64,000 nt of DNA. Source: Ianthella basta. Taxonomy: Eukaryota; Porifera; Demospongiae; Verongiida; Ianthellidae. Both the position numbers and the translations under genes were made by a program. The notes beneath the pieces are model-generated. The model saw only the letters and a list, made by a program, of their open reading frames with translations. It ran no database searches and was not told where the DNA came from. Every line of letters begins with the position of its first letter. Position 1 is the first letter of the stretch. This document shows positions 1-64,000 of the stretch, piece by piece. The stretch lies in assembly GCA_964019415.1 (NCBI GenBank), contig OZ025880.1, positions 1,613,313 to 1,677,312 on the forward strand, in the 5' to 3' direction.

Positions 1-287
1 GTTGCCTGGTGGCTAGCTATGTACATACTTCTAGATGTGGCCACTACTACCTGAACACAAACACTGTCCCTATTCACTTTGAATTGCGAAACTATAGCTG
101 ACAGTCTTCGATTTCCATTTGATTATTCATTTGCCTGCATTGTCTATACTTTACTTTACTGATGTTGCTATGGTGACACCTCAGATGAATCCTCATTTCA
201 GATGCATTTCGGTAAAGCTCTAGTGACATCAGTGTCTGGTGATCCTCAGAGAGAGGAGGCAATCATTCCATATACATAGCAGAGGAA

Positions 288-290
<3 letters not shown>

Positions 291-321
<31 letters not shown>
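291..321. repeat. (GT)n microsatellite
   Basis: An uninterrupted run of about 15 TG dinucleotides. It is a simple repeat with no sign of function. Confidence 0.95.
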
Positions 322-323
<2 letters not shown>

Positions 324-370
324 TATGTATATAATATAGTCAATTGCAAGCAAAAAAGAGGGGGGAATGG

Positions 371-438
371 GTGAAGTAGGATTTGGACCCTGCACCATAG
401 GGATTGTCAGGCAACTGTGCTAAGGGCTGGGCTACTGC
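371..438 (-). repeat. tRNA-derived SINE-like relic
   Basis: Read on the minus strand, this segment resembles a degenerate tRNA: an A-box-like TAGCCCAGCCC, an anticodon-arm-like TTGCCTGACAATCC, and a B-box-like GGGTCCAAATCC, at spacing typical of tRNA-derived SINE heads. Arm pairing is imperfect, so a working tRNA is unlikely. No poly-A tail or target duplication was seen. A chance match is possible. Confidence 0.35.
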
Positions 439-2172
439 ATGGGTGTTGATTCCTGGTAATTGGTGCTGATTTGGTGCTATAATTATAGTATCCCCATTTA
501 TCACGGCCATCTTGAAGTGCAGTATGCAATCGTGCCCATGCCATGGGTCAGCTGGACCACCTGGGCATGGCTGCCACAGTTCATAGCTGTATGCGGCTTT
601 TTTGTTTCAATATCAGGCATCACTATGTTTCAGTATAAATGTGCAGTACATTCAGTATGCTCCTATGGGCATTTATATGTGATCTTTCAGCCCCCCTCCC
701 GCAAAACAAAGGTCTAATTGGAAAAAATAAATATTTGTTCTGCGCCAAATGATGAGAGTTTTAATATCGTGCCAAGCACACTTCCGCCAGGTCATCCCAC
801 GCTGCTGCCCCCATGCGCATTTTGGGTGCATTCCTTGTATGGCTTCACCTAGTATTTTGTAACTTGTACTGTATATATACCAGACTCCTGTGCCTGGCTT
901 GCCACAACCACAGGACAGCAGTGGCTATCCACACCATGTGGAAGGCGCGTTTTGGCACGTAGTGCCGGACTGAACTCTCTATACCCTGCTGGTCCTTAAC
1001 TGATTTGTATACTGTATATGTGAAGGACACATCATCTAAATCAACAGTTTTATGCGAATGTGTGGTTTGTTTGTGTATAGTGCTGCTTTGGGCCAGTTTG
1101 TGCCCTAGTGCCGTGTGGCACGATGCACTCAAATATTGATATACAACAACCACCTGATGCTACCATTCCATGGCACCACTTCCATGACACCACTACCACC
1201 ACCATGGATCACCATCACAGTGCAAGTTGCAGTCTGCACATGTAGTATGTGTGCAAGCGCTACTAAGAACAAGACCACCAGTGCAAGTTTCCAAGGGTAA
1301 CCACTCCGAGTGCAGGTAGAGTGTTTGTGCTATATATACCACCAGAAACATGGAGACGAGAGCATGCATGACTGCAGAATGCATGTACGTGAGACAATTC
1401 TTTAACATCTGCTTTTACTTTTATGACACTTATTTACTCTTTATTCTTAGACTACTTGGTGGCAATGAACAACCAAGCATGGTGCGCCATGGTAATAGAC
1501 CACCATACATGCGTGGTCGATTAATAACACCAAACTTAGTGGCTTAAATTATTTGGAACAATGAAAATCCGCCAATAACTACTGCATGCATGTATGCATT
1601 ATGATTTTCAGTCAGTGCAGAGCATGCATGCACTATGATTTTCAGTCAGTGCAGAGGTCAGCTGAATATGGTGATAATGACCATTCACAATAACGTGCAT
1701 GCACTACCTTGCAGCTGCAGCTGCACTCTACTTTAATTAAAGTTTACTTTGGTTGATACACTTCTACATTCAAGCTCTCACTCTCTCTCTCAAGCTGTAT
1801 TTAGTCATGTCAACTCGCTATAAGCAAGGCCAGAGGAGACAAATATGTCTTCGATCATTGTAACACCTGGCGTCTACTATCACGTAATGGTTGGTATTGT
1901 GTCACCTACACTTCGTCTCAGCCAGCTGCCCCACGTGTACGCGGTCGTTGAGGTAGCTATAGCTACGTAGGTTTGCGCACATCTGAAACGCCGCTACGTT
2001 CCCAGCACCAGCTGACTTCTCACGCGGAACTCCCGTACTAGGACAGGCGTTCCGCCGCACAGATTCGCAAGGGGAACTGAAATCCTAGAGGGGGACCTCC
2101 AGTCCTAGGACTCCAGTTCCGAGGGGAACTGATATCCTGTTACACCGGGAACAAGATGGGCGAGGAAATTAT

Positions 2173-2178
2173 CACGTG
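2173..2178. promoter_or_regulatory. CACGTG E-box in headless promoter
   Basis: Palindromic CACGTG inside the conserved TRIM-NHL upstream block. The same site lies 120-160 bp upstream of the start codon in the intact gene copies. Here no coding sequence follows, so it is probably a relic. Confidence 0.45.
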
Positions 2179-3414
2179 ACAACGATATGCACCATATCCT
2201 CTATGCATGACTGTGGTTCATAGATTTCCGGCCAGACCTATAGAATCTTGCATGCTGGACCAATAAGAAGCTAAGCTTGAGGGCATCTAAGTATTTGGCA
2301 GCTAATCAGCCTACACCATATAACTAGCTTGTTTCATGCCCATGCAGACCCACCTCAACAGTGCATTCGGGTCTGGGTATAACTATACGAGAGACTAAGC
2401 TACTGCTGTCAGAAATAGGCCAAAATTGATGCTTTCACTCATTACACATTTAACAGAATGGACCAATGATTGAATACTTGCTAGTGTTAACACAGTGTGT
2501 GTATAGCTGTAGCTCATATGGTGGAGATGGCCACTATCCTTAACTTGCACTACCAAACAACCCTGCCACATCAACTGACTGAGGTGTTGAGGAAAGTAAC
2601 TTCAGCAACTTGTGTGGTGAACAGTCGCACTGTGCATCACATCATGACATAATTAACCTGCCATGTAGCTGAGCAATACCCAGAGTCAGTCAACCACAAT
2701 AATGTAGCTATGACAAGGTGTGCATGTACATGAACTTCCAGTGATATTGTGTCTGTACCTGAGGCCAAAGATGACACTGTGAGTTGAGCTCAAGGACGAC
2801 CTTAACTGCATTGAGAGAACTCTCACTCCCTACATACAATTGCATATAGAATTAATAAAAAGTGATTGAAAAAGCCACAGTGCATGTACAAATGTATGTA
2901 TAGCTATGCATCTGAATAGCATGGTATAGGGTGTGATTAGTGTTGTGTGTGCATGTATATGATGACGTGATGTGTTGGCTCTGTGAACCGGCAATACATT
3001 GGGCAGTTCATATTTACTAGCTTCACTCCAAGAATTAAGGGGCGACAGATTTATTGAGTGACGTAAGCAACATGATCAATCATTGGATGCACAAACACAA
3101 CTCCAGCATCACATCTGATTGGTATGAAATGTTTTCAGCACATGTAACAAAGAATGATGTAAGGACATTAGCACTGTGCTCAATGTGCATGTGGATTCAG
3201 CATGGTCTGGATGAATGTAATTAAGCATATCTCACGTTCACACAACGTTGCATGCATGTGCCGTTGCAAGTCGCATATTAAAATTAGCTAGTGGAGATGA
3301 GCTGGGTCCACACAGTATGTGTACATGTTCACATTGTGATACACCAACTGCATGAACTGTGTTGATTTAATTTTACAATGGCTTACAAGTGCAACCAACA
3401 GAACAATTACAGCC

Positions 3415-3620
3415 TACCCTCCTGACCCCCAGTCCATCCCCTTGTCCCCATGCATGCACACATGTTCCCTAGATCTGTTCCCCTTGTCTCCCCACCGTAC
3501 AAGCCCCACCCACCTGTCCCACCCTGTGCACCTCCTATATAATACCAGTCCCCCCTCCTGTCCCCTGTCCCACCCACCTGACCCCCAGTCCATCCCCCTG
3601 CATGTCCCCCCTAGCTATAG
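3415..3620. repeat. C-rich degenerate minisatellite
   Basis: Imperfect repeats of CCACCTGTCCC / CCTGACCCCCAGTCC type, with C runs on the plus strand. Related tracts occur at 9990-10160, 15340-15545, 37380-38480 and, with G runs on the plus strand, at 22430-22870 and 55385-56600. The long open frames across it are a by-product of the repeat and not genes. Confidence 0.85.
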
Positions 3621-4732
3621 GGGTTTCCACCTTCTTGCAGACCCCTTGAGTGTTGTCCCATCCTTCCACCAATTGCAATTGTGTGCCAAACAACACTAGC
3701 ACCGTCGATCCCACCCCTCCTACCTTTAACATTGTCCTTTGAGTTTTCTTTGGTTGCTTTTCTGCGTTTATACTTATTTCCTATTTCCTTTTGAAATTTC
3801 TTGTCCTTTAATTAAAATTACACCTCAGTTCACAATACAGATCAAAATCCTTTACCATTATGAATACAAGTCTCTCTAAATTTTCATCTTGTCTAGCTGT
3901 ATGGACCTGGGGACCCTCTTAGGGTTTGGGCCCGTCCCCTAGGGGTAATCTAGGAGGAAAGGTATAGTCAGAAATAGGAGATTAGGATCAAAGGACATGG
4001 GCAGGCCTAGCCAAGTACCAACAGTACATAGCTAGCTAGAAGCTGGCTTCCTGGTCTTTGTATAGGGGTGTAGTCATGGGTACATGGAAGCAGGACTCTT
4101 TGGAGTCCTGCAAGGCTAGGCTGAACGGAGAGGTAAGGCTTTAACTATTGTTGCAGACTGCACAAGTTGATGTATTAGACTTGACCTGACCCTTCCATGC
4201 GCCGAGGGGTCACGCAAAAACTCACTATGTACTGTGCTGATCATGAGTGGCATGGAGTTGTGCCAAGTTAACATGATGATATTGTATGCAACTTGCATGT
4301 GCCACAAACCATGCATGCAAGTGCGGTTTAGGCAATGTAATTATTTTACTATAATTCATCGATTCTCTGTTTGTTTGTGTTTGTTTGTCGCTTAAAAAAT
4401 CTGCACTGCTCAAGGGGCCACCATGAAATTCTCCATATACTGGTTGCAATGGGCTGGGATACCCACCATGCATGCAGTAAAATAGACAAGCCATGCATAA
4501 TATGACTAGCTATAGTCAGCGTATGACTGTATAGATAGCGCACATGCGGCTAGTTGGGGCACTGCAGCTGGCATCAGAACATAGTATAATGTATAATATG
4601 GTAGCTGCATCATAAAATCATGCCATCAATCCACATTAAACAGCAAAACATTAAATGGAGAGTATAATAATCGTACAAACAGAATAATGTCAAATTAAGT
4701 AATAACGCAAAATCAATGTTTAGTACATTAAC

Positions 4733-7048
4733 TCAATATACCTGGACACACAAACTACTCCAGCATGCAACAAGTAAGTCTCCTCTTACATCTACTGCCA
4801 GTCCTACAGGTTTTTTAGCACAAGGAAAAGATGATACCAATGTCCCATCTTGGTCGAATATGGCAACACGATGGTTGTCATGGTCTGCCACCAACACATG
4901 TTTGTCATTACTCAGTTGCAGTTGGAGTTGACGGTTGAGTTGTCCTTTACCAAACTCCCTGATGTACACCCCCTGGAGAGTGAGTACTTGAACTCGGCCA
5001 TTTAATTGATCGGAGACATACAACTCTCCATCAGGCAAGACAGCCACACCAGTTGGACCACTGAATTGTCCTGGACCACTGCCTTGTGACCCAATGGTGC
5101 GAACAAACTGACCATCTTCACTGAAGACTAGCACACGATTGTTGCCAGTGTCTGCTACATAAACCTCTCCATTGTATACAGTTACATCCCAGGGAGTAGC
5201 AAATGCTCTACAACCAATTCGTCTCACGAATGCTCCATCAGTGGTCATCACATCAACTCCATTGTTATTGGCAACATACAGAAGGCCTTCTGCAGAGATG
5301 GCAACACTCATTGGGCTCCGGAGCTGACCATTCCCTGCTCCTTGTTGGCCAAAGCACTTGACGTACTTCCTCGCAGCATCAAACACATGGATTTTGTGAT
5401 GGCTGTAGTCTGATACAAATATGCAACCATTGTGTGCGACAGCCACACCCCCAAGACTGCCTGGTTGCTGAGAGAATTGAAGAGTCCCCCTACAAGCACA
5501 CAGTGTTTTGACGTCCCTCGTCAGCAATCGCACATCAGTCACTGAGTGGAGTTCCACCACAAATGGACTGCCCCGGATGTGAACCCCATTCACTAGCACT
5601 GACAGCTCACACTCTCCAGTGTATGTGAGGTCAAAGGTCACCTTGTACTGACCATTCTCCTCATCATTGACGGCTGCCTTGATGGACGGTCCTGGGATTG
5701 GAGGTCTGGGGCGGAGGAAAGCCTGAACACTCTCCCCACCAACGCTGCAGGGGGTCTTCTCACCGTCGGCTGTGGTCAGTGTGAACACAATGGGATCATT
5801 GACCGAGCACCAGTGAACCTTGTCTGGTGCTGGCTCCAGAGTGCTGTTAGCTGGACACGCCCCCACCTCAACACACGCAAACCCTTCAATGGCCGCCTGC
5901 AGTGCTGCCTCGTGCTTTGGCAGAAACTTCATCACACGTGACATAACAGCTCCACTCCTGCGGTGTGGCTGTCCTGCATCCACCACCCTGCGGTAGGAGA
6001 TGACCTCGTGTGGACTGCCCTCAGTTGAGAGAAAGGACAGCATTGCCTGCTTGTTGCTCAGGGTGTCTTCCTTGTGACGATGCAAGTGAATGGTGTCAGC
6101 GACGTTTCCTTTCCTGGTCTCTGACACAGACCTGATCTTGTCACAAAGTTGCTCCTCACGGCGGTCCAGCATGGCACGATAGGCTTGAAATGATTGTCGA
6201 GTATCTCGAAGTGCTTCCTCTCTCTTCCTCTCCACCTCAGTGCCCCACCTTTCTGCTGTCTCCCGGGCAACCCTGCACTGTTCCTTGTCACAAGCGGTAA
6301 CCTTCTGAGCCAGCTCCATTGCATGTTGGTGCTGAGGGGGGAGGGGCACCTCTGCACTGAGGTAGGCGGGGCAGTGGGGGGAGTCCTTGGACACAGTGCA
6401 GGCTTGGCACATTAGGAGGTCACACACTTCACAGTGGTACTTGAACATCTCCCCTTTGTGACGAGGGCAGTGCAGGGGAACTGCCTTGCAAAGGTGAGCT
6501 GCATCACACTCTTCACTTCCTGAGCGAATAGCTTCTACAGACTTCACATCATGCTTGCCTGTCACGCTCTCCATCCATTTGTGGCTTATTTCACAAGTGT
6601 TACAATAAAAGAAGCCACAAGTGGAGCAGAAAACGTTTGCTTCACCCCCTGGAGCATTGCACTGTGGATGCCCACAGGCGATTCTTTCTTCACCGGCCAC
6701 CTTCCGTACGATCTTCCTGCCTTCCACGTACCTGCCAACAGTGGCGCACTGCACAGGGACGCACTCTCTCGCCCTCTTCTCGCAGCGGGGAAGGTCGACG
6801 ACGTCAGGCTGCCGCCAAGTGGTGGAGCAGTCTCCGCAGTTCGGAGCGGGACACTTCAGACGGCCGTCTTCCCTGACCGCCTTAGGAAGACACTCCCTGC
6901 AGACACAGTGAAGGCAGGCCAACAGGTGAGGGTCCTTCAGTTCTCCGCCACATTGGACGCACGTCACCGGCGGCTCCCACTGGGACGGGGCTGGAGAAGA
7001 TCTAGAGACGGTCTTCGGCTTCGAAACTTCTTCAGGAGGGGAGGCCAT
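4733..7048 (-). CDS. TRIM-NHL protein, copy 1 (intact, 771 aa)
   Basis: Single-exon gene for a TRIM-NHL family protein, expected to act as a RING E3 ubiquitin ligase with an RNA- or protein-binding propeller. Domain order: RING at residues 30-74 (C30, C33, C45, H47, C50, C53, C66, C71); cysteine-rich B-box1-like region 125-167; B-box2 194-225; coiled coil about 236-345; filamin/Ig-like domain 418-500; six NHL blades 528-771. I chose the ATG at 7048 (start MASPPE) because it is shared by all complete copies. The frame stays open another 72 codons upstream, but that extension is not conserved and matches the 5' flank of other copies. No introns, frameshifts or lost zinc ligands are seen. Of the known TRIM-NHL groups it resembles the filamin-containing TRIM2/3/71 type. 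The RNA-binding role is inferred from the family. Confidence 0.93.
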   Translation of the reverse strand: MASPPEEVSKPKTVSRSSPAPSQWEPPVTCVQCGGELKDPHLLACLHCVCRECLPKAVREDGRLKCPAPNCGDCSTTWRQPDVVDLPRCEKRARECVPVQCATVGRYVEGRKIVRKVAGEERIACGHPQCNAPGGEANVFCSTCGFFYCNTCEISHKWMESVTGKHDVKSVEAIRSGSEECDAAHLCKAVPLHCPRHKGEMFKYHCEVCDLLMCQACTVSKDSPHCPAYLSAEVPLPPQHQHAMELAQKVTACDKEQCRVARETAERWGTEVERKREEALRDTRQSFQAYRAMLDRREEQLCDKIRSVSETRKGNVADTIHLHRHKEDTLSNKQAMLSFLSTEGSPHEVISYRRVVDAGQPHRRSGAVMSRVMKFLPKHEAALQAAIEGFACVEVGACPANSTLEPAPDKVHWCSVNDPIVFTLTTADGEKTPCSVGGESVQAFLRPRPPIPGPSIKAAVNDEENGQYKVTFDLTYTGECELSVLVNGVHIRGSPFVVELHSVTDVRLLTRDVKTLCACRGTLQFSQQPGSLGGVAVAHNGCIFVSDYSHHKIHVFDAARKYVKCFGQQGAGNGQLRSPMSVAISAEGLLYVANNNGVDVMTTDGAFVRRIGCRAFATPWDVTVYNGEVYVADTGNNRVLVFSEDGQFVRTIGSQGSGPGQFSGPTGVAVLPDGELYVSDQLNGRVQVLTLQGVYIREFGKGQLNRQLQLQLSNDKHVLVADHDNHRVAIFDQDGTLVSSFPCAKKPVGLAVDVRGDLLVACWSSLCVQVY

Positions 7049-7059
7049 AGCTAGTTTGC

Positions 7060-7262
7060 TGTTCAAGACAGTTATGGGTGTTCTGTAGCAAAGTCGCCTT
7101 CGACTCGAGAGTGGGCTGCCAGAGGGGGAGGCAAATTCCAAACCAGGAACAAGATAGGGCGAGGACGAAAGTATATCACGTGACATCAATGTGCAAAACT
7201 TATCCTCCTTATGCATGACTGTGGTGCATAGATTTCGGGCGCGGCCAGAACTAGAATCTTGC
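7060..7262 (-). promoter_or_regulatory. Conserved TRIM-NHL upstream block with CACGTG (7177-7182)
   Basis: About 200 bp immediately upstream of the start codon, strongly conserved among all TRIM-NHL copies. It contains GGAACAAGAT...GGCGAGGA, TATCACGTGACATCA and CTAGAATCTTGCATGC. The E-box/USF-type CACGTG lies about 130 bp upstream of the ATG. Conservation across copies suggests the proximal promoter and 5' UTR. No transcript evidence is available. Confidence 0.6.
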
Positions 7263-7418
7263 ATGCTTGCCCAGTAAGGAGCATCTAATGATTTGGCAGG
7301 GGTATATATAGATATTCAGCCTACATTGCATAGATATAGCTACAGGTAGCTAGCTTGCTAGCTAGTGTCGTAGCTAGCTACCTTGACCCACCCTGGCGGC
7401 ACATGTGGGTCAGATCTA

Positions 7419-7560
7419 GAGGGGGAGGCAAATCTCAAATTCCATGAACAAGATAGGCGAGGAAAGTATATCACGTGACATCAATATGCAAACCATATCC
7501 TCCTTATGCATGACTGTGGATAAATTTCCGACCAGAACTATAGAATCTTGCATGCTGGAC
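7419..7560 (-). repeat. Tandem duplicate of the TRIM-NHL upstream block (CACGTG at 7472-7477)
   Basis: This segment repeats the block at 7123-7262: GGGAGGCAAA, GAACAAGATAGGCGAGG, TATATCACGTGACATCAAT, TTATGCATGACTGTGG, AGAATCTTGCATGCT. It lies about 300 bp further upstream. The first intact TRIM-NHL copy thus has two promoter-like blocks in tandem, which other copies lack. Confidence 0.65.
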
Positions 7561-9489
7561 CAATAAGAAACATCTAATGATTTGGCATGCAGGGGTGTAT
7601 ATTATAGCTATTCAGCTTACATTGCATAGATATAGTTACAGGTAGCTAGCTAGCTAGTCTCGTATATAACTGGCTACCCAGAGCTACCCACCCTGGCGCC
7701 GCATCCACCACGGTCTGGGTACGAGAGACTAAGCTACTGCTGTCAGAAATGGGCCAAAATTGATACATTCACTCATTACACATTTAACAGAATCTGTACT
7801 ATATGAAGTGCTTGTGAATCAATTACTTTCCTCAGTGGATCAAAGAGATCAAAACACTGATAGCTAACCTCCAGTGGAGGCACACGGTTATGATAGTCTT
7901 GGCACTAGCTCTCGCTCTTTGTCACATGTGCATTGAGTAAGCACAGTAGAGAACTAGTACATGTGTACATGATGCAGGGCTACATTGAAATGTGTAGCAC
8001 TTGTCAATTTAAGTCTAAATATGACAGTATTGATGGTATATAACTAAGCTAATTTCACACTTGTTCCTTGTAGGTAATGTGCGTGTTAGCTATGAGAGTG
8101 TGGCATTAATTGGTATGACTTTGTTGTACTTGTTTAATTGTAACATTATTTGCACAGTTAGTATTGATTTGAATGCATATTGTCTTTAAATAATTCCCAT
8201 ACTATGTACAGTATGTAGCTATATAGAATGGACTGATGACTGAATGCTTGCTAATGTTAACACTGTGTGTGTCTATAGTTGCAGCTCACATGGACGTCAG
8301 GGGAAGTGCATGCATGGTGGAGACAGCTGCTACTTCGCACTGCCAAGCAACCCTGCCACATGTACATCAACTGACTGTGGTACAGTACCACAGTCAGTTG
8401 ATGTATGTGTGGCACTACTGGTACACGAGGAAAGCGAGTTCACCTGTGTGGTGAACAGTCACACTCTGTGTCAACTCACTGGCATTGTGAGTTGCTGAGC
8501 TCAATTTAAGGGTGACCTTAACTGCATTGAGAGAACTCTCGCTCCCTACATGTATTTGTATGGAATGAATGAAAGGTGATCGAAAAAGCCACAGTGCATG
8601 TACAAATGTATGTATAACTATGCATCTGTATTGCATGGTATAAGGTGTGATTTCAGTAATACTAGTGTTGTGTGTGTGTGTGTGTATCTTTATATGATAA
8701 CATGATGTATTGGCTCTATTATCTTGCAATACGAGGAGACTCACTTTATATATATATAGGCAGCTCAAATTTACAAGCTTCACTCCATGCAAGGCGGAGT
8801 GACAGATTTGATGCATGCAGGCAACACCGCAATCATTGGATGGACAAACAACTCTGACATCATATACCTGATTGCATGGTAGTAGGTTTTCAGCACCTAA
8901 CATGTAACAGAGAATGATGTAATATAAGGACATTAGCACATGTGTTCAAATGTGCATGTGGATTCGGCATGGTCTGGATGAATATATACAAATAATTTCT
9001 AGCACATCCCATGTTCATGCACTCATCATTGTGGCTGTGTCCTGCTGCAAGTGCATGCATGGCATGTGCACGGTAGTTAGCAGAGATGAGCTGGGTCCAC
9101 ACACCAATTGAACTGTGCTGATTTAATACAATGGCTTATGTTGCAAGTTCAACCAATGGAACAATTACAGCTAAATACTGTACAATACAGGCTATGGACT
9201 AGTGCACCAAAGTAACCAAACTGCCAGTAATCACACTGTACTGTGTGGGTCTTGTAGAACGGGACTCCAAACATCCTATTCATTGCAACAAATGATCTCA
9301 TCTCCTCAGCCTAGCTAAAACTGACAGCACACATAGTCAGGCCTGCTGTGACCATCCCAACAAGCGCCCAGGGGGCGGGTTACGTGGGATGGTCTAGCAA
9401 GCCAGACTAACAGCACACACTGTTCTGAGTTGTGTGTGTACATACCTCTCTGTGTGTATCTATCCATAACCATATTCATAACTTCGTAC
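7561..9489 (-). repeat. Conserved inter-gene flank of the duplicated unit
   Basis: About 1.9 kb between the TRIM upstream block and the first mannosidase exon relic. Recognisable blocks recur in every unit: GTCAGAAATRGGCCAAAATTGATACATTCACTCATTA-type sequence near 7740, an E-box-free GATGCAGGGCTACA site near 7974, and CTGCATTGAGAGAACTCTC near 8530. The last block is flanked by AG and GT dinucleotides and could be a 3' exon of the mannosidase gene, but the reading frame differs between copies, so I leave it uncalled. Near 7974 this unit has the empty site of the MITE present at 28684, 34839 and 52720. Confidence 0.5.
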
Positions 9490-9572
9490 CATTGCTGAAG
9501 AGACCAATCCTGACTGGATCTTGCATGACTGAAGGGTCATTACCTCGAGTGTCATTCAGAAGAGGGAGCCTC
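9490..9572 (-). pseudogene. Alpha-mannosidase-like exon relic (RLPLLND exon)
   Basis: An isolated 83-bp exon with AG acceptor (CATAG) and GT donor (GTACGA), encoding a segment with PLLNDTRGNDPSV. This corresponds to the conserved LLxDDxRGxxEP-type segment near the C-terminal beta domain of GH38 alpha-mannosidases. The same exon occurs at 30445-30527, 36688-36772 and 54213-54295. No upstream mannosidase exon is present in this unit, so it cannot make a protein by itself. Confidence 0.6.
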
Positions 9573-10173
9573 CTATGTATAGACACACATGGAGGATGTG
9601 TGTCACTTTTATCATCTGCTACATATTAACAAGCAGATCTGAATATATATATGTACATACACAGTGTGATGGAGGTGTACTTCCTGTATAGGCTGTTTTG
9701 AAGGGAATATGTACAGAGCCTTCTTTGTTCCGATGTAGAAGAACTCTCCTCAAAGGCTATAAACTGCACTGCATGTACGTACCCTAGGCCAATTGTCATG
9801 TGGCATAGCATTACATTCTGTATCATCAGGCTCTATATCTCCGTGCATCTTCCCTACATACTGTGCTGTGCAAAGGAAGCTGACACCCTCACCCACACTC
9901 CACCATGCACTAGCCAGTCCTCACATGACTATAGCAGTCCAGTGCACCCTTCTTATATAATATAGTTAACTATTTTGTGGGAGAACACTGCTGTCCCCCC
10001 ACTTGTAACATAACATCCATGCACCTGTCCCCCACACCTGTTCATCCACTTGTCCCCCTGTCCCCCCCATCCCTCACCTGTCCCCATGCATGCACACCTG
10101 TGTATACCCCCTGTCTCACCCATGCATGCACCTGTCCTTCCATCCCCTTATAATAACCTGCATGCATACATAT
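9573..10173. other. Intergenic with C-rich tract
   Basis: No gene seen. About 9990-10160 is a C-rich CACCTGTCCCC-type tract. The left part (9600-9830) resembles 37190-37290 in another unit, so it belongs to the duplicated flank. Confidence 0.5.
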
Positions 10174-11160
10174 CAGGGGCGTAGGAACACTTTGAAAACT
10201 AGGGGGGCCGAAGATAGCAGGTACATGAGAGGTAGATTTGCGAGCGAAGCGAGCGAAAAAATTTTTGAGGCTAATTAAATTTAGTAGGGAAATGAGAGTG
10301 CGAACCTCACGAGCTCAGTTACAGATCTGCATACTCCTCTATTATATAGTAATTTACATTTCATTAACAGCTATGATGCCAAAAGCAATGCCACCTGTTG
10401 GTTGCATTGCTTTTTCTTCTCTTTGCTGGCTTTTCCAGAAAACTTAGGAGAGATTGCTGAGACAAACAAATATTATAGCGCGGTAGGATATTATATTCAT
10501 ACTAGCAGAGTGGCCCGCCTTTGGCGAGCTACGGCACCCAATGCCTGTACCCCGATGCTCTCAGCAACCATGCTACTGCTACGGCTAAAAATATAATGAT
10601 TATCGGTTTAAATTCGAACGTAGGACAGCGAATCAACTGGTAAAAACCGAAAATCGATGATAACAATAATTAGAAAATGGCCGTCGTCCGCGAAGGAAAA
10701 AGCGGAAATGGACGAATAACTCTCTGTCAACCGCAAGACGAGCGACGTCAACCCCGCTATAACCTGATCCCCGATGCCCCCAGCAACCACAGCGAGTTTG
10801 AGGGCGACGGAGCAAGAAACGCGCGCGCGTATCGCGAACACACACACACACACACAGACACGGTCGGCTCTATATATTAGATTCAGGTAATGTGTCAATT
10901 GCGCAACCAATAAAATGGCTTCCAAGCAAGCCACTAAACCAGAATTTTGAACAACAGGTTTTGTTGGATATAGATCCGAACGAAAATGCTGCGGACTCTT
11001 TCTGTATACTTTGGTGAGATGGCCTGAGCATTTGCTAGCATTTACTAATCAAAGATTGCAGAGGTGAGACAGGGCTAAACATCTATGGGGGCCTGGTCCC
11101 CCCCTTGTGAAATCTGGGGGGGCCATGGCCCCCACGGCCCCCATGGTTCCTACGCCTATG
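10174..11160. mobile_element. Probable non-autonomous hAT-like DNA transposon
   Basis: A 987-bp block bounded by imperfect inverted termini: left CAGGGGCGTAGGAAC and, as reverse complement of the right end, CATAGGCGTAGGAAC. CAGGGGCGTA-type ends are common in hAT elements. Directly outside lies only a 5-bp CATAT repeat, not the expected 8-bp target duplication, so the class is uncertain. The interior has a GCGAGCGAAGCGAGCG stretch, a short CA run near 10840 and G/C runs (GGGGGGGCCATGG) near the right end. No transposase frame was found. Confidence 0.5.
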
Positions 11161-11470
11161 CATATGTCCCCTCACCTATAATGTGACTGTTCTACCCACC
11201 TTTCTCCCACAGGTTCCCCATGTCCCCATACCTGCATGTTTTCCTTGTCCCGGCCCACACCCATCCTCCCCATCTGCCCCATACATGTCTCAGCCACCTG
11301 TCCCCCCATGCACTAGCTTGTCCCTCTAGCCGTCCCTTCACTATATTAGCTGGAGGTTTGCGCAGGTTGGAAGTATGCATGTAATATATATATATAAATC
11401 TCTCACCCCCGTCCCCGCCTGTCCCAACATCTGTTCCCTATATATGTTACGCGATCTGATTGAGTGCATG

Positions 11471-11476
11471 TTTATT
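11471..11476 (-). terminator. Poly(A) signal AATAAA downstream of TRIM-NHL copy 2
   Basis: TTTATT on the plus strand (AATAAA on the gene strand), about 90 bp after the stop codon at 11562. The same TGTTTATTAT context recurs downstream of the copies ending at 31894 and 39631, which supports a conserved 3' end signal. Confidence 0.5.
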
Positions 11477-11561
11477 ATACAGTACACACATGTCATAATA
11501 TCAATTGAAACAAGAACCAAAAGAGAGAGAGCACATAATATAAACAGAATGTCATGCAACT

Positions 11562-13857
11562 TCAAAATATCTGAACACACAAACTAATCCAGCATGCAAC
11601 AAGTACGTCTCCTCTTTGATCTACTGCCAGTCCCATAGGGTGGTTAGTACAAGGCAAAGATGATATCAACGTCCCATCTTTGTTGAAGACTGCAACACGA
11701 TTGTTACCATAGTCTGCCACCAACACATGTTTGTCACTACTCAACAGCAGTTTGTGTTGACCGCTGAGTTGTCCTTTACCAAACTCCCTGACGTGCACCC
11801 CTTGGAGAGTGAGTACTTGAACACGGCAATTACTTTGGTCAGAGACATACAACTCTCCATCAGGTGAGATGGCCACACCACGTGGATAACTGAATTGTCC
11901 TGGACCACTGCCTTGTGACCCAAGAGTGCGAACAAGCTGGCCATCTTCACTGAAGACTGCCACACGATTATTGCCAGTGTCTGCTACAAAGACCTCTTCA
12001 TTGTATACAGTTACATCCCATGGCCGTTTCAGTGTTCCACTTCCAATTCTTTTCGTGTATGCTCCATCAGTTGTCAGCACGTCAACTCCATTCTCATTGG
12101 CAACATACAAAAGGCCTTCTGTACTGATGGCAACACTGTAGGGGCTCTGGAGCTGACCATTCCCTGCTCCTTGTTGGCCAAAGCACTTGACATACTTCCT
12201 CGCAGCATCAAACACATGGATTTTGTGATTGCTGCAGTCTGACACATATATGGTACCACTAGGAGCTACAGCCACACCTGTAAGACTGCCTGGTTGTTGA
12301 GGGAATTGAAGAGTCCCCTTACAAGCACACAGTGTTTTGACATCCCTCGTCAGCAATCGCACATCAGTCACTGAGTGGAGTTTCACCACAAATGGACTGC
12401 CCCGGATGTGAACCCCATTCACTAGCACTGACAGCTCACACTCTCCAGTGTATGTGAGGTCAAAGGTCACCTTGTACTGACCATTCTCCTCATCATTGAT
12501 GGCTGCCTTGATGGACGGTCCTGGGGTTGGAGGTCTGGGGCGGAGGAAGGCCTGAACACTCTCCCCACCAACGCTGCAGGGGGTCTTCTCACTGTCGGCT
12601 GTGGTCAGTGTGAACACAATGGGATCATTGACTGCTGAGCACCTGCGAACCTTGTCTGGTGCTGGCTCCAGTGTGCTGTTAGCTGGACACGCCCCCACCT
12701 CAACACACCCAAACCCTTCAATGGCCACCCGCAGTGCTGCCTCGTGCTCTGGCTGAAACTTCATCACACGTGACACAACAGCTCCACTCCTGCGGTATGG
12801 CTGTCCTGCATCCACCACCCTGCGGTAGGAGATGACCTCATGTGGACTGCCCTCAGTTGACAGGAAGGACAGCATTGCCTGCTTGTTGCTCAGGGTGTCT
12901 TCCTTGTGATGATATAAATTAATGGTGTCAGCGACGCTTCCTTTCCTGGTCTTTGACACAGACCTGATCTTTTCACAAAGTTGCTTCTCACGCTGGTCCA
13001 GCATGGCACAATAGGCTTGAAACGATTGTCGAGTGTCTTGAAGTGCTTCCTTTCTCTTCCTCTCCACCTCAGTGCCCCACCTTTCTGCTGTCTCCCTGGC
13101 AACCCTGCACTGTTCCTTGTCACAAGCGGCAACCTTCTGGGCCAGCTCCATTGCATGTTGGTGTTGAGGGGGGAGGGGCACCTCTGCACTGAGGTAGGCG
13201 GGGCAGTGGGGGGAGTCCTTGGCCACAGTGCAGGCTTGGCACATCAGGAGGTCACACACCTCACAGTGGTACTTGAACATCTCCCCTTTGTGACGAGGGC
13301 AATGTAGGGGGGCCGCCTTGCGAAGGTGAGCTACATCACTGTCTCCACTCCCTGAGCGAATAGCTTCTACAGACTTCACATCATGCTTGCTTGTCATGTT
13401 CTCCAACCATTTGTGGCCCATTTCACAAGTGGTGCAGAAGAATAGGCCACAGGTGGAGCAGAAAATGATCACTTCAGCCCCGGGGTCTTTGCACTGCGGA
13501 TACCCACAAGCGATTCTTTCTCCGCCGGCCACCTTATGTACGATCTTCCTGCCTTCCACGTACCTGCCGACAGTGGCGCACTGCACAGGGACGCACTCTC
13601 TCGCTCTCTCCTCGCAGCGGGGAAGGGCAATGACGTCGGGCTGCCGCCAAGTGGTGGAGCAGTCTCCGCAGTTCGGAGCGGGACACTTCAGACGTCCGTC
13701 TTCCCTGACTGCCTTAGGAAGACACCCCCTGAAGAGACAGTGAAGGCAGGCCAACAGGTGAGGGTCCTTCAGTTCTCCGCCACATTGGACGCACGTCACC
13801 GGCGGCTCCCACTGGGACGGGACTGGAGGAGATCTAGAGACGGTCTTCGGCTTGGAA
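11562..13857 (-). pseudogene. TRIM-NHL copy 2, start codon lost (about 765 codons open)
   Basis: The frame is intact from SKPKTVSR (residue 9 of the family) through RING, both B-boxes, coiled coil, filamin domain and six NHL blades to the normal stop. The first eight codons, including the ATG, are missing. At 13858 the sequence switches abruptly to distant upstream flank (GGTAGCTAGCTAGTCTC), and an in-frame TAG follows three codons upstream. The next in-frame ATG lies far inside the gene, beyond the RING. Unless it is spliced to an unseen upstream exon, the copy cannot make the full protein. All zinc ligands and blades are otherwise kept, so the loss looks recent. Confidence 0.8.
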
Positions 13858-14180
13858 ACAGGTAGCTAGCTAGTCTCGTAGCTAACTACCCACCCCGGTG
13901 GCACATGTGGGTCTGAGTACAAGAGACTAAGCTACTGCCGTCAGAAATAGGCCAAAACTGATACATTCACTCATTATCCATTTAACAGAATCTGTACTAT
14001 AATTATGAAGTGCTTGTTGGGCGCTTTGTAGCAAAGGGCCAGGGACGCAAGCTCCAAATTCCGGGAACAAGATGGCCGGGCGAGGAAATTATCACGTGAC
14101 AACGATATGCACAATATCCTTGATGCACGACTGTGGTTCATAGATTTCCGGCCAGACCTATAGAATCTTGCATGCTGGAC
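13858..14180 (-). repeat. Recombination junction with headless promoter block
   Basis: From 13858 to about 14014 the sequence is far-upstream flank, ending at GAAGTGCTTGT. It then joins TTTGTAGCAAAGGGCC...CAAATTCCGGGAACAAGATGG, the 5' UTR/promoter of another TRIM-NHL copy, with CACGTG at 14093-14098. No coding region belongs to that promoter. The simplest reading is deletion of a gene body between two tandem units. Confidence 0.65.
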
Positions 14181-15339
14181 CAATAAGAAGCTTGAGGAGC
14201 ACCTAAGGATTTGGCAGCTAATCAGCCTACGCCATATAACTAGCTTGTTTCATGCCCATGCAGACCCACCTCAACAGTGCATTTGGGTCTGGGTAGCTAT
14301 AGCTATACAAGAGACTAAGCTACTGCTGTCAGAAATAGGCCAAAATTGATGCTTTCACTCATTACACATTTAACAGAATGGACTAATGATTGAATACTTG
14401 CTAATGTTAACACAGTGTGTGTCTAGCTGTAGCGCATATGGTGGTGATGGCCACTATCTTTAACTTGCACTACCAAACAACCTTGCCACATATACTGACT
14501 GAGGTGTTGAGGAAAGTAACTTTAGAAACCTGTGTGGTGAACAGTTGCACTGTGCATCAAATCATGACATAATTAACCTGCATGTAGCTGATCAATACTC
14601 AGAGTCAGTCAACCACAATAATGTAGCTATGACAAGGTGTGCGTGTACATGAACTTCCAGTGATGTTGTGTCCGTACCTGAGGCCAAAGATGACATTGTG
14701 AGTTGAGCTTACCTTAACTGTATTGAGAGAACTCTCACTCTCTACATACAATTGTTTATAGAATTACTAAAAGGTGATTGTAAAAGCCACAGTGCATGTA
14801 CAAATGTATGTATAGCTATGCATCTGAATAGCATGGTATAGGGTGTGATTAGTGTTGTGTGTGTATATGATAACGTGATGTATTGGCTCTGTGAATCAGC
14901 AATACATTGGGCAGTTCAAATTTACTAGCTTCACTCCAAGAATTAAGGGGCGACAGATTTGTTGAGTGATGTAAGCAACATGATCGATCATTGGATGGAC
15001 AAACACAACTTCAACATCATGTCTGATTGGTATGAAATGTTTTCAGCACCTGTAACAGAGAATGATGTAAGGACATTAGCACTGTGCTCAAATGTGCATG
15101 TGGATTCAGCATGGTCCGGATGAATGCAATTAAGCATATCTCACGTTCACACGACGTTGCATGCATGTCCCGTTGCAAGTGGCATATTATAATTAGCTAG
15201 TGGAGATGAGCTGGGTCCACACAGTATGTGTACATGTTCACATTGTGATACACACCAACTGCATGAACTGTGTTGATTTAATACAATGGCTTACAAGAGC
15301 AATCAGCAGAACAATTACAGCCTATGTATACCCTCCTGA

Positions 15340-15545
15340 CTGCCAGTCCATCCCCTTGTCCCCATGGATGCGTGCCCACATGTTCCCTAGATCTAGCTGT
15401 TCCCCCTGTCACCCCACTGTACAAGCCCCACCCACCTGTCCCACCCTGTGCACCTCCTGTATAATACCAGTCCCCCCTCCTGTCCCCTTGCCCAACCCAC
15501 CTGACCCCCAGTCCATCCCCCTGTCCCCCTAGCTATAGGGTTTCC
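15340..15545. repeat. C-rich degenerate minisatellite
   Basis: Paralogue of the tract at 3415-3620, with repeats of CCCACCTGTCCC and CTGACCCCCAGTCC type. Confidence 0.8.
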
Positions 15546-16594
15546 ACCTTCTGCAGACCCCTTGAGCGTTGTCCCATCCTCCCACCAATTGCAATTGTGC
15601 GCCAAACAACACTAGCACCCTCCCACCCCTCCTGCCTTTAGCATTGTCCTTTTGAGTTTTCTTTGGTTGTTTTCCTGTGTTTACTTATTTCCTTTTTCCT
15701 TTTCTTGTCCTTTAAAATTACACCTCAGTTCACAATACAGATCAAAATCTTTTACCACTATGAATACAAGTCTCTCTAGATTTCATTGTGTCTATGTAGC
15801 TGTATGGACTTGGGGACCCTCTTAGGGGTTTGGCCCGTCCCCCAGGGGTAATCTAGGAGGAAAAGTAGTCGGAAACAGGAGAAAGGGGGACCTCTGAGGT
15901 TAGGATCAAAGATCATAGGCAATAGGTCAAAGGTCATGTGGGACGGGCCCAGCCCACTTAAGACCAAGCCAGGGTACCAACAGTGTATAGCTAGCTAGAA
16001 GTTGGCTTCCTGGTCTCCATATAGGGGTGTAGTCACGGGTAAATGGAAGCAGGATTCTTTGGAGTCCTGCAAGGCTAAGCTGAACGGGAGAGGTAAGTCA
16101 TTAACTATTGTTGCAGACTGCACAAGTTGATGTATTAGACTTGACCTGACCCTTCCGTGCGTGGAGGGGTCACGTGATGCCTGACTATGTACTGTGCTGA
16201 TCATGAGTGGCATGGAGTTGTGCCAAGTTAATAACATGATGACATTGTATGCAATGCAAATGTTCACTTGCATGCATGGAACAAACCATGCATGCAAGTG
16301 CGGTTTCAGGCAATGTAATTATATCTTACTATATATAATGCATCAATTCTCTGTTTGTTTATTTGTCTGTTTGTCGCCTAAAAATCTACACCGCTCAAGG
16401 GGCCATCATGAGCTTCTCAATAATTATACTGGCTGCAATGGGCCGGGATACCCACCAGTAAACTAGACAAGCCATAGTCAGCGTATGACTGTATATATTA
16501 TAGCTAGTGCATGCCTATTATAGTTGGGGCACTGCACAGCTGGCATCAGAACATAGCATAATGTATATTATGGTAGCTGCATCATAAAATCATG

Positions 16595-16950
16595 AACAAG
16601 GGTTAATCACTGGATATTACGCCTACCAGCCTTCTACACCGAAGTGTTTCAGGAGGCTGGGGGCCGGAGCCCTATTGATGGCAACCAGTGATCGCCCTCC
16701 CCCATTACTAGTCATCCTACAAAGATGGAAGAGCCACAGACAGCTGTTTCGCCCTGATTGGGGCTCATCAGTGTGGCGTACTGATGGAATGCAGGATGAC
16801 TAGTCACTCTTGTATCCCCCACCAGTGAAACACTTGTGGTTTCAACAAGAGTGAATATTAATGGGGGAAGGCTAAGTCATGAGCGTGACTTGCGCGGGAT
16901 TGTTGAGAGGTTGGTTCATTGCAGTAAGCCACTGCAATGAACCAACCTCT
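16595..16950 (-). mobile_element. Hammerhead-ribozyme-bearing insertion with 15-bp target duplication
   Basis: A 356-bp insertion flanked by direct repeats CATCATAAAATCATG (16580-16594 and 16951-16965). The paralogous segment has this site once, uninterrupted, at 4608-4622, which proves insertion. On the minus strand it contains a complete hammerhead ribozyme (16733-16777). One end is a perfect 20-bp stem (16905-16924 with 16932-16951) around a 7-nt loop. A related element lies at 31021-31317. Size, target duplication and ribozyme fit a short non-autonomous retroelement of the Penelope/retrozyme type, but no ORF is present to confirm this. Confidence 0.8.
16733..16777 (-). ncRNA. Type I hammerhead self-cleaving ribozyme (minimal helix III)
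   Basis: Read on the minus strand it has the full hammerhead core. Helix I is GCCACA paired with UGUGGC (6 bp perfect). Then comes CUGAUGA, helix II GCCC/GGGC (4 bp) with loop CAAUCA, the GAA box, helix III AC/GU with loop AGCU, and the cleavage triplet GUC. All invariant core positions are present. The 2-bp helix III is the form known from Penelope-like elements and animal retrozymes, where cleavage is often aided by dimers. Self-cleavage would occur just after GUC. Activity is predicted, not shown. Confidence 0.88.
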
Positions 16951-17081
16951 CATCATAAAATCATGCCATCAATATTTAATCCACATTAAACAGCAACAAA
17001 TTAAGAGAGAGTATAATAATTGTACAAGCAGAAAAAATTCAAATAAGCAATAATGCAAAAATCATTGTTTGGTTAAATAAC

Positions 17082-17567
17082 TCAATATACCTGGACGCAC
17101 ACACTATTCCAGCATGCAACAAGTAAGTCTCCTCTTACATCTATTGCCAGTCCTACAGTGTTTTTACCACAAGATAAGGATGATACCAATGTGCCATCTT
17201 GGTTGAAGGTGGCAACACGACTATTACCATAGTCTGCCACCAACACGTGTTTAATTGTCACTACTTAACAGCAGTTTGTGTTGACTGCTGAGTTGCCCTT
17301 TACCAAACTCCCTGATGTGCACTCCCTGGAGAGTGAGTACTTGAACACGGTGATTGAGCTGATCAGAGACATACAACTCTCCATCAGGTGAGACAGCCAC
17401 ACCAGTTGGAGCACTGAATTCTCCTGGACCACAGCCTCGTGACCCAATGGTGCGAACAAGCTGGCCATCTTGACTGAAGACTGCCACATGATAATTGCCT
17501 CTGTCTGCTACAAAGACCTCTCCATTGTATACAGTTACATCCCATTGAGTAGCTCTACAACCAATTC
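17082..17567 (-). pseudogene. TRIM-NHL 3' fragment (last NHL blades)
   Basis: It matches the last third of the NHL propeller, from the blade-3 region to the normal stop at 17082. Upstream sequence is absent. A 4-bp insertion (AATT near 17252) in the KHVLVAD segment shifts the frame, and a small deletion near 17550 breaks the other end. It is closest to the gene at 4733-7048, sharing the CTACAACCAATTC variant. It is non-functional. Confidence 0.88.
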
Positions 17568-18093
17568 ATCAAAGAAATATGCATGGGAAGAAGGCAATAA
17601 GCTATATATAGATAAACCCAATTAAGAAACTCTTATTAATCCACTATTATTATATACCATGACTATATTCCAATTTCACTTCATTCCAAATATTCAGTTC
17701 TATAATTATATTATTATTCCAATGTCACCATAAAACTTCATTCTCCTTAATTATATATAATTGTCCTAGCTGTGTTTATTAACTCATCCTTACTCCTGTT
17801 ACAATATACATTGCATTATTTGCCACTTCTCTGCAGATGGGCTCCCTGGAGAGTATACGTATATAGCCATTTAGTTAAGTGAAATTACAGGCATGCATAA
17901 TAATGATTTGATATTGATACTGATAAAGCCATTTGAATGAGGATGATGATGTATTATGCATGCACACATCATTATGCATGCAGGCATTCAATCAGCTCAT
18001 ACATAGCCATGATCATGCCAATACAACACTGTACAAATGGAATTATAAAATCATGTCGAACAACAGTAATACGCTAGCACTGTTTGGTCAACT
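17568..18093. other. AT-rich unassigned DNA between two TRIM fragments
   Basis: AT-rich sequence without a recognisable gene or repeat boundary. It separates the two TRIM-NHL 3' fragments and was probably brought in by deletion or insertion. Confidence 0.4.
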
Positions 18094-18220
18094 TTAAAAT
18101 ATCTGTACACACTTGCCCATGTTATGCGCAACAAGAAGTCTCCTCTTTGATCTACTGCCAGTCTCACAGGGTATTCAGCACAAGGCAAAGATGATACCAA
18201 TGTCCCATCTTTGCTGAAGA
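18094..18220 (-). pseudogene. TRIM-NHL C-terminal fragment (last blade only)
   Basis: It matches the last ~42 codons of the family (KDGTLVSSLPC ... AVDQRGD ... CVQIF stop). A 2-bp loss relative to intact copies shifts the frame within the last blade, and homology ends at 18220. It is a relic of another unit. Confidence 0.8.
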
Positions 18221-18387
18221 TCAATAAAGATTTTGTTCTCCACCTCATCACCACAAGTAGAGCTGGAGCGAAGGACAGCCAGGCTACAAGAGACTACCCC
18301 TGAGCTGTTCAACACACACACACATTACTAGGAAGCTCATCTCTCCCCCCATTGATACGTGAAGGGTAAAAGCTTGCAAAAGTGGCA

Positions 18388-18569
18388 TTAAACTTCATAA
18401 GCATCGTGAGAAGGGTTATCATACAGGTCGTTATTGAATCGAATACAGAACTCACTGACAGCTGGATCCACTAGAGAGGTCAGTCGGCTTCGCAAACCAG
18501 ACATCTCTTCCAAGCTGCCTGGGGAGTCACTCTCAGAGGATAGACCATGCTCAGAGCTGCACGAACTTG
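18388..18569 (-). CDS. Putative exon of an unrecognised gene
   Basis: On the minus strand an AG acceptor (GCCTGCAG) at 18570 opens a frame rich in Ser/Glu and then LEEMSGLRSRL...DPAVSEFC, about 60 codons. I do not recognise the protein. A second copy at 47097-47290 lies in the same place relative to the 3' end of another TRIM-NHL gene, so the segment was part of the duplicated unit. The second copy has an 8-bp insertion that breaks this frame. It could be a non-coding conserved segment. Confidence 0.3.
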
Positions 18570-18748
18570 CTGCAGGCGCCAAACATCCAGAAACGAGATT
18601 AAACGCGTAATAACCGTACTCGCAACATTGGACTAATTATTATGCTTCTGCGCATCTCATGATCAGTGAAAATTAATAACAGCCAAGAACGAGTACCAAA
18701 AGATGGATTGCTACTTCAAGTAATAATATAAGAGTGATGCAACATTCT

Positions 18749-21067
18749 TCAAAATATCTGAACACACAAACTAGTCCAACATGCAACAAGTAAGTCTCCT
18801 CTTTGATCTACTGCCAGTCCCATAGGGTGGCTAGCACAAGGCAAAGATGATGCCAATGTCCCATCTTTGTTGAAGACTGCAACACGATTGTTGCAGAGGT
18901 CTGCCACCAACACATGTTTGTCACTACTCAACAGCAGTTTGTGTTGATTGTTGAGCTGTCCTTTACCAAACTCCCTGATGTACACCCCCTGGAGAGTGAG
19001 TACTTGAACACGGTGATTGAGCTGATCAGAGACATACAACTGTCCATCAGGTGAGATGGCCACACCAGTTGGATTGCTGAATTCTCCTGGACCACAGCCT
19101 CGTGACCCAATGGTGCGAACAAGCTGGCCATCTGGACTGAAGATTACCACATGATAATTGCCAGTGTCTGCTACAAAGACCTCTCCATTGTATACGGTTA
19201 CATCCCATGGCTGCTTCAGTACTCCAAAACCAATTCGTCTCACAAATGCTCCATCAGTTGTCATCACATCAACTCCATTGTCATTGGCAACATACAAAAG
19301 GCCTTCTGTAGTGATGGCAACACTGCGGGGACTCTGGAGCTGACCATTCCCCACTCCTTGTTGGCCAAAGCACTTGACATACTTCCTCGCAGCATCAAAC
19401 ACATGGATCTTGTGATTGTTTCTGTCTGACACATATATGGTACCACTAGGAGCTACAGCCACACCTGCAAGTTTGCCTGGTTGTTGAGGGAATTGAAGAG
19501 TCCCCTTACAAGCACGCAATGTTTTGACATCCCTCGTCAGCAACAATCGTACATCAGTCACTGAGTGGAGTTCCACCACAAATGGACTGCCCCGGATGTG
19601 AACCCCATTCACTAGCACTGACAGCTCACACTCACCAGTGTATGTGAGGTCAAAGGTCACCTTGCACTGACCATTCTCCTCATCATTGACGGCTGCCTTG
19701 ATGGACGGTCCTGGGATTGGAGGTCTGGGGCGGAGGAAGGCCTGAACACTCTCCCCACCAACGCTGCAGGGGGTCTTCTCACCATCAGCTGTGGTCATTG
19801 TGAACACAATGGGATCATTGGCTGAGCACCTGTGAACCTTGTCTGGTGCTGGCTCCAGTGTGCTGTTAGCTGGACACGCCCCCACCTCAACACATCCAAA
19901 GCCTTCAATGGCCGCCTGCAGTGCTGCCTCGTGCTTTGGCAGAAACTTCATCACACGTGACACAACAGCTCCACTCCTGCGGTGTGGCTGTCCTGCGTCC
20001 ACCACCCTGTGGTAGGAGATGACCTCGTGTGGACTGCCCTCAGTTGACAGGAAGGACAGCATTGCCTGCTTGTTGCTCAGGGTGTCTTCCTTGTGACGAT
20101 ACAAGTGAACAGTGTCAGTGACATTCACTTTCCTGGTCTCTGACACAGACCTGATCTTCTCACACAGCTCATCTTTGCGATGCTCAAGCATGGCCTGATA
20201 GGCTTGAAACGATTGCTGCACATCTCGAAGTGCTTCCGCTTTCTTCCTCTCTACCTCAGTGCCCCACCCCTCTGCTGTCTCCCGGGCAAACCTGCACTGT
20301 TCCTTGTCACAAGCGGCAACCTTCTGGGCCAGCTCCATTGCATGTTGGTGCTGAGGGGGGAGGGGCACCTCTGCACTGAGGTAGGCGGGGCAGTGGGGGG
20401 AGTCCTTGGCCACAGTGCAGGCTTGGCACATCAGGAGGTCACACACCTCACAGTGGTACTCCAACACCTTCCCCTTGTGGTGAGGGCAGTACAGGGGGAC
20501 TGCCTGGCGAAGGTGAGCTGCATCACTCTCTCCACTCCCTGAGCGAATAGCTTCTACAGACTTCACATCATGCTTGCTTGTCATGTTCTCCAACCATTTG
20601 TGGCTTACTTCACAAGTGTTGCAGAAGAATAGGCCACAGGTGGAGCAAAAAACTTTTGCTTCACCCCCTGGAGCATTGCACTGTGGATGGCCACAAGCGA
20701 TTCTTTCTCCGCCGGCCACCTTCCGTACGATCTTCCTGCCTTCCACGTACCTGCCGACAGTGGCGCACTGCACTGGGACGCACTCTCTCGCCCTCTCCTC
20801 GCAGCGGGGAAGAGCGACGACGTCGGGCTGCCGCCAAGTGGTGGAGCAGTCTCCGCAGTTCGGAGCGGGACACTTCAGACGTCTGTCTTCCCTGACCGCC
20901 TTAGGAAGACACTCCCTACAGATACAGTGAAGGCAGGCCAACAGGTGAGGGTCCTTCAGCTCTCCGCCACATTGGACGCACGTCACCGGCGGCTCCCACT
21001 GGGACGGGGCTGGAGGAGATCTAGAGACGGTCTTCGGCTTCGAAGCGTCTTCAGGAGGGGAGGCCAT
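18749..21067 (-). CDS. TRIM-NHL protein, copy 3 (intact, 772 aa)
   Basis: Complete single-exon TRIM-NHL gene starting MASPPED. The frame extends 8 codons further upstream to another ATG at 21091. It has RING, B-box1-like motif of the GHPQCNAPGG type, B-box2, coiled coil of the second cassette type (DVQQSFQAYQAMLEHRKDEL), filamin domain, and six NHL blades with an extra Leu in LLLTRDVKT. Its blade-tip loops differ from other copies (SDRNNHK, ADTGNYHV, SDQLNHRV, ADLCNNRV). No broken motif is seen. It is a likely E3 ubiquitin ligase of the TRIM2/3/71-like class, with the substrate or RNA target unknown. It lies just downstream of the alpha-mannosidase remnant at 21975-25182. Confidence 0.93.
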   Translation of the reverse strand: MASPPEDASKPKTVSRSPPAPSQWEPPVTCVQCGGELKDPHLLACLHCICRECLPKAVREDRRLKCPAPNCGDCSTTWRQPDVVALPRCEERARECVPVQCATVGRYVEGRKIVRKVAGGERIACGHPQCNAPGGEAKVFCSTCGLFFCNTCEVSHKWLENMTSKHDVKSVEAIRSGSGESDAAHLRQAVPLYCPHHKGKVLEYHCEVCDLLMCQACTVAKDSPHCPAYLSAEVPLPPQHQHAMELAQKVAACDKEQCRFARETAEGWGTEVERKKAEALRDVQQSFQAYQAMLEHRKDELCEKIRSVSETRKVNVTDTVHLYRHKEDTLSNKQAMLSFLSTEGSPHEVISYHRVVDAGQPHRRSGAVVSRVMKFLPKHEAALQAAIEGFGCVEVGACPANSTLEPAPDKVHRCSANDPIVFTMTTADGEKTPCSVGGESVQAFLRPRPPIPGPSIKAAVNDEENGQCKVTFDLTYTGECELSVLVNGVHIRGSPFVVELHSVTDVRLLLTRDVKTLRACKGTLQFPQQPGKLAGVAVAPSGTIYVSDRNNHKIHVFDAARKYVKCFGQQGVGNGQLQSPRSVAITTEGLLYVANDNGVDVMTTDGAFVRRIGFGVLKQPWDVTVYNGEVFVADTGNYHVVIFSPDGQLVRTIGSRGCGPGEFSNPTGVAISPDGQLYVSDQLNHRVQVLTLQGVYIREFGKGQLNNQHKLLLSSDKHVLVADLCNNRVAVFNKDGTLASSLPCASHPMGLAVDQRGDLLVACWTSLCVQIF

Positions 21068-21300
21068 ATTATAGCTTGTGTTGCTGTTCAAGACAAGGTT
21101 TTAGGTGTTCTGTCGCAAAGTGGATCGCCTTCGACTCGAGAGAGAGGGCCGCCAGAGGGGGAGGTGAGTTGACTGAGTTCCAGATTCCAAGGGATGGGCG
21201 TGGAAAGTACGTATCACGTGACCGGTTGCCTGTGCACCATAAACGTAGCTGTATGCCTGCGCGGATCTAGAATCTTGCATAATGCATAATGCATGGTGGG
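21068..21300 (-). promoter_or_regulatory. TRIM-NHL upstream block with CACGTG (21215-21220)
   Basis: Conserved block upstream of the start: GTTCAAGACAAGGTTTT, CTCGAGAG, GGGCGTGGAAAGTA, TATCACGTGACC, and TCTAGAATCTTGCAT. The E-box is about 150 bp before the ATG, as in the other copies. Confidence 0.6.
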
Positions 21301-21974
21301 AGGAGCATCAAATTTCTAACAAAATCAAATGATTTGGCAATGGGGTAGCTAGCTACATAGATATACATCACATATAACTATATTCAGCCTACACCATATA
21401 TATAGCTACAACTATCGCTAATTAATAGGAAGTTATAAAATAGAATAAAAGAAAGAATAAAAATTGCTACGTTCACTCATTACCCATTAAATTTTAATAG
21501 AATCTGTACTATATGAAGTGCTTGTGAAACAGCATTACTTTCCTTAGTGGATCAAAGAGATCAACACACTGATCACCTCCAGAGGAGGCACAGTGATGGT
21601 AGTCTTAGGACTCTTACTCTTTATCACCTGCACAGTGAGAGAGCACAGTAGAGAATTTTATATAATTGTTACAAGATGCAGGCTATATACTCTCACAACC
21701 CAGACCCCCCTGTGGAAGGGTCTGGTAATATTATGTACTAGCCACAAATAGCACTGAAGCATTACAATCTACCTCTGTAGAGCAGCCACCTCTCTATAAA
21801 GGTCAGTTAGAACTGGCCCACAGGTGGCTGTCTTAGACAGGTTCCACTGTATCATCTGATGTGCGACAAAGACACATGAACATACCATGCTGCATGTGAT
21901 AGCAGATGACAGTACGAATCTGCAATGGTCACGGCGAAACCTATTACAAATCTTGCATGTGTGTATGAACTCAC
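21301..21974 (-). other. Shortened unit flank with half a MITE
   Basis: It carries the conserved flank (TTACCCATT...AATCTGTACTATATGAAGTG) and then, after GATGCAGGC, the left end of the TAGTCT-type MITE (about 21683-21735, CCAGACCCCCCTGTGGAAGGGTCTGGTAATATT). At 21735 it jumps straight into mannosidase intron sequence (CTAGCCACAAATAGCACTGAAG). The MITE right half and the last mannosidase exons are missing, so a deletion ended inside the MITE. Confidence 0.65.
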
Positions 21975-22429
21975 CATTGGAAAGTACCCTTGTGAGTATG
22001 TTGTCATTTGGTCCTCGTGCAGGATGTCGGTCCCAAATTTGGATGTGACTGAGAATGGGACTGTCTCAGGAAGAGGGCCAATCCTGAATGGGTGAACATG
22101 TCCATCATATCACTCATCATTTGAGGAATACATCATACACTCAATAATATAACAACATGTGATGTGTGTCATGTTTGCATACTGCTGCATGTCTAACAAA
22201 CAGGTCCACTATACGTATACTGCATACTGTAGAGTGTTGTGTGGAGGTGAGCTTCGTGTGCATTGCAAATGTAGGTTCTTGTAGGCTAACCTTGTCTGCC
22301 ATTCCACAGTCTGCAAGAGCAAATCAGTCTTTGCTTTGTCCACTGGAGCAAATAGCCGAATGGAGTGGTTGATGTACTGGATGGGATACAAGTGGGAGAG
22401 GTGATCATTGCCAATAGTGGGGAACAGGG

Positions 22430-22870
22430 AGAACTGGGTGAGGGGAACTTGGGGACAAGTGGGGGTAGGGGACAGGTTGGTGAGACAGTGGAGGGACAAG
22501 GGGACAGGAGGACAGGTGAGGGGGACAGGTAAGGGGGACAGGTGGGGGACGGGTGGAGGGAACAGGGGGACAGGTGAGGGGACAGAGGGGACAGATGAGT
22601 GGGACATGTGGGGACAGGTGGGGAGACAGGTGGGGGGACAGGTGGGGAGACAGGGGGACAGGTGAGGGAACAGGTGGGGGGACAGGTAGGGGCACAGGTG
22701 GGGAGAAAGGTGGGGGACTGGTAGGGGAACAGGATTGGGGGACAGGTGGGGGGACAGGTGAGGGGGACAGTGTGTGGGAAAGGGGACAGTTGTGTGGGAA
22801 GTGGGACAGGTGTGTGGGAAGGGGGACAGGTGAAGGGGGCAGGTGAGGGGGACAGGTGGGGGAGGGACAG
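22430..22870. repeat. G-rich intronic minisatellite
   Basis: Degenerate repeats of GGGGACAGGTGGG on the plus strand within the intron between mannosidase exons at 22885 and 22376. The paralogous intron at 55349-56618 carries a much longer version. Runs of four or more G at short spacing could form G-quadruplexes. The long frames read across it are artefacts. Confidence 0.9.
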
Positions 22871-24368
22871 GCATGCATACACACCTCATTAATCTGCTGT
22901 TCAACCTCCCAAACCAGCGGTCCTTCTGCCACAACTCTTGTACTAACGGTCTAAGAGGAGGAAAGTGATAACAATTATTAAATACTCCTTATTACATTCA
23001 GTCTGAGAGATCAGCATGCTAGGCAGTCGTGTTTGGAGACTGAAAGCTGCATAACTATTTAGTGGGGGTCAAATGTTTAGTGAGGTTCAAAAGTCCAATG
23101 ATTAACTACTAAAAATGCTTCTTGGGAAAGTTGAAAGGCGCCATTATCTGTGGTGGAGGTAGCATGTGTTCACCAAAACTTAAGCTCAATTTGATGGGTA
23201 ACATACAATGGAGCAATAACATGACTGACACTGTAAGATATTGAACCTCTCACATAATTCCCCTGGAAGATAATTCATTGCATTTGAAGCACAACACAAA
23301 CCAGTCTGCCTATCAGTAAGTGCCTCTCACCTTTGGTGTTAGAGTCTGCGAACCTTTGTCTGGCACAAACGTGTACACATTTGTACCACCGCACACAGTG
23401 AACAGGTCCAGGAGACCCGCCTTTTCAAAGTACTGTGTGTAGGCGTGGCTGAAGGGGTGTGACCCACCATCTGCAGTGGTCCACGCTTGGACGTGTCCGT
23501 TGTCATCAAACAATACCTTGATCACTCCATTGCTAAGGGCCACACCACCAACTACTGCAGGGTGTAGTGAACAAGGATTTGAATGTTCAGAACATGAGCT
23601 CAGATTAGTTCTTCTATTTTATATCACATTACAGCATGCACCAAACACCGTCTATTAAAGTGGTTACAAGCTTCTGCATATAAAGAGCTAGCCAAGTACC
23701 CAGACCGTCTGTGGTCAATTAATCGAAAGGGCCTTGGTATGAGGCTAATGAAAAGCTAGCTACACTGTATAGGGGCTGCCATTACAACTGAATGTCTGTG
23801 TTTGAGGAATGGCATGTGATAGTAAACTGTTAAACTGTATGATTTCAATTGAGCGTTAGTACAGTTCAGTATGACAGAAGTATGCACATTTGAGTGAGAC
23901 CTTCATGATTGCATGTGTCAGTCCCTTCCATCTGAAGCACCCAAATCACTTTTACTGTGTGTCTTCTTCTCTGCTCTCGTGCAGTCCCTGTTCTGCATGA
24001 CTGTCCATGCACTGATGCCCAATGCAGGAGTCTCAGCTGTAAAGTACACCCTGTCACCAACCACTTGCGAAGGGACCTCCACACCAGTCTCACTGCTCCA
24101 GATCTGTAACATGTAGTTCATTTACTGTAAGGCTATAGTCGTTGCACCAAATGTTGTACACCTAGTGTAAGGTGAGCCATATTGACCAAGCAGCCATGCA
24201 GTGTTGGAATTCACCTTTCCACAGAATCCCTTTGGAACGTCAGTGTACACAATTTCAGTTCTGTAGTGAAAGAGGAATACAATAATAGGAGCTCTGACTA
24301 CAAATCTGAAGTGTCTAGTTTCCTCTGAGATGTAACATTTGCTCAGGGAAGGTCCCACTCTAGTGTGC

Positions 24369-24573
24369 TAGACCCTCTCTGCCCCCGGGCACTGCGTTCT
24401 ATATTGCATGACCCTGTTGTCTGTTTAGCTGTTCTGTGCTTGTATCTTTCCTTTCTATTACTGGGCACCTAAGTAGTAGCCCCCTGGGCTAGTGGTCTCC
24501 CCAGTGTAAATAAGAATTCAAATTCAAGATTCAAATACAAAATTTCAAAGAGTGCCTGGGCAGAGAGGGTCTA
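24369..24573. mobile_element. Small TIR element (about 205 bp) in a mannosidase intron
   Basis: Inverted termini TAGACCCTCTCTGCCC / GGGCAGAGAGGGTCTA bound this block. The interior has no ORF. The same left end is found at 58085 in the paralogous mannosidase intron, so the insertion predates the duplication. No clear target duplication was seen. Confidence 0.6.
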
Positions 24574-25182
24574 GCATGCTAGACTTGGTATGACCGTGCA
24601 AAACTGTATGTATGTGCAATACAGCCTCTCTGCTGGTCTCACATAACCAGACAGTGTTCATGTGTGAAAGGTGGGTGGAGTTAACTCTGCATTTAGTCAC
24701 CAGCATAATAACTTGCCTGTTGAACGGCAAAGGATTGGCTACCAGTAAGACTGTCTCCATCTCTTCACTGAGACTGCTTGCCTGCTGATGCTTGCTGGCA
24801 CACTCACTGCCAGGCTCCTTGGAGGGTAGGAGCAAATGCTGCTTCCATGCTAGTCAGATAGGCTACCTGCAAATGGAAAAATGTGTGAGACATTGGATGG
24901 CGTGTACCTATTACTGTATATATGCACTTACGTACATTACATCAACGACATCACGGTAACAAACACGTACAATGCATGCGCATATAGTGCTAGCCACGTG
25001 CCAAGGGCCCTTACAGCTGGCTTCTTTGAGCTACAAAGCATGCTCACCTCACCTCAATAGCAGGAAGGAGCCCGCTCAATCCCTCCCTTGCGGTGTTCAG
25101 TCGCTTGTTGTAGTCTTCATAGGAAGGAGGTGCCTGTTATGGTGTTATGGCGTCGTGGTGCTGCATTAGTCCAGACGTGTTT

Positions 25183-25905
25183 CTGCATAAGAGGGAAGTA
25201 ACGGAGAGAGTGGGTAACAGCTACTCAGCCATTGGAGCTCTCGTGCCACAAGCACTTGTACCTTCCCAAGGCAAGCACCTCTGACCAATCAGTTGATAGT
25301 GTTGATGATGGAGGATTGGGCAGCACATAGGAGTAGGCCATTAGGATCTAGTTAAATAGATAAGAAGTGATTTTGTACATAATCATCATACAGAACTGTA
25401 TGACTATAATTATATAGATATATAACATACAGAATGACATGCATGCAAGTGCTAGTCGTGTGCAGTAGGGCCCTCTCTATGTGTCATCCGGGCTCTTAAA
25501 TTGAGATGGTGATGTGGGCATGCAGAGAGGGTCTGATTCAGCGTACTATAGACATACTGTACACACAAACATGCAAGTATTGCACATACCTCTGCCCACC
25601 TCAGGTCTTCATCCAGCAAATTGTACGAGAGAATTCAAAGCTGGCGGCACTGTGACTCTGTCCTACCCACCTTTTATCCCTCATGTCAACATCCCCCTGT
25701 CCCTGCACCTGCTTACAAGTTTTCCCATTCCCACATGCACTGTACCACCTGCCCCCCCGTCCCCACACCTATTCTGTAGATCTGATTGAGTATAATACAT
25801 GCTTATTATGAAATATACAGAAGTTCCTATATAATCATTCAGGTCATTTCATATAATGTTGTCAATTGAAACAAGAACCAAAGGAGAGAGTACATATATA
25901 GAATG
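25183..25905. other. Intergenic between mannosidase remnant A and TRIM-NHL copy 4
   Basis: No gene called. A segment at about 25460-25640 is repeated at 31330-31515 in the next unit, and on the minus strand it contains a short open stretch (LLDEDLRWAEV) before a GT. It could be an upstream mannosidase exon, but I cannot match it to the family. A short C-rich tract lies near 25670-25780. Confidence 0.4.
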
Positions 25906-28227
25906 TCAACTTCGATATATCTGAACACACAAACTACTCCAGCATGCAACAAGTAAGTCTCCTCTTTGATCTACTGCCAGACCCACAGGGTAGTTAGCAC
26001 ATGGCAAAGATGATACCAATGTCCCATCTTTGTTGAAGACTGCAACACGATGGTTGCCAAAGTCTGCCACCAACACGTGTTTGTCACTACTAAACATCAG
26101 TCTGTTTTGATTGCTGAGTAGCCTTTTACCAAACTCCCTGATGTACACTCCCTGGAGAGTGAGTACTTGAACACGGCGCTTACTGTCATCAGAGACATAC
26201 AACTCTCCATCAGGTGAGACAGCCACAGCACGTGGATCACTGAATTGTCCTGGACCACTGCCTGCCGACCCAAGAGTGCGAACAAGCTGGCCATCTTGAC
26301 TGAAGACTGCCACACGACTATTGCCAGAGTCTGCTACAAAGACCTCTCCATTGTATACAGTTACATCCCATGGCTGATTCAGTGTTCCACTTCCAATTCT
26401 TTTCACGTATGCTCCATCAGTTGTCATCACATCAACTCCATTGTTATTGGCAACATACAAAAGGCCTTCTGTAGTGATGGCAACACTGCGGGGACTCTGG
26501 AGCTGACCATTCCCTGCTCCTTGTTGGCCAAAGCACTTGACATACTTCCTCGCAGCATCAAACACATGGATTTTGTGATTGTTGTAGTCTGACACATATA
26601 TGGTACCACTAGGAGCTACAGCCACACCCCCAAGACAGCCTGGCTGTTGAGGGAATTGAAGTTTCCCCTTACAAGCACCCAGTGTTTTGACGTCCCTTGT
26701 CAGCAATCGCACATCAGTCACTGAGTGGAGTTCTACCACAAATGGACTGCCCCGGATGTGAACCCCGTTCACTAGCACTGACAGCTCACACTCTCCAGTG
26801 TATGTGAGGTCAAAGGTCACCTTGTACTGACCATTCTCCTCATCATTGATGGCTGCCTTGATGGACGGTCCTGGAATTGGAGGTCTGGGGCGGAGGAAGG
26901 CCTGAACACTCTCCCCACCAATGCTGCAGGGGGTCTTCTCACTGTCGGCTGTGGTCAGTGTGAACACGATGGGATCATTGTCTGAGCACCTGCGAACCTG
27001 GTCTGGCGTTGGCTCCAGTATGCTGTTAGCTGAACACGCCCCCACCTCAACACACGCAAACCCTTCAATGGCCGCCCGCAGTGCTGCCTCATGCTTTGGC
27101 AGAAACTGCATCACACGTGACACAACAGCTCCACTCCTGCGGTGTGGCTGTCCTGCGTCCACCACCCTGCGATAGGAGATGACCTCGTGTGGACTGCCCT
27201 CAGTTGACAGGAAGGACAGCATTGCCTGCTTGTTGCTCAGGGTGTCTTCCTTGTGACGATACAAGCAAATTGTGTCAGTGACATTCTCCTTTCTGGTCTC
27301 TGACACAGACCTGATCTTGTCACAAAGTTGCTCCTCACGGCGGTCCAGCATGGCACGATAGGCTTGAAATGATTGTCGAGTGTCTCGAAGTGCTTCCTCT
27401 CTCTTCCTCTCCATATCAGTGCCCCACCCCTCTGCTGTCTCCCGGGCAAACCTGCATTGTTCTTTGTCACAAGCGGCAACCTTCTGGGCCAGCTCCATTG
27501 CATGTTGGTGCTGAGGGGGTAGGGGTACCTCTGCATTGAGGTAGGTGGGGCAGTGGGGGGAGTCCTTGGCCACAGTGCAGGCTTGGCACATCAGGAGGTC
27601 ACACACCTCACAGTGGTACTTGAACATCTCCCCTTTGTGACGAGGGCAGTATAGGGGGACTGCCTTGCAAAGGTGAGCTACATCACACTCTCCACTCCCT
27701 GAGCGAATAGCTTCTACAGACTTCACATCATGCTTGCTTGTCATGTTCTCCAACCATTTGTGGCCCATTTCACAAGTGGTGCAGAAGAATAGGCCACAAG
27801 TGGAGCAGAAGATTATCACTTCAGCCCCGGGGTCTTTGCACTGCGGATACCCACACCTGATTCCTTCCCCGCCGGCCACCTTCCGTACGATCTTCCTACC
27901 TTCCACATACCTGCCAACAGTGGCGCACTGCACGGGGACGCACTCTCTCGCCCTCTCTTTGCAGCGGGGAAGGGCGACGATGTCAGGCTGCCGCCAAGTG
28001 GTGGAGCAGTCTCCGCAGTTCGGAGCGGGACACTTCAGACGGCCGTCTTCCCTGACCGCCTTAGGAAGACACTCCCTGCAGAGACAGTGAAGGCAGGCCA
28101 ACAGGTGAGGGTCCTTCAGCTCTCCGCCACATTGGACGCACGTCACCGGCGGCTCCCACTGGGACGGGGCTGGAGGAGATCTAGAGACGGTCTTCGGCTT
28201 GGAAGCGTCTTCAGGAGGGGAAGCCAT
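25906..28227 (-). CDS. TRIM-NHL protein, copy 4 (intact, 773 aa)
   Basis: Complete single-exon TRIM-NHL gene (start MASPPED, stop after CVQIYRS, two residues longer than its relatives). RING ligands are intact. The B-box1-like motif is of the GYPQCKDPGAE type and the coiled coil of the first cassette type (DTRQSFQAYRAMLDRREEQL), so it combines cassettes differently from the gene at 18749. Blade-tip loops include SDYNNHK, ADSGNSRV, SDDSKRRV and ADFGNHRV. An in-frame stop upstream makes the MASPP start the only choice. It is a probable E3 ligase. Nothing is broken. Confidence 0.93.
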   Translation of the reverse strand: MASPPEDASKPKTVSRSPPAPSQWEPPVTCVQCGGELKDPHLLACLHCLCRECLPKAVREDGRLKCPAPNCGDCSTTWRQPDIVALPRCKERARECVPVQCATVGRYVEGRKIVRKVAGGEGIRCGYPQCKDPGAEVIIFCSTCGLFFCTTCEMGHKWLENMTSKHDVKSVEAIRSGSGECDVAHLCKAVPLYCPRHKGEMFKYHCEVCDLLMCQACTVAKDSPHCPTYLNAEVPLPPQHQHAMELAQKVAACDKEQCRFARETAEGWGTDMERKREEALRDTRQSFQAYRAMLDRREEQLCDKIRSVSETRKENVTDTICLYRHKEDTLSNKQAMLSFLSTEGSPHEVISYRRVVDAGQPHRRSGAVVSRVMQFLPKHEAALRAAIEGFACVEVGACSANSILEPTPDQVRRCSDNDPIVFTLTTADSEKTPCSIGGESVQAFLRPRPPIPGPSIKAAINDEENGQYKVTFDLTYTGECELSVLVNGVHIRGSPFVVELHSVTDVRLLTRDVKTLGACKGKLQFPQQPGCLGGVAVAPSGTIYVSDYNNHKIHVFDAARKYVKCFGQQGAGNGQLQSPRSVAITTEGLLYVANNNGVDVMTTDGAYVKRIGSGTLNQPWDVTVYNGEVFVADSGNSRVAVFSQDGQLVRTLGSAGSGPGQFSDPRAVAVSPDGELYVSDDSKRRVQVLTLQGVYIREFGKRLLSNQNRLMFSSDKHVLVADFGNHRVAVFNKDGTLVSSLPCANYPVGLAVDQRGDLLVACWSSLCVQIYRS

Positions 28228-28440
28228 AGCTTGTGTTGCTGTTCAAGACAAGGTTTCGGGTGTTCTGTGGAAAAGTCGATCGCCTTCGAATCGAGAGAGA
28301 TCTAGAGTGCCGCCAGAGGGGAGGTGAGTTCCAGATATGGAAAAGGATGGGCGCGGAAAGTATCACGTGACCTGTTGCATGTGCAACAAAGCATAGATGT
28401 GGTACTTGCATGCATGCACAATAGTACATCACATAGCTAC
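28228..28440 (-). promoter_or_regulatory. TRIM-NHL upstream block with CACGTG (28364-28369)
   Basis: Conserved proximal block: GTTCAAGACAAGGTTT, GGGCGCGGAAAGTATCACG then TGACC, and TGCATGTGCAAC. The E-box is about 140 bp upstream of the start codon. Confidence 0.6.
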
Positions 28441-28683
28441 AACCGTCACTAATAGCTATAGGCCAAAAGTTGATACATTCACTCATTACCCATTTGTCAG
28501 AATATGTACTATATGAAGTGCTTGTGAAGCTTGTTGCTTTCCTCAGTGGATCAAAGAGATCAACACACTGATCACCTCCAGGGGAGGTACAGTGATGGTA
28601 GTCTTAGCACTCCTGCTCTTTGTCACCTGTACAGTGAGAGAGGACAGTAGAGAATGTTTACATAATTTGCACAAGATGCAGGC

Positions 28684-29076
28684 TAGTCTCACACACCCCT
28701 TGCAGAAGGGTCTGGTAATATTGCATACGCCGACGTGTGTCCAGGACGAGATCCTGTCTTGGCCAATCAGATTCTCTGTTTGCTATAATGAAGTCAGCCT
28801 AAAATTTAGAGTCATAGCGTCAGTTTGCTCGAAGAATATCACTGGGATGTGTTGCAATTTCACTCTGATACACTCAAAACAGAGAAAGAACGAACCATAC
28901 AAACAAAACAATGTGAATTCGTGCACTGCATACTTCTCTCACTGCACTAGCCCTAGATAGAAGATGTCATTGTGCAAGAGTTAACCTCAATTATGCAATA
29001 ATTACATTCCCATGCCATGAGTCAGCTTATGCAATACTACCAGACCCTTCCTCAGGGGGTCTGGAGCGCGAGACTA
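28684..29076. mobile_element. TAGTCT-type MITE (393 bp), unit of TRIM copy 4
   Basis: Inverted ends TAGTCTCACACACC...GAAGGGTCTGGTA and TACCAGACCCTTCC...GCGAGACTA. The left flank is GATGCAGGC and the right flank GATACAGTC, a decayed 9-bp target duplication. The same insertion sits at the paralogous position at 34839 and 52720, while units at 7974 and 44550 have the uninterrupted site GATGCAGGGCTACA. No ORF. Confidence 0.8.
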
Positions 29077-30444
29077 GATACAGTCTACAATAAACTGTGT
29101 GGCACTTGTCAAGTCAAAATGCCACAGCATTGAGGGCAACTTAAGCTAATTTTATCTTGGTATTTGTACAGTGCGTGTTAATTAAGAGATTGCATGCCTT
29201 TAGTAAGCTGTACCTGTTGTATCAGTAAACAGTCAGTATCAATTTGAATACATATTGCATGCTCTTTGGCTATACTATGTAGAATGGATGATTGAAAGCT
29301 TGCTAATGTTAACACTGTGCGTGGCTAGCTGTAGCTCACATGGAAGTCAGGGGATGTAATGGAGACAGTCTGTATCTTTGCACTTCCAAACAACCCTGCC
29401 ATGTCAACTGACTGAGGCGTTGAGGAAAGTGAATTTAACAACCTGTGTGGTGAACAGTCACACTCTGTGTCAGCTCATGACTGAATTACATAATCTGTCA
29501 CATAGCTGAGCAATATACCCAGAGTCAGACAATACCACAATAATGTATGGCAATGTGTGGGTGTACATGAACTTCCAGTGACAATGAGTCTGTACCTGAG
29601 GCCAATGGTAGTATTGTGAGTTGTTGAGCTCAAAGGCGACCTCAACTGCATTGAGAGAACTTTCACCCCCTACATACAATACACAAAAATAGAATGAATG
29701 AAAGGTAAACGAATAAGTCACAGTACATGTACAAATGTATGTATAGCTATGCATCTATGTTGTGTGTGCATCCTTATATGATAACGTAATGTATTGGCCC
29801 TGTTAACCTGCAATATGAGGAGACTCACTTTAAGCAGTTCAAATTTACTAGCTTCACTCCAAGAAGGAGTGACAGATTTGTTGAGTGATGCAAGCAACAC
29901 AATCATTGGATGGACAAACAACTCTGACATCATGTCTGCTTGTTGTGAAAAGTTATCAGCACCTAACGTACATGTAACAGAGAATGATGTAAGGACATTA
30001 GCACTGTGCTCAAATGTGCATGGGATTCAGCACAGTCCGGATGAATACAATTTAGCACATTCACACAATGTTGTGCCAAAATTGTGCTGTTGCAAGTGCA
30101 TGGCACGCTAGTTAGTGGAGATGTGCTGGGTCCACACAGTATGTGTACTTGTTCACACTGCATGTGTGACACACCGACTGAACTGTGCTCATTTAATACA
30201 ATGGCTTATGAGTGCTACAACACAGGCTATGGAATAGTACATGGAAGTGACCCAACAGTCAGTAATCACACTGTACTGTGTGGGTCTTGTAGAATGGGAC
30301 TCCAAACATCCTATTCATTGCAACAAACGATCTCCTCTCCTCAGCCTAGCTAAAACTGACAGCACATACTGTTCTGAGTTGTGTGTGTACATACCTGTCT
30401 GTGTGTATCTGTATCTATCCATAACCATATTCATAACTACTTAC
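29077..30444 (-). repeat. Conserved unit flank
   Basis: Paralogous to 7980-9489, 35230-36687 and 53121-54212. It includes the CTGCATTGAGAGAACT block near 29645 and the TCACTCCAAG...GAGTGACAGATTTGTTGAG block near 29850, both bordered by splice-like dinucleotides. These may be terminal mannosidase exons, but frames are not kept between copies. Confidence 0.45.
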
Positions 30445-30774
30445 CATTGCTGAAGAGACCAATCCTAACAGGATCTTGCATGACTGAAGGGTCATTACCT
30501 CGACCGTCATTCAGAAGAGGGAGCCTCCTACATATAGACACACATGGAGGACAAGAACACGGCCATCATCAAATGATTATCCTTCACAATGGCTCCACAG
30601 ACTGCTGTATACTTGCCTGTGTGTCAAATACTCCATCGATCCATTCCTTCCCACAACTCCAACCGGCCTACGAGTGGAGACCATCAACCCTTTCTTGGTG
30701 TCATTGATAGATGCCTTAAGCACAAGAGGATACACATTTCCCTGGAATGGTGAGCTGGCATTGAATACTCGGTT
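30445..30774 (-). pseudogene. GH38 alpha-mannosidase-like remnant B (two exons)
   Basis: Exons 30774-30613 (NRVFNASSPFQGNVYP...LMVSTRRPVG...) and 30527-30445 (RLPLLNDGRGNDPSV...). The pair matches the GH38 segment with the NYYPV, LTDRxxGGSSxxDG and HRRLLxDDxRGxGEP motifs. Both frames are open, but upstream exons end at an interspersed repeat (31021), so the gene is truncated. Expression of an isolated fragment seems unlikely. Confidence 0.65.
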
Positions 30775-31020
30775 CTGCAAAGAAAGTTAAATACACTCAT
30801 AAATGATTGTACTGTACGTACACATACGTAATAAAACTTGAATCCATAATGATGAAGCCATAGAACCATGGAGATACAGTTGAACTTGTCTAAGATGGTC
30901 ACTATGTAAGCCAGCCAACTCTCTAAAACAGCCAGCCTCCCTGGACCCAAATAGCACTGAAGCATTGCAATCTACCTCTGTAGAGCAGCCACTTCTCTAT
31001 AAAGGTCAGTTAGAACTGGC

Positions 31021-31317
31021 CCACCAGTGCCACCAGTGAAACACTTGTGCATGGCTTCAACAAGAGCGAATACAAGATGGATACAAGAGTGACTAGTCAT
31101 ACTGCATTCCATCAGTATGTCACACTGATGAGTCCCAATCAAGGCGAAACAGCTGTTGTGGCTCTTCCATCTTTGTAGGATGACTAGTAATGGGGGAGGG
31201 CGATCACTGGTTGCCATCAATAGGGCTCTGGCCCCCCAGCCTCCTGAAACACTTTGGTGTAGAAGGCTGGCAGGCGTAATATCCAGTGATTACCCCTTGT
31301 TCAATGTATGTAAGTAC
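31021..31317 (+). mobile_element. Diverged relative of the hammerhead-bearing element
   Basis: About 250 bp match the element at 16595-16950 in opposite orientation (GAGTGACTAGTCAT, CTTCCATCTTTGTAGGATGA, GTAATGGGGGAGGGCGATC). The leading 40 bp (ACCAGTGAAACACTTGTG...) are inverted relative to that copy, so the two copies are internally rearranged. It interrupts the mannosidase flank after GAACTGGCCCAC. Confidence 0.7.
31119..31162 (+). ncRNA. Degenerate hammerhead ribozyme
   Basis: It retains CUGAUGA, a weakened helix II (GUCC/AGGC with a C-A mismatch and a G-U pair), GAAAC and loop AGCU. The cytosine of the GUC cleavage triplet is missing and helix I has a mismatch (GUCACA against UGUGGC). 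Self-cleavage is unlikely. Confidence 0.65.
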
Positions 31318-31893
31318 TATATAGTCTAGTGTGCAGTAGGGCCCTCGCTCTCTACATGATGTGTCATCCGGGCTCTTAAAGTGAGATGGTGATGTAAGCA
31401 TGCAGAGAGGATCAGCATGCATACTAGACTGGTACTATACACACGTACAAACATATGCAAGTATTACACATACCTCTGCCCACCTCAGTTCTTCATCCAA
31501 ATTGTACGAGAGAAGCTTTTGAGGAGGTTTAGATGTACAGTAATCATAAGTTAAGTACTTGGCTTATAACCATAACAATGGGTGATACACAGTCATAAAA
31601 CAAGTACACCTCTGTGACTCAGTGCTAACCACCTTTTCTCGGCCCTCATGTCGACATCCCCGTCCCTATACACCTGCATGCAAGTTTTCCCATCCCCACA
31701 TGCACTGTACCACCTGTCCCCCCACCCCCCACTGTCCCCACACCTGTACGTTCCCTAGATCTGATTGAGTATAATACATGTTTATTATGCAATATACAGA
31801 AGTTGCTATATAATCATTCAGGTCACGTCATAATGTTGTTAATTGAAACAAGAACCAAAAGGGAGTATACATAATATATACAGAATGTCAACT
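31318..31893. other. Intergenic 3' flank of TRIM-NHL copy 5
   Basis: No gene. The part at 31330-31515 repeats 25460-25640. A likely poly(A) signal, AATAAA on the minus strand, lies at 31781-31786, about 110 bp after the stop codon. A short C-rich tract lies near 31690-31750. Confidence 0.5.
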
Positions 31894-34215
31894 TCAAAAT
31901 ATCTCTACACACATACTATCCAAGCATGCAACAAGTAAGTCTTCTCGTTGATCTTCTGCCAGCCCCAATGGGTAGAAACCACAAAGCAAAGATGATACCA
32001 ATGTCCCATATTTGTTGAAGACTGCAACACGATTGTTGTTGTAGTCTGCCACCAACACATGTTTGTCACTACTCAACAGCAGTTTGTGTTGACCACTTAA
32101 TTGTCCTTTACCAAACTCCCTGATGTACACACCCTGGAGAGTGAGTACTTGAACACTTTGATTACTTCGATCAGAGACATACAACTCTCCATCAGGTGAG
32201 ATGACCACACCGACTGGACTACTGAATTGTCCTGGACCACTGCCTACTGACCCAATGGTGCGAACAAGCTGGCCATCTTGACTGAAGACTGCCACACGAC
32301 CATTGCCAGTGTCTGCTACAAAGATCTCTCCATTGTATACAGTTACATCCCATGGCCGTTTCAGCGTTCCACTTCCAATTCTTTTCACGAATGCTCCATC
32401 AGTTGTCATCACATCAACTCCATTGTCATTAGCAACATACAAAAGGCCTTCTGTAGTGATTGCAACACTCTTTGGGCTCTGGAGCTGACCATTCCCTGCT
32501 CCTCGTTGGCCAAAGCACTTGACATACTTCCTCGCAGCATCAAACACATGGATTTTGTGATAGCTGAAGTCTGACACATATATGGTACCACTAGGAGCTA
32601 CAGCCACACCCGCAAGACTGCCTGGTTGTTGAGGGAATTGAAGAGTCTCCTTACAAGCACCTAGTGTTTTGACGTCCCTCGTCAGCAACAATCGTACATC
32701 AGTCACTGAGTGGAGTTTCACCACAAATGGACTGCCCCAGATGTGAACCCCATTCACTAGCACTGACAGCTCACACTCTCCAGTGTATGTGAGGTCAAAG
32801 GTCACCTTGTACTGACCATTCTCCTCATCATTGATGGCTGCCTTGATGGACGGTCCTGGGATTGGAGGTCTGGGGCGGAGGAAGGCCTGAACACTCTCCC
32901 CACCAACGCTACAGGGGGACTTCTCACTGTCGGCTGTGGTCAGAGTGAACACAATGGGATCATTGACTGCTGAGCACCTGCGAACCTTGTCTGGCGCTGG
33001 CTCCAGTGTGCTGTTAGCTGGACACGCCCCCACCTCAACACACGCAAACCCCTCAATGGCCGCCTGCAGTGCTGCCTCGTGCTTTGGCTGAAAATTCATC
33101 ACATGTGACACAACAGCTTCACTCCTGTGGTGTGGCTGTCCTGCACCCACCACCCTGCGGTAGGAGATGACCTCGTGTGGACTGCCCTCAGTTGACAGGA
33201 AGGACAGCATTGCTTGCTTGTTGCTCAGGGTGTCTTCCTTGTGACGATACAAGCGAACAGTGTCAGTGACGTTTTCCTTTCTGGTCTCTGACACAGACCT
33301 GATCTTGTCACACAGCTCATCCTTGCGATGCTCAAGCATGGCTTGATAGGCTTGAAATGATTGCTGCACATCTCGAAGTGCTTCCTCTTTCTTCCTCTCC
33401 ACCTCAGTGCCCCACCTTTCTGCTGTTTCCTGGGCAACCCTGCACTGTTCCTTGTCACAAGCGGCAACCTTCTGGGCCAGCTCCATTGCATGTTGGTGTT
33501 GAGGGGGGAGGGGTACCTCTGCACTGAGGTAGGCGGGGCAGTGGGGGGAGTGCTTGGTCACAGTGCAGGCTTGGCACATCAGGAGGTCACACACCTCACA
33601 GTGGTACTCCAACATCTTCCCCTTGTGGCAAGGGCAGTACAAGGGGGCCGCCTTGCGAAGGTGAGCTGCATCACACCCTCCAGTCCCTGAACGAATTGTT
33701 TCTACGGACTTCACATCATGCTTGCTTGTCATGTTCTCCAACCATTTGTGAAATACTTCACAATTGTTGCAGAAGAAGAGCTCGCAAGTGGAACAGAAGA
33801 TTATCACTTCAGCCCGGGGGTCTTTGCACTGCGGATACCCACAAGCGATTCTTTCTCCGCTGGCCACCTTCCGTACGATCTTCCTGCCTTCCACGTACCT
33901 GCCGACAGTGGCGCACTGCACGGGGACGCACTCTCTCGTCCTCTCCTCGCAGCGGGGAAGGGCGACGACGTCGGGCTGCGGCCAAGTGGTGGAGCAGTCT
34001 CCGCAGTTCTGAGCGGGACACTTCAGACGTCCGTCTTCCCTGACCGCCTTAGGAAGACACTCCCTGCAGAGACAGTGAAGGCAGGCCAACAGGTGAGGGT
34101 CCTTCAGTTCTCCGTCACATTGGACGCACATCACCGGCGGCTCCCACTGGGACGGGGCTGGAGGAGATCTAGAGGCGGTCTTCGGCTTGGAAACGCCTTC
34201 AGGAGGGGAGGCCAT
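31894..34215 (-). CDS. TRIM-NHL protein, copy 5 (intact, 773 aa)
   Basis: Complete single-exon TRIM-NHL gene starting MASPPEG. The RING has all ligands (CVQC...CLHCLC...C). The B-box1-like motif is of the GYPQCKDPRAE / STCELFFCNNC type, shared only with the gene at 49769. The coiled coil is of the second cassette type. Blade-tip loops include SDFSYHK, ADTGNGRV, SDRSNQSV and ADYNNNRV. The last blade has drifted (LAEDQRED, CLDSMCVEIF, where relatives have LAVDQRGD), which may weaken propeller closure. It is otherwise a plausible E3 ligase. Confidence 0.92.
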   Translation of the reverse strand: MASPPEGVSKPKTASRSPPAPSQWEPPVMCVQCDGELKDPHLLACLHCLCRECLPKAVREDGRLKCPAQNCGDCSTTWPQPDVVALPRCEERTRECVPVQCATVGRYVEGRKIVRKVASGERIACGYPQCKDPRAEVIIFCSTCELFFCNNCEVFHKWLENMTSKHDVKSVETIRSGTGGCDAAHLRKAAPLYCPCHKGKMLEYHCEVCDLLMCQACTVTKHSPHCPAYLSAEVPLPPQHQHAMELAQKVAACDKEQCRVAQETAERWGTEVERKKEEALRDVQQSFQAYQAMLEHRKDELCDKIRSVSETRKENVTDTVRLYRHKEDTLSNKQAMLSFLSTEGSPHEVISYRRVVGAGQPHHRSEAVVSHVMNFQPKHEAALQAAIEGFACVEVGACPANSTLEPAPDKVRRCSAVNDPIVFTLTTADSEKSPCSVGGESVQAFLRPRPPIPGPSIKAAINDEENGQYKVTFDLTYTGECELSVLVNGVHIWGSPFVVKLHSVTDVRLLLTRDVKTLGACKETLQFPQQPGSLAGVAVAPSGTIYVSDFSYHKIHVFDAARKYVKCFGQRGAGNGQLQSPKSVAITTEGLLYVANDNGVDVMTTDGAFVKRIGSGTLKRPWDVTVYNGEIFVADTGNGRVAVFSQDGQLVRTIGSVGSGPGQFSSPVGVVISPDGELYVSDRSNQSVQVLTLQGVYIREFGKGQLSGQHKLLLSSDKHVLVADYNNNRVAVFNKYGTLVSSLLCGFYPLGLAEDQREDLLVACLDSMCVEIF

Positions 34216-34450
34216 ATTATAGTCCCAAATTATAGCTTGTGTTGCTGTTCAAGACAAGGTTTTGGGTGTTCTTTCGCAAAGTCGATCGCCTTCGACTCGA
34301 GAGAGCTAGAGGGCCGCCAGAGGGGGAGGTGAGTTCCAGATTCCAGGAAAGGATGGGCGTGGAAAGTATCACGTGACCGCTTGCACGTGCAACAAAGCAA
34401 AGATGCATGTGGTACGTGCATGCATGCATGCACAATAGGACGTTCTTTTA
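34216..34450 (-). promoter_or_regulatory. TRIM-NHL upstream block with CACGTG (34370-34375)
   Basis: Almost identical to the block at 52082-52350 (GGGCGTGGAAAGTATCACG, TGACCGCTTGCACGTGCAAC), placing these two genes as recent sister copies in this region. The E-box is about 155 bp upstream of the ATG, and a second ACGTG lies in GCACGTGC. Confidence 0.6.
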
Positions 34451-34838
34451 AAACGTCTGCTGCTGCCAGATCTAGAATCTTGCATGCATATGCATAATAC
34501 ATGGTGGACCGATGAGGAGGAGCATCAAATTTCTATATATAACAAATGATTTGGCAATGGGGTAGTATTTTCCAGCCTACATCACATAGCTAAAGCTGTC
34601 ACTTATTAATAGGACAAAACTGATACATTCACTCATTACCCATTTTAACAGAATCTGTACTATTTGAAGTAGTGCTTGTATAGCAAAGTTACTTTCCTCA
34701 GTGGATCAAATAGATCAACACACTGATCACCTCCAGAGGAGGCACAGTGATGGTAGTCTTAGCACTCCTGCTCTTTGTCACCTGTACAGTGAGAGAGGAC
34801 AGTAGAGAATGTTTACATAATTTGTACAAGATGCAGGC

Positions 34839-35229
34839 TAGTCTCACACACCAGACCTCCTGCAGAAGGGTCTGGTAACGCCGAAGTGTGTCCAGGACGA
34901 GATCCTGTCCTGGCCGATCAGATTCACCTTTTGCTATATGACGTCAGCCTAAAATTTAGAGACATAGCGTCGGTTTGCTTGAAGGATATTGCTGGGATGT
35001 GTTGCAATTTCGCTCTGATACACTCTCAAAACAGAGAAAGAACGAACCATACAAACAAAACAATATGAATTCGTGCACTGCATACTTCTCTCACTGCACT
35101 AGCCCTAGATAGAGGACGTCATTGTGCAAGAGTTAACCTCAGTTATGAAATAATTACATTCCCATGGCATGAGTCGGCTTACATAATACTACCAGACCCT
35201 TCCGCAGGGGGATCTGCCACACAAGACTA
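34839..35229. mobile_element. TAGTCT-type MITE (391 bp), unit of TRIM copy 5
   Basis: Same element as at 28684 and 52720, with flanking 9-bp direct repeats GATGCAGGC on both sides (34830-34838, 35230-35238). No ORF. Confidence 0.85.
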
Positions 35230-36687
35230 GATGCAGGCTACAATAAAGTGTGTAGCACTTGTACAGTCAAAATGCCACAGCATTGAGGGCAACTTAAGCT
35301 AATTTTATCTTGTTACTTGCAATGTGCATGCTAATTAAGAGATTGCGTGCCTTTAGTAAGCTGTACCTGTTGTATCAGTAAACAGTCAGTATCAATAATT
35401 TGAATACATATTGCATGCCACATAATACTCTTTGGCTATACTATGTAGAATGAATGATTGACAGCTTGCTAATGCTAACACTGTGCATGGCTAGCTGTAG
35501 CTCACATGGAAGTCAGGGGATGTAATGGAGACAGTCTGTATCTTTGCACTGCCAAACAACCCTGCCATGTCAGCTGACTGAGGCGTTGAGGAAAGTGAAT
35601 TTAACAACCTGTGTGGTGAACAGTCACACTCTGTGTCAACTCATGACCGAATTACGTAATCTGTCACGTAGCTGAGCAATATACTCAGAGTCAGACAATA
35701 TCGCAATAATATATGACAAGGTATGAACTTCCAGTGATATTGTGTCTGTACCTGAGGCCAATGGTGACATTGTGAGTTGTTGAGCTCAAGGGTGACCTCA
35801 ACTGCATTGAGAGAACTCTCACTCCCTACATACAATACATGCAATACACACAAATAATATAGAAAGAATGAAAGGAAAACGAATAAGCCAGTGTCCATGT
35901 ACAAATGTATGTATAGCTACGCATCTGTGTTGTGTGTGTAATCCTTGTATGATAACGTGATGTATTGGCTCTGTTAACCTGCAATATGAGGAGACTCACT
36001 TTAGGCAGTTGAAATTTACTAGCTTCACTCCAAGAAGGAGTGACAGATTTGTTGAGTGATGTAGGCAACACAATCATTGGATGGACAAACAACTCTGACA
36101 TCATGTCTGCTTGTTGTGAAAAGTTTTCAGCACCTAACATGTAACAGAGAATGATGTAAGGACATTAGCACTGTGCTCAATGTGCATGGGATTCAGCATG
36201 CATATGGTCTGGATGAATACAATTTAGCACAACTCACGTTCACACAATGTTGTACTAAAAGTGTACTGCTGCTAGTTAGTGGAGATGTGCTGGGTCCACA
36301 CAGTATGTGTACATGTTCACACTGTGTGACACACCAACTGAACTGTGTGATTTAATACAATGGCTTATAAGTGCTACAACACAGGCTATGCAATAGTACA
36401 TGGAAGTGACCCAACAGTCAGTAATCACACTGTACTGTGTGGGTCTTGTAGAATGGGACTCCAAACATCCTATATTCATTGCAACAAATGATCTCCTCTC
36501 CTCAGTCTAGCTAAACTGACAGCACATACTGTTCTGAGTTATGTGTGTACATACCTGTCTGTGTGTATCTGTTACGCGCATACCTCCAACCTGTGCAAAC
36601 CTCCAACTATTGCCCACCTGACCGGAAAAGGGTTACATCATTTACACAAAGCTTTAACCATAACCATATTCATATATAACTACTTAC
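35230..36687 (-). repeat. Conserved unit flank
   Basis: Paralogous to 29077-30444. No gene called. Around 36580-36650 there is an extra segment (CTCCAACCTGTGCAAACC) absent from the other units. Confidence 0.45.
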
Positions 36688-36772
36688 CATTGCTGAAGAG
36701 CCCAATTCTGATATAAGATCTTGCATGACTAAAGGGTCATTACCTCGAGTGTCATTCAGAAGAGGGAGCCTC
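36688..36772 (-). pseudogene. Alpha-mannosidase exon relic (frameshifted)
   Basis: Counterpart of the exon at 54213-54295 and 30445-30527. It still has the splice borders and PLLNDTRGNDP, but small insertions (TATAT near 36715) break the frame. The next exon upstream is too diverged to recognise. Confidence 0.6.
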
Positions 36773-36872
36773 CTATGTATATAGTCATGTATAGTCACAC
36801 ATGGAGGACAAGAACACACATACAGCCAATCATCAAGTGACTATCCTTCACAATGCCTCCATGGACTGCTGT

Positions 36873-36927
36873 TAGCCTCGTCCCCAGGCCCTTCGCGTTA
36901 ATTGTGGGCAGCCTGGGGATGAGGCTA
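36873..36927. mobile_element. 55-bp palindromic MITE
   Basis: TAGCCTCGTCCCCAGGC ... GCCTGGGGATGAGGCTA, flanked on both sides by GGACTGCTGT (36863-36872, 36928-36937), a 10-bp direct repeat. The paralogous sequence at 30598 (AGACTGCTGTATAC) has the site once. Its ends are related to the TAGTCTCGTCCCCAG element at 41620. Confidence 0.85.
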
Positions 36928-37379
36928 GGACTGCTGTATACTTGCAAGTGCCTGTGTGCCAATTACTCCATCGATCTGTTTCTCCCCACAACTCTTACCG
37001 GCCTATGAGTAGAGACCATCAACCCTCTTGCAATTTAAATTGGTGTCATTGCATGATGAACGTTAACGCCTTAAGCACAAGAGGATATACATGATTGTAC
37101 ATTTCCTTGGAATGGTACGTATATTGCTCATCATTTGAGGAATATATTATTCACTCAGCATTGTGCAGGATAGCTATGTGCCACATTTGTATAATTAATC
37201 ATCTGCTACATGTTAACCAACAGATCTGACTATACAGTGTGAAGTTAAGTGGAGGTGTACTTCCTTTATAGGCTGTTTTTGAAGGGTATACAGACCATGT
37301 ACTAGCCATGCAGTCCACACATGACTATAATACTAGTCCAGTGAATGCACCCTTCTTAGCTAATTTGCAATTGTGGGGA

Positions 37380-37900
37380 GAACACTGCTGTCCCCCCACT
37401 TGTAACATCCACCTGTCCCCACACCTACTCCTCCACCTGCCCCCCGTCCCCCACCTGTCCCCACACCTACTCCCCCACCTGTCCCCACACCTACTCTCCC
37501 ACCTGCCCCCGTCCCTCACCTGTCCCCACACCTACTCTCCCACCTGCCCCCCATCCCTCACCTGTCCCCACACCTACTCTCCCACCTGCCCCCCGTCCCT
37601 CACCTGTCCCCACACCTACTCCCCCACCTGCCCCCCGTCCCTCACCTGTCCCCACACCTATTCCCCCACCTGCCCCCCGTCCCCCACCTGTCCCCACACC
37701 TACTCCCCCACCTGCCCCCCGTCCCCCACCTGTCCCCACACCTACTCCCCCACCTGTCCCCACACCTACTCCCCCGCCTGCCCCCGTCCCTCACCTGTCC
37801 CCACACCTATTCCCCCACCTGTCCCCCGTCCCCCACCTGTCCCCACACCTACCCCCCCACCTGCCCCCCATCCCTCACCTGTCCCCACACCTATATAATA
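37380..37900. repeat. 42-bp C-rich minisatellite (VNTR)
   Basis: About twelve tandem copies of a 42-bp unit built from CCCCCACCTGTCCCCACACC and TACTCCCCCACCTGCCCCCCGT. Because 42 is a multiple of three, the repeat stays open in frame and mimics a Cys-Pro-Thr-rich protein. I do not consider it a gene. Confidence 0.92.
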
Positions 37901-38480
37901 CCCCTTGTCTCACCCACCTGTCCTCTCATCCCTCTATGTCTGTATGCATGCATGGTCCCCCGCCTCCTGTCCACCTTCTCCCCACACTTGTTTCCCGGCC
38001 ATGTCCCCACACTCATCCCCACTGTCTCCCCATACACTTGTCCTCCTGTTTCCCCACTGTACAAATCCCACCCACCTGTCCCACCCTGTGCACCTTCTAT
38101 ATAATACCAGTCCCCCCTCCTGTCCCCCGGGCCCTGTCCCCCCACCTGACCCCCATTCCACCCCCCTGTCCCCCCTAGCTATAGGTGTTCCCCATGTCAC
38201 CCTACCTGTCCCCTCACCTGTTTCCCCTGTCCCCCACCTAACTTATACCCTCTGTCCGCCATTCAACTTGTCCTCCCACCGTATATGTCTCACCCATGCA
38301 CCTGTCCCCCTGTCCACACATGCATGCACCTGTTTTCCTATATAGATCCATTCCCCATGTCCCCCACTGTATACAAGTCCAACCCGAGCATGCATGCACC
38401 TCCTACCAGTCCGCCCATGCATGTCCTCCTGTCCCACCCACCTGACCCCCAGTCCCCCCTAGCTATAGGTGTCCCCCTAT
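37901..38480. repeat. C-rich degenerate minisatellite
   Basis: Irregular continuation of the 42-bp repeat, with CCACCTGTCCC, CTGACCCCCAGT and CCCCTAGCTATAGG motifs, paralogous to 3415-3620 and 15340-15545. Confidence 0.8.
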
Positions 38481-38689
38481 AACCCGTCCCCCTGCATGCC
38501 TAACCCAATGTATCATGCAGTACTATAGCTAGTACATGCACACTCTGCACAAAATTAGCTATAACTTATAATATAGACTGTATATGTAGCTGTATATTAC
38601 GTACATACATATATATGTTTATATAGCTAGTGTAACTCTGCATGTTATATTTAACACTACATAGATCCCGTTACCATGGTAACGTGCGT

Positions 38690-39110
38690 CTAAACGATGT
38701 TTCTAAACGCCGTAGACACCCCGGGTGTTGTTTCGCGCCGTGGTCTATTTCGTCCAGCCGTGTTCTAATTCGGCGCGCGGCGTTCGCGCCTATGCTCTAA
38801 ATGCCGATTTAGAGCATGGGCGTGGCACGCGCGGCGTTCGCGCTATGCTCTAAATACCGATTTAGAGCATGGGCGTGGCTTAGGCCCGTGGTCTATAGCA
38901 GAGAAACTGCAGCTGCGACAACAATAGTAGCTAACTCCACAACATACGATGCAAAGGTCACTCGGCTTACTTGTTTCGTCGACAAACAGGGTAAAGCAAC
39001 AATCCGCAGCGGCCTACGAACCAGAGCATAGTAAGGAGCGAACTGCTTACGAGCTGGGAACAGGCTTAGGACACCGCTCTAGGAAACGCTGTGGCTGACG
39101 GGGCTGACAG
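38690..39110. other. CpG-rich block with duplicated palindromes
   Basis: A GC- and CpG-rich stretch unlike its surroundings. A unit of about 53 bp (GCGCGGCGTTCGCGC, TATGCTCTAAATNCCG, ATTTAGAGCATGGGCGTGGC) occurs twice in tandem (38773-38880), each with an internal palindrome. Origin unknown. It could be the end of a transposon or a promoter-like CpG island. Confidence 0.5.
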
Positions 39111-39320
39111 TGAGTAACCTTACGTTTAGCTTACGCGCCGCATCCACTGCCGACCTTTAGGAACGTCTGCTGCGAGATGACAAACCAATAACCAAACGAC
39201 GTTTTCTCGGCCATTGTCAAAAATTGCTAACTACTTCCGGAAGACGCGTGATGACGCAAGTACGAGTTGGTAAACTGATTCGCTGCCGCTCCTTGCCCAA
39301 TCGTTGGGATCTATAACACT

Positions 39321-39432
39321 TAAATGCTGACCAATCGGTGTCTCTGAAGATTTAGACCACTCAGCACTCGGGCGCTTCGCGCCCTCGTGCCTCGTGCTCT
39401 AAATCTCAGAGACACCTCTTGGTCAGCATTTA
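39321..39432. mobile_element. 112-bp palindromic MITE-like element
   Basis: Imperfect inverted repeat: left TAAATGCTGACCAATCGGTG then TCTCTGAAGATTTAGA; right TCTAAATCTCAGAGACACC then TCTTGGTCAGCATTTA. The centre is GC-rich (GGGCGCTTCGCGCCC). No target duplication identified. Confidence 0.6.
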
Positions 39433-41619
39433 ACTATTACTTATATGTACGTAAATACATGACTGCATGCACAATGTCATATGTATTAATTCACTCTATG
39501 CCATTTTGAGCACATGTTTATTATACAATACAGAATTAACTTGCTATAATCATATACACAGGTCCTAATGGTGTCAATTAAAACAAGAACCAAATGAGAA
39601 AGAACACATAATTATATAGAGAATGTCAAATCAAAATATCTGTACACACAAACTATTCCAGCATGCAACAAGTAAGTCTCCTCGTTGATCTACTGCCAGT
39701 CCAATAGGGTAGTTAGCACTTGGCAAAGATGCTACCAACGTCCCATCTTTGTTGAAGACTGCAACACGATTGTTACCATAGTCTGCCACTAACACATGTT
39801 TGTCACTACTCAACAGTAGTTTGTTTGCTTGACCGCTGAGTTGCCCTTTACCAAACTCCCTGATGTACACCCCCTGGGGAGTGAGTACTTGAACACGGCA
39901 GTTACTTTGGTCAGATACATACAACTCACCATCAGGTGAGATGGCCACACCACGTGGATAACAAAATTCTCCTGGACCACTGCCTTGTGACCCAATAGTG
40001 CGAACAAGCTGGCCGTCTTGATTGAAGACAGCCACACGACCATTGCCATGATCTGCTACAAAGACCTCTCCATTGTATACAGTTACATCCCATGGCTGTT
40101 TCAGTTTTCCACTTCCAATTCGTTTCACATATGCTCCATCAGTTGTCATCACATCAACTCCATTGTCATTGGCAACATACAAAAGGTCTTCTGTAGTGAT
40201 TGCAGCACTGGTGGGGCACTGGAGCTGACCATTCCCTGCTCCTTGTTGGCCAAAGCACTTGACATACTTCCTCGCAGCATCAAACACATGGATTTTGTGA
40301 TTGCTGTAGTCTGACACATATATGGTACCACTGGTAGCTACAGCCACACCCCCAAGCGTGCCTGGTTGTTGAGGGAATTGATGTGTCCCCTTACAAGCAC
40401 CCAGTGTTTTGACGTCCCTTGTCAACAACAATCGCACATCAGTCACTGAGTGGAGTTCCACCACAAATGGACTGCCCCGGATGTGAACCCCATTCACTAG
40501 CACTGACAGCTCACACTCACCAGTGTATGTGAGGTCAAAGGTCACCTTGTACTGACCATTCTCCTCATCATTGACGGCTGCCTTGATGGACGGTCCTGGG
40601 ATTGGAGGTCTGGGGCTGAGGAAGGCCTGAACACTCTCCCCACCAACACTGCAGGGGGTCTTCTCACCGTCAGCTGTGGTCAGTGTGAACACAAATGGAT
40701 CATTGTCTGAACACCTGTGAACCTTGTCTGGTGCTGGCTCCAGTGTGCTGTTAGCTGGACACGCCCCCACCTCAACACACGCAAAGCCTTCAATGGCCGC
40801 CTGCAGTGCTGCCTCATCCTTTGGCAGAAACTACATCACATGTGACACAACAGCTTCACTCCTGCGGTGTGGCTGTCCTGCATCCACCACCCAGCGGTAG
40901 GAGATGACCTCGTGTGGACTGCCCTCAGTTGACAGGAAGGACAGCATTGCTTGCTTGTTGCTCAGGGTGTCTTCCGTGCGACGATACAAACGAATGGTGT
41001 TAGTAACGCTTCCCTTCCTGGTCTCTGACACAGACCTGATCTTGTCACAAAGTTGCTCCTCACGGCGGTCCAGCATGGCATGATAGGCTTGAAACGATTG
41101 TCGAGTGTCTCGAAGTGCTTCCTCTCTCTTCCTCTCCACCTCAGTGCCCCACCTTTCTGCTGTCTCCCGGGCAAACCTGCACTGTTCCTTGTCACAAGCG
41201 GCAACCTTCTGGGCCAGCTCCATTGCATGTTGGTGTTGAGGGGGGAGGGGCACCTCTGCACTGAGGTAGGCGGGGCAGTGGGGGGAGTCCTTGGCCACAG
41301 TGCAGGCTTGGCACATAAGGAGGTCACACACCTCACAGTGGTACTTGAACATCTCCCCTTTGTGACGAGGGCAATGTAGGGGGGGCTGCCTTGTGAAGGT
41401 GAGCTGCATCACACTCTCCACTCCCCGAACGAATAGCTTCTACAGACTTCACATCATGCTTGGTTGTCATTCTCTCCAACCATTTGTGGCCCATTTCACA
41501 AGTGGTGCAGAAGAATAGGCCACAGGTGGAGCAGAAAACCTTCGCTTCAGCCTAGTCTCGTTCCCAGCCCACCACTTCCGCTAACAAAATGGCCGCGAAA
41601 AAGGTGGTCTGGTATCTTT

Positions 41620-41705
41620 TAGTCTCGTCCCCAGCCCACTTCCGGCCGCCATTTTGCAATGGCCATTGCAAAATGGCGGCCGAAAGTGGGCTGGGGACGA
41701 GACTA
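41620..41705. mobile_element. 86-bp near-perfect palindromic MITE (element B)
   Basis: Two 43-bp arms starting TAGTCTCGTCCCCAGCCCAC with one mismatch, centred on CAATGG/CCATTG. Flanked by exact 9-bp repeats GGTATCTTT (41611-41619, 41706-41714). Inserted in element A. Confidence 0.92.
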
Positions 41706-42264
41706 GGTATCTTTGGGCCGATTCCTTGGTTCTCGCCATCACAAATAATTCTGGCCAATCAGATGGCTGTTTGGTCACGTGTCTACCGGAAACCACGCAC
41801 GAACCTCGTACGCGAAGCTGAATAGGGAGGAGTCTCAAGGTGTGAGCATTCTTTCTTGGATTATGGATAGTCCACGATTGGAATCCAGTTCTGTGGCATA
41901 TGCAGGATCCACAAAAGAACGTTTGAGAGTCATCTCCTATATCCTCGCGTACGAGGCTCACGCGTGGTTTCGTAAGCACGTGATCAAGCGGCGATCTGAT
42001 TGGCCAAAAGTATTCGAGATGCGTCGAGGCGAGCCAAGGAATGGGCCCAAAGATACCAGACCACCTAGTCTGGAGACCAGACCCTAAGCGCCCCTGCGCA
42101 AAATTAGGGTCTGGTGCAACTCGTATTCGGAAGTTGTGCAGGGATTTGAGATCCCGGCGCCTCCAATCAGATTTCAGAACGCGCGAAATGCGGCGAAAGA
42201 CGGATAATATCTGGCGCGAATATGGGAATTTTGGTGCGCTAACGTCGAAGATAACATGAAGAAC

Positions 42265-42528
42265 GAATTTGGTAAATAGTTTCTCCCATAAACTGTTTCT
42301 CACACGCTCTACTTCTTCGCTTAGTCGCAGATACTTTTCAGTTTCCGCGAAGCAGGATCTGCAAACAAAGGCGCGTTGCGCGTGTTCGTCACCAAGAAGA
42401 GTCGCTGTGGATCCTGAAGCGGCTTGGAGTTCCTGGAGACACCTCAGCACACGTTCAGACGAGATCAATGCCAATAATCTCCGTTCTTTAGAGCCAACTG
42501 CTTTCTCACAAAGCTTGCAATATTCCAT
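42265..42528 (-). CDS. Short zinc-finger-like frame in element E
   Basis: An ATG at 42528 opens about 88 codons: EYCKLC near the start and FVCRSC about 55 residues later (two CxxC pairs), then a charged, helix-prone LRLSEEVERVRNSL. This layout resembles N-terminal zinc-binding modules seen in many transposon-derived proteins. The frame runs on into the inverted arm without a real domain. It may be an exon of a lost transposase or a captured host exon. Confidence 0.35.
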
Positions 42529-42693
42529 TAGACGCTAAACTCGTTCTTCATGTTATCTTCGACGTTAGCGCACCAAAATTCCCATATTCGCGCCAGATAT
42601 TATCCGTCTTTCGCCGCATTTCGCGCGTTCTGTAATCTGATTGGAGGCGCCGGAATCTCAAATCCCTGCACAACTTCCGAGTACGAGTTGTAC

Positions 42694-43416
42694 TAGTCTG
42701 GCGCGCTAGCCCCTACTTCCGGCCCCCCATTGCGCGTGGGCAGGGAAGGTTGGGTCTAGCAACTATTGTCAATTTCACACCTTGCGCAATTGTCGCCGAT
42801 GGCGTTTACTGGAGAAGTCGTACAAACGGGTGTGTAGCGATCGCTGGTGTGCTTAAACGACTTCGATGAAGGGAAAGAATACATGAATGGTGCGGGAATT
42901 AGCCTCCAGTCACTTCCCAACAACATGCTGCGTCTGCGCTGCCGTCCAAGTGCCGCACAATGGGAGAAGGGTCTCTAAGGCGCTCGAGTTCACCGCTCTC
43001 GGACAGAAGCTGGACGAAATAAGTCAGATTTCGATAGATTAGCGATTTCCCGTATCCTGTTGGGAGACTCACGAAAGTGTCTCTGCCGCGGAGCAGTTCT
43101 ACGAAGGCGCGGTGCTTATCTGGTTTTAGGTTTGCGAAGCCCACTGTCCGCGCTGCCGTGCTCATGCACTCGTCCAGGACCGCGGGTTCCGTGGATTGTA
43201 GCAAGGACTGAAGCGAGCGTTCTGTAGACATCTTCGCACATTCACCTTCGATAGACGCCCGCGGAGCGGCAAGCAGGAATAATTGGCGGTGCGATTTCGG
43301 TTGCCAGCGATTTCATTGGTCGAACCGAGGTGTGAAATTGACAATAGTTGCTAGACCCTACCTTCCCAGCCCACGCGCAATCGGGGGCCGGAAGTAGGGG
43401 CTAGCGCGCCAGACTA
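42694..43416. mobile_element. TAGTCTGG element C carrying a helicase fragment, nested in E
   Basis: Inverted termini of about 92 bp start TAGTCTGGCGCGCTAGCCCC and run to TTGTCAATTTCACACC. Exact 9-bp repeats GAGTTGTAC flank it (42685-42693, 43417-43425). It carries a RecQ-like frame at 42899-43231. Third nesting level. Confidence 0.9.
42899..43231 (-). CDS. RecQ-type helicase N-terminal fragment in element C
   Basis: A 110-codon frame from an ATG at 43231. Residues 35-60 read LKPDKHRAFVELLRGRDTFV followed by SLPTGYGKSLIY, which is the motif 0 plus Walker A (motif I) pattern of RecQ-family DNA helicases. Motifs Ia-VI are absent, and the frame ends in the element. It may be the first exon of a longer helicase trapped in the element. 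It cannot be an active helicase alone. Confidence 0.6.
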   Translation of the reverse strand: MSTERSLQSLLQSTEPAVLDECMSTAARTVGFANLKPDKHRAFVELLRGRDTFVSLPTGYGKSLIYRNLTYFVQLLSESGELERLRDPSPIVRHLDGSADAACCWEVTGG

Positions 43417-43942
43417 GAGTTGTACCAGACCCTAATTTTGCGCGGGGGGCGCTTAGGGTCTGGTCTCTAGACTACAGACCACCTTTTCGCGGCCATTTTG
43501 TTAGCGGAAGTGGTGGGCTGGGAACGAGACTAGTTTCAGCCCTTGTAGTGTTACAGTCTGGATGCCCACAAGCGATTCTTTCTCCGCTGACCACTTTCCG
43601 TACGATCTTCCTGCCTTCCACGTACCTGCCGACAGCGGCGCACTGTACGGGGACGCACTCTCTCGCCCTCTCCTCGCAGCGGGGAAGGGCGACGACGTCG
43701 AGCTGCGGCCAAGCGGTGGAGCAGTCTCCGCAGTTCGGAGCGGGACACTTCAGACAGCCGTCTTCCCTTACCGCCTTAGGAAGACACTCCCTGCAGAGAC
43801 AGTGAAGGCAGGCCAACAGGTGAGGGTCCTTCAGCTCTCCGCCACATTGGACGCACGTCACCGGCGGCTCCCACTGGGACGGGGCTGGAGGAGATCTAGA
43901 GATGGTCTTCGGCTTGGAAGCGCCTTCAGGAGGGGAGGCCAT

Positions 43943-44170
43943 AGTTATTTTGCTGTTCAAGACAAAGTTTGGGTGTTCTGTAGCAAAGTCGCCTTCGACT
44001 CGACAGTGGGTCGCCAGAAGGGGAAGTAAATTCCAAATTCCATGAACAAGATGGGCGAGGAAAGTATATCACGTGACATCAACATGCATGCAAACCATAT
44101 TCTCCTTATATGCATGACTGCGGTGCATAGATTTCCGGCCAGAACTAGAATCTTGCAAGCTGGACCAATA
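43943..44170 (-). promoter_or_regulatory. TRIM-NHL upstream block with CACGTG (44070-44075)
   Basis: Upstream block of the broken TRIM copy 6: GAACAAGATGGGCGAGGAAA, TATATCACGTGACATCAAC, AGAATCTTGCA. It is closest in sequence to the blocks at 7123 and 7419. Confidence 0.5.
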
Positions 44171-44929
44171 AGCAGCTCGAGGGGCATCTAATGATTTGGC
44201 AGGGGCATAATATAGCTATTCAACCTACATCACATAGCTATAGCTAGCTACAGCTAGCTACTTGTATCCAGACCCACCCTGGTGGCACATGTGTGGCTAG
44301 GTACAAGAGACTAAGCTACTGCTGTCAGAAATAGGCCAAAATTGATACTTTCGCTCATTACCCATTTAACAGAGTTTGTACTATATGAAGTGCTTGTGAA
44401 GCTTGTTACTTTCTCAGTGGAGCAAGAAGATCAAAACACTAATAGCCTCAAGAGGAGGTAGCTATATACAGTGATGGTAGCTATAGCACTCTTACTCTAT
44501 TTCACCTGTGCAGTGAGAGACCAGACGAGCATTAGTTAATGTGTACATGATGCAGGGCTACAATGAAATGTGCGTAACTTGCCGAGTCAAAATGCGGCAG
44601 CAATGAGGGCAACTTACTAAGCTAAATTCACTCTTGTTGTGTGCATTAATTAGTATGTTGTACGTACTTCCTACCATACTATGTACAATGAACTCCGACA
44701 ATACATTAATGCGTCCGAGTATTGATTTATTGGTGGCCTACCAGGAAGTGGCTATTTGACCGCTTAAAGGTGGGAGCGTGGCAACAAGCCTATCTGACAG
44801 TATTCTCAGCAGTAAAGTGTCTGTTTCCTAAGATATTCCGTGTCTTTCATGTCTTTCCTGGTAATTGCATCTTGGAAAACAAAGTGTCCAAGAATCGATC
44901 ACTTCCTCTATAACAATTAATTTTGCTGG
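44171..44929 (-). repeat. Short unit flank, then unassigned DNA
   Basis: Up to about 44650 this is the conserved flank, with an empty MITE site (GATGCAGGGCTACA at about 44549). Beyond 44700 the sequence is unrelated to other units and leads into retroelement fragments. Confidence 0.5.
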
Positions 44930-45232
44930 CAAACTACTTGAGAAATAAATTTGCGCATATCTTTGTGCCATCCCCAGCTTTCTTCTGCATCTATAGAAGA
45001 ACAGTTCTCCATCATGAATCACAAACGTGATGGACTTCCTTCGGATTGCTCTCTTGCGAAGGTCCGTGCAATGAGGCAGATACTGACGGCCTGCAAGGTA
45101 TCTGTACACATCCTGTACTAGGTTCCCCCTTCTTCGGCCTCTGAGATAGCTTCGAACGCCTCCACCATCTCTTTCAACTACTTCTCGCACATTTCGCTTG
45201 CAACTGAAAGCGTGGGCATCACCTCGGACCAT
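44930..45232 (-). pseudogene. Possible Ty3/gypsy integrase N-terminal fragment
   Basis: A minus-strand frame with YLPHC...LRKRAIRRKSITFVIHDGE (Leu-Phe-Phe-Tyr follows), resembling the linker and start of gypsy-type integrases (KRAIRRKAxxFxxxDGxLxY). No HHCC zinc finger or catalytic triad follows, so it is a fragment at best. Confidence 0.35.
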
Positions 45233-45284
45233 TTTTTATCGCACGAGGGGGTCTAATTATCGCCTGCCATAAATGGACCTCAAG

Positions 45285-46600
45285 TCGTGTTGGGACAGAC
45301 ACCCTGCTTGGACCCCAATATGGATACTTCCCAAATCCTGAGAAGACCTGGCTGATATTGAAGGGGCAGTATTGGGAAGCAGCCCAAGATGTCTTTGGTG
45401 ATACAGGAATCAACATTACCAGCCATGGGAGGGAGTACCTGGGATCAGTCATTGGGTCGCCTGACTTCTGTGAAGAGTTTGTAAAGGAGAAGGTGGAAGA
45501 GTGGACATGTGAAATCAAGATACTGGCACCTTTTGCCAAAACCCACCCCCATGCTGCCTATGCAACTCATACCCATGGGCTGCGTCACAAGTGGAAGTTT
45601 CTCCTCAGGATGGTTTCCGGTCTGGAGAACCTGCATGCTGTTACCTCTAGAAGCTGCAATTCGTAATCTACTCATCCCTGTCTTTACCAGAAAAGGAGTG
45701 CGACCATGAATACGCAGCCTCTTGCAAGGCCTCCAGTCTAGTCACAGAGCAGATTATCCAACCAGTGCATCTCTATCAGTCAGAAACTGGGAATAGGCAG
45801 AGAGATTGCAGAAAGACGATCAGCCAAGAGAAGAAACTATGCACTGCGAACAAGGTTGAACGACTGCAAGGGGATCGGAGCTGCCTGCACAGCTTGAGCA
45901 GATGAGGAGCCTGGCTGCTGAGAAGGGAGCATCCAACTGGCTTTTGGCCTTGCCAATAGACAAACATGGATTCTACCTAGTACATAAGACTGCCTTTCAC
46001 GATGCAATCTGCTTGAGATACAGATTTCCACACCAGAATAGCTACCTGACAAGTGCAGCTGCGGAAGCCAGTTCAATGTGGAGCACTCACTGACCTGTTC
46101 TCATGGAGGGTTCAGATTTCTGAGGCACAATGAGATTAGGGACCTTACTGCAATGCTGTCCACTAAGGTGTACCCCAATGTGAGGATAGAGCCGGAACTT
46201 CAACCATTGACAGGAGAGATCCTGTCCCTCACTTCTGCAAACAGAGAAGACAGCTCAAGACTGGACATTCAAGTGCAAGGTTTTTGGGAAGAGCAGCGGC
46301 AAGACACACTCTTTGATGTAAGGGTGTTCAACCCCCACACGTCCATCAACCACTATTCCTCCCTAGAGACCTGCTATACCGGAAGCACAAAAAAGAGAAA
46401 AGAAGATTGTATGACCAACGTGTCAGGGAGGTGGAACGAGGCACCTGTGCTCCCCTGGTGTTCTCTGCCACAGGAGGCATGGGCCCAGCTGCACAGACAG
46501 TCTACAAGCGACTGGCAAGCATGATCTCAGAGAAGAGTAAGCAGTCGTACTCCAATGGGATGGATCTGGTGTCACTTGAGCTATACTCATGATCAGCAAT
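45285..46600 (+). pseudogene. Degraded retroelement reverse-transcriptase C-terminal region
   Basis: Plus-strand frames read in series: LLGPQYGYFPNPEKTW, NITSHGREYLGSVIGS, HPHAAYATHTHGL, then EQMRSLAAEKGASNWLLALP, and finally EHSLTCSHGGF...RHNEIRD. This motif order is typical of the RT thumb and C-terminal region of a retroelement group frequent in cnidarian and sponge genomes. Reading frame changes near 45670 and 46045 show it is decayed. The palm domain is absent. Confidence 0.55.
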
Positions 46601-47096
46601 CCTTTGCATCCGTGGATCACGATGCAGCTATACCACCACCCCATCCCCCCTCTGAAGTGCCAATTGATGTGATCACAGGAGAGGGCAGGGTCTCGGCATG
46701 GTAGCAAACCAGTGACAATCAGCTAATCTTATCTACCCTATTTTGCAACCTACAGTATAGCTTATACTCTGACTCATGCATCCTTAACCCTATGTAGTGC
46801 AACTTATATCCCGTTTATGCATGCCTGTGTGTAATGTGTGTTTTCCCTTCGTGTATGTATCACAGGCAGTGTGCATGCATGTGTGCCTGATTCACAATTG
46901 ATTGTTTAAATGGACCGTCCAGACCACTTTTGGCCCAGGACTGGAATTTTCATGACAGGCAGGCATTGCGCTGTTTAAATTTAGCACTCTCTAATGACCA
47001 ATAAAGGTCGCGGTTGACCTCTATTGCATCATCCCCAAGCTCTAACATTAAACAGCTTAACGCTCTGCCAACTGTGGTCTAAATACTACTTAATTT
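46601..47096. other. Unassigned intergenic DNA
   Basis: No gene, repeat border or RNA recognised. Confidence 0.4.
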
Positions 47097-47290
47097 AAAG
47101 CATCGTGAGAAGGGTTATCATACAGGTCCTTGCTGAATAGAATACAGAACTCACTGACAGCTGGATCCACTAGAGAGGTCAGCTGGCTTTGCAAACCAGA
47201 CATCTCATCCAAGCTGCCTGGGGAGTGACCGAGTCACTCTCAGAGCATAGACTATACTGCACAAACTCGCCACAGGTGTCAAACATTCAG
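47097..47290 (-). pseudogene. Second copy of the unrecognised exon (broken)
   Basis: Paralogue of 18388-18569 with the same surroundings downstream of a TRIM-NHL gene. An 8-bp insertion (GGTCACTC on the minus strand) disrupts the frame. Confidence 0.4.
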
Positions 47291-47388
47291 AAACGAGCTT
47301 AAACGCGAAAACTGTCCTCACCCCTCACTGAAACATAAGCTAATAGGACCCAAATTATACTGCTGCGCATCTGTTTAGCTAGTGAAAT

Positions 47389-49679
47389 CATCATCATCAT
47401 CATCATCATTAGAACACAATCCCCGAAACACATGGGGGTCGTTCATACATACAAATGAAAATTGAGCTTTTAGTATAATTATATTGTCATAGGTTAGATA
47501 CTATAGAGTATTCTAAAGATTACTAATACTGGAATGTGTACATCATGGCATCAATCAGTAAGCATTGCTCCATCGCTTTCTTGGCCTCCCTCTGGGTCTT
47601 TTCCCTGGTACAACTCCACTCATTACCATCTCTGTTATAGATCCAACTTGTTCTTCTACCTGTTTCTTCCAGACTTCTCTCCTTCTGCGTACCTGCTCCA
47701 CAATTCCTTCCTGCCCTAACTGTGTTCTAATGTCGTCATTTCTTACGTGATCTATTCTCTTCACTCCTGCTATCTTCCTTAGCACTCTCATCTCAGCTGC
47801 CTGAACTCTTTGTTTCTCCCTCTCCTTTAACACCCAAGATTCTGCACCATACATCAATGTTGGCTCTATCATTGCCTTGTACACCAGCATCTTTGCACTT
47901 CTACTCAATTCTCTGCTCTCAAACACTTGGCTTCTGACTGCCCCCGCTGCACTTAAAGCTGCACCAATTCTCTTCTCCAACTCACATTCCATTCTCCCAT
48001 CCTCATTCAGAATCACTCCCAGATATGTCTGCTTCCCTACATTCTCCAGTTTCTGGCCATCTACCTCCACACTACAATCCACCTGCTTCCTACTGAAAAC
48101 CATTGTTGTTGTCTTTTCCGTGTTCATTGCCAATCTATGCCGCTTCACCGCTTTACTGAACTCTTTAACATTGTGTTGCAGATCTTCTTCTGTCTCAGCA
48201 AGGAGGACTGTATTATCTGCGAACACTAGTAGTTGCAATGTACACTTGTCCAGTCTGACTCCTCCATTAAACTGAGCCCTTGCTTCTCGGGCCACCATGT
48301 CCAAGAAGACATTAAAAAGCCATGGGGATAGGGGACATCCTTGCCTCACTCCCTACCGCACCTCAAAACACTCCGTCAGTTCATCTTCCACTCTCACCCT
48401 GGCCTTGCTGTTTTCATACAGGGCTTTTACAGCTCTCAAAAGTCTGCCTGACACTCCATATGTAGCTAAAGTCCTCCACATATCTTCTCTCCAGACTTTG
48501 TCATAAGCCTTTTCTAGGTCAATAAATGCAGCATACATTTTACCATCCTTCTCAATAGTCTTCTCTGCCAACTGTCTCATAACAAAGATCTGGTCTCTAC
48601 ACCCTCTTCCCACTCTAAAACCTGCTTGCTCTTCCATCACCTGACCTTCTGTCACCTGGCGTATTCTGGCATCCAGAATCTTCGCAAAGATTTTGCCTGG
48701 GATACTGAGCAGACTGATCCCTCTATAATTCTTGCACAACTTCTTGCTTCCTTTCTTATGTATTGCAACTATCACTGCCTTCTGCCAGTCCTCAGGAGCT
48801 TTTCCTTTTTCCACACTATATTGAAGATTATGTGCAACCATCTGACCACTGTGTCCCCTCCGGCCTTCAACATTTCTCCCTGTATACCACACACTCCAGC
48901 AGCTTTGCCCCTCTTCAGTCTTGCTATAGCTCTCCTAATCTCCTCTTCTGTAATCTCCTCCGATAGTCCTTCCTCAAACTCCCTTTCTTCCAGCACCATA
49001 TCTACCTCTCCCCCATCACCTTCTAACAACTCACTAAAATGCTCCATCCACCTCTTCTTCACCTCAACAGTGTCTGTCAGCAACTTCCCATCCTTTCCCT
49101 CAATTCCGGCTTTCAGTCTACTTGTACTCTCCTTTTCTTTCACTTTCCTCCAAAATACCCTGCAATTTTCGAGAAAGTTCTTTAGCAGCTGCTTTCCACA
49201 TCTTACCCAGTCTGCTTCCTTTGCCTCCCTTACCACACGTTTTGCCTCCTTCTTTGCCACCTTATAATCTTCCCAAGCTCTGTCTGACCTTTCTCCTAAA
49301 GCCTTCTTGTACATGTCTTTCTTCTTTCGTACTGCCTGTTTCACCTCCTCACTCCACCAGCTAGTTGCCCTTTTGATTCTTTTCTTACTTCTACCCACTA
49401 CCTTTTCTGTTGCTTCTGTGATTGAGTCTCTGAACTCCTGCCACACCCTCTCCACACCCTCTCCACCCACACATTTCCTCTGTCTAAATCTACTACTAAG
49501 CTCAACCTGGAATCTCCTCCTTGTGACGCTGTCTGCTAACTTGTTCACCCTCAGCTTCTCCCTAGTCAAACCTGTCTCCTTCCTCGGCTTCTTTGGTTTC
49601 AGGCACACCTTCATTAGTACTAGGTAATGGTCACTGTCTAACTCTGCTCCCCTTATCACTTTAACATCTGCTACTCCGG
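47389..49679 (-). mobile_element. 5'-truncated non-LTR retrotransposon (RTE-like LINE)
   Basis: 2291-bp insertion with exact 11-bp target duplications GCTAGTGAAAT (47378-47388, 49680-49690). The 3' end is an (ATG)7 tail (plus-strand CAT repeats, 47389-47409). The paralogous TRIM 3' flank near 18670 lacks it. It contains the end of the endonuclease domain (DSDHYLV), the reverse transcriptase and a C-terminal domain. A short simple-repeat tail and this protein type suggest an RTE-like clade. Confidence 0.88.
47555..49659 (-). pseudogene. LINE pol gene (reverse transcriptase), inactivated
   Basis: Minus-strand frames in order: 49659-48772 (endonuclease end, RT fingers), then a frameshift near 48810, 48892-48353 (PEDWQKAVIVAIHKKGSK, YRGISLL, AFIDLEKAYDKV), an in-frame TAG at 48353-48355, and 48352-47555 (RQGCPLSPWLFN, FADNTVLLAE, LGVILNEDG). 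The catalytic FADD box reads FADN, a change of an essential Asp. C-terminal GKRPRGRPRKRW is present. Three defects make it dead. Confidence 0.9.
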
Positions 49680-49768
49680 GCTAGTGAAATAACAGTCAAA
49701 AAACGAGTACCAACAGAATGACTTCTACTTCAAGCAATAATAATACAATAAGAGTGATGCAACATTCT

Positions 49769-52081
49769 TCAAAATATCTGAACACATGAACTACTCCAGC
49801 ATGCAACAACTAAGTCTCCTCTTTGATCTACTGCCAGTCCCATAGAATTAGCACAAGACAAAGATGATACCAATGTCCCATCTTGGTTGAAGACTGCAAC
49901 ACAATTGTTACTATAGTCTGCCACCAACACGTGTTTGTCACTACTCAACAGGAGTTTGTATGGACTGCTGAGTTGCCCTTTACCAAACTCCCTGATGTAC
50001 ACCCCCTGGAGAGTGAGTACTTGAACACGATTATTTCCTGCGTCGGAGACATACAACTCTCCATCAGGTGAGATGGCCACACCACGTGGATAACAAAATT
50101 CTCCTGGACCACTGCCTTGTGACCCAATAGTGCGAACAAGCTGGCCGTCTTGATTGAAGACAGCCACATGACCATTGCCATGATCTGCTACAAAGACCTC
50201 TCCATTGTATACAGTTACATCCCATGGCTGTTTCAGTTTTCCACTTCCAATTCGTTTCACATATGCTCCATCAGTTGTCATCACATCAACTCCATTGTTA
50301 TTGGCAACATACAGAAGGCCTTCTGTACTGATGGCAACACTGTAGGGGCTCTGGAGCTGTCCATTCCCTGCTCCTCGTTGGCCAAAGCACTTGACATACT
50401 TCCTCGCAGCATCAAATACATGGACTTTGTGATTGGTCCAGTCTGACACATATATGGCATCACTAGGAGCTACAGTCACACCCCCAAGCCAGCCTGGTTG
50501 TTCAGGAAATTGAAGAGTCCCCTTACAAGCACCCAGTGTTTTGACATCCCTCGTCAGCAATCGCACATCAGTCACTGAGTGGAGTTCCACCACAAATGGA
50601 CTGCCCCGGATGTGAACCCCATTCACTAGCACTGACAGCTCACACTCTCCAGTGTATGTGAGGTCAAAGGTCACCTTGTACTGACCATTCTCCTCATCAT
50701 TGACGGCTGCCTTGATGGACGGTCCTGGGATTGGAGGTCTGGGGCGGAGGAAGACCTGAACACTCTCCCCACCAACGCTGCAGGGGGTCTTCTCACCGTC
50801 GGCTGTGGTCAGGGTGAACACGATGGGATCATTGTCTGAGCACGTGTGAATCTTGTCTGGCGCTGGCTCCAGTGTGCTGTTAGCTGGACACGCCCCCACC
50901 TCAACACATGCAAACACCTCAATGGCCGCCCGCAGTGCTGCCTCGTGCTTTGGCAGAAACTTCATCACACGTGACACAACAGCTCCACTCCTGCGGTGTG
51001 GCTGTCCTGTGTCCACCACCCTGCGGTAGGAGATGACCTCGTGTGGACTGCCCTCAGTTGACAGGAAGGACAGCATTGCCTGCTTGTTGCTTAAGGTGTC
51101 TTCCCTGTGACGATACAAACGAACAGTGTCAGTGACGTTTTCTTTTCTGGTCTCTGACACAGACCTGATCTTGTCACACAGCTCTTCCTTGCGATGCTCA
51201 AGCATGGCTTGATAGGCTTGAAATGATTGCTGCAAATCACGAAGTGCTTCCTCTTTCTTCCTCTCCACCTCAGTGTCCCACCCTTCTGCTGTTTCTCGGG
51301 CAACCCTGCACTGTTCCTTGTCACAAGCGGCAACCTTCTGGGCCAGCTCCATTGCATGCTGGTGTTGAGGGGGGAGGGGCACCTCTGCACTGAGGTAGGT
51401 GGGGCAGTGGGGGGAGTCCTTGGTCACAGTGCAGGCTTGGCACATCAGGAGGTCACACACCTCACAGTGGTACTCCAACATCTTCCCCTTGTGGCGAGGG
51501 CAGTACAAGGGGGCCGCCTTGCGAAGGTGAGCTGCATCACACTCTCCAGTCCCTGAACGAATTGTTTCTACGGACTTCACATCATGCTTGCTTGTCATGT
51601 TCTCCAACCATTTGTGGATTACTTCACAATTGTTGCAGAAGAAGAGCTCGCAAGTGGAACAGAAGATTATCACTTCAGCCCGGGGGTCTTTGCACTGCGG
51701 ATACCCACAAGCGATTCTTTCTCCGCCGGCCACCTTCCGTACGATCTTCTTACCTTCCACGTACCTGCCGACAGTGGCGCACTGCACGGGGACGCACTCT
51801 CTCGTCCTCTCCTCGCAGCGGGGAAGGGCGACGACGTCGGGCTGCCGCCAAGTGGTGGAGCAGTCTCCGCAGTTCTGAGCGGGACACTTCAGACGGCCGT
51901 CTTCTTTGACCGCCTTAGGAAGACACTCCCTGCAGAGACAGTGAAGGCAGGCCAACAGGTGAGGGTCCTTCAGCTCTCCGCCACATTGGACGCACATCAC
52001 CGGCGGCTCCCACTGGGACGGGGCTGGAGGAGACCTAGAGACGGTCTTCGGCTTGGAAACGCCTTCGGGAGGGGAGGCCAT
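49769..52081 (-). CDS. TRIM-NHL protein, copy 7 (intact, 770 aa)
   Basis: Complete single-exon TRIM-NHL gene starting MASPPEG. The frame is open 93 codons further upstream, but this is the 5' flank conserved as DNA in other copies, so I keep the family start. The first half (RING, STCELFFCNNC zinc motif, second-type coiled coil) matches the gene at 31894. The middle of the NHL propeller is almost identical to the pseudogene at 39631, so the gene is a mosaic. Blade-tip loops: SDWTNHK, ADHGNGHV, SDAGNNRV, ADYSNNCV. The last blade lacks two residues (CANSMGLAV). It is a likely E3 ubiquitin ligase. Confidence 0.93.
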   Translation of the reverse strand: MASPPEGVSKPKTVSRSPPAPSQWEPPVMCVQCGGELKDPHLLACLHCLCRECLPKAVKEDGRLKCPAQNCGDCSTTWRQPDVVALPRCEERTRECVPVQCATVGRYVEGKKIVRKVAGGERIACGYPQCKDPRAEVIIFCSTCELFFCNNCEVIHKWLENMTSKHDVKSVETIRSGTGECDAAHLRKAAPLYCPRHKGKMLEYHCEVCDLLMCQACTVTKDSPHCPTYLSAEVPLPPQHQHAMELAQKVAACDKEQCRVARETAEGWDTEVERKKEEALRDLQQSFQAYQAMLEHRKEELCDKIRSVSETRKENVTDTVRLYRHREDTLSNKQAMLSFLSTEGSPHEVISYRRVVDTGQPHRRSGAVVSRVMKFLPKHEAALRAAIEVFACVEVGACPANSTLEPAPDKIHTCSDNDPIVFTLTTADGEKTPCSVGGESVQVFLRPRPPIPGPSIKAAVNDEENGQYKVTFDLTYTGECELSVLVNGVHIRGSPFVVELHSVTDVRLLTRDVKTLGACKGTLQFPEQPGWLGGVTVAPSDAIYVSDWTNHKVHVFDAARKYVKCFGQRGAGNGQLQSPYSVAISTEGLLYVANNNGVDVMTTDGAYVKRIGSGKLKQPWDVTVYNGEVFVADHGNGHVAVFNQDGQLVRTIGSQGSGPGEFCYPRGVAISPDGELYVSDAGNNRVQVLTLQGVYIREFGKGQLSSPYKLLLSSDKHVLVADYSNNCVAVFNQDGTLVSSLSCANSMGLAVDQRGDLVVACWSSSCVQIF

Positions 52082-52350
52082 ATTATAGCTTGTGTTGCTG
52101 TTCAAGACAAGATTTTTGCATGGGTGTTCTTTCGCAAAGTCGATCGCCTTCGACTCGAGAGAGCTAGAGGGCCGCCAGAGGGGGAGGTGAGTTCCAGATT
52201 CCAGGAAAGGATGGGCGTGGAAAGTATCACGTGACCGCTTGCACGTGCAACAAAGCAAAGATGCATGTGGTACTTGCATGCATGCATGCACAATAGGACG
52301 TTTTTTTAAAACGTCTGCTGCTGCCAGATCTAGAATCTTGCATGCATATG
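52082..52350 (-). promoter_or_regulatory. TRIM-NHL upstream block with CACGTG (52228-52233)
   Basis: Conserved block nearly identical to that at 34216-34450. The E-box lies about 150 bp before the ATG. Confidence 0.6.
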
Positions 52351-52719
52351 CATAATACATGGTGGACCGATGAGGAGGAGCATCAAATTTCTATATATAA
52401 CAAATGATTTGGCAATGGGGTAGCTAGCTACATAGATATATATTTTCCAGCCTACATCACATAGCTAAAACTGTCACTTATTAATAGGACAAAACTGATA
52501 CATTCACTCATTACCCATTTTAACAGAATCTGTACTATTTGAAGTAGTGCTTGTATAGCAAAGTTACTTTCCTCAGTGGATCAAATAGATCAACACACTG
52601 ATCACCTCCAGAGGAGGCACAGTGATGGTAGTCTTAGCACTAGTACTCCTGCTCTTTGTCACCTGTACAGTGAGAGAGGACAGTAGAGAATGTTTACATA
52701 ATTTGTACAAGATGCAGGC

Positions 52720-53120
52720 TAGTCTCACACACCAGACCCCCTGCAGAAGGGTCTGGTAATATTGCATACGCCGACGTGTGTCCAGGACGAGATCCTGTCA
52801 TGGCCAATCAGATTTGCCGTTTGCTATAATGAAGTCAGCCTAAAATATAGAGTCATAGTGTCAGTTTGCTCGAAGGATATCACTGGGATGTGTTGCAATT
52901 TCGCTCTGATATACTCTCAAAACAGAGAAAGAACGAACCATACAAACAAAACAATATGAATTTGTGCACTGCATACTTCTCTCACTGCACTAGCCCTAGA
53001 TAGAGGACGTCAATGTGCAAGAGTTAACCGCAATTATGCAATAATTACATTCCAATGCCATGAGTCGGCTTACAAAATACTACCAGACCCTTCCGCAGGG
53101 GGGTCTGGCGTGCGAGACTA
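52720..53120. mobile_element. TAGTCT-type MITE (401 bp), unit of TRIM copy 7
   Basis: Inverted termini TAGTCTCACACACCAGACCC / GGGTCTGGCGTGCGAGACTA with exact 9-bp flanking repeats GATGCAGGC (52711-52719, 53121-53129). No ORF. Confidence 0.88.
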
Positions 53121-54212
53121 GATGCAGGCTACACTAAACTGTGTAGTACTTGTCAAGTCAAAATGCCACAGCATTGAGGGCAAGTAAAGCTAATTTTATC
53201 TTGTTACTTGTACAGTGCATGTTAATTAAGAGATTTCATGCCTTTAGTAAGCTGTACCTGTTGTATCAGTAAACACAATCAGTATCAACTTGAAAACATA
53301 TTGCATGCCACATAATACTCTTTGGCTATACTATGTAGAATGGATGATTGAAGGTTGCTAATGTTAACACTGTGTGTAGTTAGCTGTAGCTCACATGGAA
53401 GTCAGGCGAGGTAATGGAGACAGTCTGTACCTTTGCACTTCCAAACAACCCTGCCATGTCAACCAACTGAGGCGTTGAAGAAAGTGAATTTAACAACCTG
53501 TGTTGTGAACAGTGTCAACTCATGGTTGAATTAAGTAATCTGTCACGTAGCTGAGCAATGTACCCAGAGTCAGACAATGTCGCAATAATTTATGACAAAG
53601 TATGAACTTCCAGTGATATTGTGTCTGTACCTGAGGCCAATGGTGACATTGTGAGTTGAGCTCAAGGGTGACCTCAATTGCATTGAAAGAACTCTCACTC
53701 CCTACATACAATACATGCCAATAGAATGAATGAAGGGTAAATGAATAAGCAACAGCGCATATACAAATGTAACTATGCATCTGTGAGAGCATGATGGTAT
53801 GGGGTGTGATTAGTGTTAAGTGGGTATTCTTATAATAACGTGCTGTAGTGGCTCTGTTAACCTGCAATATGAGGAGACTCACTTTAGGCAGTTGAAATTT
53901 TCTAGCTTCACTCCAAGGAGTGACAGATTTGTTGAGCGATGTAGGCAACACAATCATTGGATGGACAAACAACTCTGACATCATGTCTGTTTGTTGTGAA
54001 AAGCTATCAGCACCTAACGTACGTGTAACAGAGAATTATGTAAGTAATCACACTGCATAGGCCTTGTAACATGGGACTCCAAACATCCTATTCAATGCAA
54101 CAAATGATCTCATCTCCTCAGTCTAGCTAATACTGACAGCACATACAGTACATATGTACATACCTGTCTGTGTGTATCTATCCATAACCATAAATTATTC
54201 ATAACTACTTAC
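53121..54212 (-). repeat. Conserved unit flank
   Basis: Paralogous to 29077-30444 and shorter. It may contain terminal mannosidase exons near 53620-53700 and 53880-53990, where AG and GT borders are present, but frames are not conserved. Confidence 0.45.
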
Positions 54213-57200
54213 CATTGCTGAAGAAACCAATCCTGACCGGATCTTGCATGACACAGGGATCATTGCCTCGAGCATCATTCAGAAGAGGGAGCCTCCTACA
54301 TATAGACACACATGGAGAACAAGAACACAGTCATTATTAAATGCTTATCCTTCACAGTGGCTCCATGGACTGCAGTACACTTGCCTGTGTGCCAAATACT
54401 CCATCGATCCATTCCTCCCCACAACTCCAACCGGCCTACGAGTGGAGACCATCAACTCTTTCTTGGTGTCATTGATAGATGCCTTAAGCACAAGAGGATA
54501 CACATTTCCCTGGAATGGTGTGCTGGCATTGAATACTCGGTTCTGTGAAAAAGTTAAATACACTCATAAATGATTGTACTGTACGTACACATACGTAATA
54601 AAACTTGAATCCATAAATGATGAAGCCAAAGAACAATGGAGATAGAGTAGAACCTGTCTAAAATGGTCACTATGTAAGCCAGTCAATTCTCTACAACAGC
54701 CAGCCTCCCTGGCCACAAATAGTACAGAAGCATTACAATCTACCTCTGTAACGCAGCTACCTCTCTATAAAGGTCAGTTAGAACTGGCCCACAGGTGGTT
54801 GTCTTAGACAGGTTCCACTGTATCATCTGACGTGTGACGAAGACACATGAACATACCATGCTGCATATATAGCAGATGACAGTAGCTGCAATGGCCACAG
54901 CGAAACCTATTACATATCTTGCATGTGTGTATGAACTCACCATTGAAAAGTACCCTTGTGAGTATGTTGTCATTTGGTCCTCGTGCAGGATGTCGGTCCC
55001 AAATTTGAATGTGACTGAGAATGGGACTGTCTCAGGAAAAGGGCCAATTCTGAATGGGTGAACATGTCCATCATATCACTCATCATTTGAGGAATACATC
55101 GTACACTCAATAATATAACAACATGCATGATGTGCGTCATGTTTGCATACTGCTGTATGTTTAACAAACAGGTACGCTATATGTAGACTGTACAGTAACT
55201 GTAGAGTGTTGTGTGGAGTTGAGCTTTGTGTGCATTGCAAATATAGGTTCTTGCAGGCTAACCTTGTCTGCCATTCCACAGTCTGTGAGAGCAAATCAGT
55301 CTTTGTTTTGTCCACTGGAACAAACAGCCGAATGGAGTGGTTGATGTACTAGTTGGGATACAAGTGGGAGAGGTGATCACTGCCAATAGTGGGGGACAGG
55401 GGGAACTGGGTGAGGGGAACTTGGGAACAAGTGGGGGTAGGGGACAGGTTGGTGAGACAATGGAGGGACAGGGGGGCAGGTGGGGGGACAAGTGGGGGAC
55501 AGATGGAGGGGACAGGTGGAGGGACAGGTGGAGGGAGACTAGGGGACAGGTGAGGGGACAGGTGGGAGGACAGGTGGGACAGATGGGGGGACAGAGGGGA
55601 CAGGTGGGGGACGGGTGAGAGGACAGGTAGGGGGACAGGTGAGGGGACAGGTGGGTGGGACAGGTGAGAGGACAGGTGGAGGGAGACATATGGAGGACGG
55701 GTGGGGGACAGGTGAGGGGACAGGTGGGGGGATGAAGGGGACAGGTGAAGGGACATGTGGGGAGACAGGGGGACAGGTGGGGGGATGGAGGGGACAGGTG
55801 AGGGGACATGTGGGGAGACAGGGAGACAGGTTGGGGGACAGGTTGGGGGATGGGTGGGGGGACAGGTGGGGGGACAGGTGGAGGGAGACATATGGAAGAC
55901 AATTGGGTGACAGGTGGGGGGACAGGTGGGGAGACAGGTGGGGGAGGGGAACAGGTGAGGATGAGAGGTGGGGGAACAGGATTGGGGGACAGTTGGGGGG
56001 ACAGGGGTGAGACAGGTGGGGGGGGGGGGGCAGGTGAGGGAAGAGATGGGGGGAAAGGTGGGGGACAGGTGGGTGGGACAGGTTGGGAGACAGGTGAGGG
56101 GACGGGTGAGGTGACAGCTAAAGACTGGTGGGGGACATGGGGACAGGTGAAGGGGACAGGTGGGGAGGATGGGCGGGGGAGGGGGACAGGTGAGGGGGAC
56201 AGGTTAGGAACAGGATTGGGGGACAGTTGGGGGGACAGGGGTGAGACAGGTGTGTGGGAAAGGGGACAGGTGGGGGAACAGGTTGGGGGCAGGTGAGGGG
56301 ATAGGTGGGGGACAGAGGGGGGGAAAAGGTGGGGGGAAGGTGGGGGGGACAGGTGGGTGGGACAGGTTGGGGGACATGTGGGGAGACAGGTTGGGTGGGG
56401 GGGACATGTGGGGGATGGGTGGGATGACAGCTGAGGACTTGTGGGGGACATGGGGAGAGGCGAAGGAGACAGGTGGGGGACAGGTGAAGAGGTAAGGCGG
56501 GGAGAGGGGGACAGGTGAGGGGGACAGTTGGGGAGACAGGTGGGGGGGAACAGGTGGGGGGACAGGTGGGGAAACAGGTGAGGGGACAGGTGGGGGAGGG
56601 ACAGGCATGCATACACACCTCATTAATCTGCTGTTCAACCTCCCAAACCAGCAGTCCTTCTGTCACAACTCTTGTACTAATGGTCTAAGAGGAGGAAAGT
56701 GATAACAATTATTAAATACTCCTTATTACATTCAGTCTGAGAGATCAGCATGCTAGGAAGTCGTGTTTGGAGACTGAAAGCTGCATAACTATTTAGTGGG
56801 GGTCAAATGTTTAGTGAGGTTCAAAAGTCCCATGCTTAACTACTAAAAATGCTTCTTTGGAAAGTTGAAAGGTACCATTATCTGTGGTGGAGGTAGCATG
56901 TGTTCACCAAAAATTAAGCTCAATTTGATGGGTAACATACAATGGAGCAATAACATGATTGACACTGTAAGATATTGAACCTCTCACATAATTCCCCTGG
57001 AAGATAATTCATTGCATTTGAAGCACAACACAAACCAGTCTGCCTATCAGTAAGTGCTTCTCACCTTTGGTGTTAGAGTCTGCGAACCTTCATCTGGTAC
57101 AAACGTGCACACATTTGTACCACCGCACACAGTGAACAGGTCCAGGAGACCCGCCTTTTCAAAGTACTGTGTAGGCGTGGCTGAAAGGGTGTGTCCCACC

Positions 57201-57976
57201 ATCTGCAGTGGTCCACGCTTGGACATGTCCATTGTCATCAAATGATACCTTGATCACTCCATTGCTAAGGGCCACACCACCAACTACTGCAGGGTGTAGT
57301 GAACAAGGATTTGAATGTTCAGAACATGAGCTCAGATTAGTTCTTCTATTTTATATCACATTACAGCATGCACCAAACACCGTCTGTTAAAGTGGTTACA
57401 AGCTTCTGCATATACAGTAAAGAGCTAGGCAAGTACCCAGACCGTCTGTGGTCAATTAATCGAAAGGGCCTTGGTATGAGGCTAATGAAAAGCTAGCTAC
57501 ACTGTATAGGGGCTGCCATTACAACTGAATGTCTGTGTTTGAGGAATGGCATGTGATAGTAAACTGTTAAACTGTATGATTTCAATTGAGCATTAGTACA
57601 GTTCAGTATGACAGAAGTATGCACATTTGAGTGAGACCTTCATGATTGCATGTGTCAGTCCCTTTCCATCTGAAGCACCCAAATCACTTTTACTGTGTGT
57701 CTTCTTCTCTGCTCTCGTGCAGTCCCTGTTCTGCATGACTGTCCATGCACTGATGCCCAATGCAGGAGTCTCAGCTGTAAAGTACACCCTGTCACCAACC
57801 ACTTGTGAAGGGACCTCCACACCAGTCTCACTGCTGTAGTTCAGTTAAGACTATAGCCATTGCACTAAATGTTACACCTAGTGTAAGGTGAGTCGTATTG
57901 ACCAAGCAGTCATGCAGTGTTGGACCTCACCTTTCCACAGAATCCCTTTGGAACGTCAGCGTACACAATTTCAGTT
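54213..57976 (-). pseudogene. GH38 alpha-mannosidase-like gene remnant C (8 exons)
   Basis: Exons by splice borders: 57976-57931, 57833-57638, 57286-57065, 56684-56619, 55348-55263, 55049-54941, 54542-54381, 54295-54213. They encode TEIVYTDVPKGFCGK, VEVPSQVVGDRVYF, NGVIKVSFDDNGHV, EGPLVWEVEQQINE, INHSIRLFVPVDK, VTFKFGTDI, NRVFNASTPFQGNVYP and PLLNDARGNDP, the middle to C-terminal part of GH38 alpha-mannosidases. A 2-bp deletion near 57168 (CACGCCTACACAG versus CACGCCTACACACAG in remnant A) shifts the frame. Upstream exons are replaced at 58141 by the repeat array. It is non-functional as seen, although most exons are still open. Confidence 0.75.
55385..56600. repeat. Expanded G-rich intronic minisatellite
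   Basis: About 1.2 kb of degenerate GGGGACAGGTGGG repeats in the intron between mannosidase exons at 56619 and 55348. It is roughly 2.7 times longer than the paralogous tract at 22430-22870. Dense G-runs on the plus strand, including a run of over ten G near 56020. Confidence 0.92.
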
Positions 57977-58084
57977 CTGTAGCGAAAGAGGAATACAATA
58001 ATAGGAGCTCTGACTACAAATCTGAAGTGTCTAGTTTCCTCTGAGATGTAACATTTGCTCAGGGAAGGTCCCACTCCAGTGCGC

Positions 58085-58140
58085 TAGACCCTCTCTGCCC
58101 CCGGGCACTGCGTTCTATATTGCATGACCCTGTTGTCTGT
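58085..58140. mobile_element. Left end of the small TIR element, cut by the repeat array
   Basis: TAGACCCTCTCTGCCC... matches the first part of the element at 24369. It is interrupted after CTGTTGTCTGTTT where the foldback array begins. Confidence 0.65.
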
Positions 58141-58146
58141 TTTTTT

Positions 58147-58165
58147 GGGGCGCCGAAGGCGCCCC
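58147..58165. other. GC hairpin at the array edge
   Basis: GGGGCGCC-GAA-GGCGCCCC, a perfect 8-bp stem with 3-nt loop next to a T6 run, at the exact point where the array enters the older element. Such hairpins mark the 3' ends of Helitron/Helentron-type elements. Here that is only a possibility. Confidence 0.5.
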
Positions 58166-58250
58166 TATATTGTTTTCAGATTTAGGTCTTCGTATGGCTT
58201 CATGTTCGTATATACAGTGCAAGTTACAATATACACCACTAATCTAAAGT

Positions 58251-58390
58251 AAATAATATAATATAATATAATATATACAGTGCAAGTTACAATATACACC
58301 ACTAATCTAAAGTAAATAATATAATATAATATAATATAATATAATATAATATAATATAATATAATATAATATAATATAATATAATATAAT
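58251..58390. repeat. (ATAAT)n microsatellite
   Basis: Pentanucleotide run, interrupted once by a copy of CAGTGCAAGTTACAATATAC. Similar runs at 60181-60212, 61660-61696 and 63190-63245 separate the units of the array. Confidence 0.92.
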
Positions 58391-59356
58391 TCCCGGGGGG
58401 TTAGGCACCCCTCACGAACATGTGATAGGTGTGCCTTTGAAGTATGGGAGATTTTAAGACTTTTAAATGAGGCAGAATTTTTAATTAGGTCTTCGTTCTT
58501 CTACAAGCAGCCCGCCAAATCCTAATATAAATGTGCATAGCATAACACTTAATGTATGGTGCATTTATATTGATGCATAGTGGTATCTTGTATATGAATG
58601 CAACTTGGCTCGTTGAGACGTGAAACTTGGTGGACACATCCAAGTGGTCCACCTTCCTATGTTATTAGCGGGATTTCTTAATTAGTCTCAAAATGGCCGA
58701 CATATGTGATGTGTATGATGTATTCAAACAGCCCGGCCCGCTCAGTCATGACACTTGATGGACCTAGCCAGATAATGCAACTGTTCATGTCATTAGCAGG
58801 ATTTCTTAATTAGTGGCAAAATGGCCGAGAAAAATGAGGTTCATTGCATATCTTACCAACCCAGCCCTGCTAAGTCATGATACTAAGTGGATGAAGTTAG
58901 ATGACCAATTTCCTCATGTCATTAGCAGTATTGCTTAATTAGTCACAAAATGGAGGCGATGTTTTGAACAATCACATTTTGAAACCAATTTGTAGGCATT
59001 TGCCGCTATGCTGGAGCAGAGCAGCACCAACATGTACACTTGCTCACAACTATCCAGCCACAATATCCAGCTACTACACCACCACATAGATAAATACAAC
59101 CGCCATCACCACCACCACAGTGGAAGTTGCAATGAGCACACCAGTATAATATTATGTGCTAGAGCTGCAAGAAAACAGACCACCACATCAGGCGCTGCTA
59201 CTATATACTACTACTACCACCACCACACAGTGCAAGTTACAATATTACGGCCACCACATGCATTCCTAAATGAAAATGACCACCACCACCACCACATGGT
59301 GCCAGTACAATGGATGCATTCAGTATATGTGCCATTGCTCTAGAAAAAACACCGCC

Positions 59357-60081
59357 ACCACCACCACACAGTGCAAGTTACAATATCGCAGCCACCACCA
59401 CCTGTGCCAGTAAAGTATCTGTGCTAGTTGGTCATAGAGAAAAAGACCACCAGTGCAAGTTACAGTAGCCACCACCACATGTGCCAGTAGAGTATCTGCA
59501 CTAGTTGGTCATAGAAAAAGACCACCAGTGCAAGTTACAGTGGCACCAGCACCATTCGCACCACCACATGTGCCAGAAAGTGAATGCGCTCAATGGCTGA
59601 AGAAAAAGACCACCAGCGCAAGTTACAGCTGGTCAGAACCTGCACCGCCGCCATTGGAGTGCACGCTGCAGCAAGCAATTGTAACTTGCCTAAGGGCATG
59701 CCATTGAATTTCTTCCCATGCACCCCAATTCAATGGCATGCCCTTAGGCAAGCTTACATTTGCTTGCTGCAGCGTGCACTCCAATGGCGGCGGTGCAGGT
59801 TCTGACCAGCTGTAACTTGCGCTGGTGGTCTTTTTCTTCAGCCATTGAGCGCATTCACTTTCTGGCACATGTGGTGGTGCGAATGGTGCTGGTGCCACTG
59901 TAACTTGCACTGGTGGTCTTTTTCTATGACCAACTAGTGCAGATACTCTACTGGCACATGTGGTGGTGGCTACTGTAACTTGCACTGGTGGTCTTTTTCT
60001 CTATGACCAACTAGCACAGATACTTTACTGGCACAGGTGGTGGTGGCTGCGATATTGTAACTTGCACTGTGTGGTGGTGGT
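59357..60081. repeat. Perfect-length large inverted repeat (about 354-bp arms)
   Basis: Left arm 59357-59710 and right arm 59727-60081 are near-perfect reverse complements around a 16-bp spacer. Later units have the left arm in full, but the right arm is cut short (at about 61660 and 63190) and joins directly to the (ATAAT)n tract. Confidence 0.9.
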
Positions 60082-63000
60082 TATATATATATATATATAC
60101 AGTGCAAGTTACAATATACACCACTAATCTAAAGTAAATACAGTGCAAGTTACAATATACACCACTAATCTAAAGTAAATAATATAATATAATATAATAT
60201 AATATAATATAATTCCCGGGTGGTTTGGCAGCCCTCATGAACATGTGCTAGGTATGGCTTTGAAGTATGGGAGATTTTAACACTTTTAAATGAGACGGAA
60301 TTTTTAATTAGGTCTTCGTTCTTCTACAAGCAGCCCGCAAAATTCTTATATAAATGCACATAGGAGAACACTTAATGTATGGTGCATTTATATTGATGCA
60401 TAGTGGTATCTTGTATATTAATGCAACTCGGCTCGTTGAGACATGAAACTTGGTGGACACGTCCAAGTGGTCCACCTTCCTATGTTATTAGCGGGATTTC
60501 TTAATTAGTCTCAAAATGGCCGACATATGTGAGGTGTATGATTTATACAACCAGCCAGGCCCGCTCAGTCATGACACTTTGTGAACCTAGCCAGATAATC
60601 CGACTGTTCATGTCATTAACAGGATTTCTTAATTAGTCGCAAAATGGCCGAGAAAAGTGAAGTTCATTGCATATCCCACCAACCCAGCCCCGCTAAGTAG
60701 TGATACTAAGTGGACATAGTTAGATGGTCCATTTGCTCATGTCATTAGCAGGATTGCTTAATTAGTCACAAAATGGAGGCGACCTTTTGAACAATCACAT
60801 TTTGACACCAATTTGTAGGCATTTGCCGCTATGCTGGAGCAGAGCAGCACCCACATATACACATGCTCACAACTATTCAGCCACAATATCCAGCTACTAT
60901 ACCACCACATATATAGATAAATACAACCACCATCACCACCACCATGCACAGTGGAAGTTGCAATGAGTAGCATATTATGTGCTAGAGCTGCAAGAAAACA
61001 GACCACCACATCAGGCGCTGCTACCACATACTACTACCACCACCACACAGTGCAAGTTACAATATTACGGCCACCACATGCATTCCTAGATGGAAATGAC
61101 TGCCACCACCACCGCCACTCAGTGCAAATTACAATGCATACATTCAGTATATGCACCATTGCTCTAGAAAAAAACACCACCACCACCACCACCACACAGT
61201 GCAAGTTACAATATCACAGCCACCACCACCTGTGCCAGTAGAGTATCTGCGACAGTTGGTCATAGAAAAAGACCACCAATGCAAGTTACAGTAGCCACCA
61301 CCACCTGTGCCAGTAGAGTATCTGCGCTAGTTGGTCATAGAAAAAGACCACCAGTGCAAGTTACAGTGGCTCCAGGCCAGCACATGCACGCACCATTCGC
61401 ACCACCACATGTGCCAGAAAGTGAATGCGCTCAATGGCTGAAGAAAAAGACCACCAGCGCAAGTTACAGCCGGGCAGTACCTGCACCGCCGCCATTGGAG
61501 TGCACGCTGCAGCAAGCAATTGTAACTTGCCTAAGGGCATGCCATTGAATTTCTTCCCATGCACTCTCAATTCAATGGCATGCCCTTAGGCAAGCTTACA
61601 TTTGCTTGCTGCAGCGTGCACTCCAATGGCGGCGGTGCAGGTACTGCCCGGCTGTAACTAATATAATATAATATAATATAATATAATATAATATAATTCC
61701 CGGGGGGTTAGGCACCCCTCACGAACATGTGATAGGTGTGCCTTTGAAGTATGGGAGATTTTAAGACTTTTAAATGAGGCAGAATTTTTAATTAGATCTT
61801 CGTTCTTCTACAAGCAGCCCGCAAAATCCTAATATAAATGTGCATAGCATAACACTTAATGTATGGTGCATTTATATTGATGCATAGTGGTATCTTGTAT
61901 ATGAATGCAACTGGGCTCATTGAGACGTGAAACTTGGTGGACACATCCAAGTGGTCCACCTTCCTATGTTATTAGCGGGATTTCTTAATTAGTCTCAAAA
62001 TGGCCGACATATGTGAGGTGTATGATGTATTCAACCAGCCCGGCCTGCTCAGTCATGACACTTGATGGACCTAGCCAGATAATCCAACTGTTCATGTCAT
62101 TAGCAGGATTTCTTAATTAGTTGCAAAATGGCCGAGAAAAATGAGGTTCATTGCATATCTTACCGACCCAGCCCTGCTAAGTCATGATACTAAGTGGATG
62201 TAGTTAGATGACCAATTTCCTCATGTCATTAGCAGTATTGCTTAATTAGTCACAAAATGGAGGCGGTGTTTTGAACAATCACATTTTGACACCAATTTGT
62301 AGGCATTTGCCGCTTTGCTGGAGCGGAGCAGCACCAACATGTACACTTGCTCACAACTATCCAGCCACAATATCCAGCTACTACACCACCACATAGATAA
62401 AATACAACCACCATCACCACCACCACAGTGGAAGTTGCAATGAGCACACCAGTATAATATTATGTGCTAGAGCTGCAAGAAAACAGACCACCACATCAGG
62501 CGCTGCTACCACATACTACTACCACCACCACCACACAGTGCAAGTTACAATATTACGGCCACCACATGCATTCCTAGATGAAAATGACCACCACCACCAC
62601 CACCACATGGAGCCAGTACAAAGTATGTCCCATTGCTCTAGAAAAAAACACCACCACCACCACCACACAGTGCAAGTTGCAATATCGCAGCCACCACCAC
62701 CTGTGCCAGTAGAGTATCTGCGCCAGTTGGTCATAGAAAAAAGCACCACCAGTGCAAGTTACAGTAGCCACCACCACATGTGTCAGTAGAGTATCTGCGC
62801 TAGTTGGTCATAGAAAAAGACCACCAGTGCAAGTTACAGTGGCACCAGCACCATTCGCACCACCACATGTGCCAGAAAGTGAATGCGCTCAATGGCTGAA
62901 GAAAAAGACCACCAGTGCAAGTTACAGCTGGTCAGAACCTGCACCGCCGCCATTGGAGTGCACGCTGCAGCAAGCAAATGTAACTTGCCTAAGGGCATGC

Positions 63001-64000
63001 CATTGAATTTCTTTCCATGCACCCTCAATTCAATGGCATGCCCTTAGGCAAGCTTACATTTGCTTGCTGCAGCGTGCACTCCAATGGCGGCGGTGCAGGT
63101 TCTGACCAGCTGTAACTTGCGCTGGTGGTCTTTTTCTTCAGCCATTGAGCGCATTCACTTTCTGGCACATGTGGTGGTGCGAATGGTGCTATAATATAAT
63201 ATAATATAATATAATATAATATAATATAATATAATATAATATAATTCCCGGGGGGTTAGGCACCCCTCACGAACATGTGATAGGTGTGCCTTTGAAGTAT
63301 GGGAGATTTTAAGACTTTTAAATGAGGCAGAATTTTTAATTAGGTCTTCGTTCTTCTACAAGCAGCCCGCCAAATCCTAATATAAATGTGCATAGCATAA
63401 CACTTAATGTATGGTGCATTTATATTGATGCATAGTGGTATCTTGTATATGAATGCAACTTGGCTCGTTGAGACGTGAAACTTGGTGGACACATCCAAGT
63501 GGTCCACCTTCCTATGTTATTAGCGGGATTTCTTAATTAGTCTCAAAATGGCCGACATATGTGATGTGTATGATGTATTCAAACAGCCCGGCCCGCTCAG
63601 TCATGACACTTGATGGACCTAGCCAGATAATGCAACTGTTCATGTCATTAGCAGGATTTCTTAATTAGTGGCAAAATGGCCGAGAAAAATGAGGTTCATT
63701 GCATATCTTACCAACCCAGCCCTGCTAAGTCATGATACTAAGTGGATGAAGTTAGATGACCAATTTCCTCATGTCATTAGCAGTATTGCTTAATTAGTCA
63801 CAAAATGGAGGCGATGTTTTGAACAATCACATTTTGAAACCAATTTGTAGGCATTTGCCGCTATGCTGGAGCAGAGCAGCACCAACATGTACACTTGCTC
63901 ACAACTATCCAGCCACAATATCCAGCTACTACACCACCACATAGATAAATACAACCGCCATCACCACCACCACAGTGGAAGTTGCAATGAGCACACCAGT

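Follow-up and report, generated by a model that had tools for sequence, protein, structure and literature searches.

The metazoan non-LTR retrozymes described by Cervera and de la Pena (2020; PMC7229834) are units of 150-450 bp that lack open reading frames (ORFs) and carry type I hammerhead ribozymes, occur as tandem copies with long target duplications and form a strongly self-paired circle. They are reported to make abundant hammerhead-cut RNA circles, the enzyme that inserts them into the genome being left open in these accounts (PMC7229834, PMC7761336), and their repeats are described as showing no motif that would reveal a partner retrotransposon (PMC7761336). Plant LTR retrozymes are also non-autonomous, hammerhead-bearing and described as passing through a circular RNA intermediate (PMC4918200, PMC7229834); they carry LTRs, their hammerheads belong to type III and their duplications are 4 bp long (PMC7229834). 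Penelope-like elements (PLEs) of the Penelope/Poseidon type are described as inserted in inverted head-to-head arms, with a tail on one arm, target duplications, and two internal start sites downstream of a hammerhead (PMC11167929, PMC3846280). The "tail" of a PLE sits on one of two inverted pLTRs (PMC3846280), and the PLE protein is reported to cut both strands and extend them from two internal sites in the RNA, between which the tail lies (PMC11167929). The same study saw no difference between strands in start site and no requirement for ribozyme cleavage, and the later steps of integration are said to be unvalidated (PMC11167929).

Here we describe an element of the sponge Ianthella basta that combines features of these systems and that, by its sequence, represents a new family of retrozymes whose insertions are two-ended, as in PLEs. 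With the metazoan retrozymes it shares the size class, the lack of an ORF, the type I hammerhead, the tandem copies, the long duplications and the strongly self-paired circular fold; a hammerhead above the Rfam cutoff, a short ORF-less tandem unit and a duplication longer than 4 bp were all found. Its inverted two-armed insertions with fixed ends, which we call A and B, set it apart from the metazoan retrozymes as described in PMC7229834, a paper whose main text contains neither the word sponge nor Porifera. Plant LTR retrozymes resemble it in being non-autonomous and in having a hammerhead and a circular RNA (which for our element is inferred), and are unlike it in ribozyme type, in LTRs and in the length of their duplications. 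With PLEs it has in common the inverted arms, one-arm tail and duplication (26 of 34 loci) and a hammerhead followed by two internal start sites; unlike them it has no reverse transcriptase or endonuclease, a unit of only 365 bp, and a hammerhead with a helix III loop, so that neither the ORF nor the loopless hammerhead of PLEs was found.

The element came to attention in the window, by which we mean the whole 64,000-nucleotide stretch of DNA that was analyzed. A 356-bp insertion in minus orientation (16595..16950) is bounded there by two copies of the 15-bp target duplication CATCATAAAATCATG (16580..16594 and 16951..16965), in agreement with the earlier note, and is missing at a paralogous site (4608..4622) where CATCATAAAATCATG occurs once and is uninterrupted. 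When the flanks were joined across the insertion and aligned with positions 4241-5047, they were 79% identical to this region, which has a single duplication copy and no insert. That site had been called a proven empty site; it is indeed uninterrupted, but on sequence it is a diverged paralogue rather than an allele. The minus strand between 4733 and 52360 carries several genes with NHL/filamin repeats (seven of eight ORFs tested match NHL and Filamin in Pfam), which form a recent tandem family, and the empty site comes from the spacers of this family.

Within the insertion lies a type I hammerhead ribozyme on the minus strand (16733..16777), which reads GCCACA CUGAUGA GCCC CAAUCA GGGC GAA A CAGCUG U C UGUGGC from 16777 to 16733. 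The complete hammerhead previously claimed for this position was borne out by the sequence: helix I has 6 bp, helix II 4 bp, and helix III 2 bp (A-U and C-G) with the loop AGCU, the core is full under the hammerhead core numbering, and a GUC cleavage site is predicted between 16739 and 16738 (GUC / UGUGGC). The proposed check against the Rfam hammerhead model likewise succeeded, as Hammerhead_1 (RF00163) matched over model positions 1-45 with no broken pair marked, at 38.7 bits (E 3.1e-6; gathering score 34). Helix I is extended by a further stem, one side of which is at 16707..16721 and the other at 16790..16804 (both minus strand), as seen in the sequence and in the circular fold of the unit. 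We conclude that the hammerhead is a genuine type I ribozyme motif, and its cleavage is predicted.

Folding of the motif was less straightforward. Helix III is not formed in the predicted fold of the 45-mer alone (-17.2 kcal/mol), and the sequence ACAGCUGU in the helix III region is self-complementary; folded as two strands, the 45-mer gives a double hammerhead with an 8-bp helix III at -39.9 kcal/mol. Small PLE-linked hammerheads reportedly cut as dimers. RNAalifold, applied to 12 sequences, did not return helix I of the hammerhead and favored instead a conserved hairpin in which an upstream CAUCAG pairs with CUGAUG of the core, in a fold where five pairs change on both sides, four of them in a downstream hairpin. 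This CAUCAGU...ACUGAUG hairpin (alignment columns 62-82; about 16765-16785 of the window, minus strand) would sequester the core and is a possible off-switch, and the competing hairpin, together with the absence of helix III from the lone 45-mer fold, suggests that the ribozyme may be blocked or in need of a partner. The same hairpin speaks for the alternative that the motif is a chance hammerhead in an ordinary repeat, with no ribozyme function. We find this scarcely credible, as the 45-nt hammerhead is 94% identical among ten subfamily members compared with 64%, 82% and 70% in flanking segments, and a degenerate pattern of the core matched 338 times in the 209-Mb assembly (96 contigs) vs. 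none for the reversed control pattern.

The search for other genome copies that had been recommended yielded, in addition to these 338 core matches, at least 146 matches to the insertion as a DNA query (40 of 1033 candidates scored). The tandem period of the copies is 365 bp, and up to six whole units are present in one arm of the C7 locus. The element had been viewed as a compact member without any ORF; the latter holds, since the longest ATG ORF in the unit is 41 aa and no reverse transcriptase or GIY-YIG endonuclease ORF is present in it, but the 356-bp form is not the unit, which is the 365-bp tandem repeat. No box A match was found in the unit, box B matched only with 4 mismatches and no A/T run of six is present, so that neither a pol III promoter nor the A-rich tail of a SINE was detected. 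Folded as a circle, the unit reaches -146.0 kcal/mol compared with -108.8 for 100 shuffles (z -6.5), and in the circular ensemble helix II has a probability of about 0.92 and helix I of about 0.55. The 365-bp tandem unit probably points to an RNA circle as intermediate, although the template could be a linear multimer. GC content is 52.9% in the unit and 50.3% in the window insert, vs. below 50% in metazoan retrozymes (PMC7229834), a reported tendency to which we give no decisive weight. A candidate autonomous element, marked by three hammerhead copies 4.93 kb apart on C4, was rejected, as this 4.9-kb repeat contains no ORF above 120 aa. Six other hammerheads (L008, L012, L014, L016, L017, L018) have a longer helix III and occur singly, and a screen of their 1.5-kb flanks revealed no tandem copies of the motif; they represent a different hammerhead family of the genome.

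To describe the anatomy of the insertions we compiled 34 loci, comprising the window copy, L020-L048 as the best matches (L047 and L049 being one locus, and the pieces of C7 counted together), seven further loci, and L009 from a diverged subfamily. The sampling was non-random, since it drew on best matches, on the first-listed contig and on six loci chosen for their inverted-looking matches, the last two sources supplying the seven further loci; L050, which has two one-armed inserts, and the loci of other subfamilies were left out. Two head-to-head arms in opposite orientation were present at 26 of these loci, each arm having a 3' end of the unit as its outer end. All 26 combine a single A end (unit 359-365, ...TTGTT adjoining CA) with a single B end (unit 54-64, ...ACCTCT adjoining CA), and neither A/A nor B/B pairs occur. 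The 26 loci represent 25 target sites (L020 and L033 share one), and if ends were drawn independently and evenly A/B pairing this uniform would have a chance of one in 2 to the power 25. All of the two-armed loci except L069, which has none, are flanked by an exact duplication of 8-15 bp. The remaining eight loci (L022, L029, L030, L032, L043, L046, L053, and L060) fall outside the two-armed pattern, having one arm, filler or an unclear structure. In another subfamily, of which we classified a minority of loci, L004, L011, and L054 are by eye likewise A/B with a duplication.

The window copy conforms to this arrangement, its left end on the plus strand being the A end and its right end the B end. 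The A arm (16595..16937, minus; 98% by blastn to the 365-bp unit) runs from unit 365 back to 22 with its outer end ...CCTTGTT adjoining target CA, and the B arm (16931..16950, plus) consists of about 20 nt, unit about 34-54, with its outer end ...ACCTCT adjoining target CA. The arms join head to head in a palindromic hairpin (16906..16950, minus) with the loop GGCTT, in which 16931-16950 pairs perfectly with 16906-16925: the B arm meets the A arm within the tail hairpin TTGCAGT-GGCTT-ACTGCAA, extending it to the 20-bp stem. The earlier note was therefore right about a perfect 20-bp stem, but what it took for a terminal hairpin is, as read from the sequence, the point where a long A arm meets a very short B arm, the latter being the remnant of a second inverted arm from a second start site. 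The identical form occurs at five distinct target sites (the window, L020, L025, L026, and L031). As L033, which occupies a duplicated copy of the L020 site, carries a longer inverted array, the short form can be a collapsed longer structure. A second, decayed copy in the window (31030..31301, plus) has a minus arm at 31030-31072 and a plus arm with an A end at 31079-31301 (88% and 95% to the unit by blastn), and its hammerhead (31119-31162) scores 22.2 bits, under the Rfam cutoff.

The ends also show a preference for the adjoining dinucleotide. A ends adjoin target CA in 21 of 23 cases (three of 26 rows, being internal junctions or a mis-hit, were dropped), and B ends adjoin CA in 24 of 26 (five such rows dropped), where the CA may also come from the template. 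The preference points to a pairing of TG at the target ends with CA in the RNA; this putative pairing differs from the situation in the Anolis PLE, whose starts are described as non-homologous to the cut DNA (PMC11167929).

We next consider where the two arms come from. Divergence over the whole length is a weak test of a common template, and so we relied on informative sites, defined as the four unit positions with a second base in at least five loci. At these sites the opposite arms of one locus differ in 10 of 197 comparisons (72 of which are supplied by the C7 locus), compared with 4977 of 10412 between different loci, and repeats within a single arm differ in 13 of 187. When minus arms were reassigned among 24 loci, none of 500 permutations was as low as the observed mean (0.026 vs. 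0.45). Over all positions the contrast is weaker, with arms 2.21% apart vs. 3.44% between loci, and at L021, L069, L070, L072, and L074 the arms are no closer than those of different loci; we attribute this to later mutation. The distribution of sequence variants shows that both arms of a locus are copied off a shared template.

Shared variants are also what would be expected of snap-back self-priming, an idea put forward for inverted arms in PMC3846280, in which a single cDNA, primed by one target end at one site, folds back at its 3' end and copies itself. The arm junctions lend it something as well, since 14 of the 26 two-armed loci show a junction overlap of at least 2 nt, five of them at the tail hairpin (a count made by eye with no control). 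A folded-back arm, however, should not repeatedly stop at a second fixed site 54 nt on that adjoins the other end of the duplication, as seen in 25 of 26 loci, and the B arm of L024, which is 8 nt as read by eye, is shorter than any plausible snap-back. We regard snap-back as unlikely, and favor the priming of both target strands. Long duplications and inverted arms are also known for LINEs, and a LINE-type reverse transcriptase could be imagined to mobilize the element through L1-style twin priming. LINEs are indeed left open as partners of retrozymes in PMC7229834, but the unit has neither a poly-A nor any run of six T/A nucleotides, and we hold a LINE-driven origin to be very unlikely.

PLEs of the same genome offer a closer comparison. 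Among 84 GIY-YIG matches in the genome there are 17 divergent pairs. At L081 a single open frame (834 aa from the first ATG used) matches RVT_1 at 38.0 bits and GIY-YIG at 23.5 bits, and its protein is 37% identical over 92% to a protein of Anolis carolinensis; at L082 RVT_1 scores 40.4 bits and GIY-YIG 21.4, just below the cutoff of 22.6. All nine inverted PLE insertions examined (of the 17 pairs) have a tail on one arm and none on the other, the tails being 29-37 nt by script and 34-39 by eye and the duplications 9-15 bp. Upstream of the two ends these PLEs carry minimal hammerhead-like motifs that have no helix III loop, and the order hammerhead - A - B is common to them and the retrozyme. 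Of three PLE tails compared with the window-type tail, one has GCAATGAACC in common with it (shuffle p about 0.00025) and a second has AATGAACC (shuffle p about 0.03); the third gave nothing notable. The tail hairpin is kept in retrozyme subfamilies with differing stems (a typed alignment of five) and was not seen in the PLE tails. No cognate PLE with the same tail or pLTR was found among the GIY-YIG and PLE protein matches or by blastn of the unit against the PLE loci, and three further PLE 5' regions (L100-L102) had no notable match to the retrozyme.

As the retrozyme shares the paired-end insertion signature with PLEs of the same genome, these are the likely carriers, and the association with Penelope and retrozymes, originally a guess, gains substance. 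The common order of hammerhead, A and B might also mean that the unit is not an independent retrozyme but a solo pLTR, or an autonomous PLE reduced by internal deletion. We judge this improbable: blastn of the unit to the PLE loci read gave no match beyond 13-16 nt, the PLE hammerheads read here have no helix III loop, and the 4.9-kb repeat with its three copies encodes nothing above the 120 aa already noted.

Our preferred reading, which we consider likely, is that an ORF-less retrozyme is copied by PLE machinery onto both nicked target strands from one RNA. A more specific version, which we would back about as readily as doubt, is that one RNA circle templates both strands of a staggered break, with one start at A and one at B, and that the rolling-circle cDNAs meet head to head. 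The cycle, whose order of steps we infer, would begin with transcription of tandem copies. Hammerheads, probably paired as dimers, would cut the transcript into 365-nt monomers, which a host ligase would close into circles. A host PLE protein would then bind the RNA near the segment that separates two fixed start sites, A at unit 365/1 and B at unit about 54/55, at both of which CA is next in the RNA. Both target strands would be nicked with a stagger of about 8-15 bp, and their 3' ends, usually TG, would prime reverse transcription on the same RNA, with A serving one strand and B the other. The two cDNAs would circle the template from zero to several times before joining head to head, often through short regions of complementarity. 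The absence of a strand difference in start site and of a need for ribozyme cleavage in the PLE study, and its non-homologous starts, count against this reading (PMC11167929). If this is true, retrozymes and PLEs share an obligate two-ended, two-site rolling-circle priming, of which we found no description in the literature searched, as far as those sources were available to us. The paired-end signature is a clue to the retrozyme partner and yields exact start sites, and the strict rule of one A and one B end, together with the shared template, bears on PLE integration.

Other repeats are also present in the window. A nearly perfect loopless 43-bp palindrome at 41617-41710 matches plant and other microRNA models, all under cutoff, and these matches probably reflect the palindrome only. 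Two large inverted repeats lie next to each other at 42111-42696 and 42693-43417 (160 nt at 96% and 90 nt at 97%), and G-rich minisatellites of GGGGGACAGGTG occur in both orientations at 22510-22858, 37447-37893, and 55423-56596.
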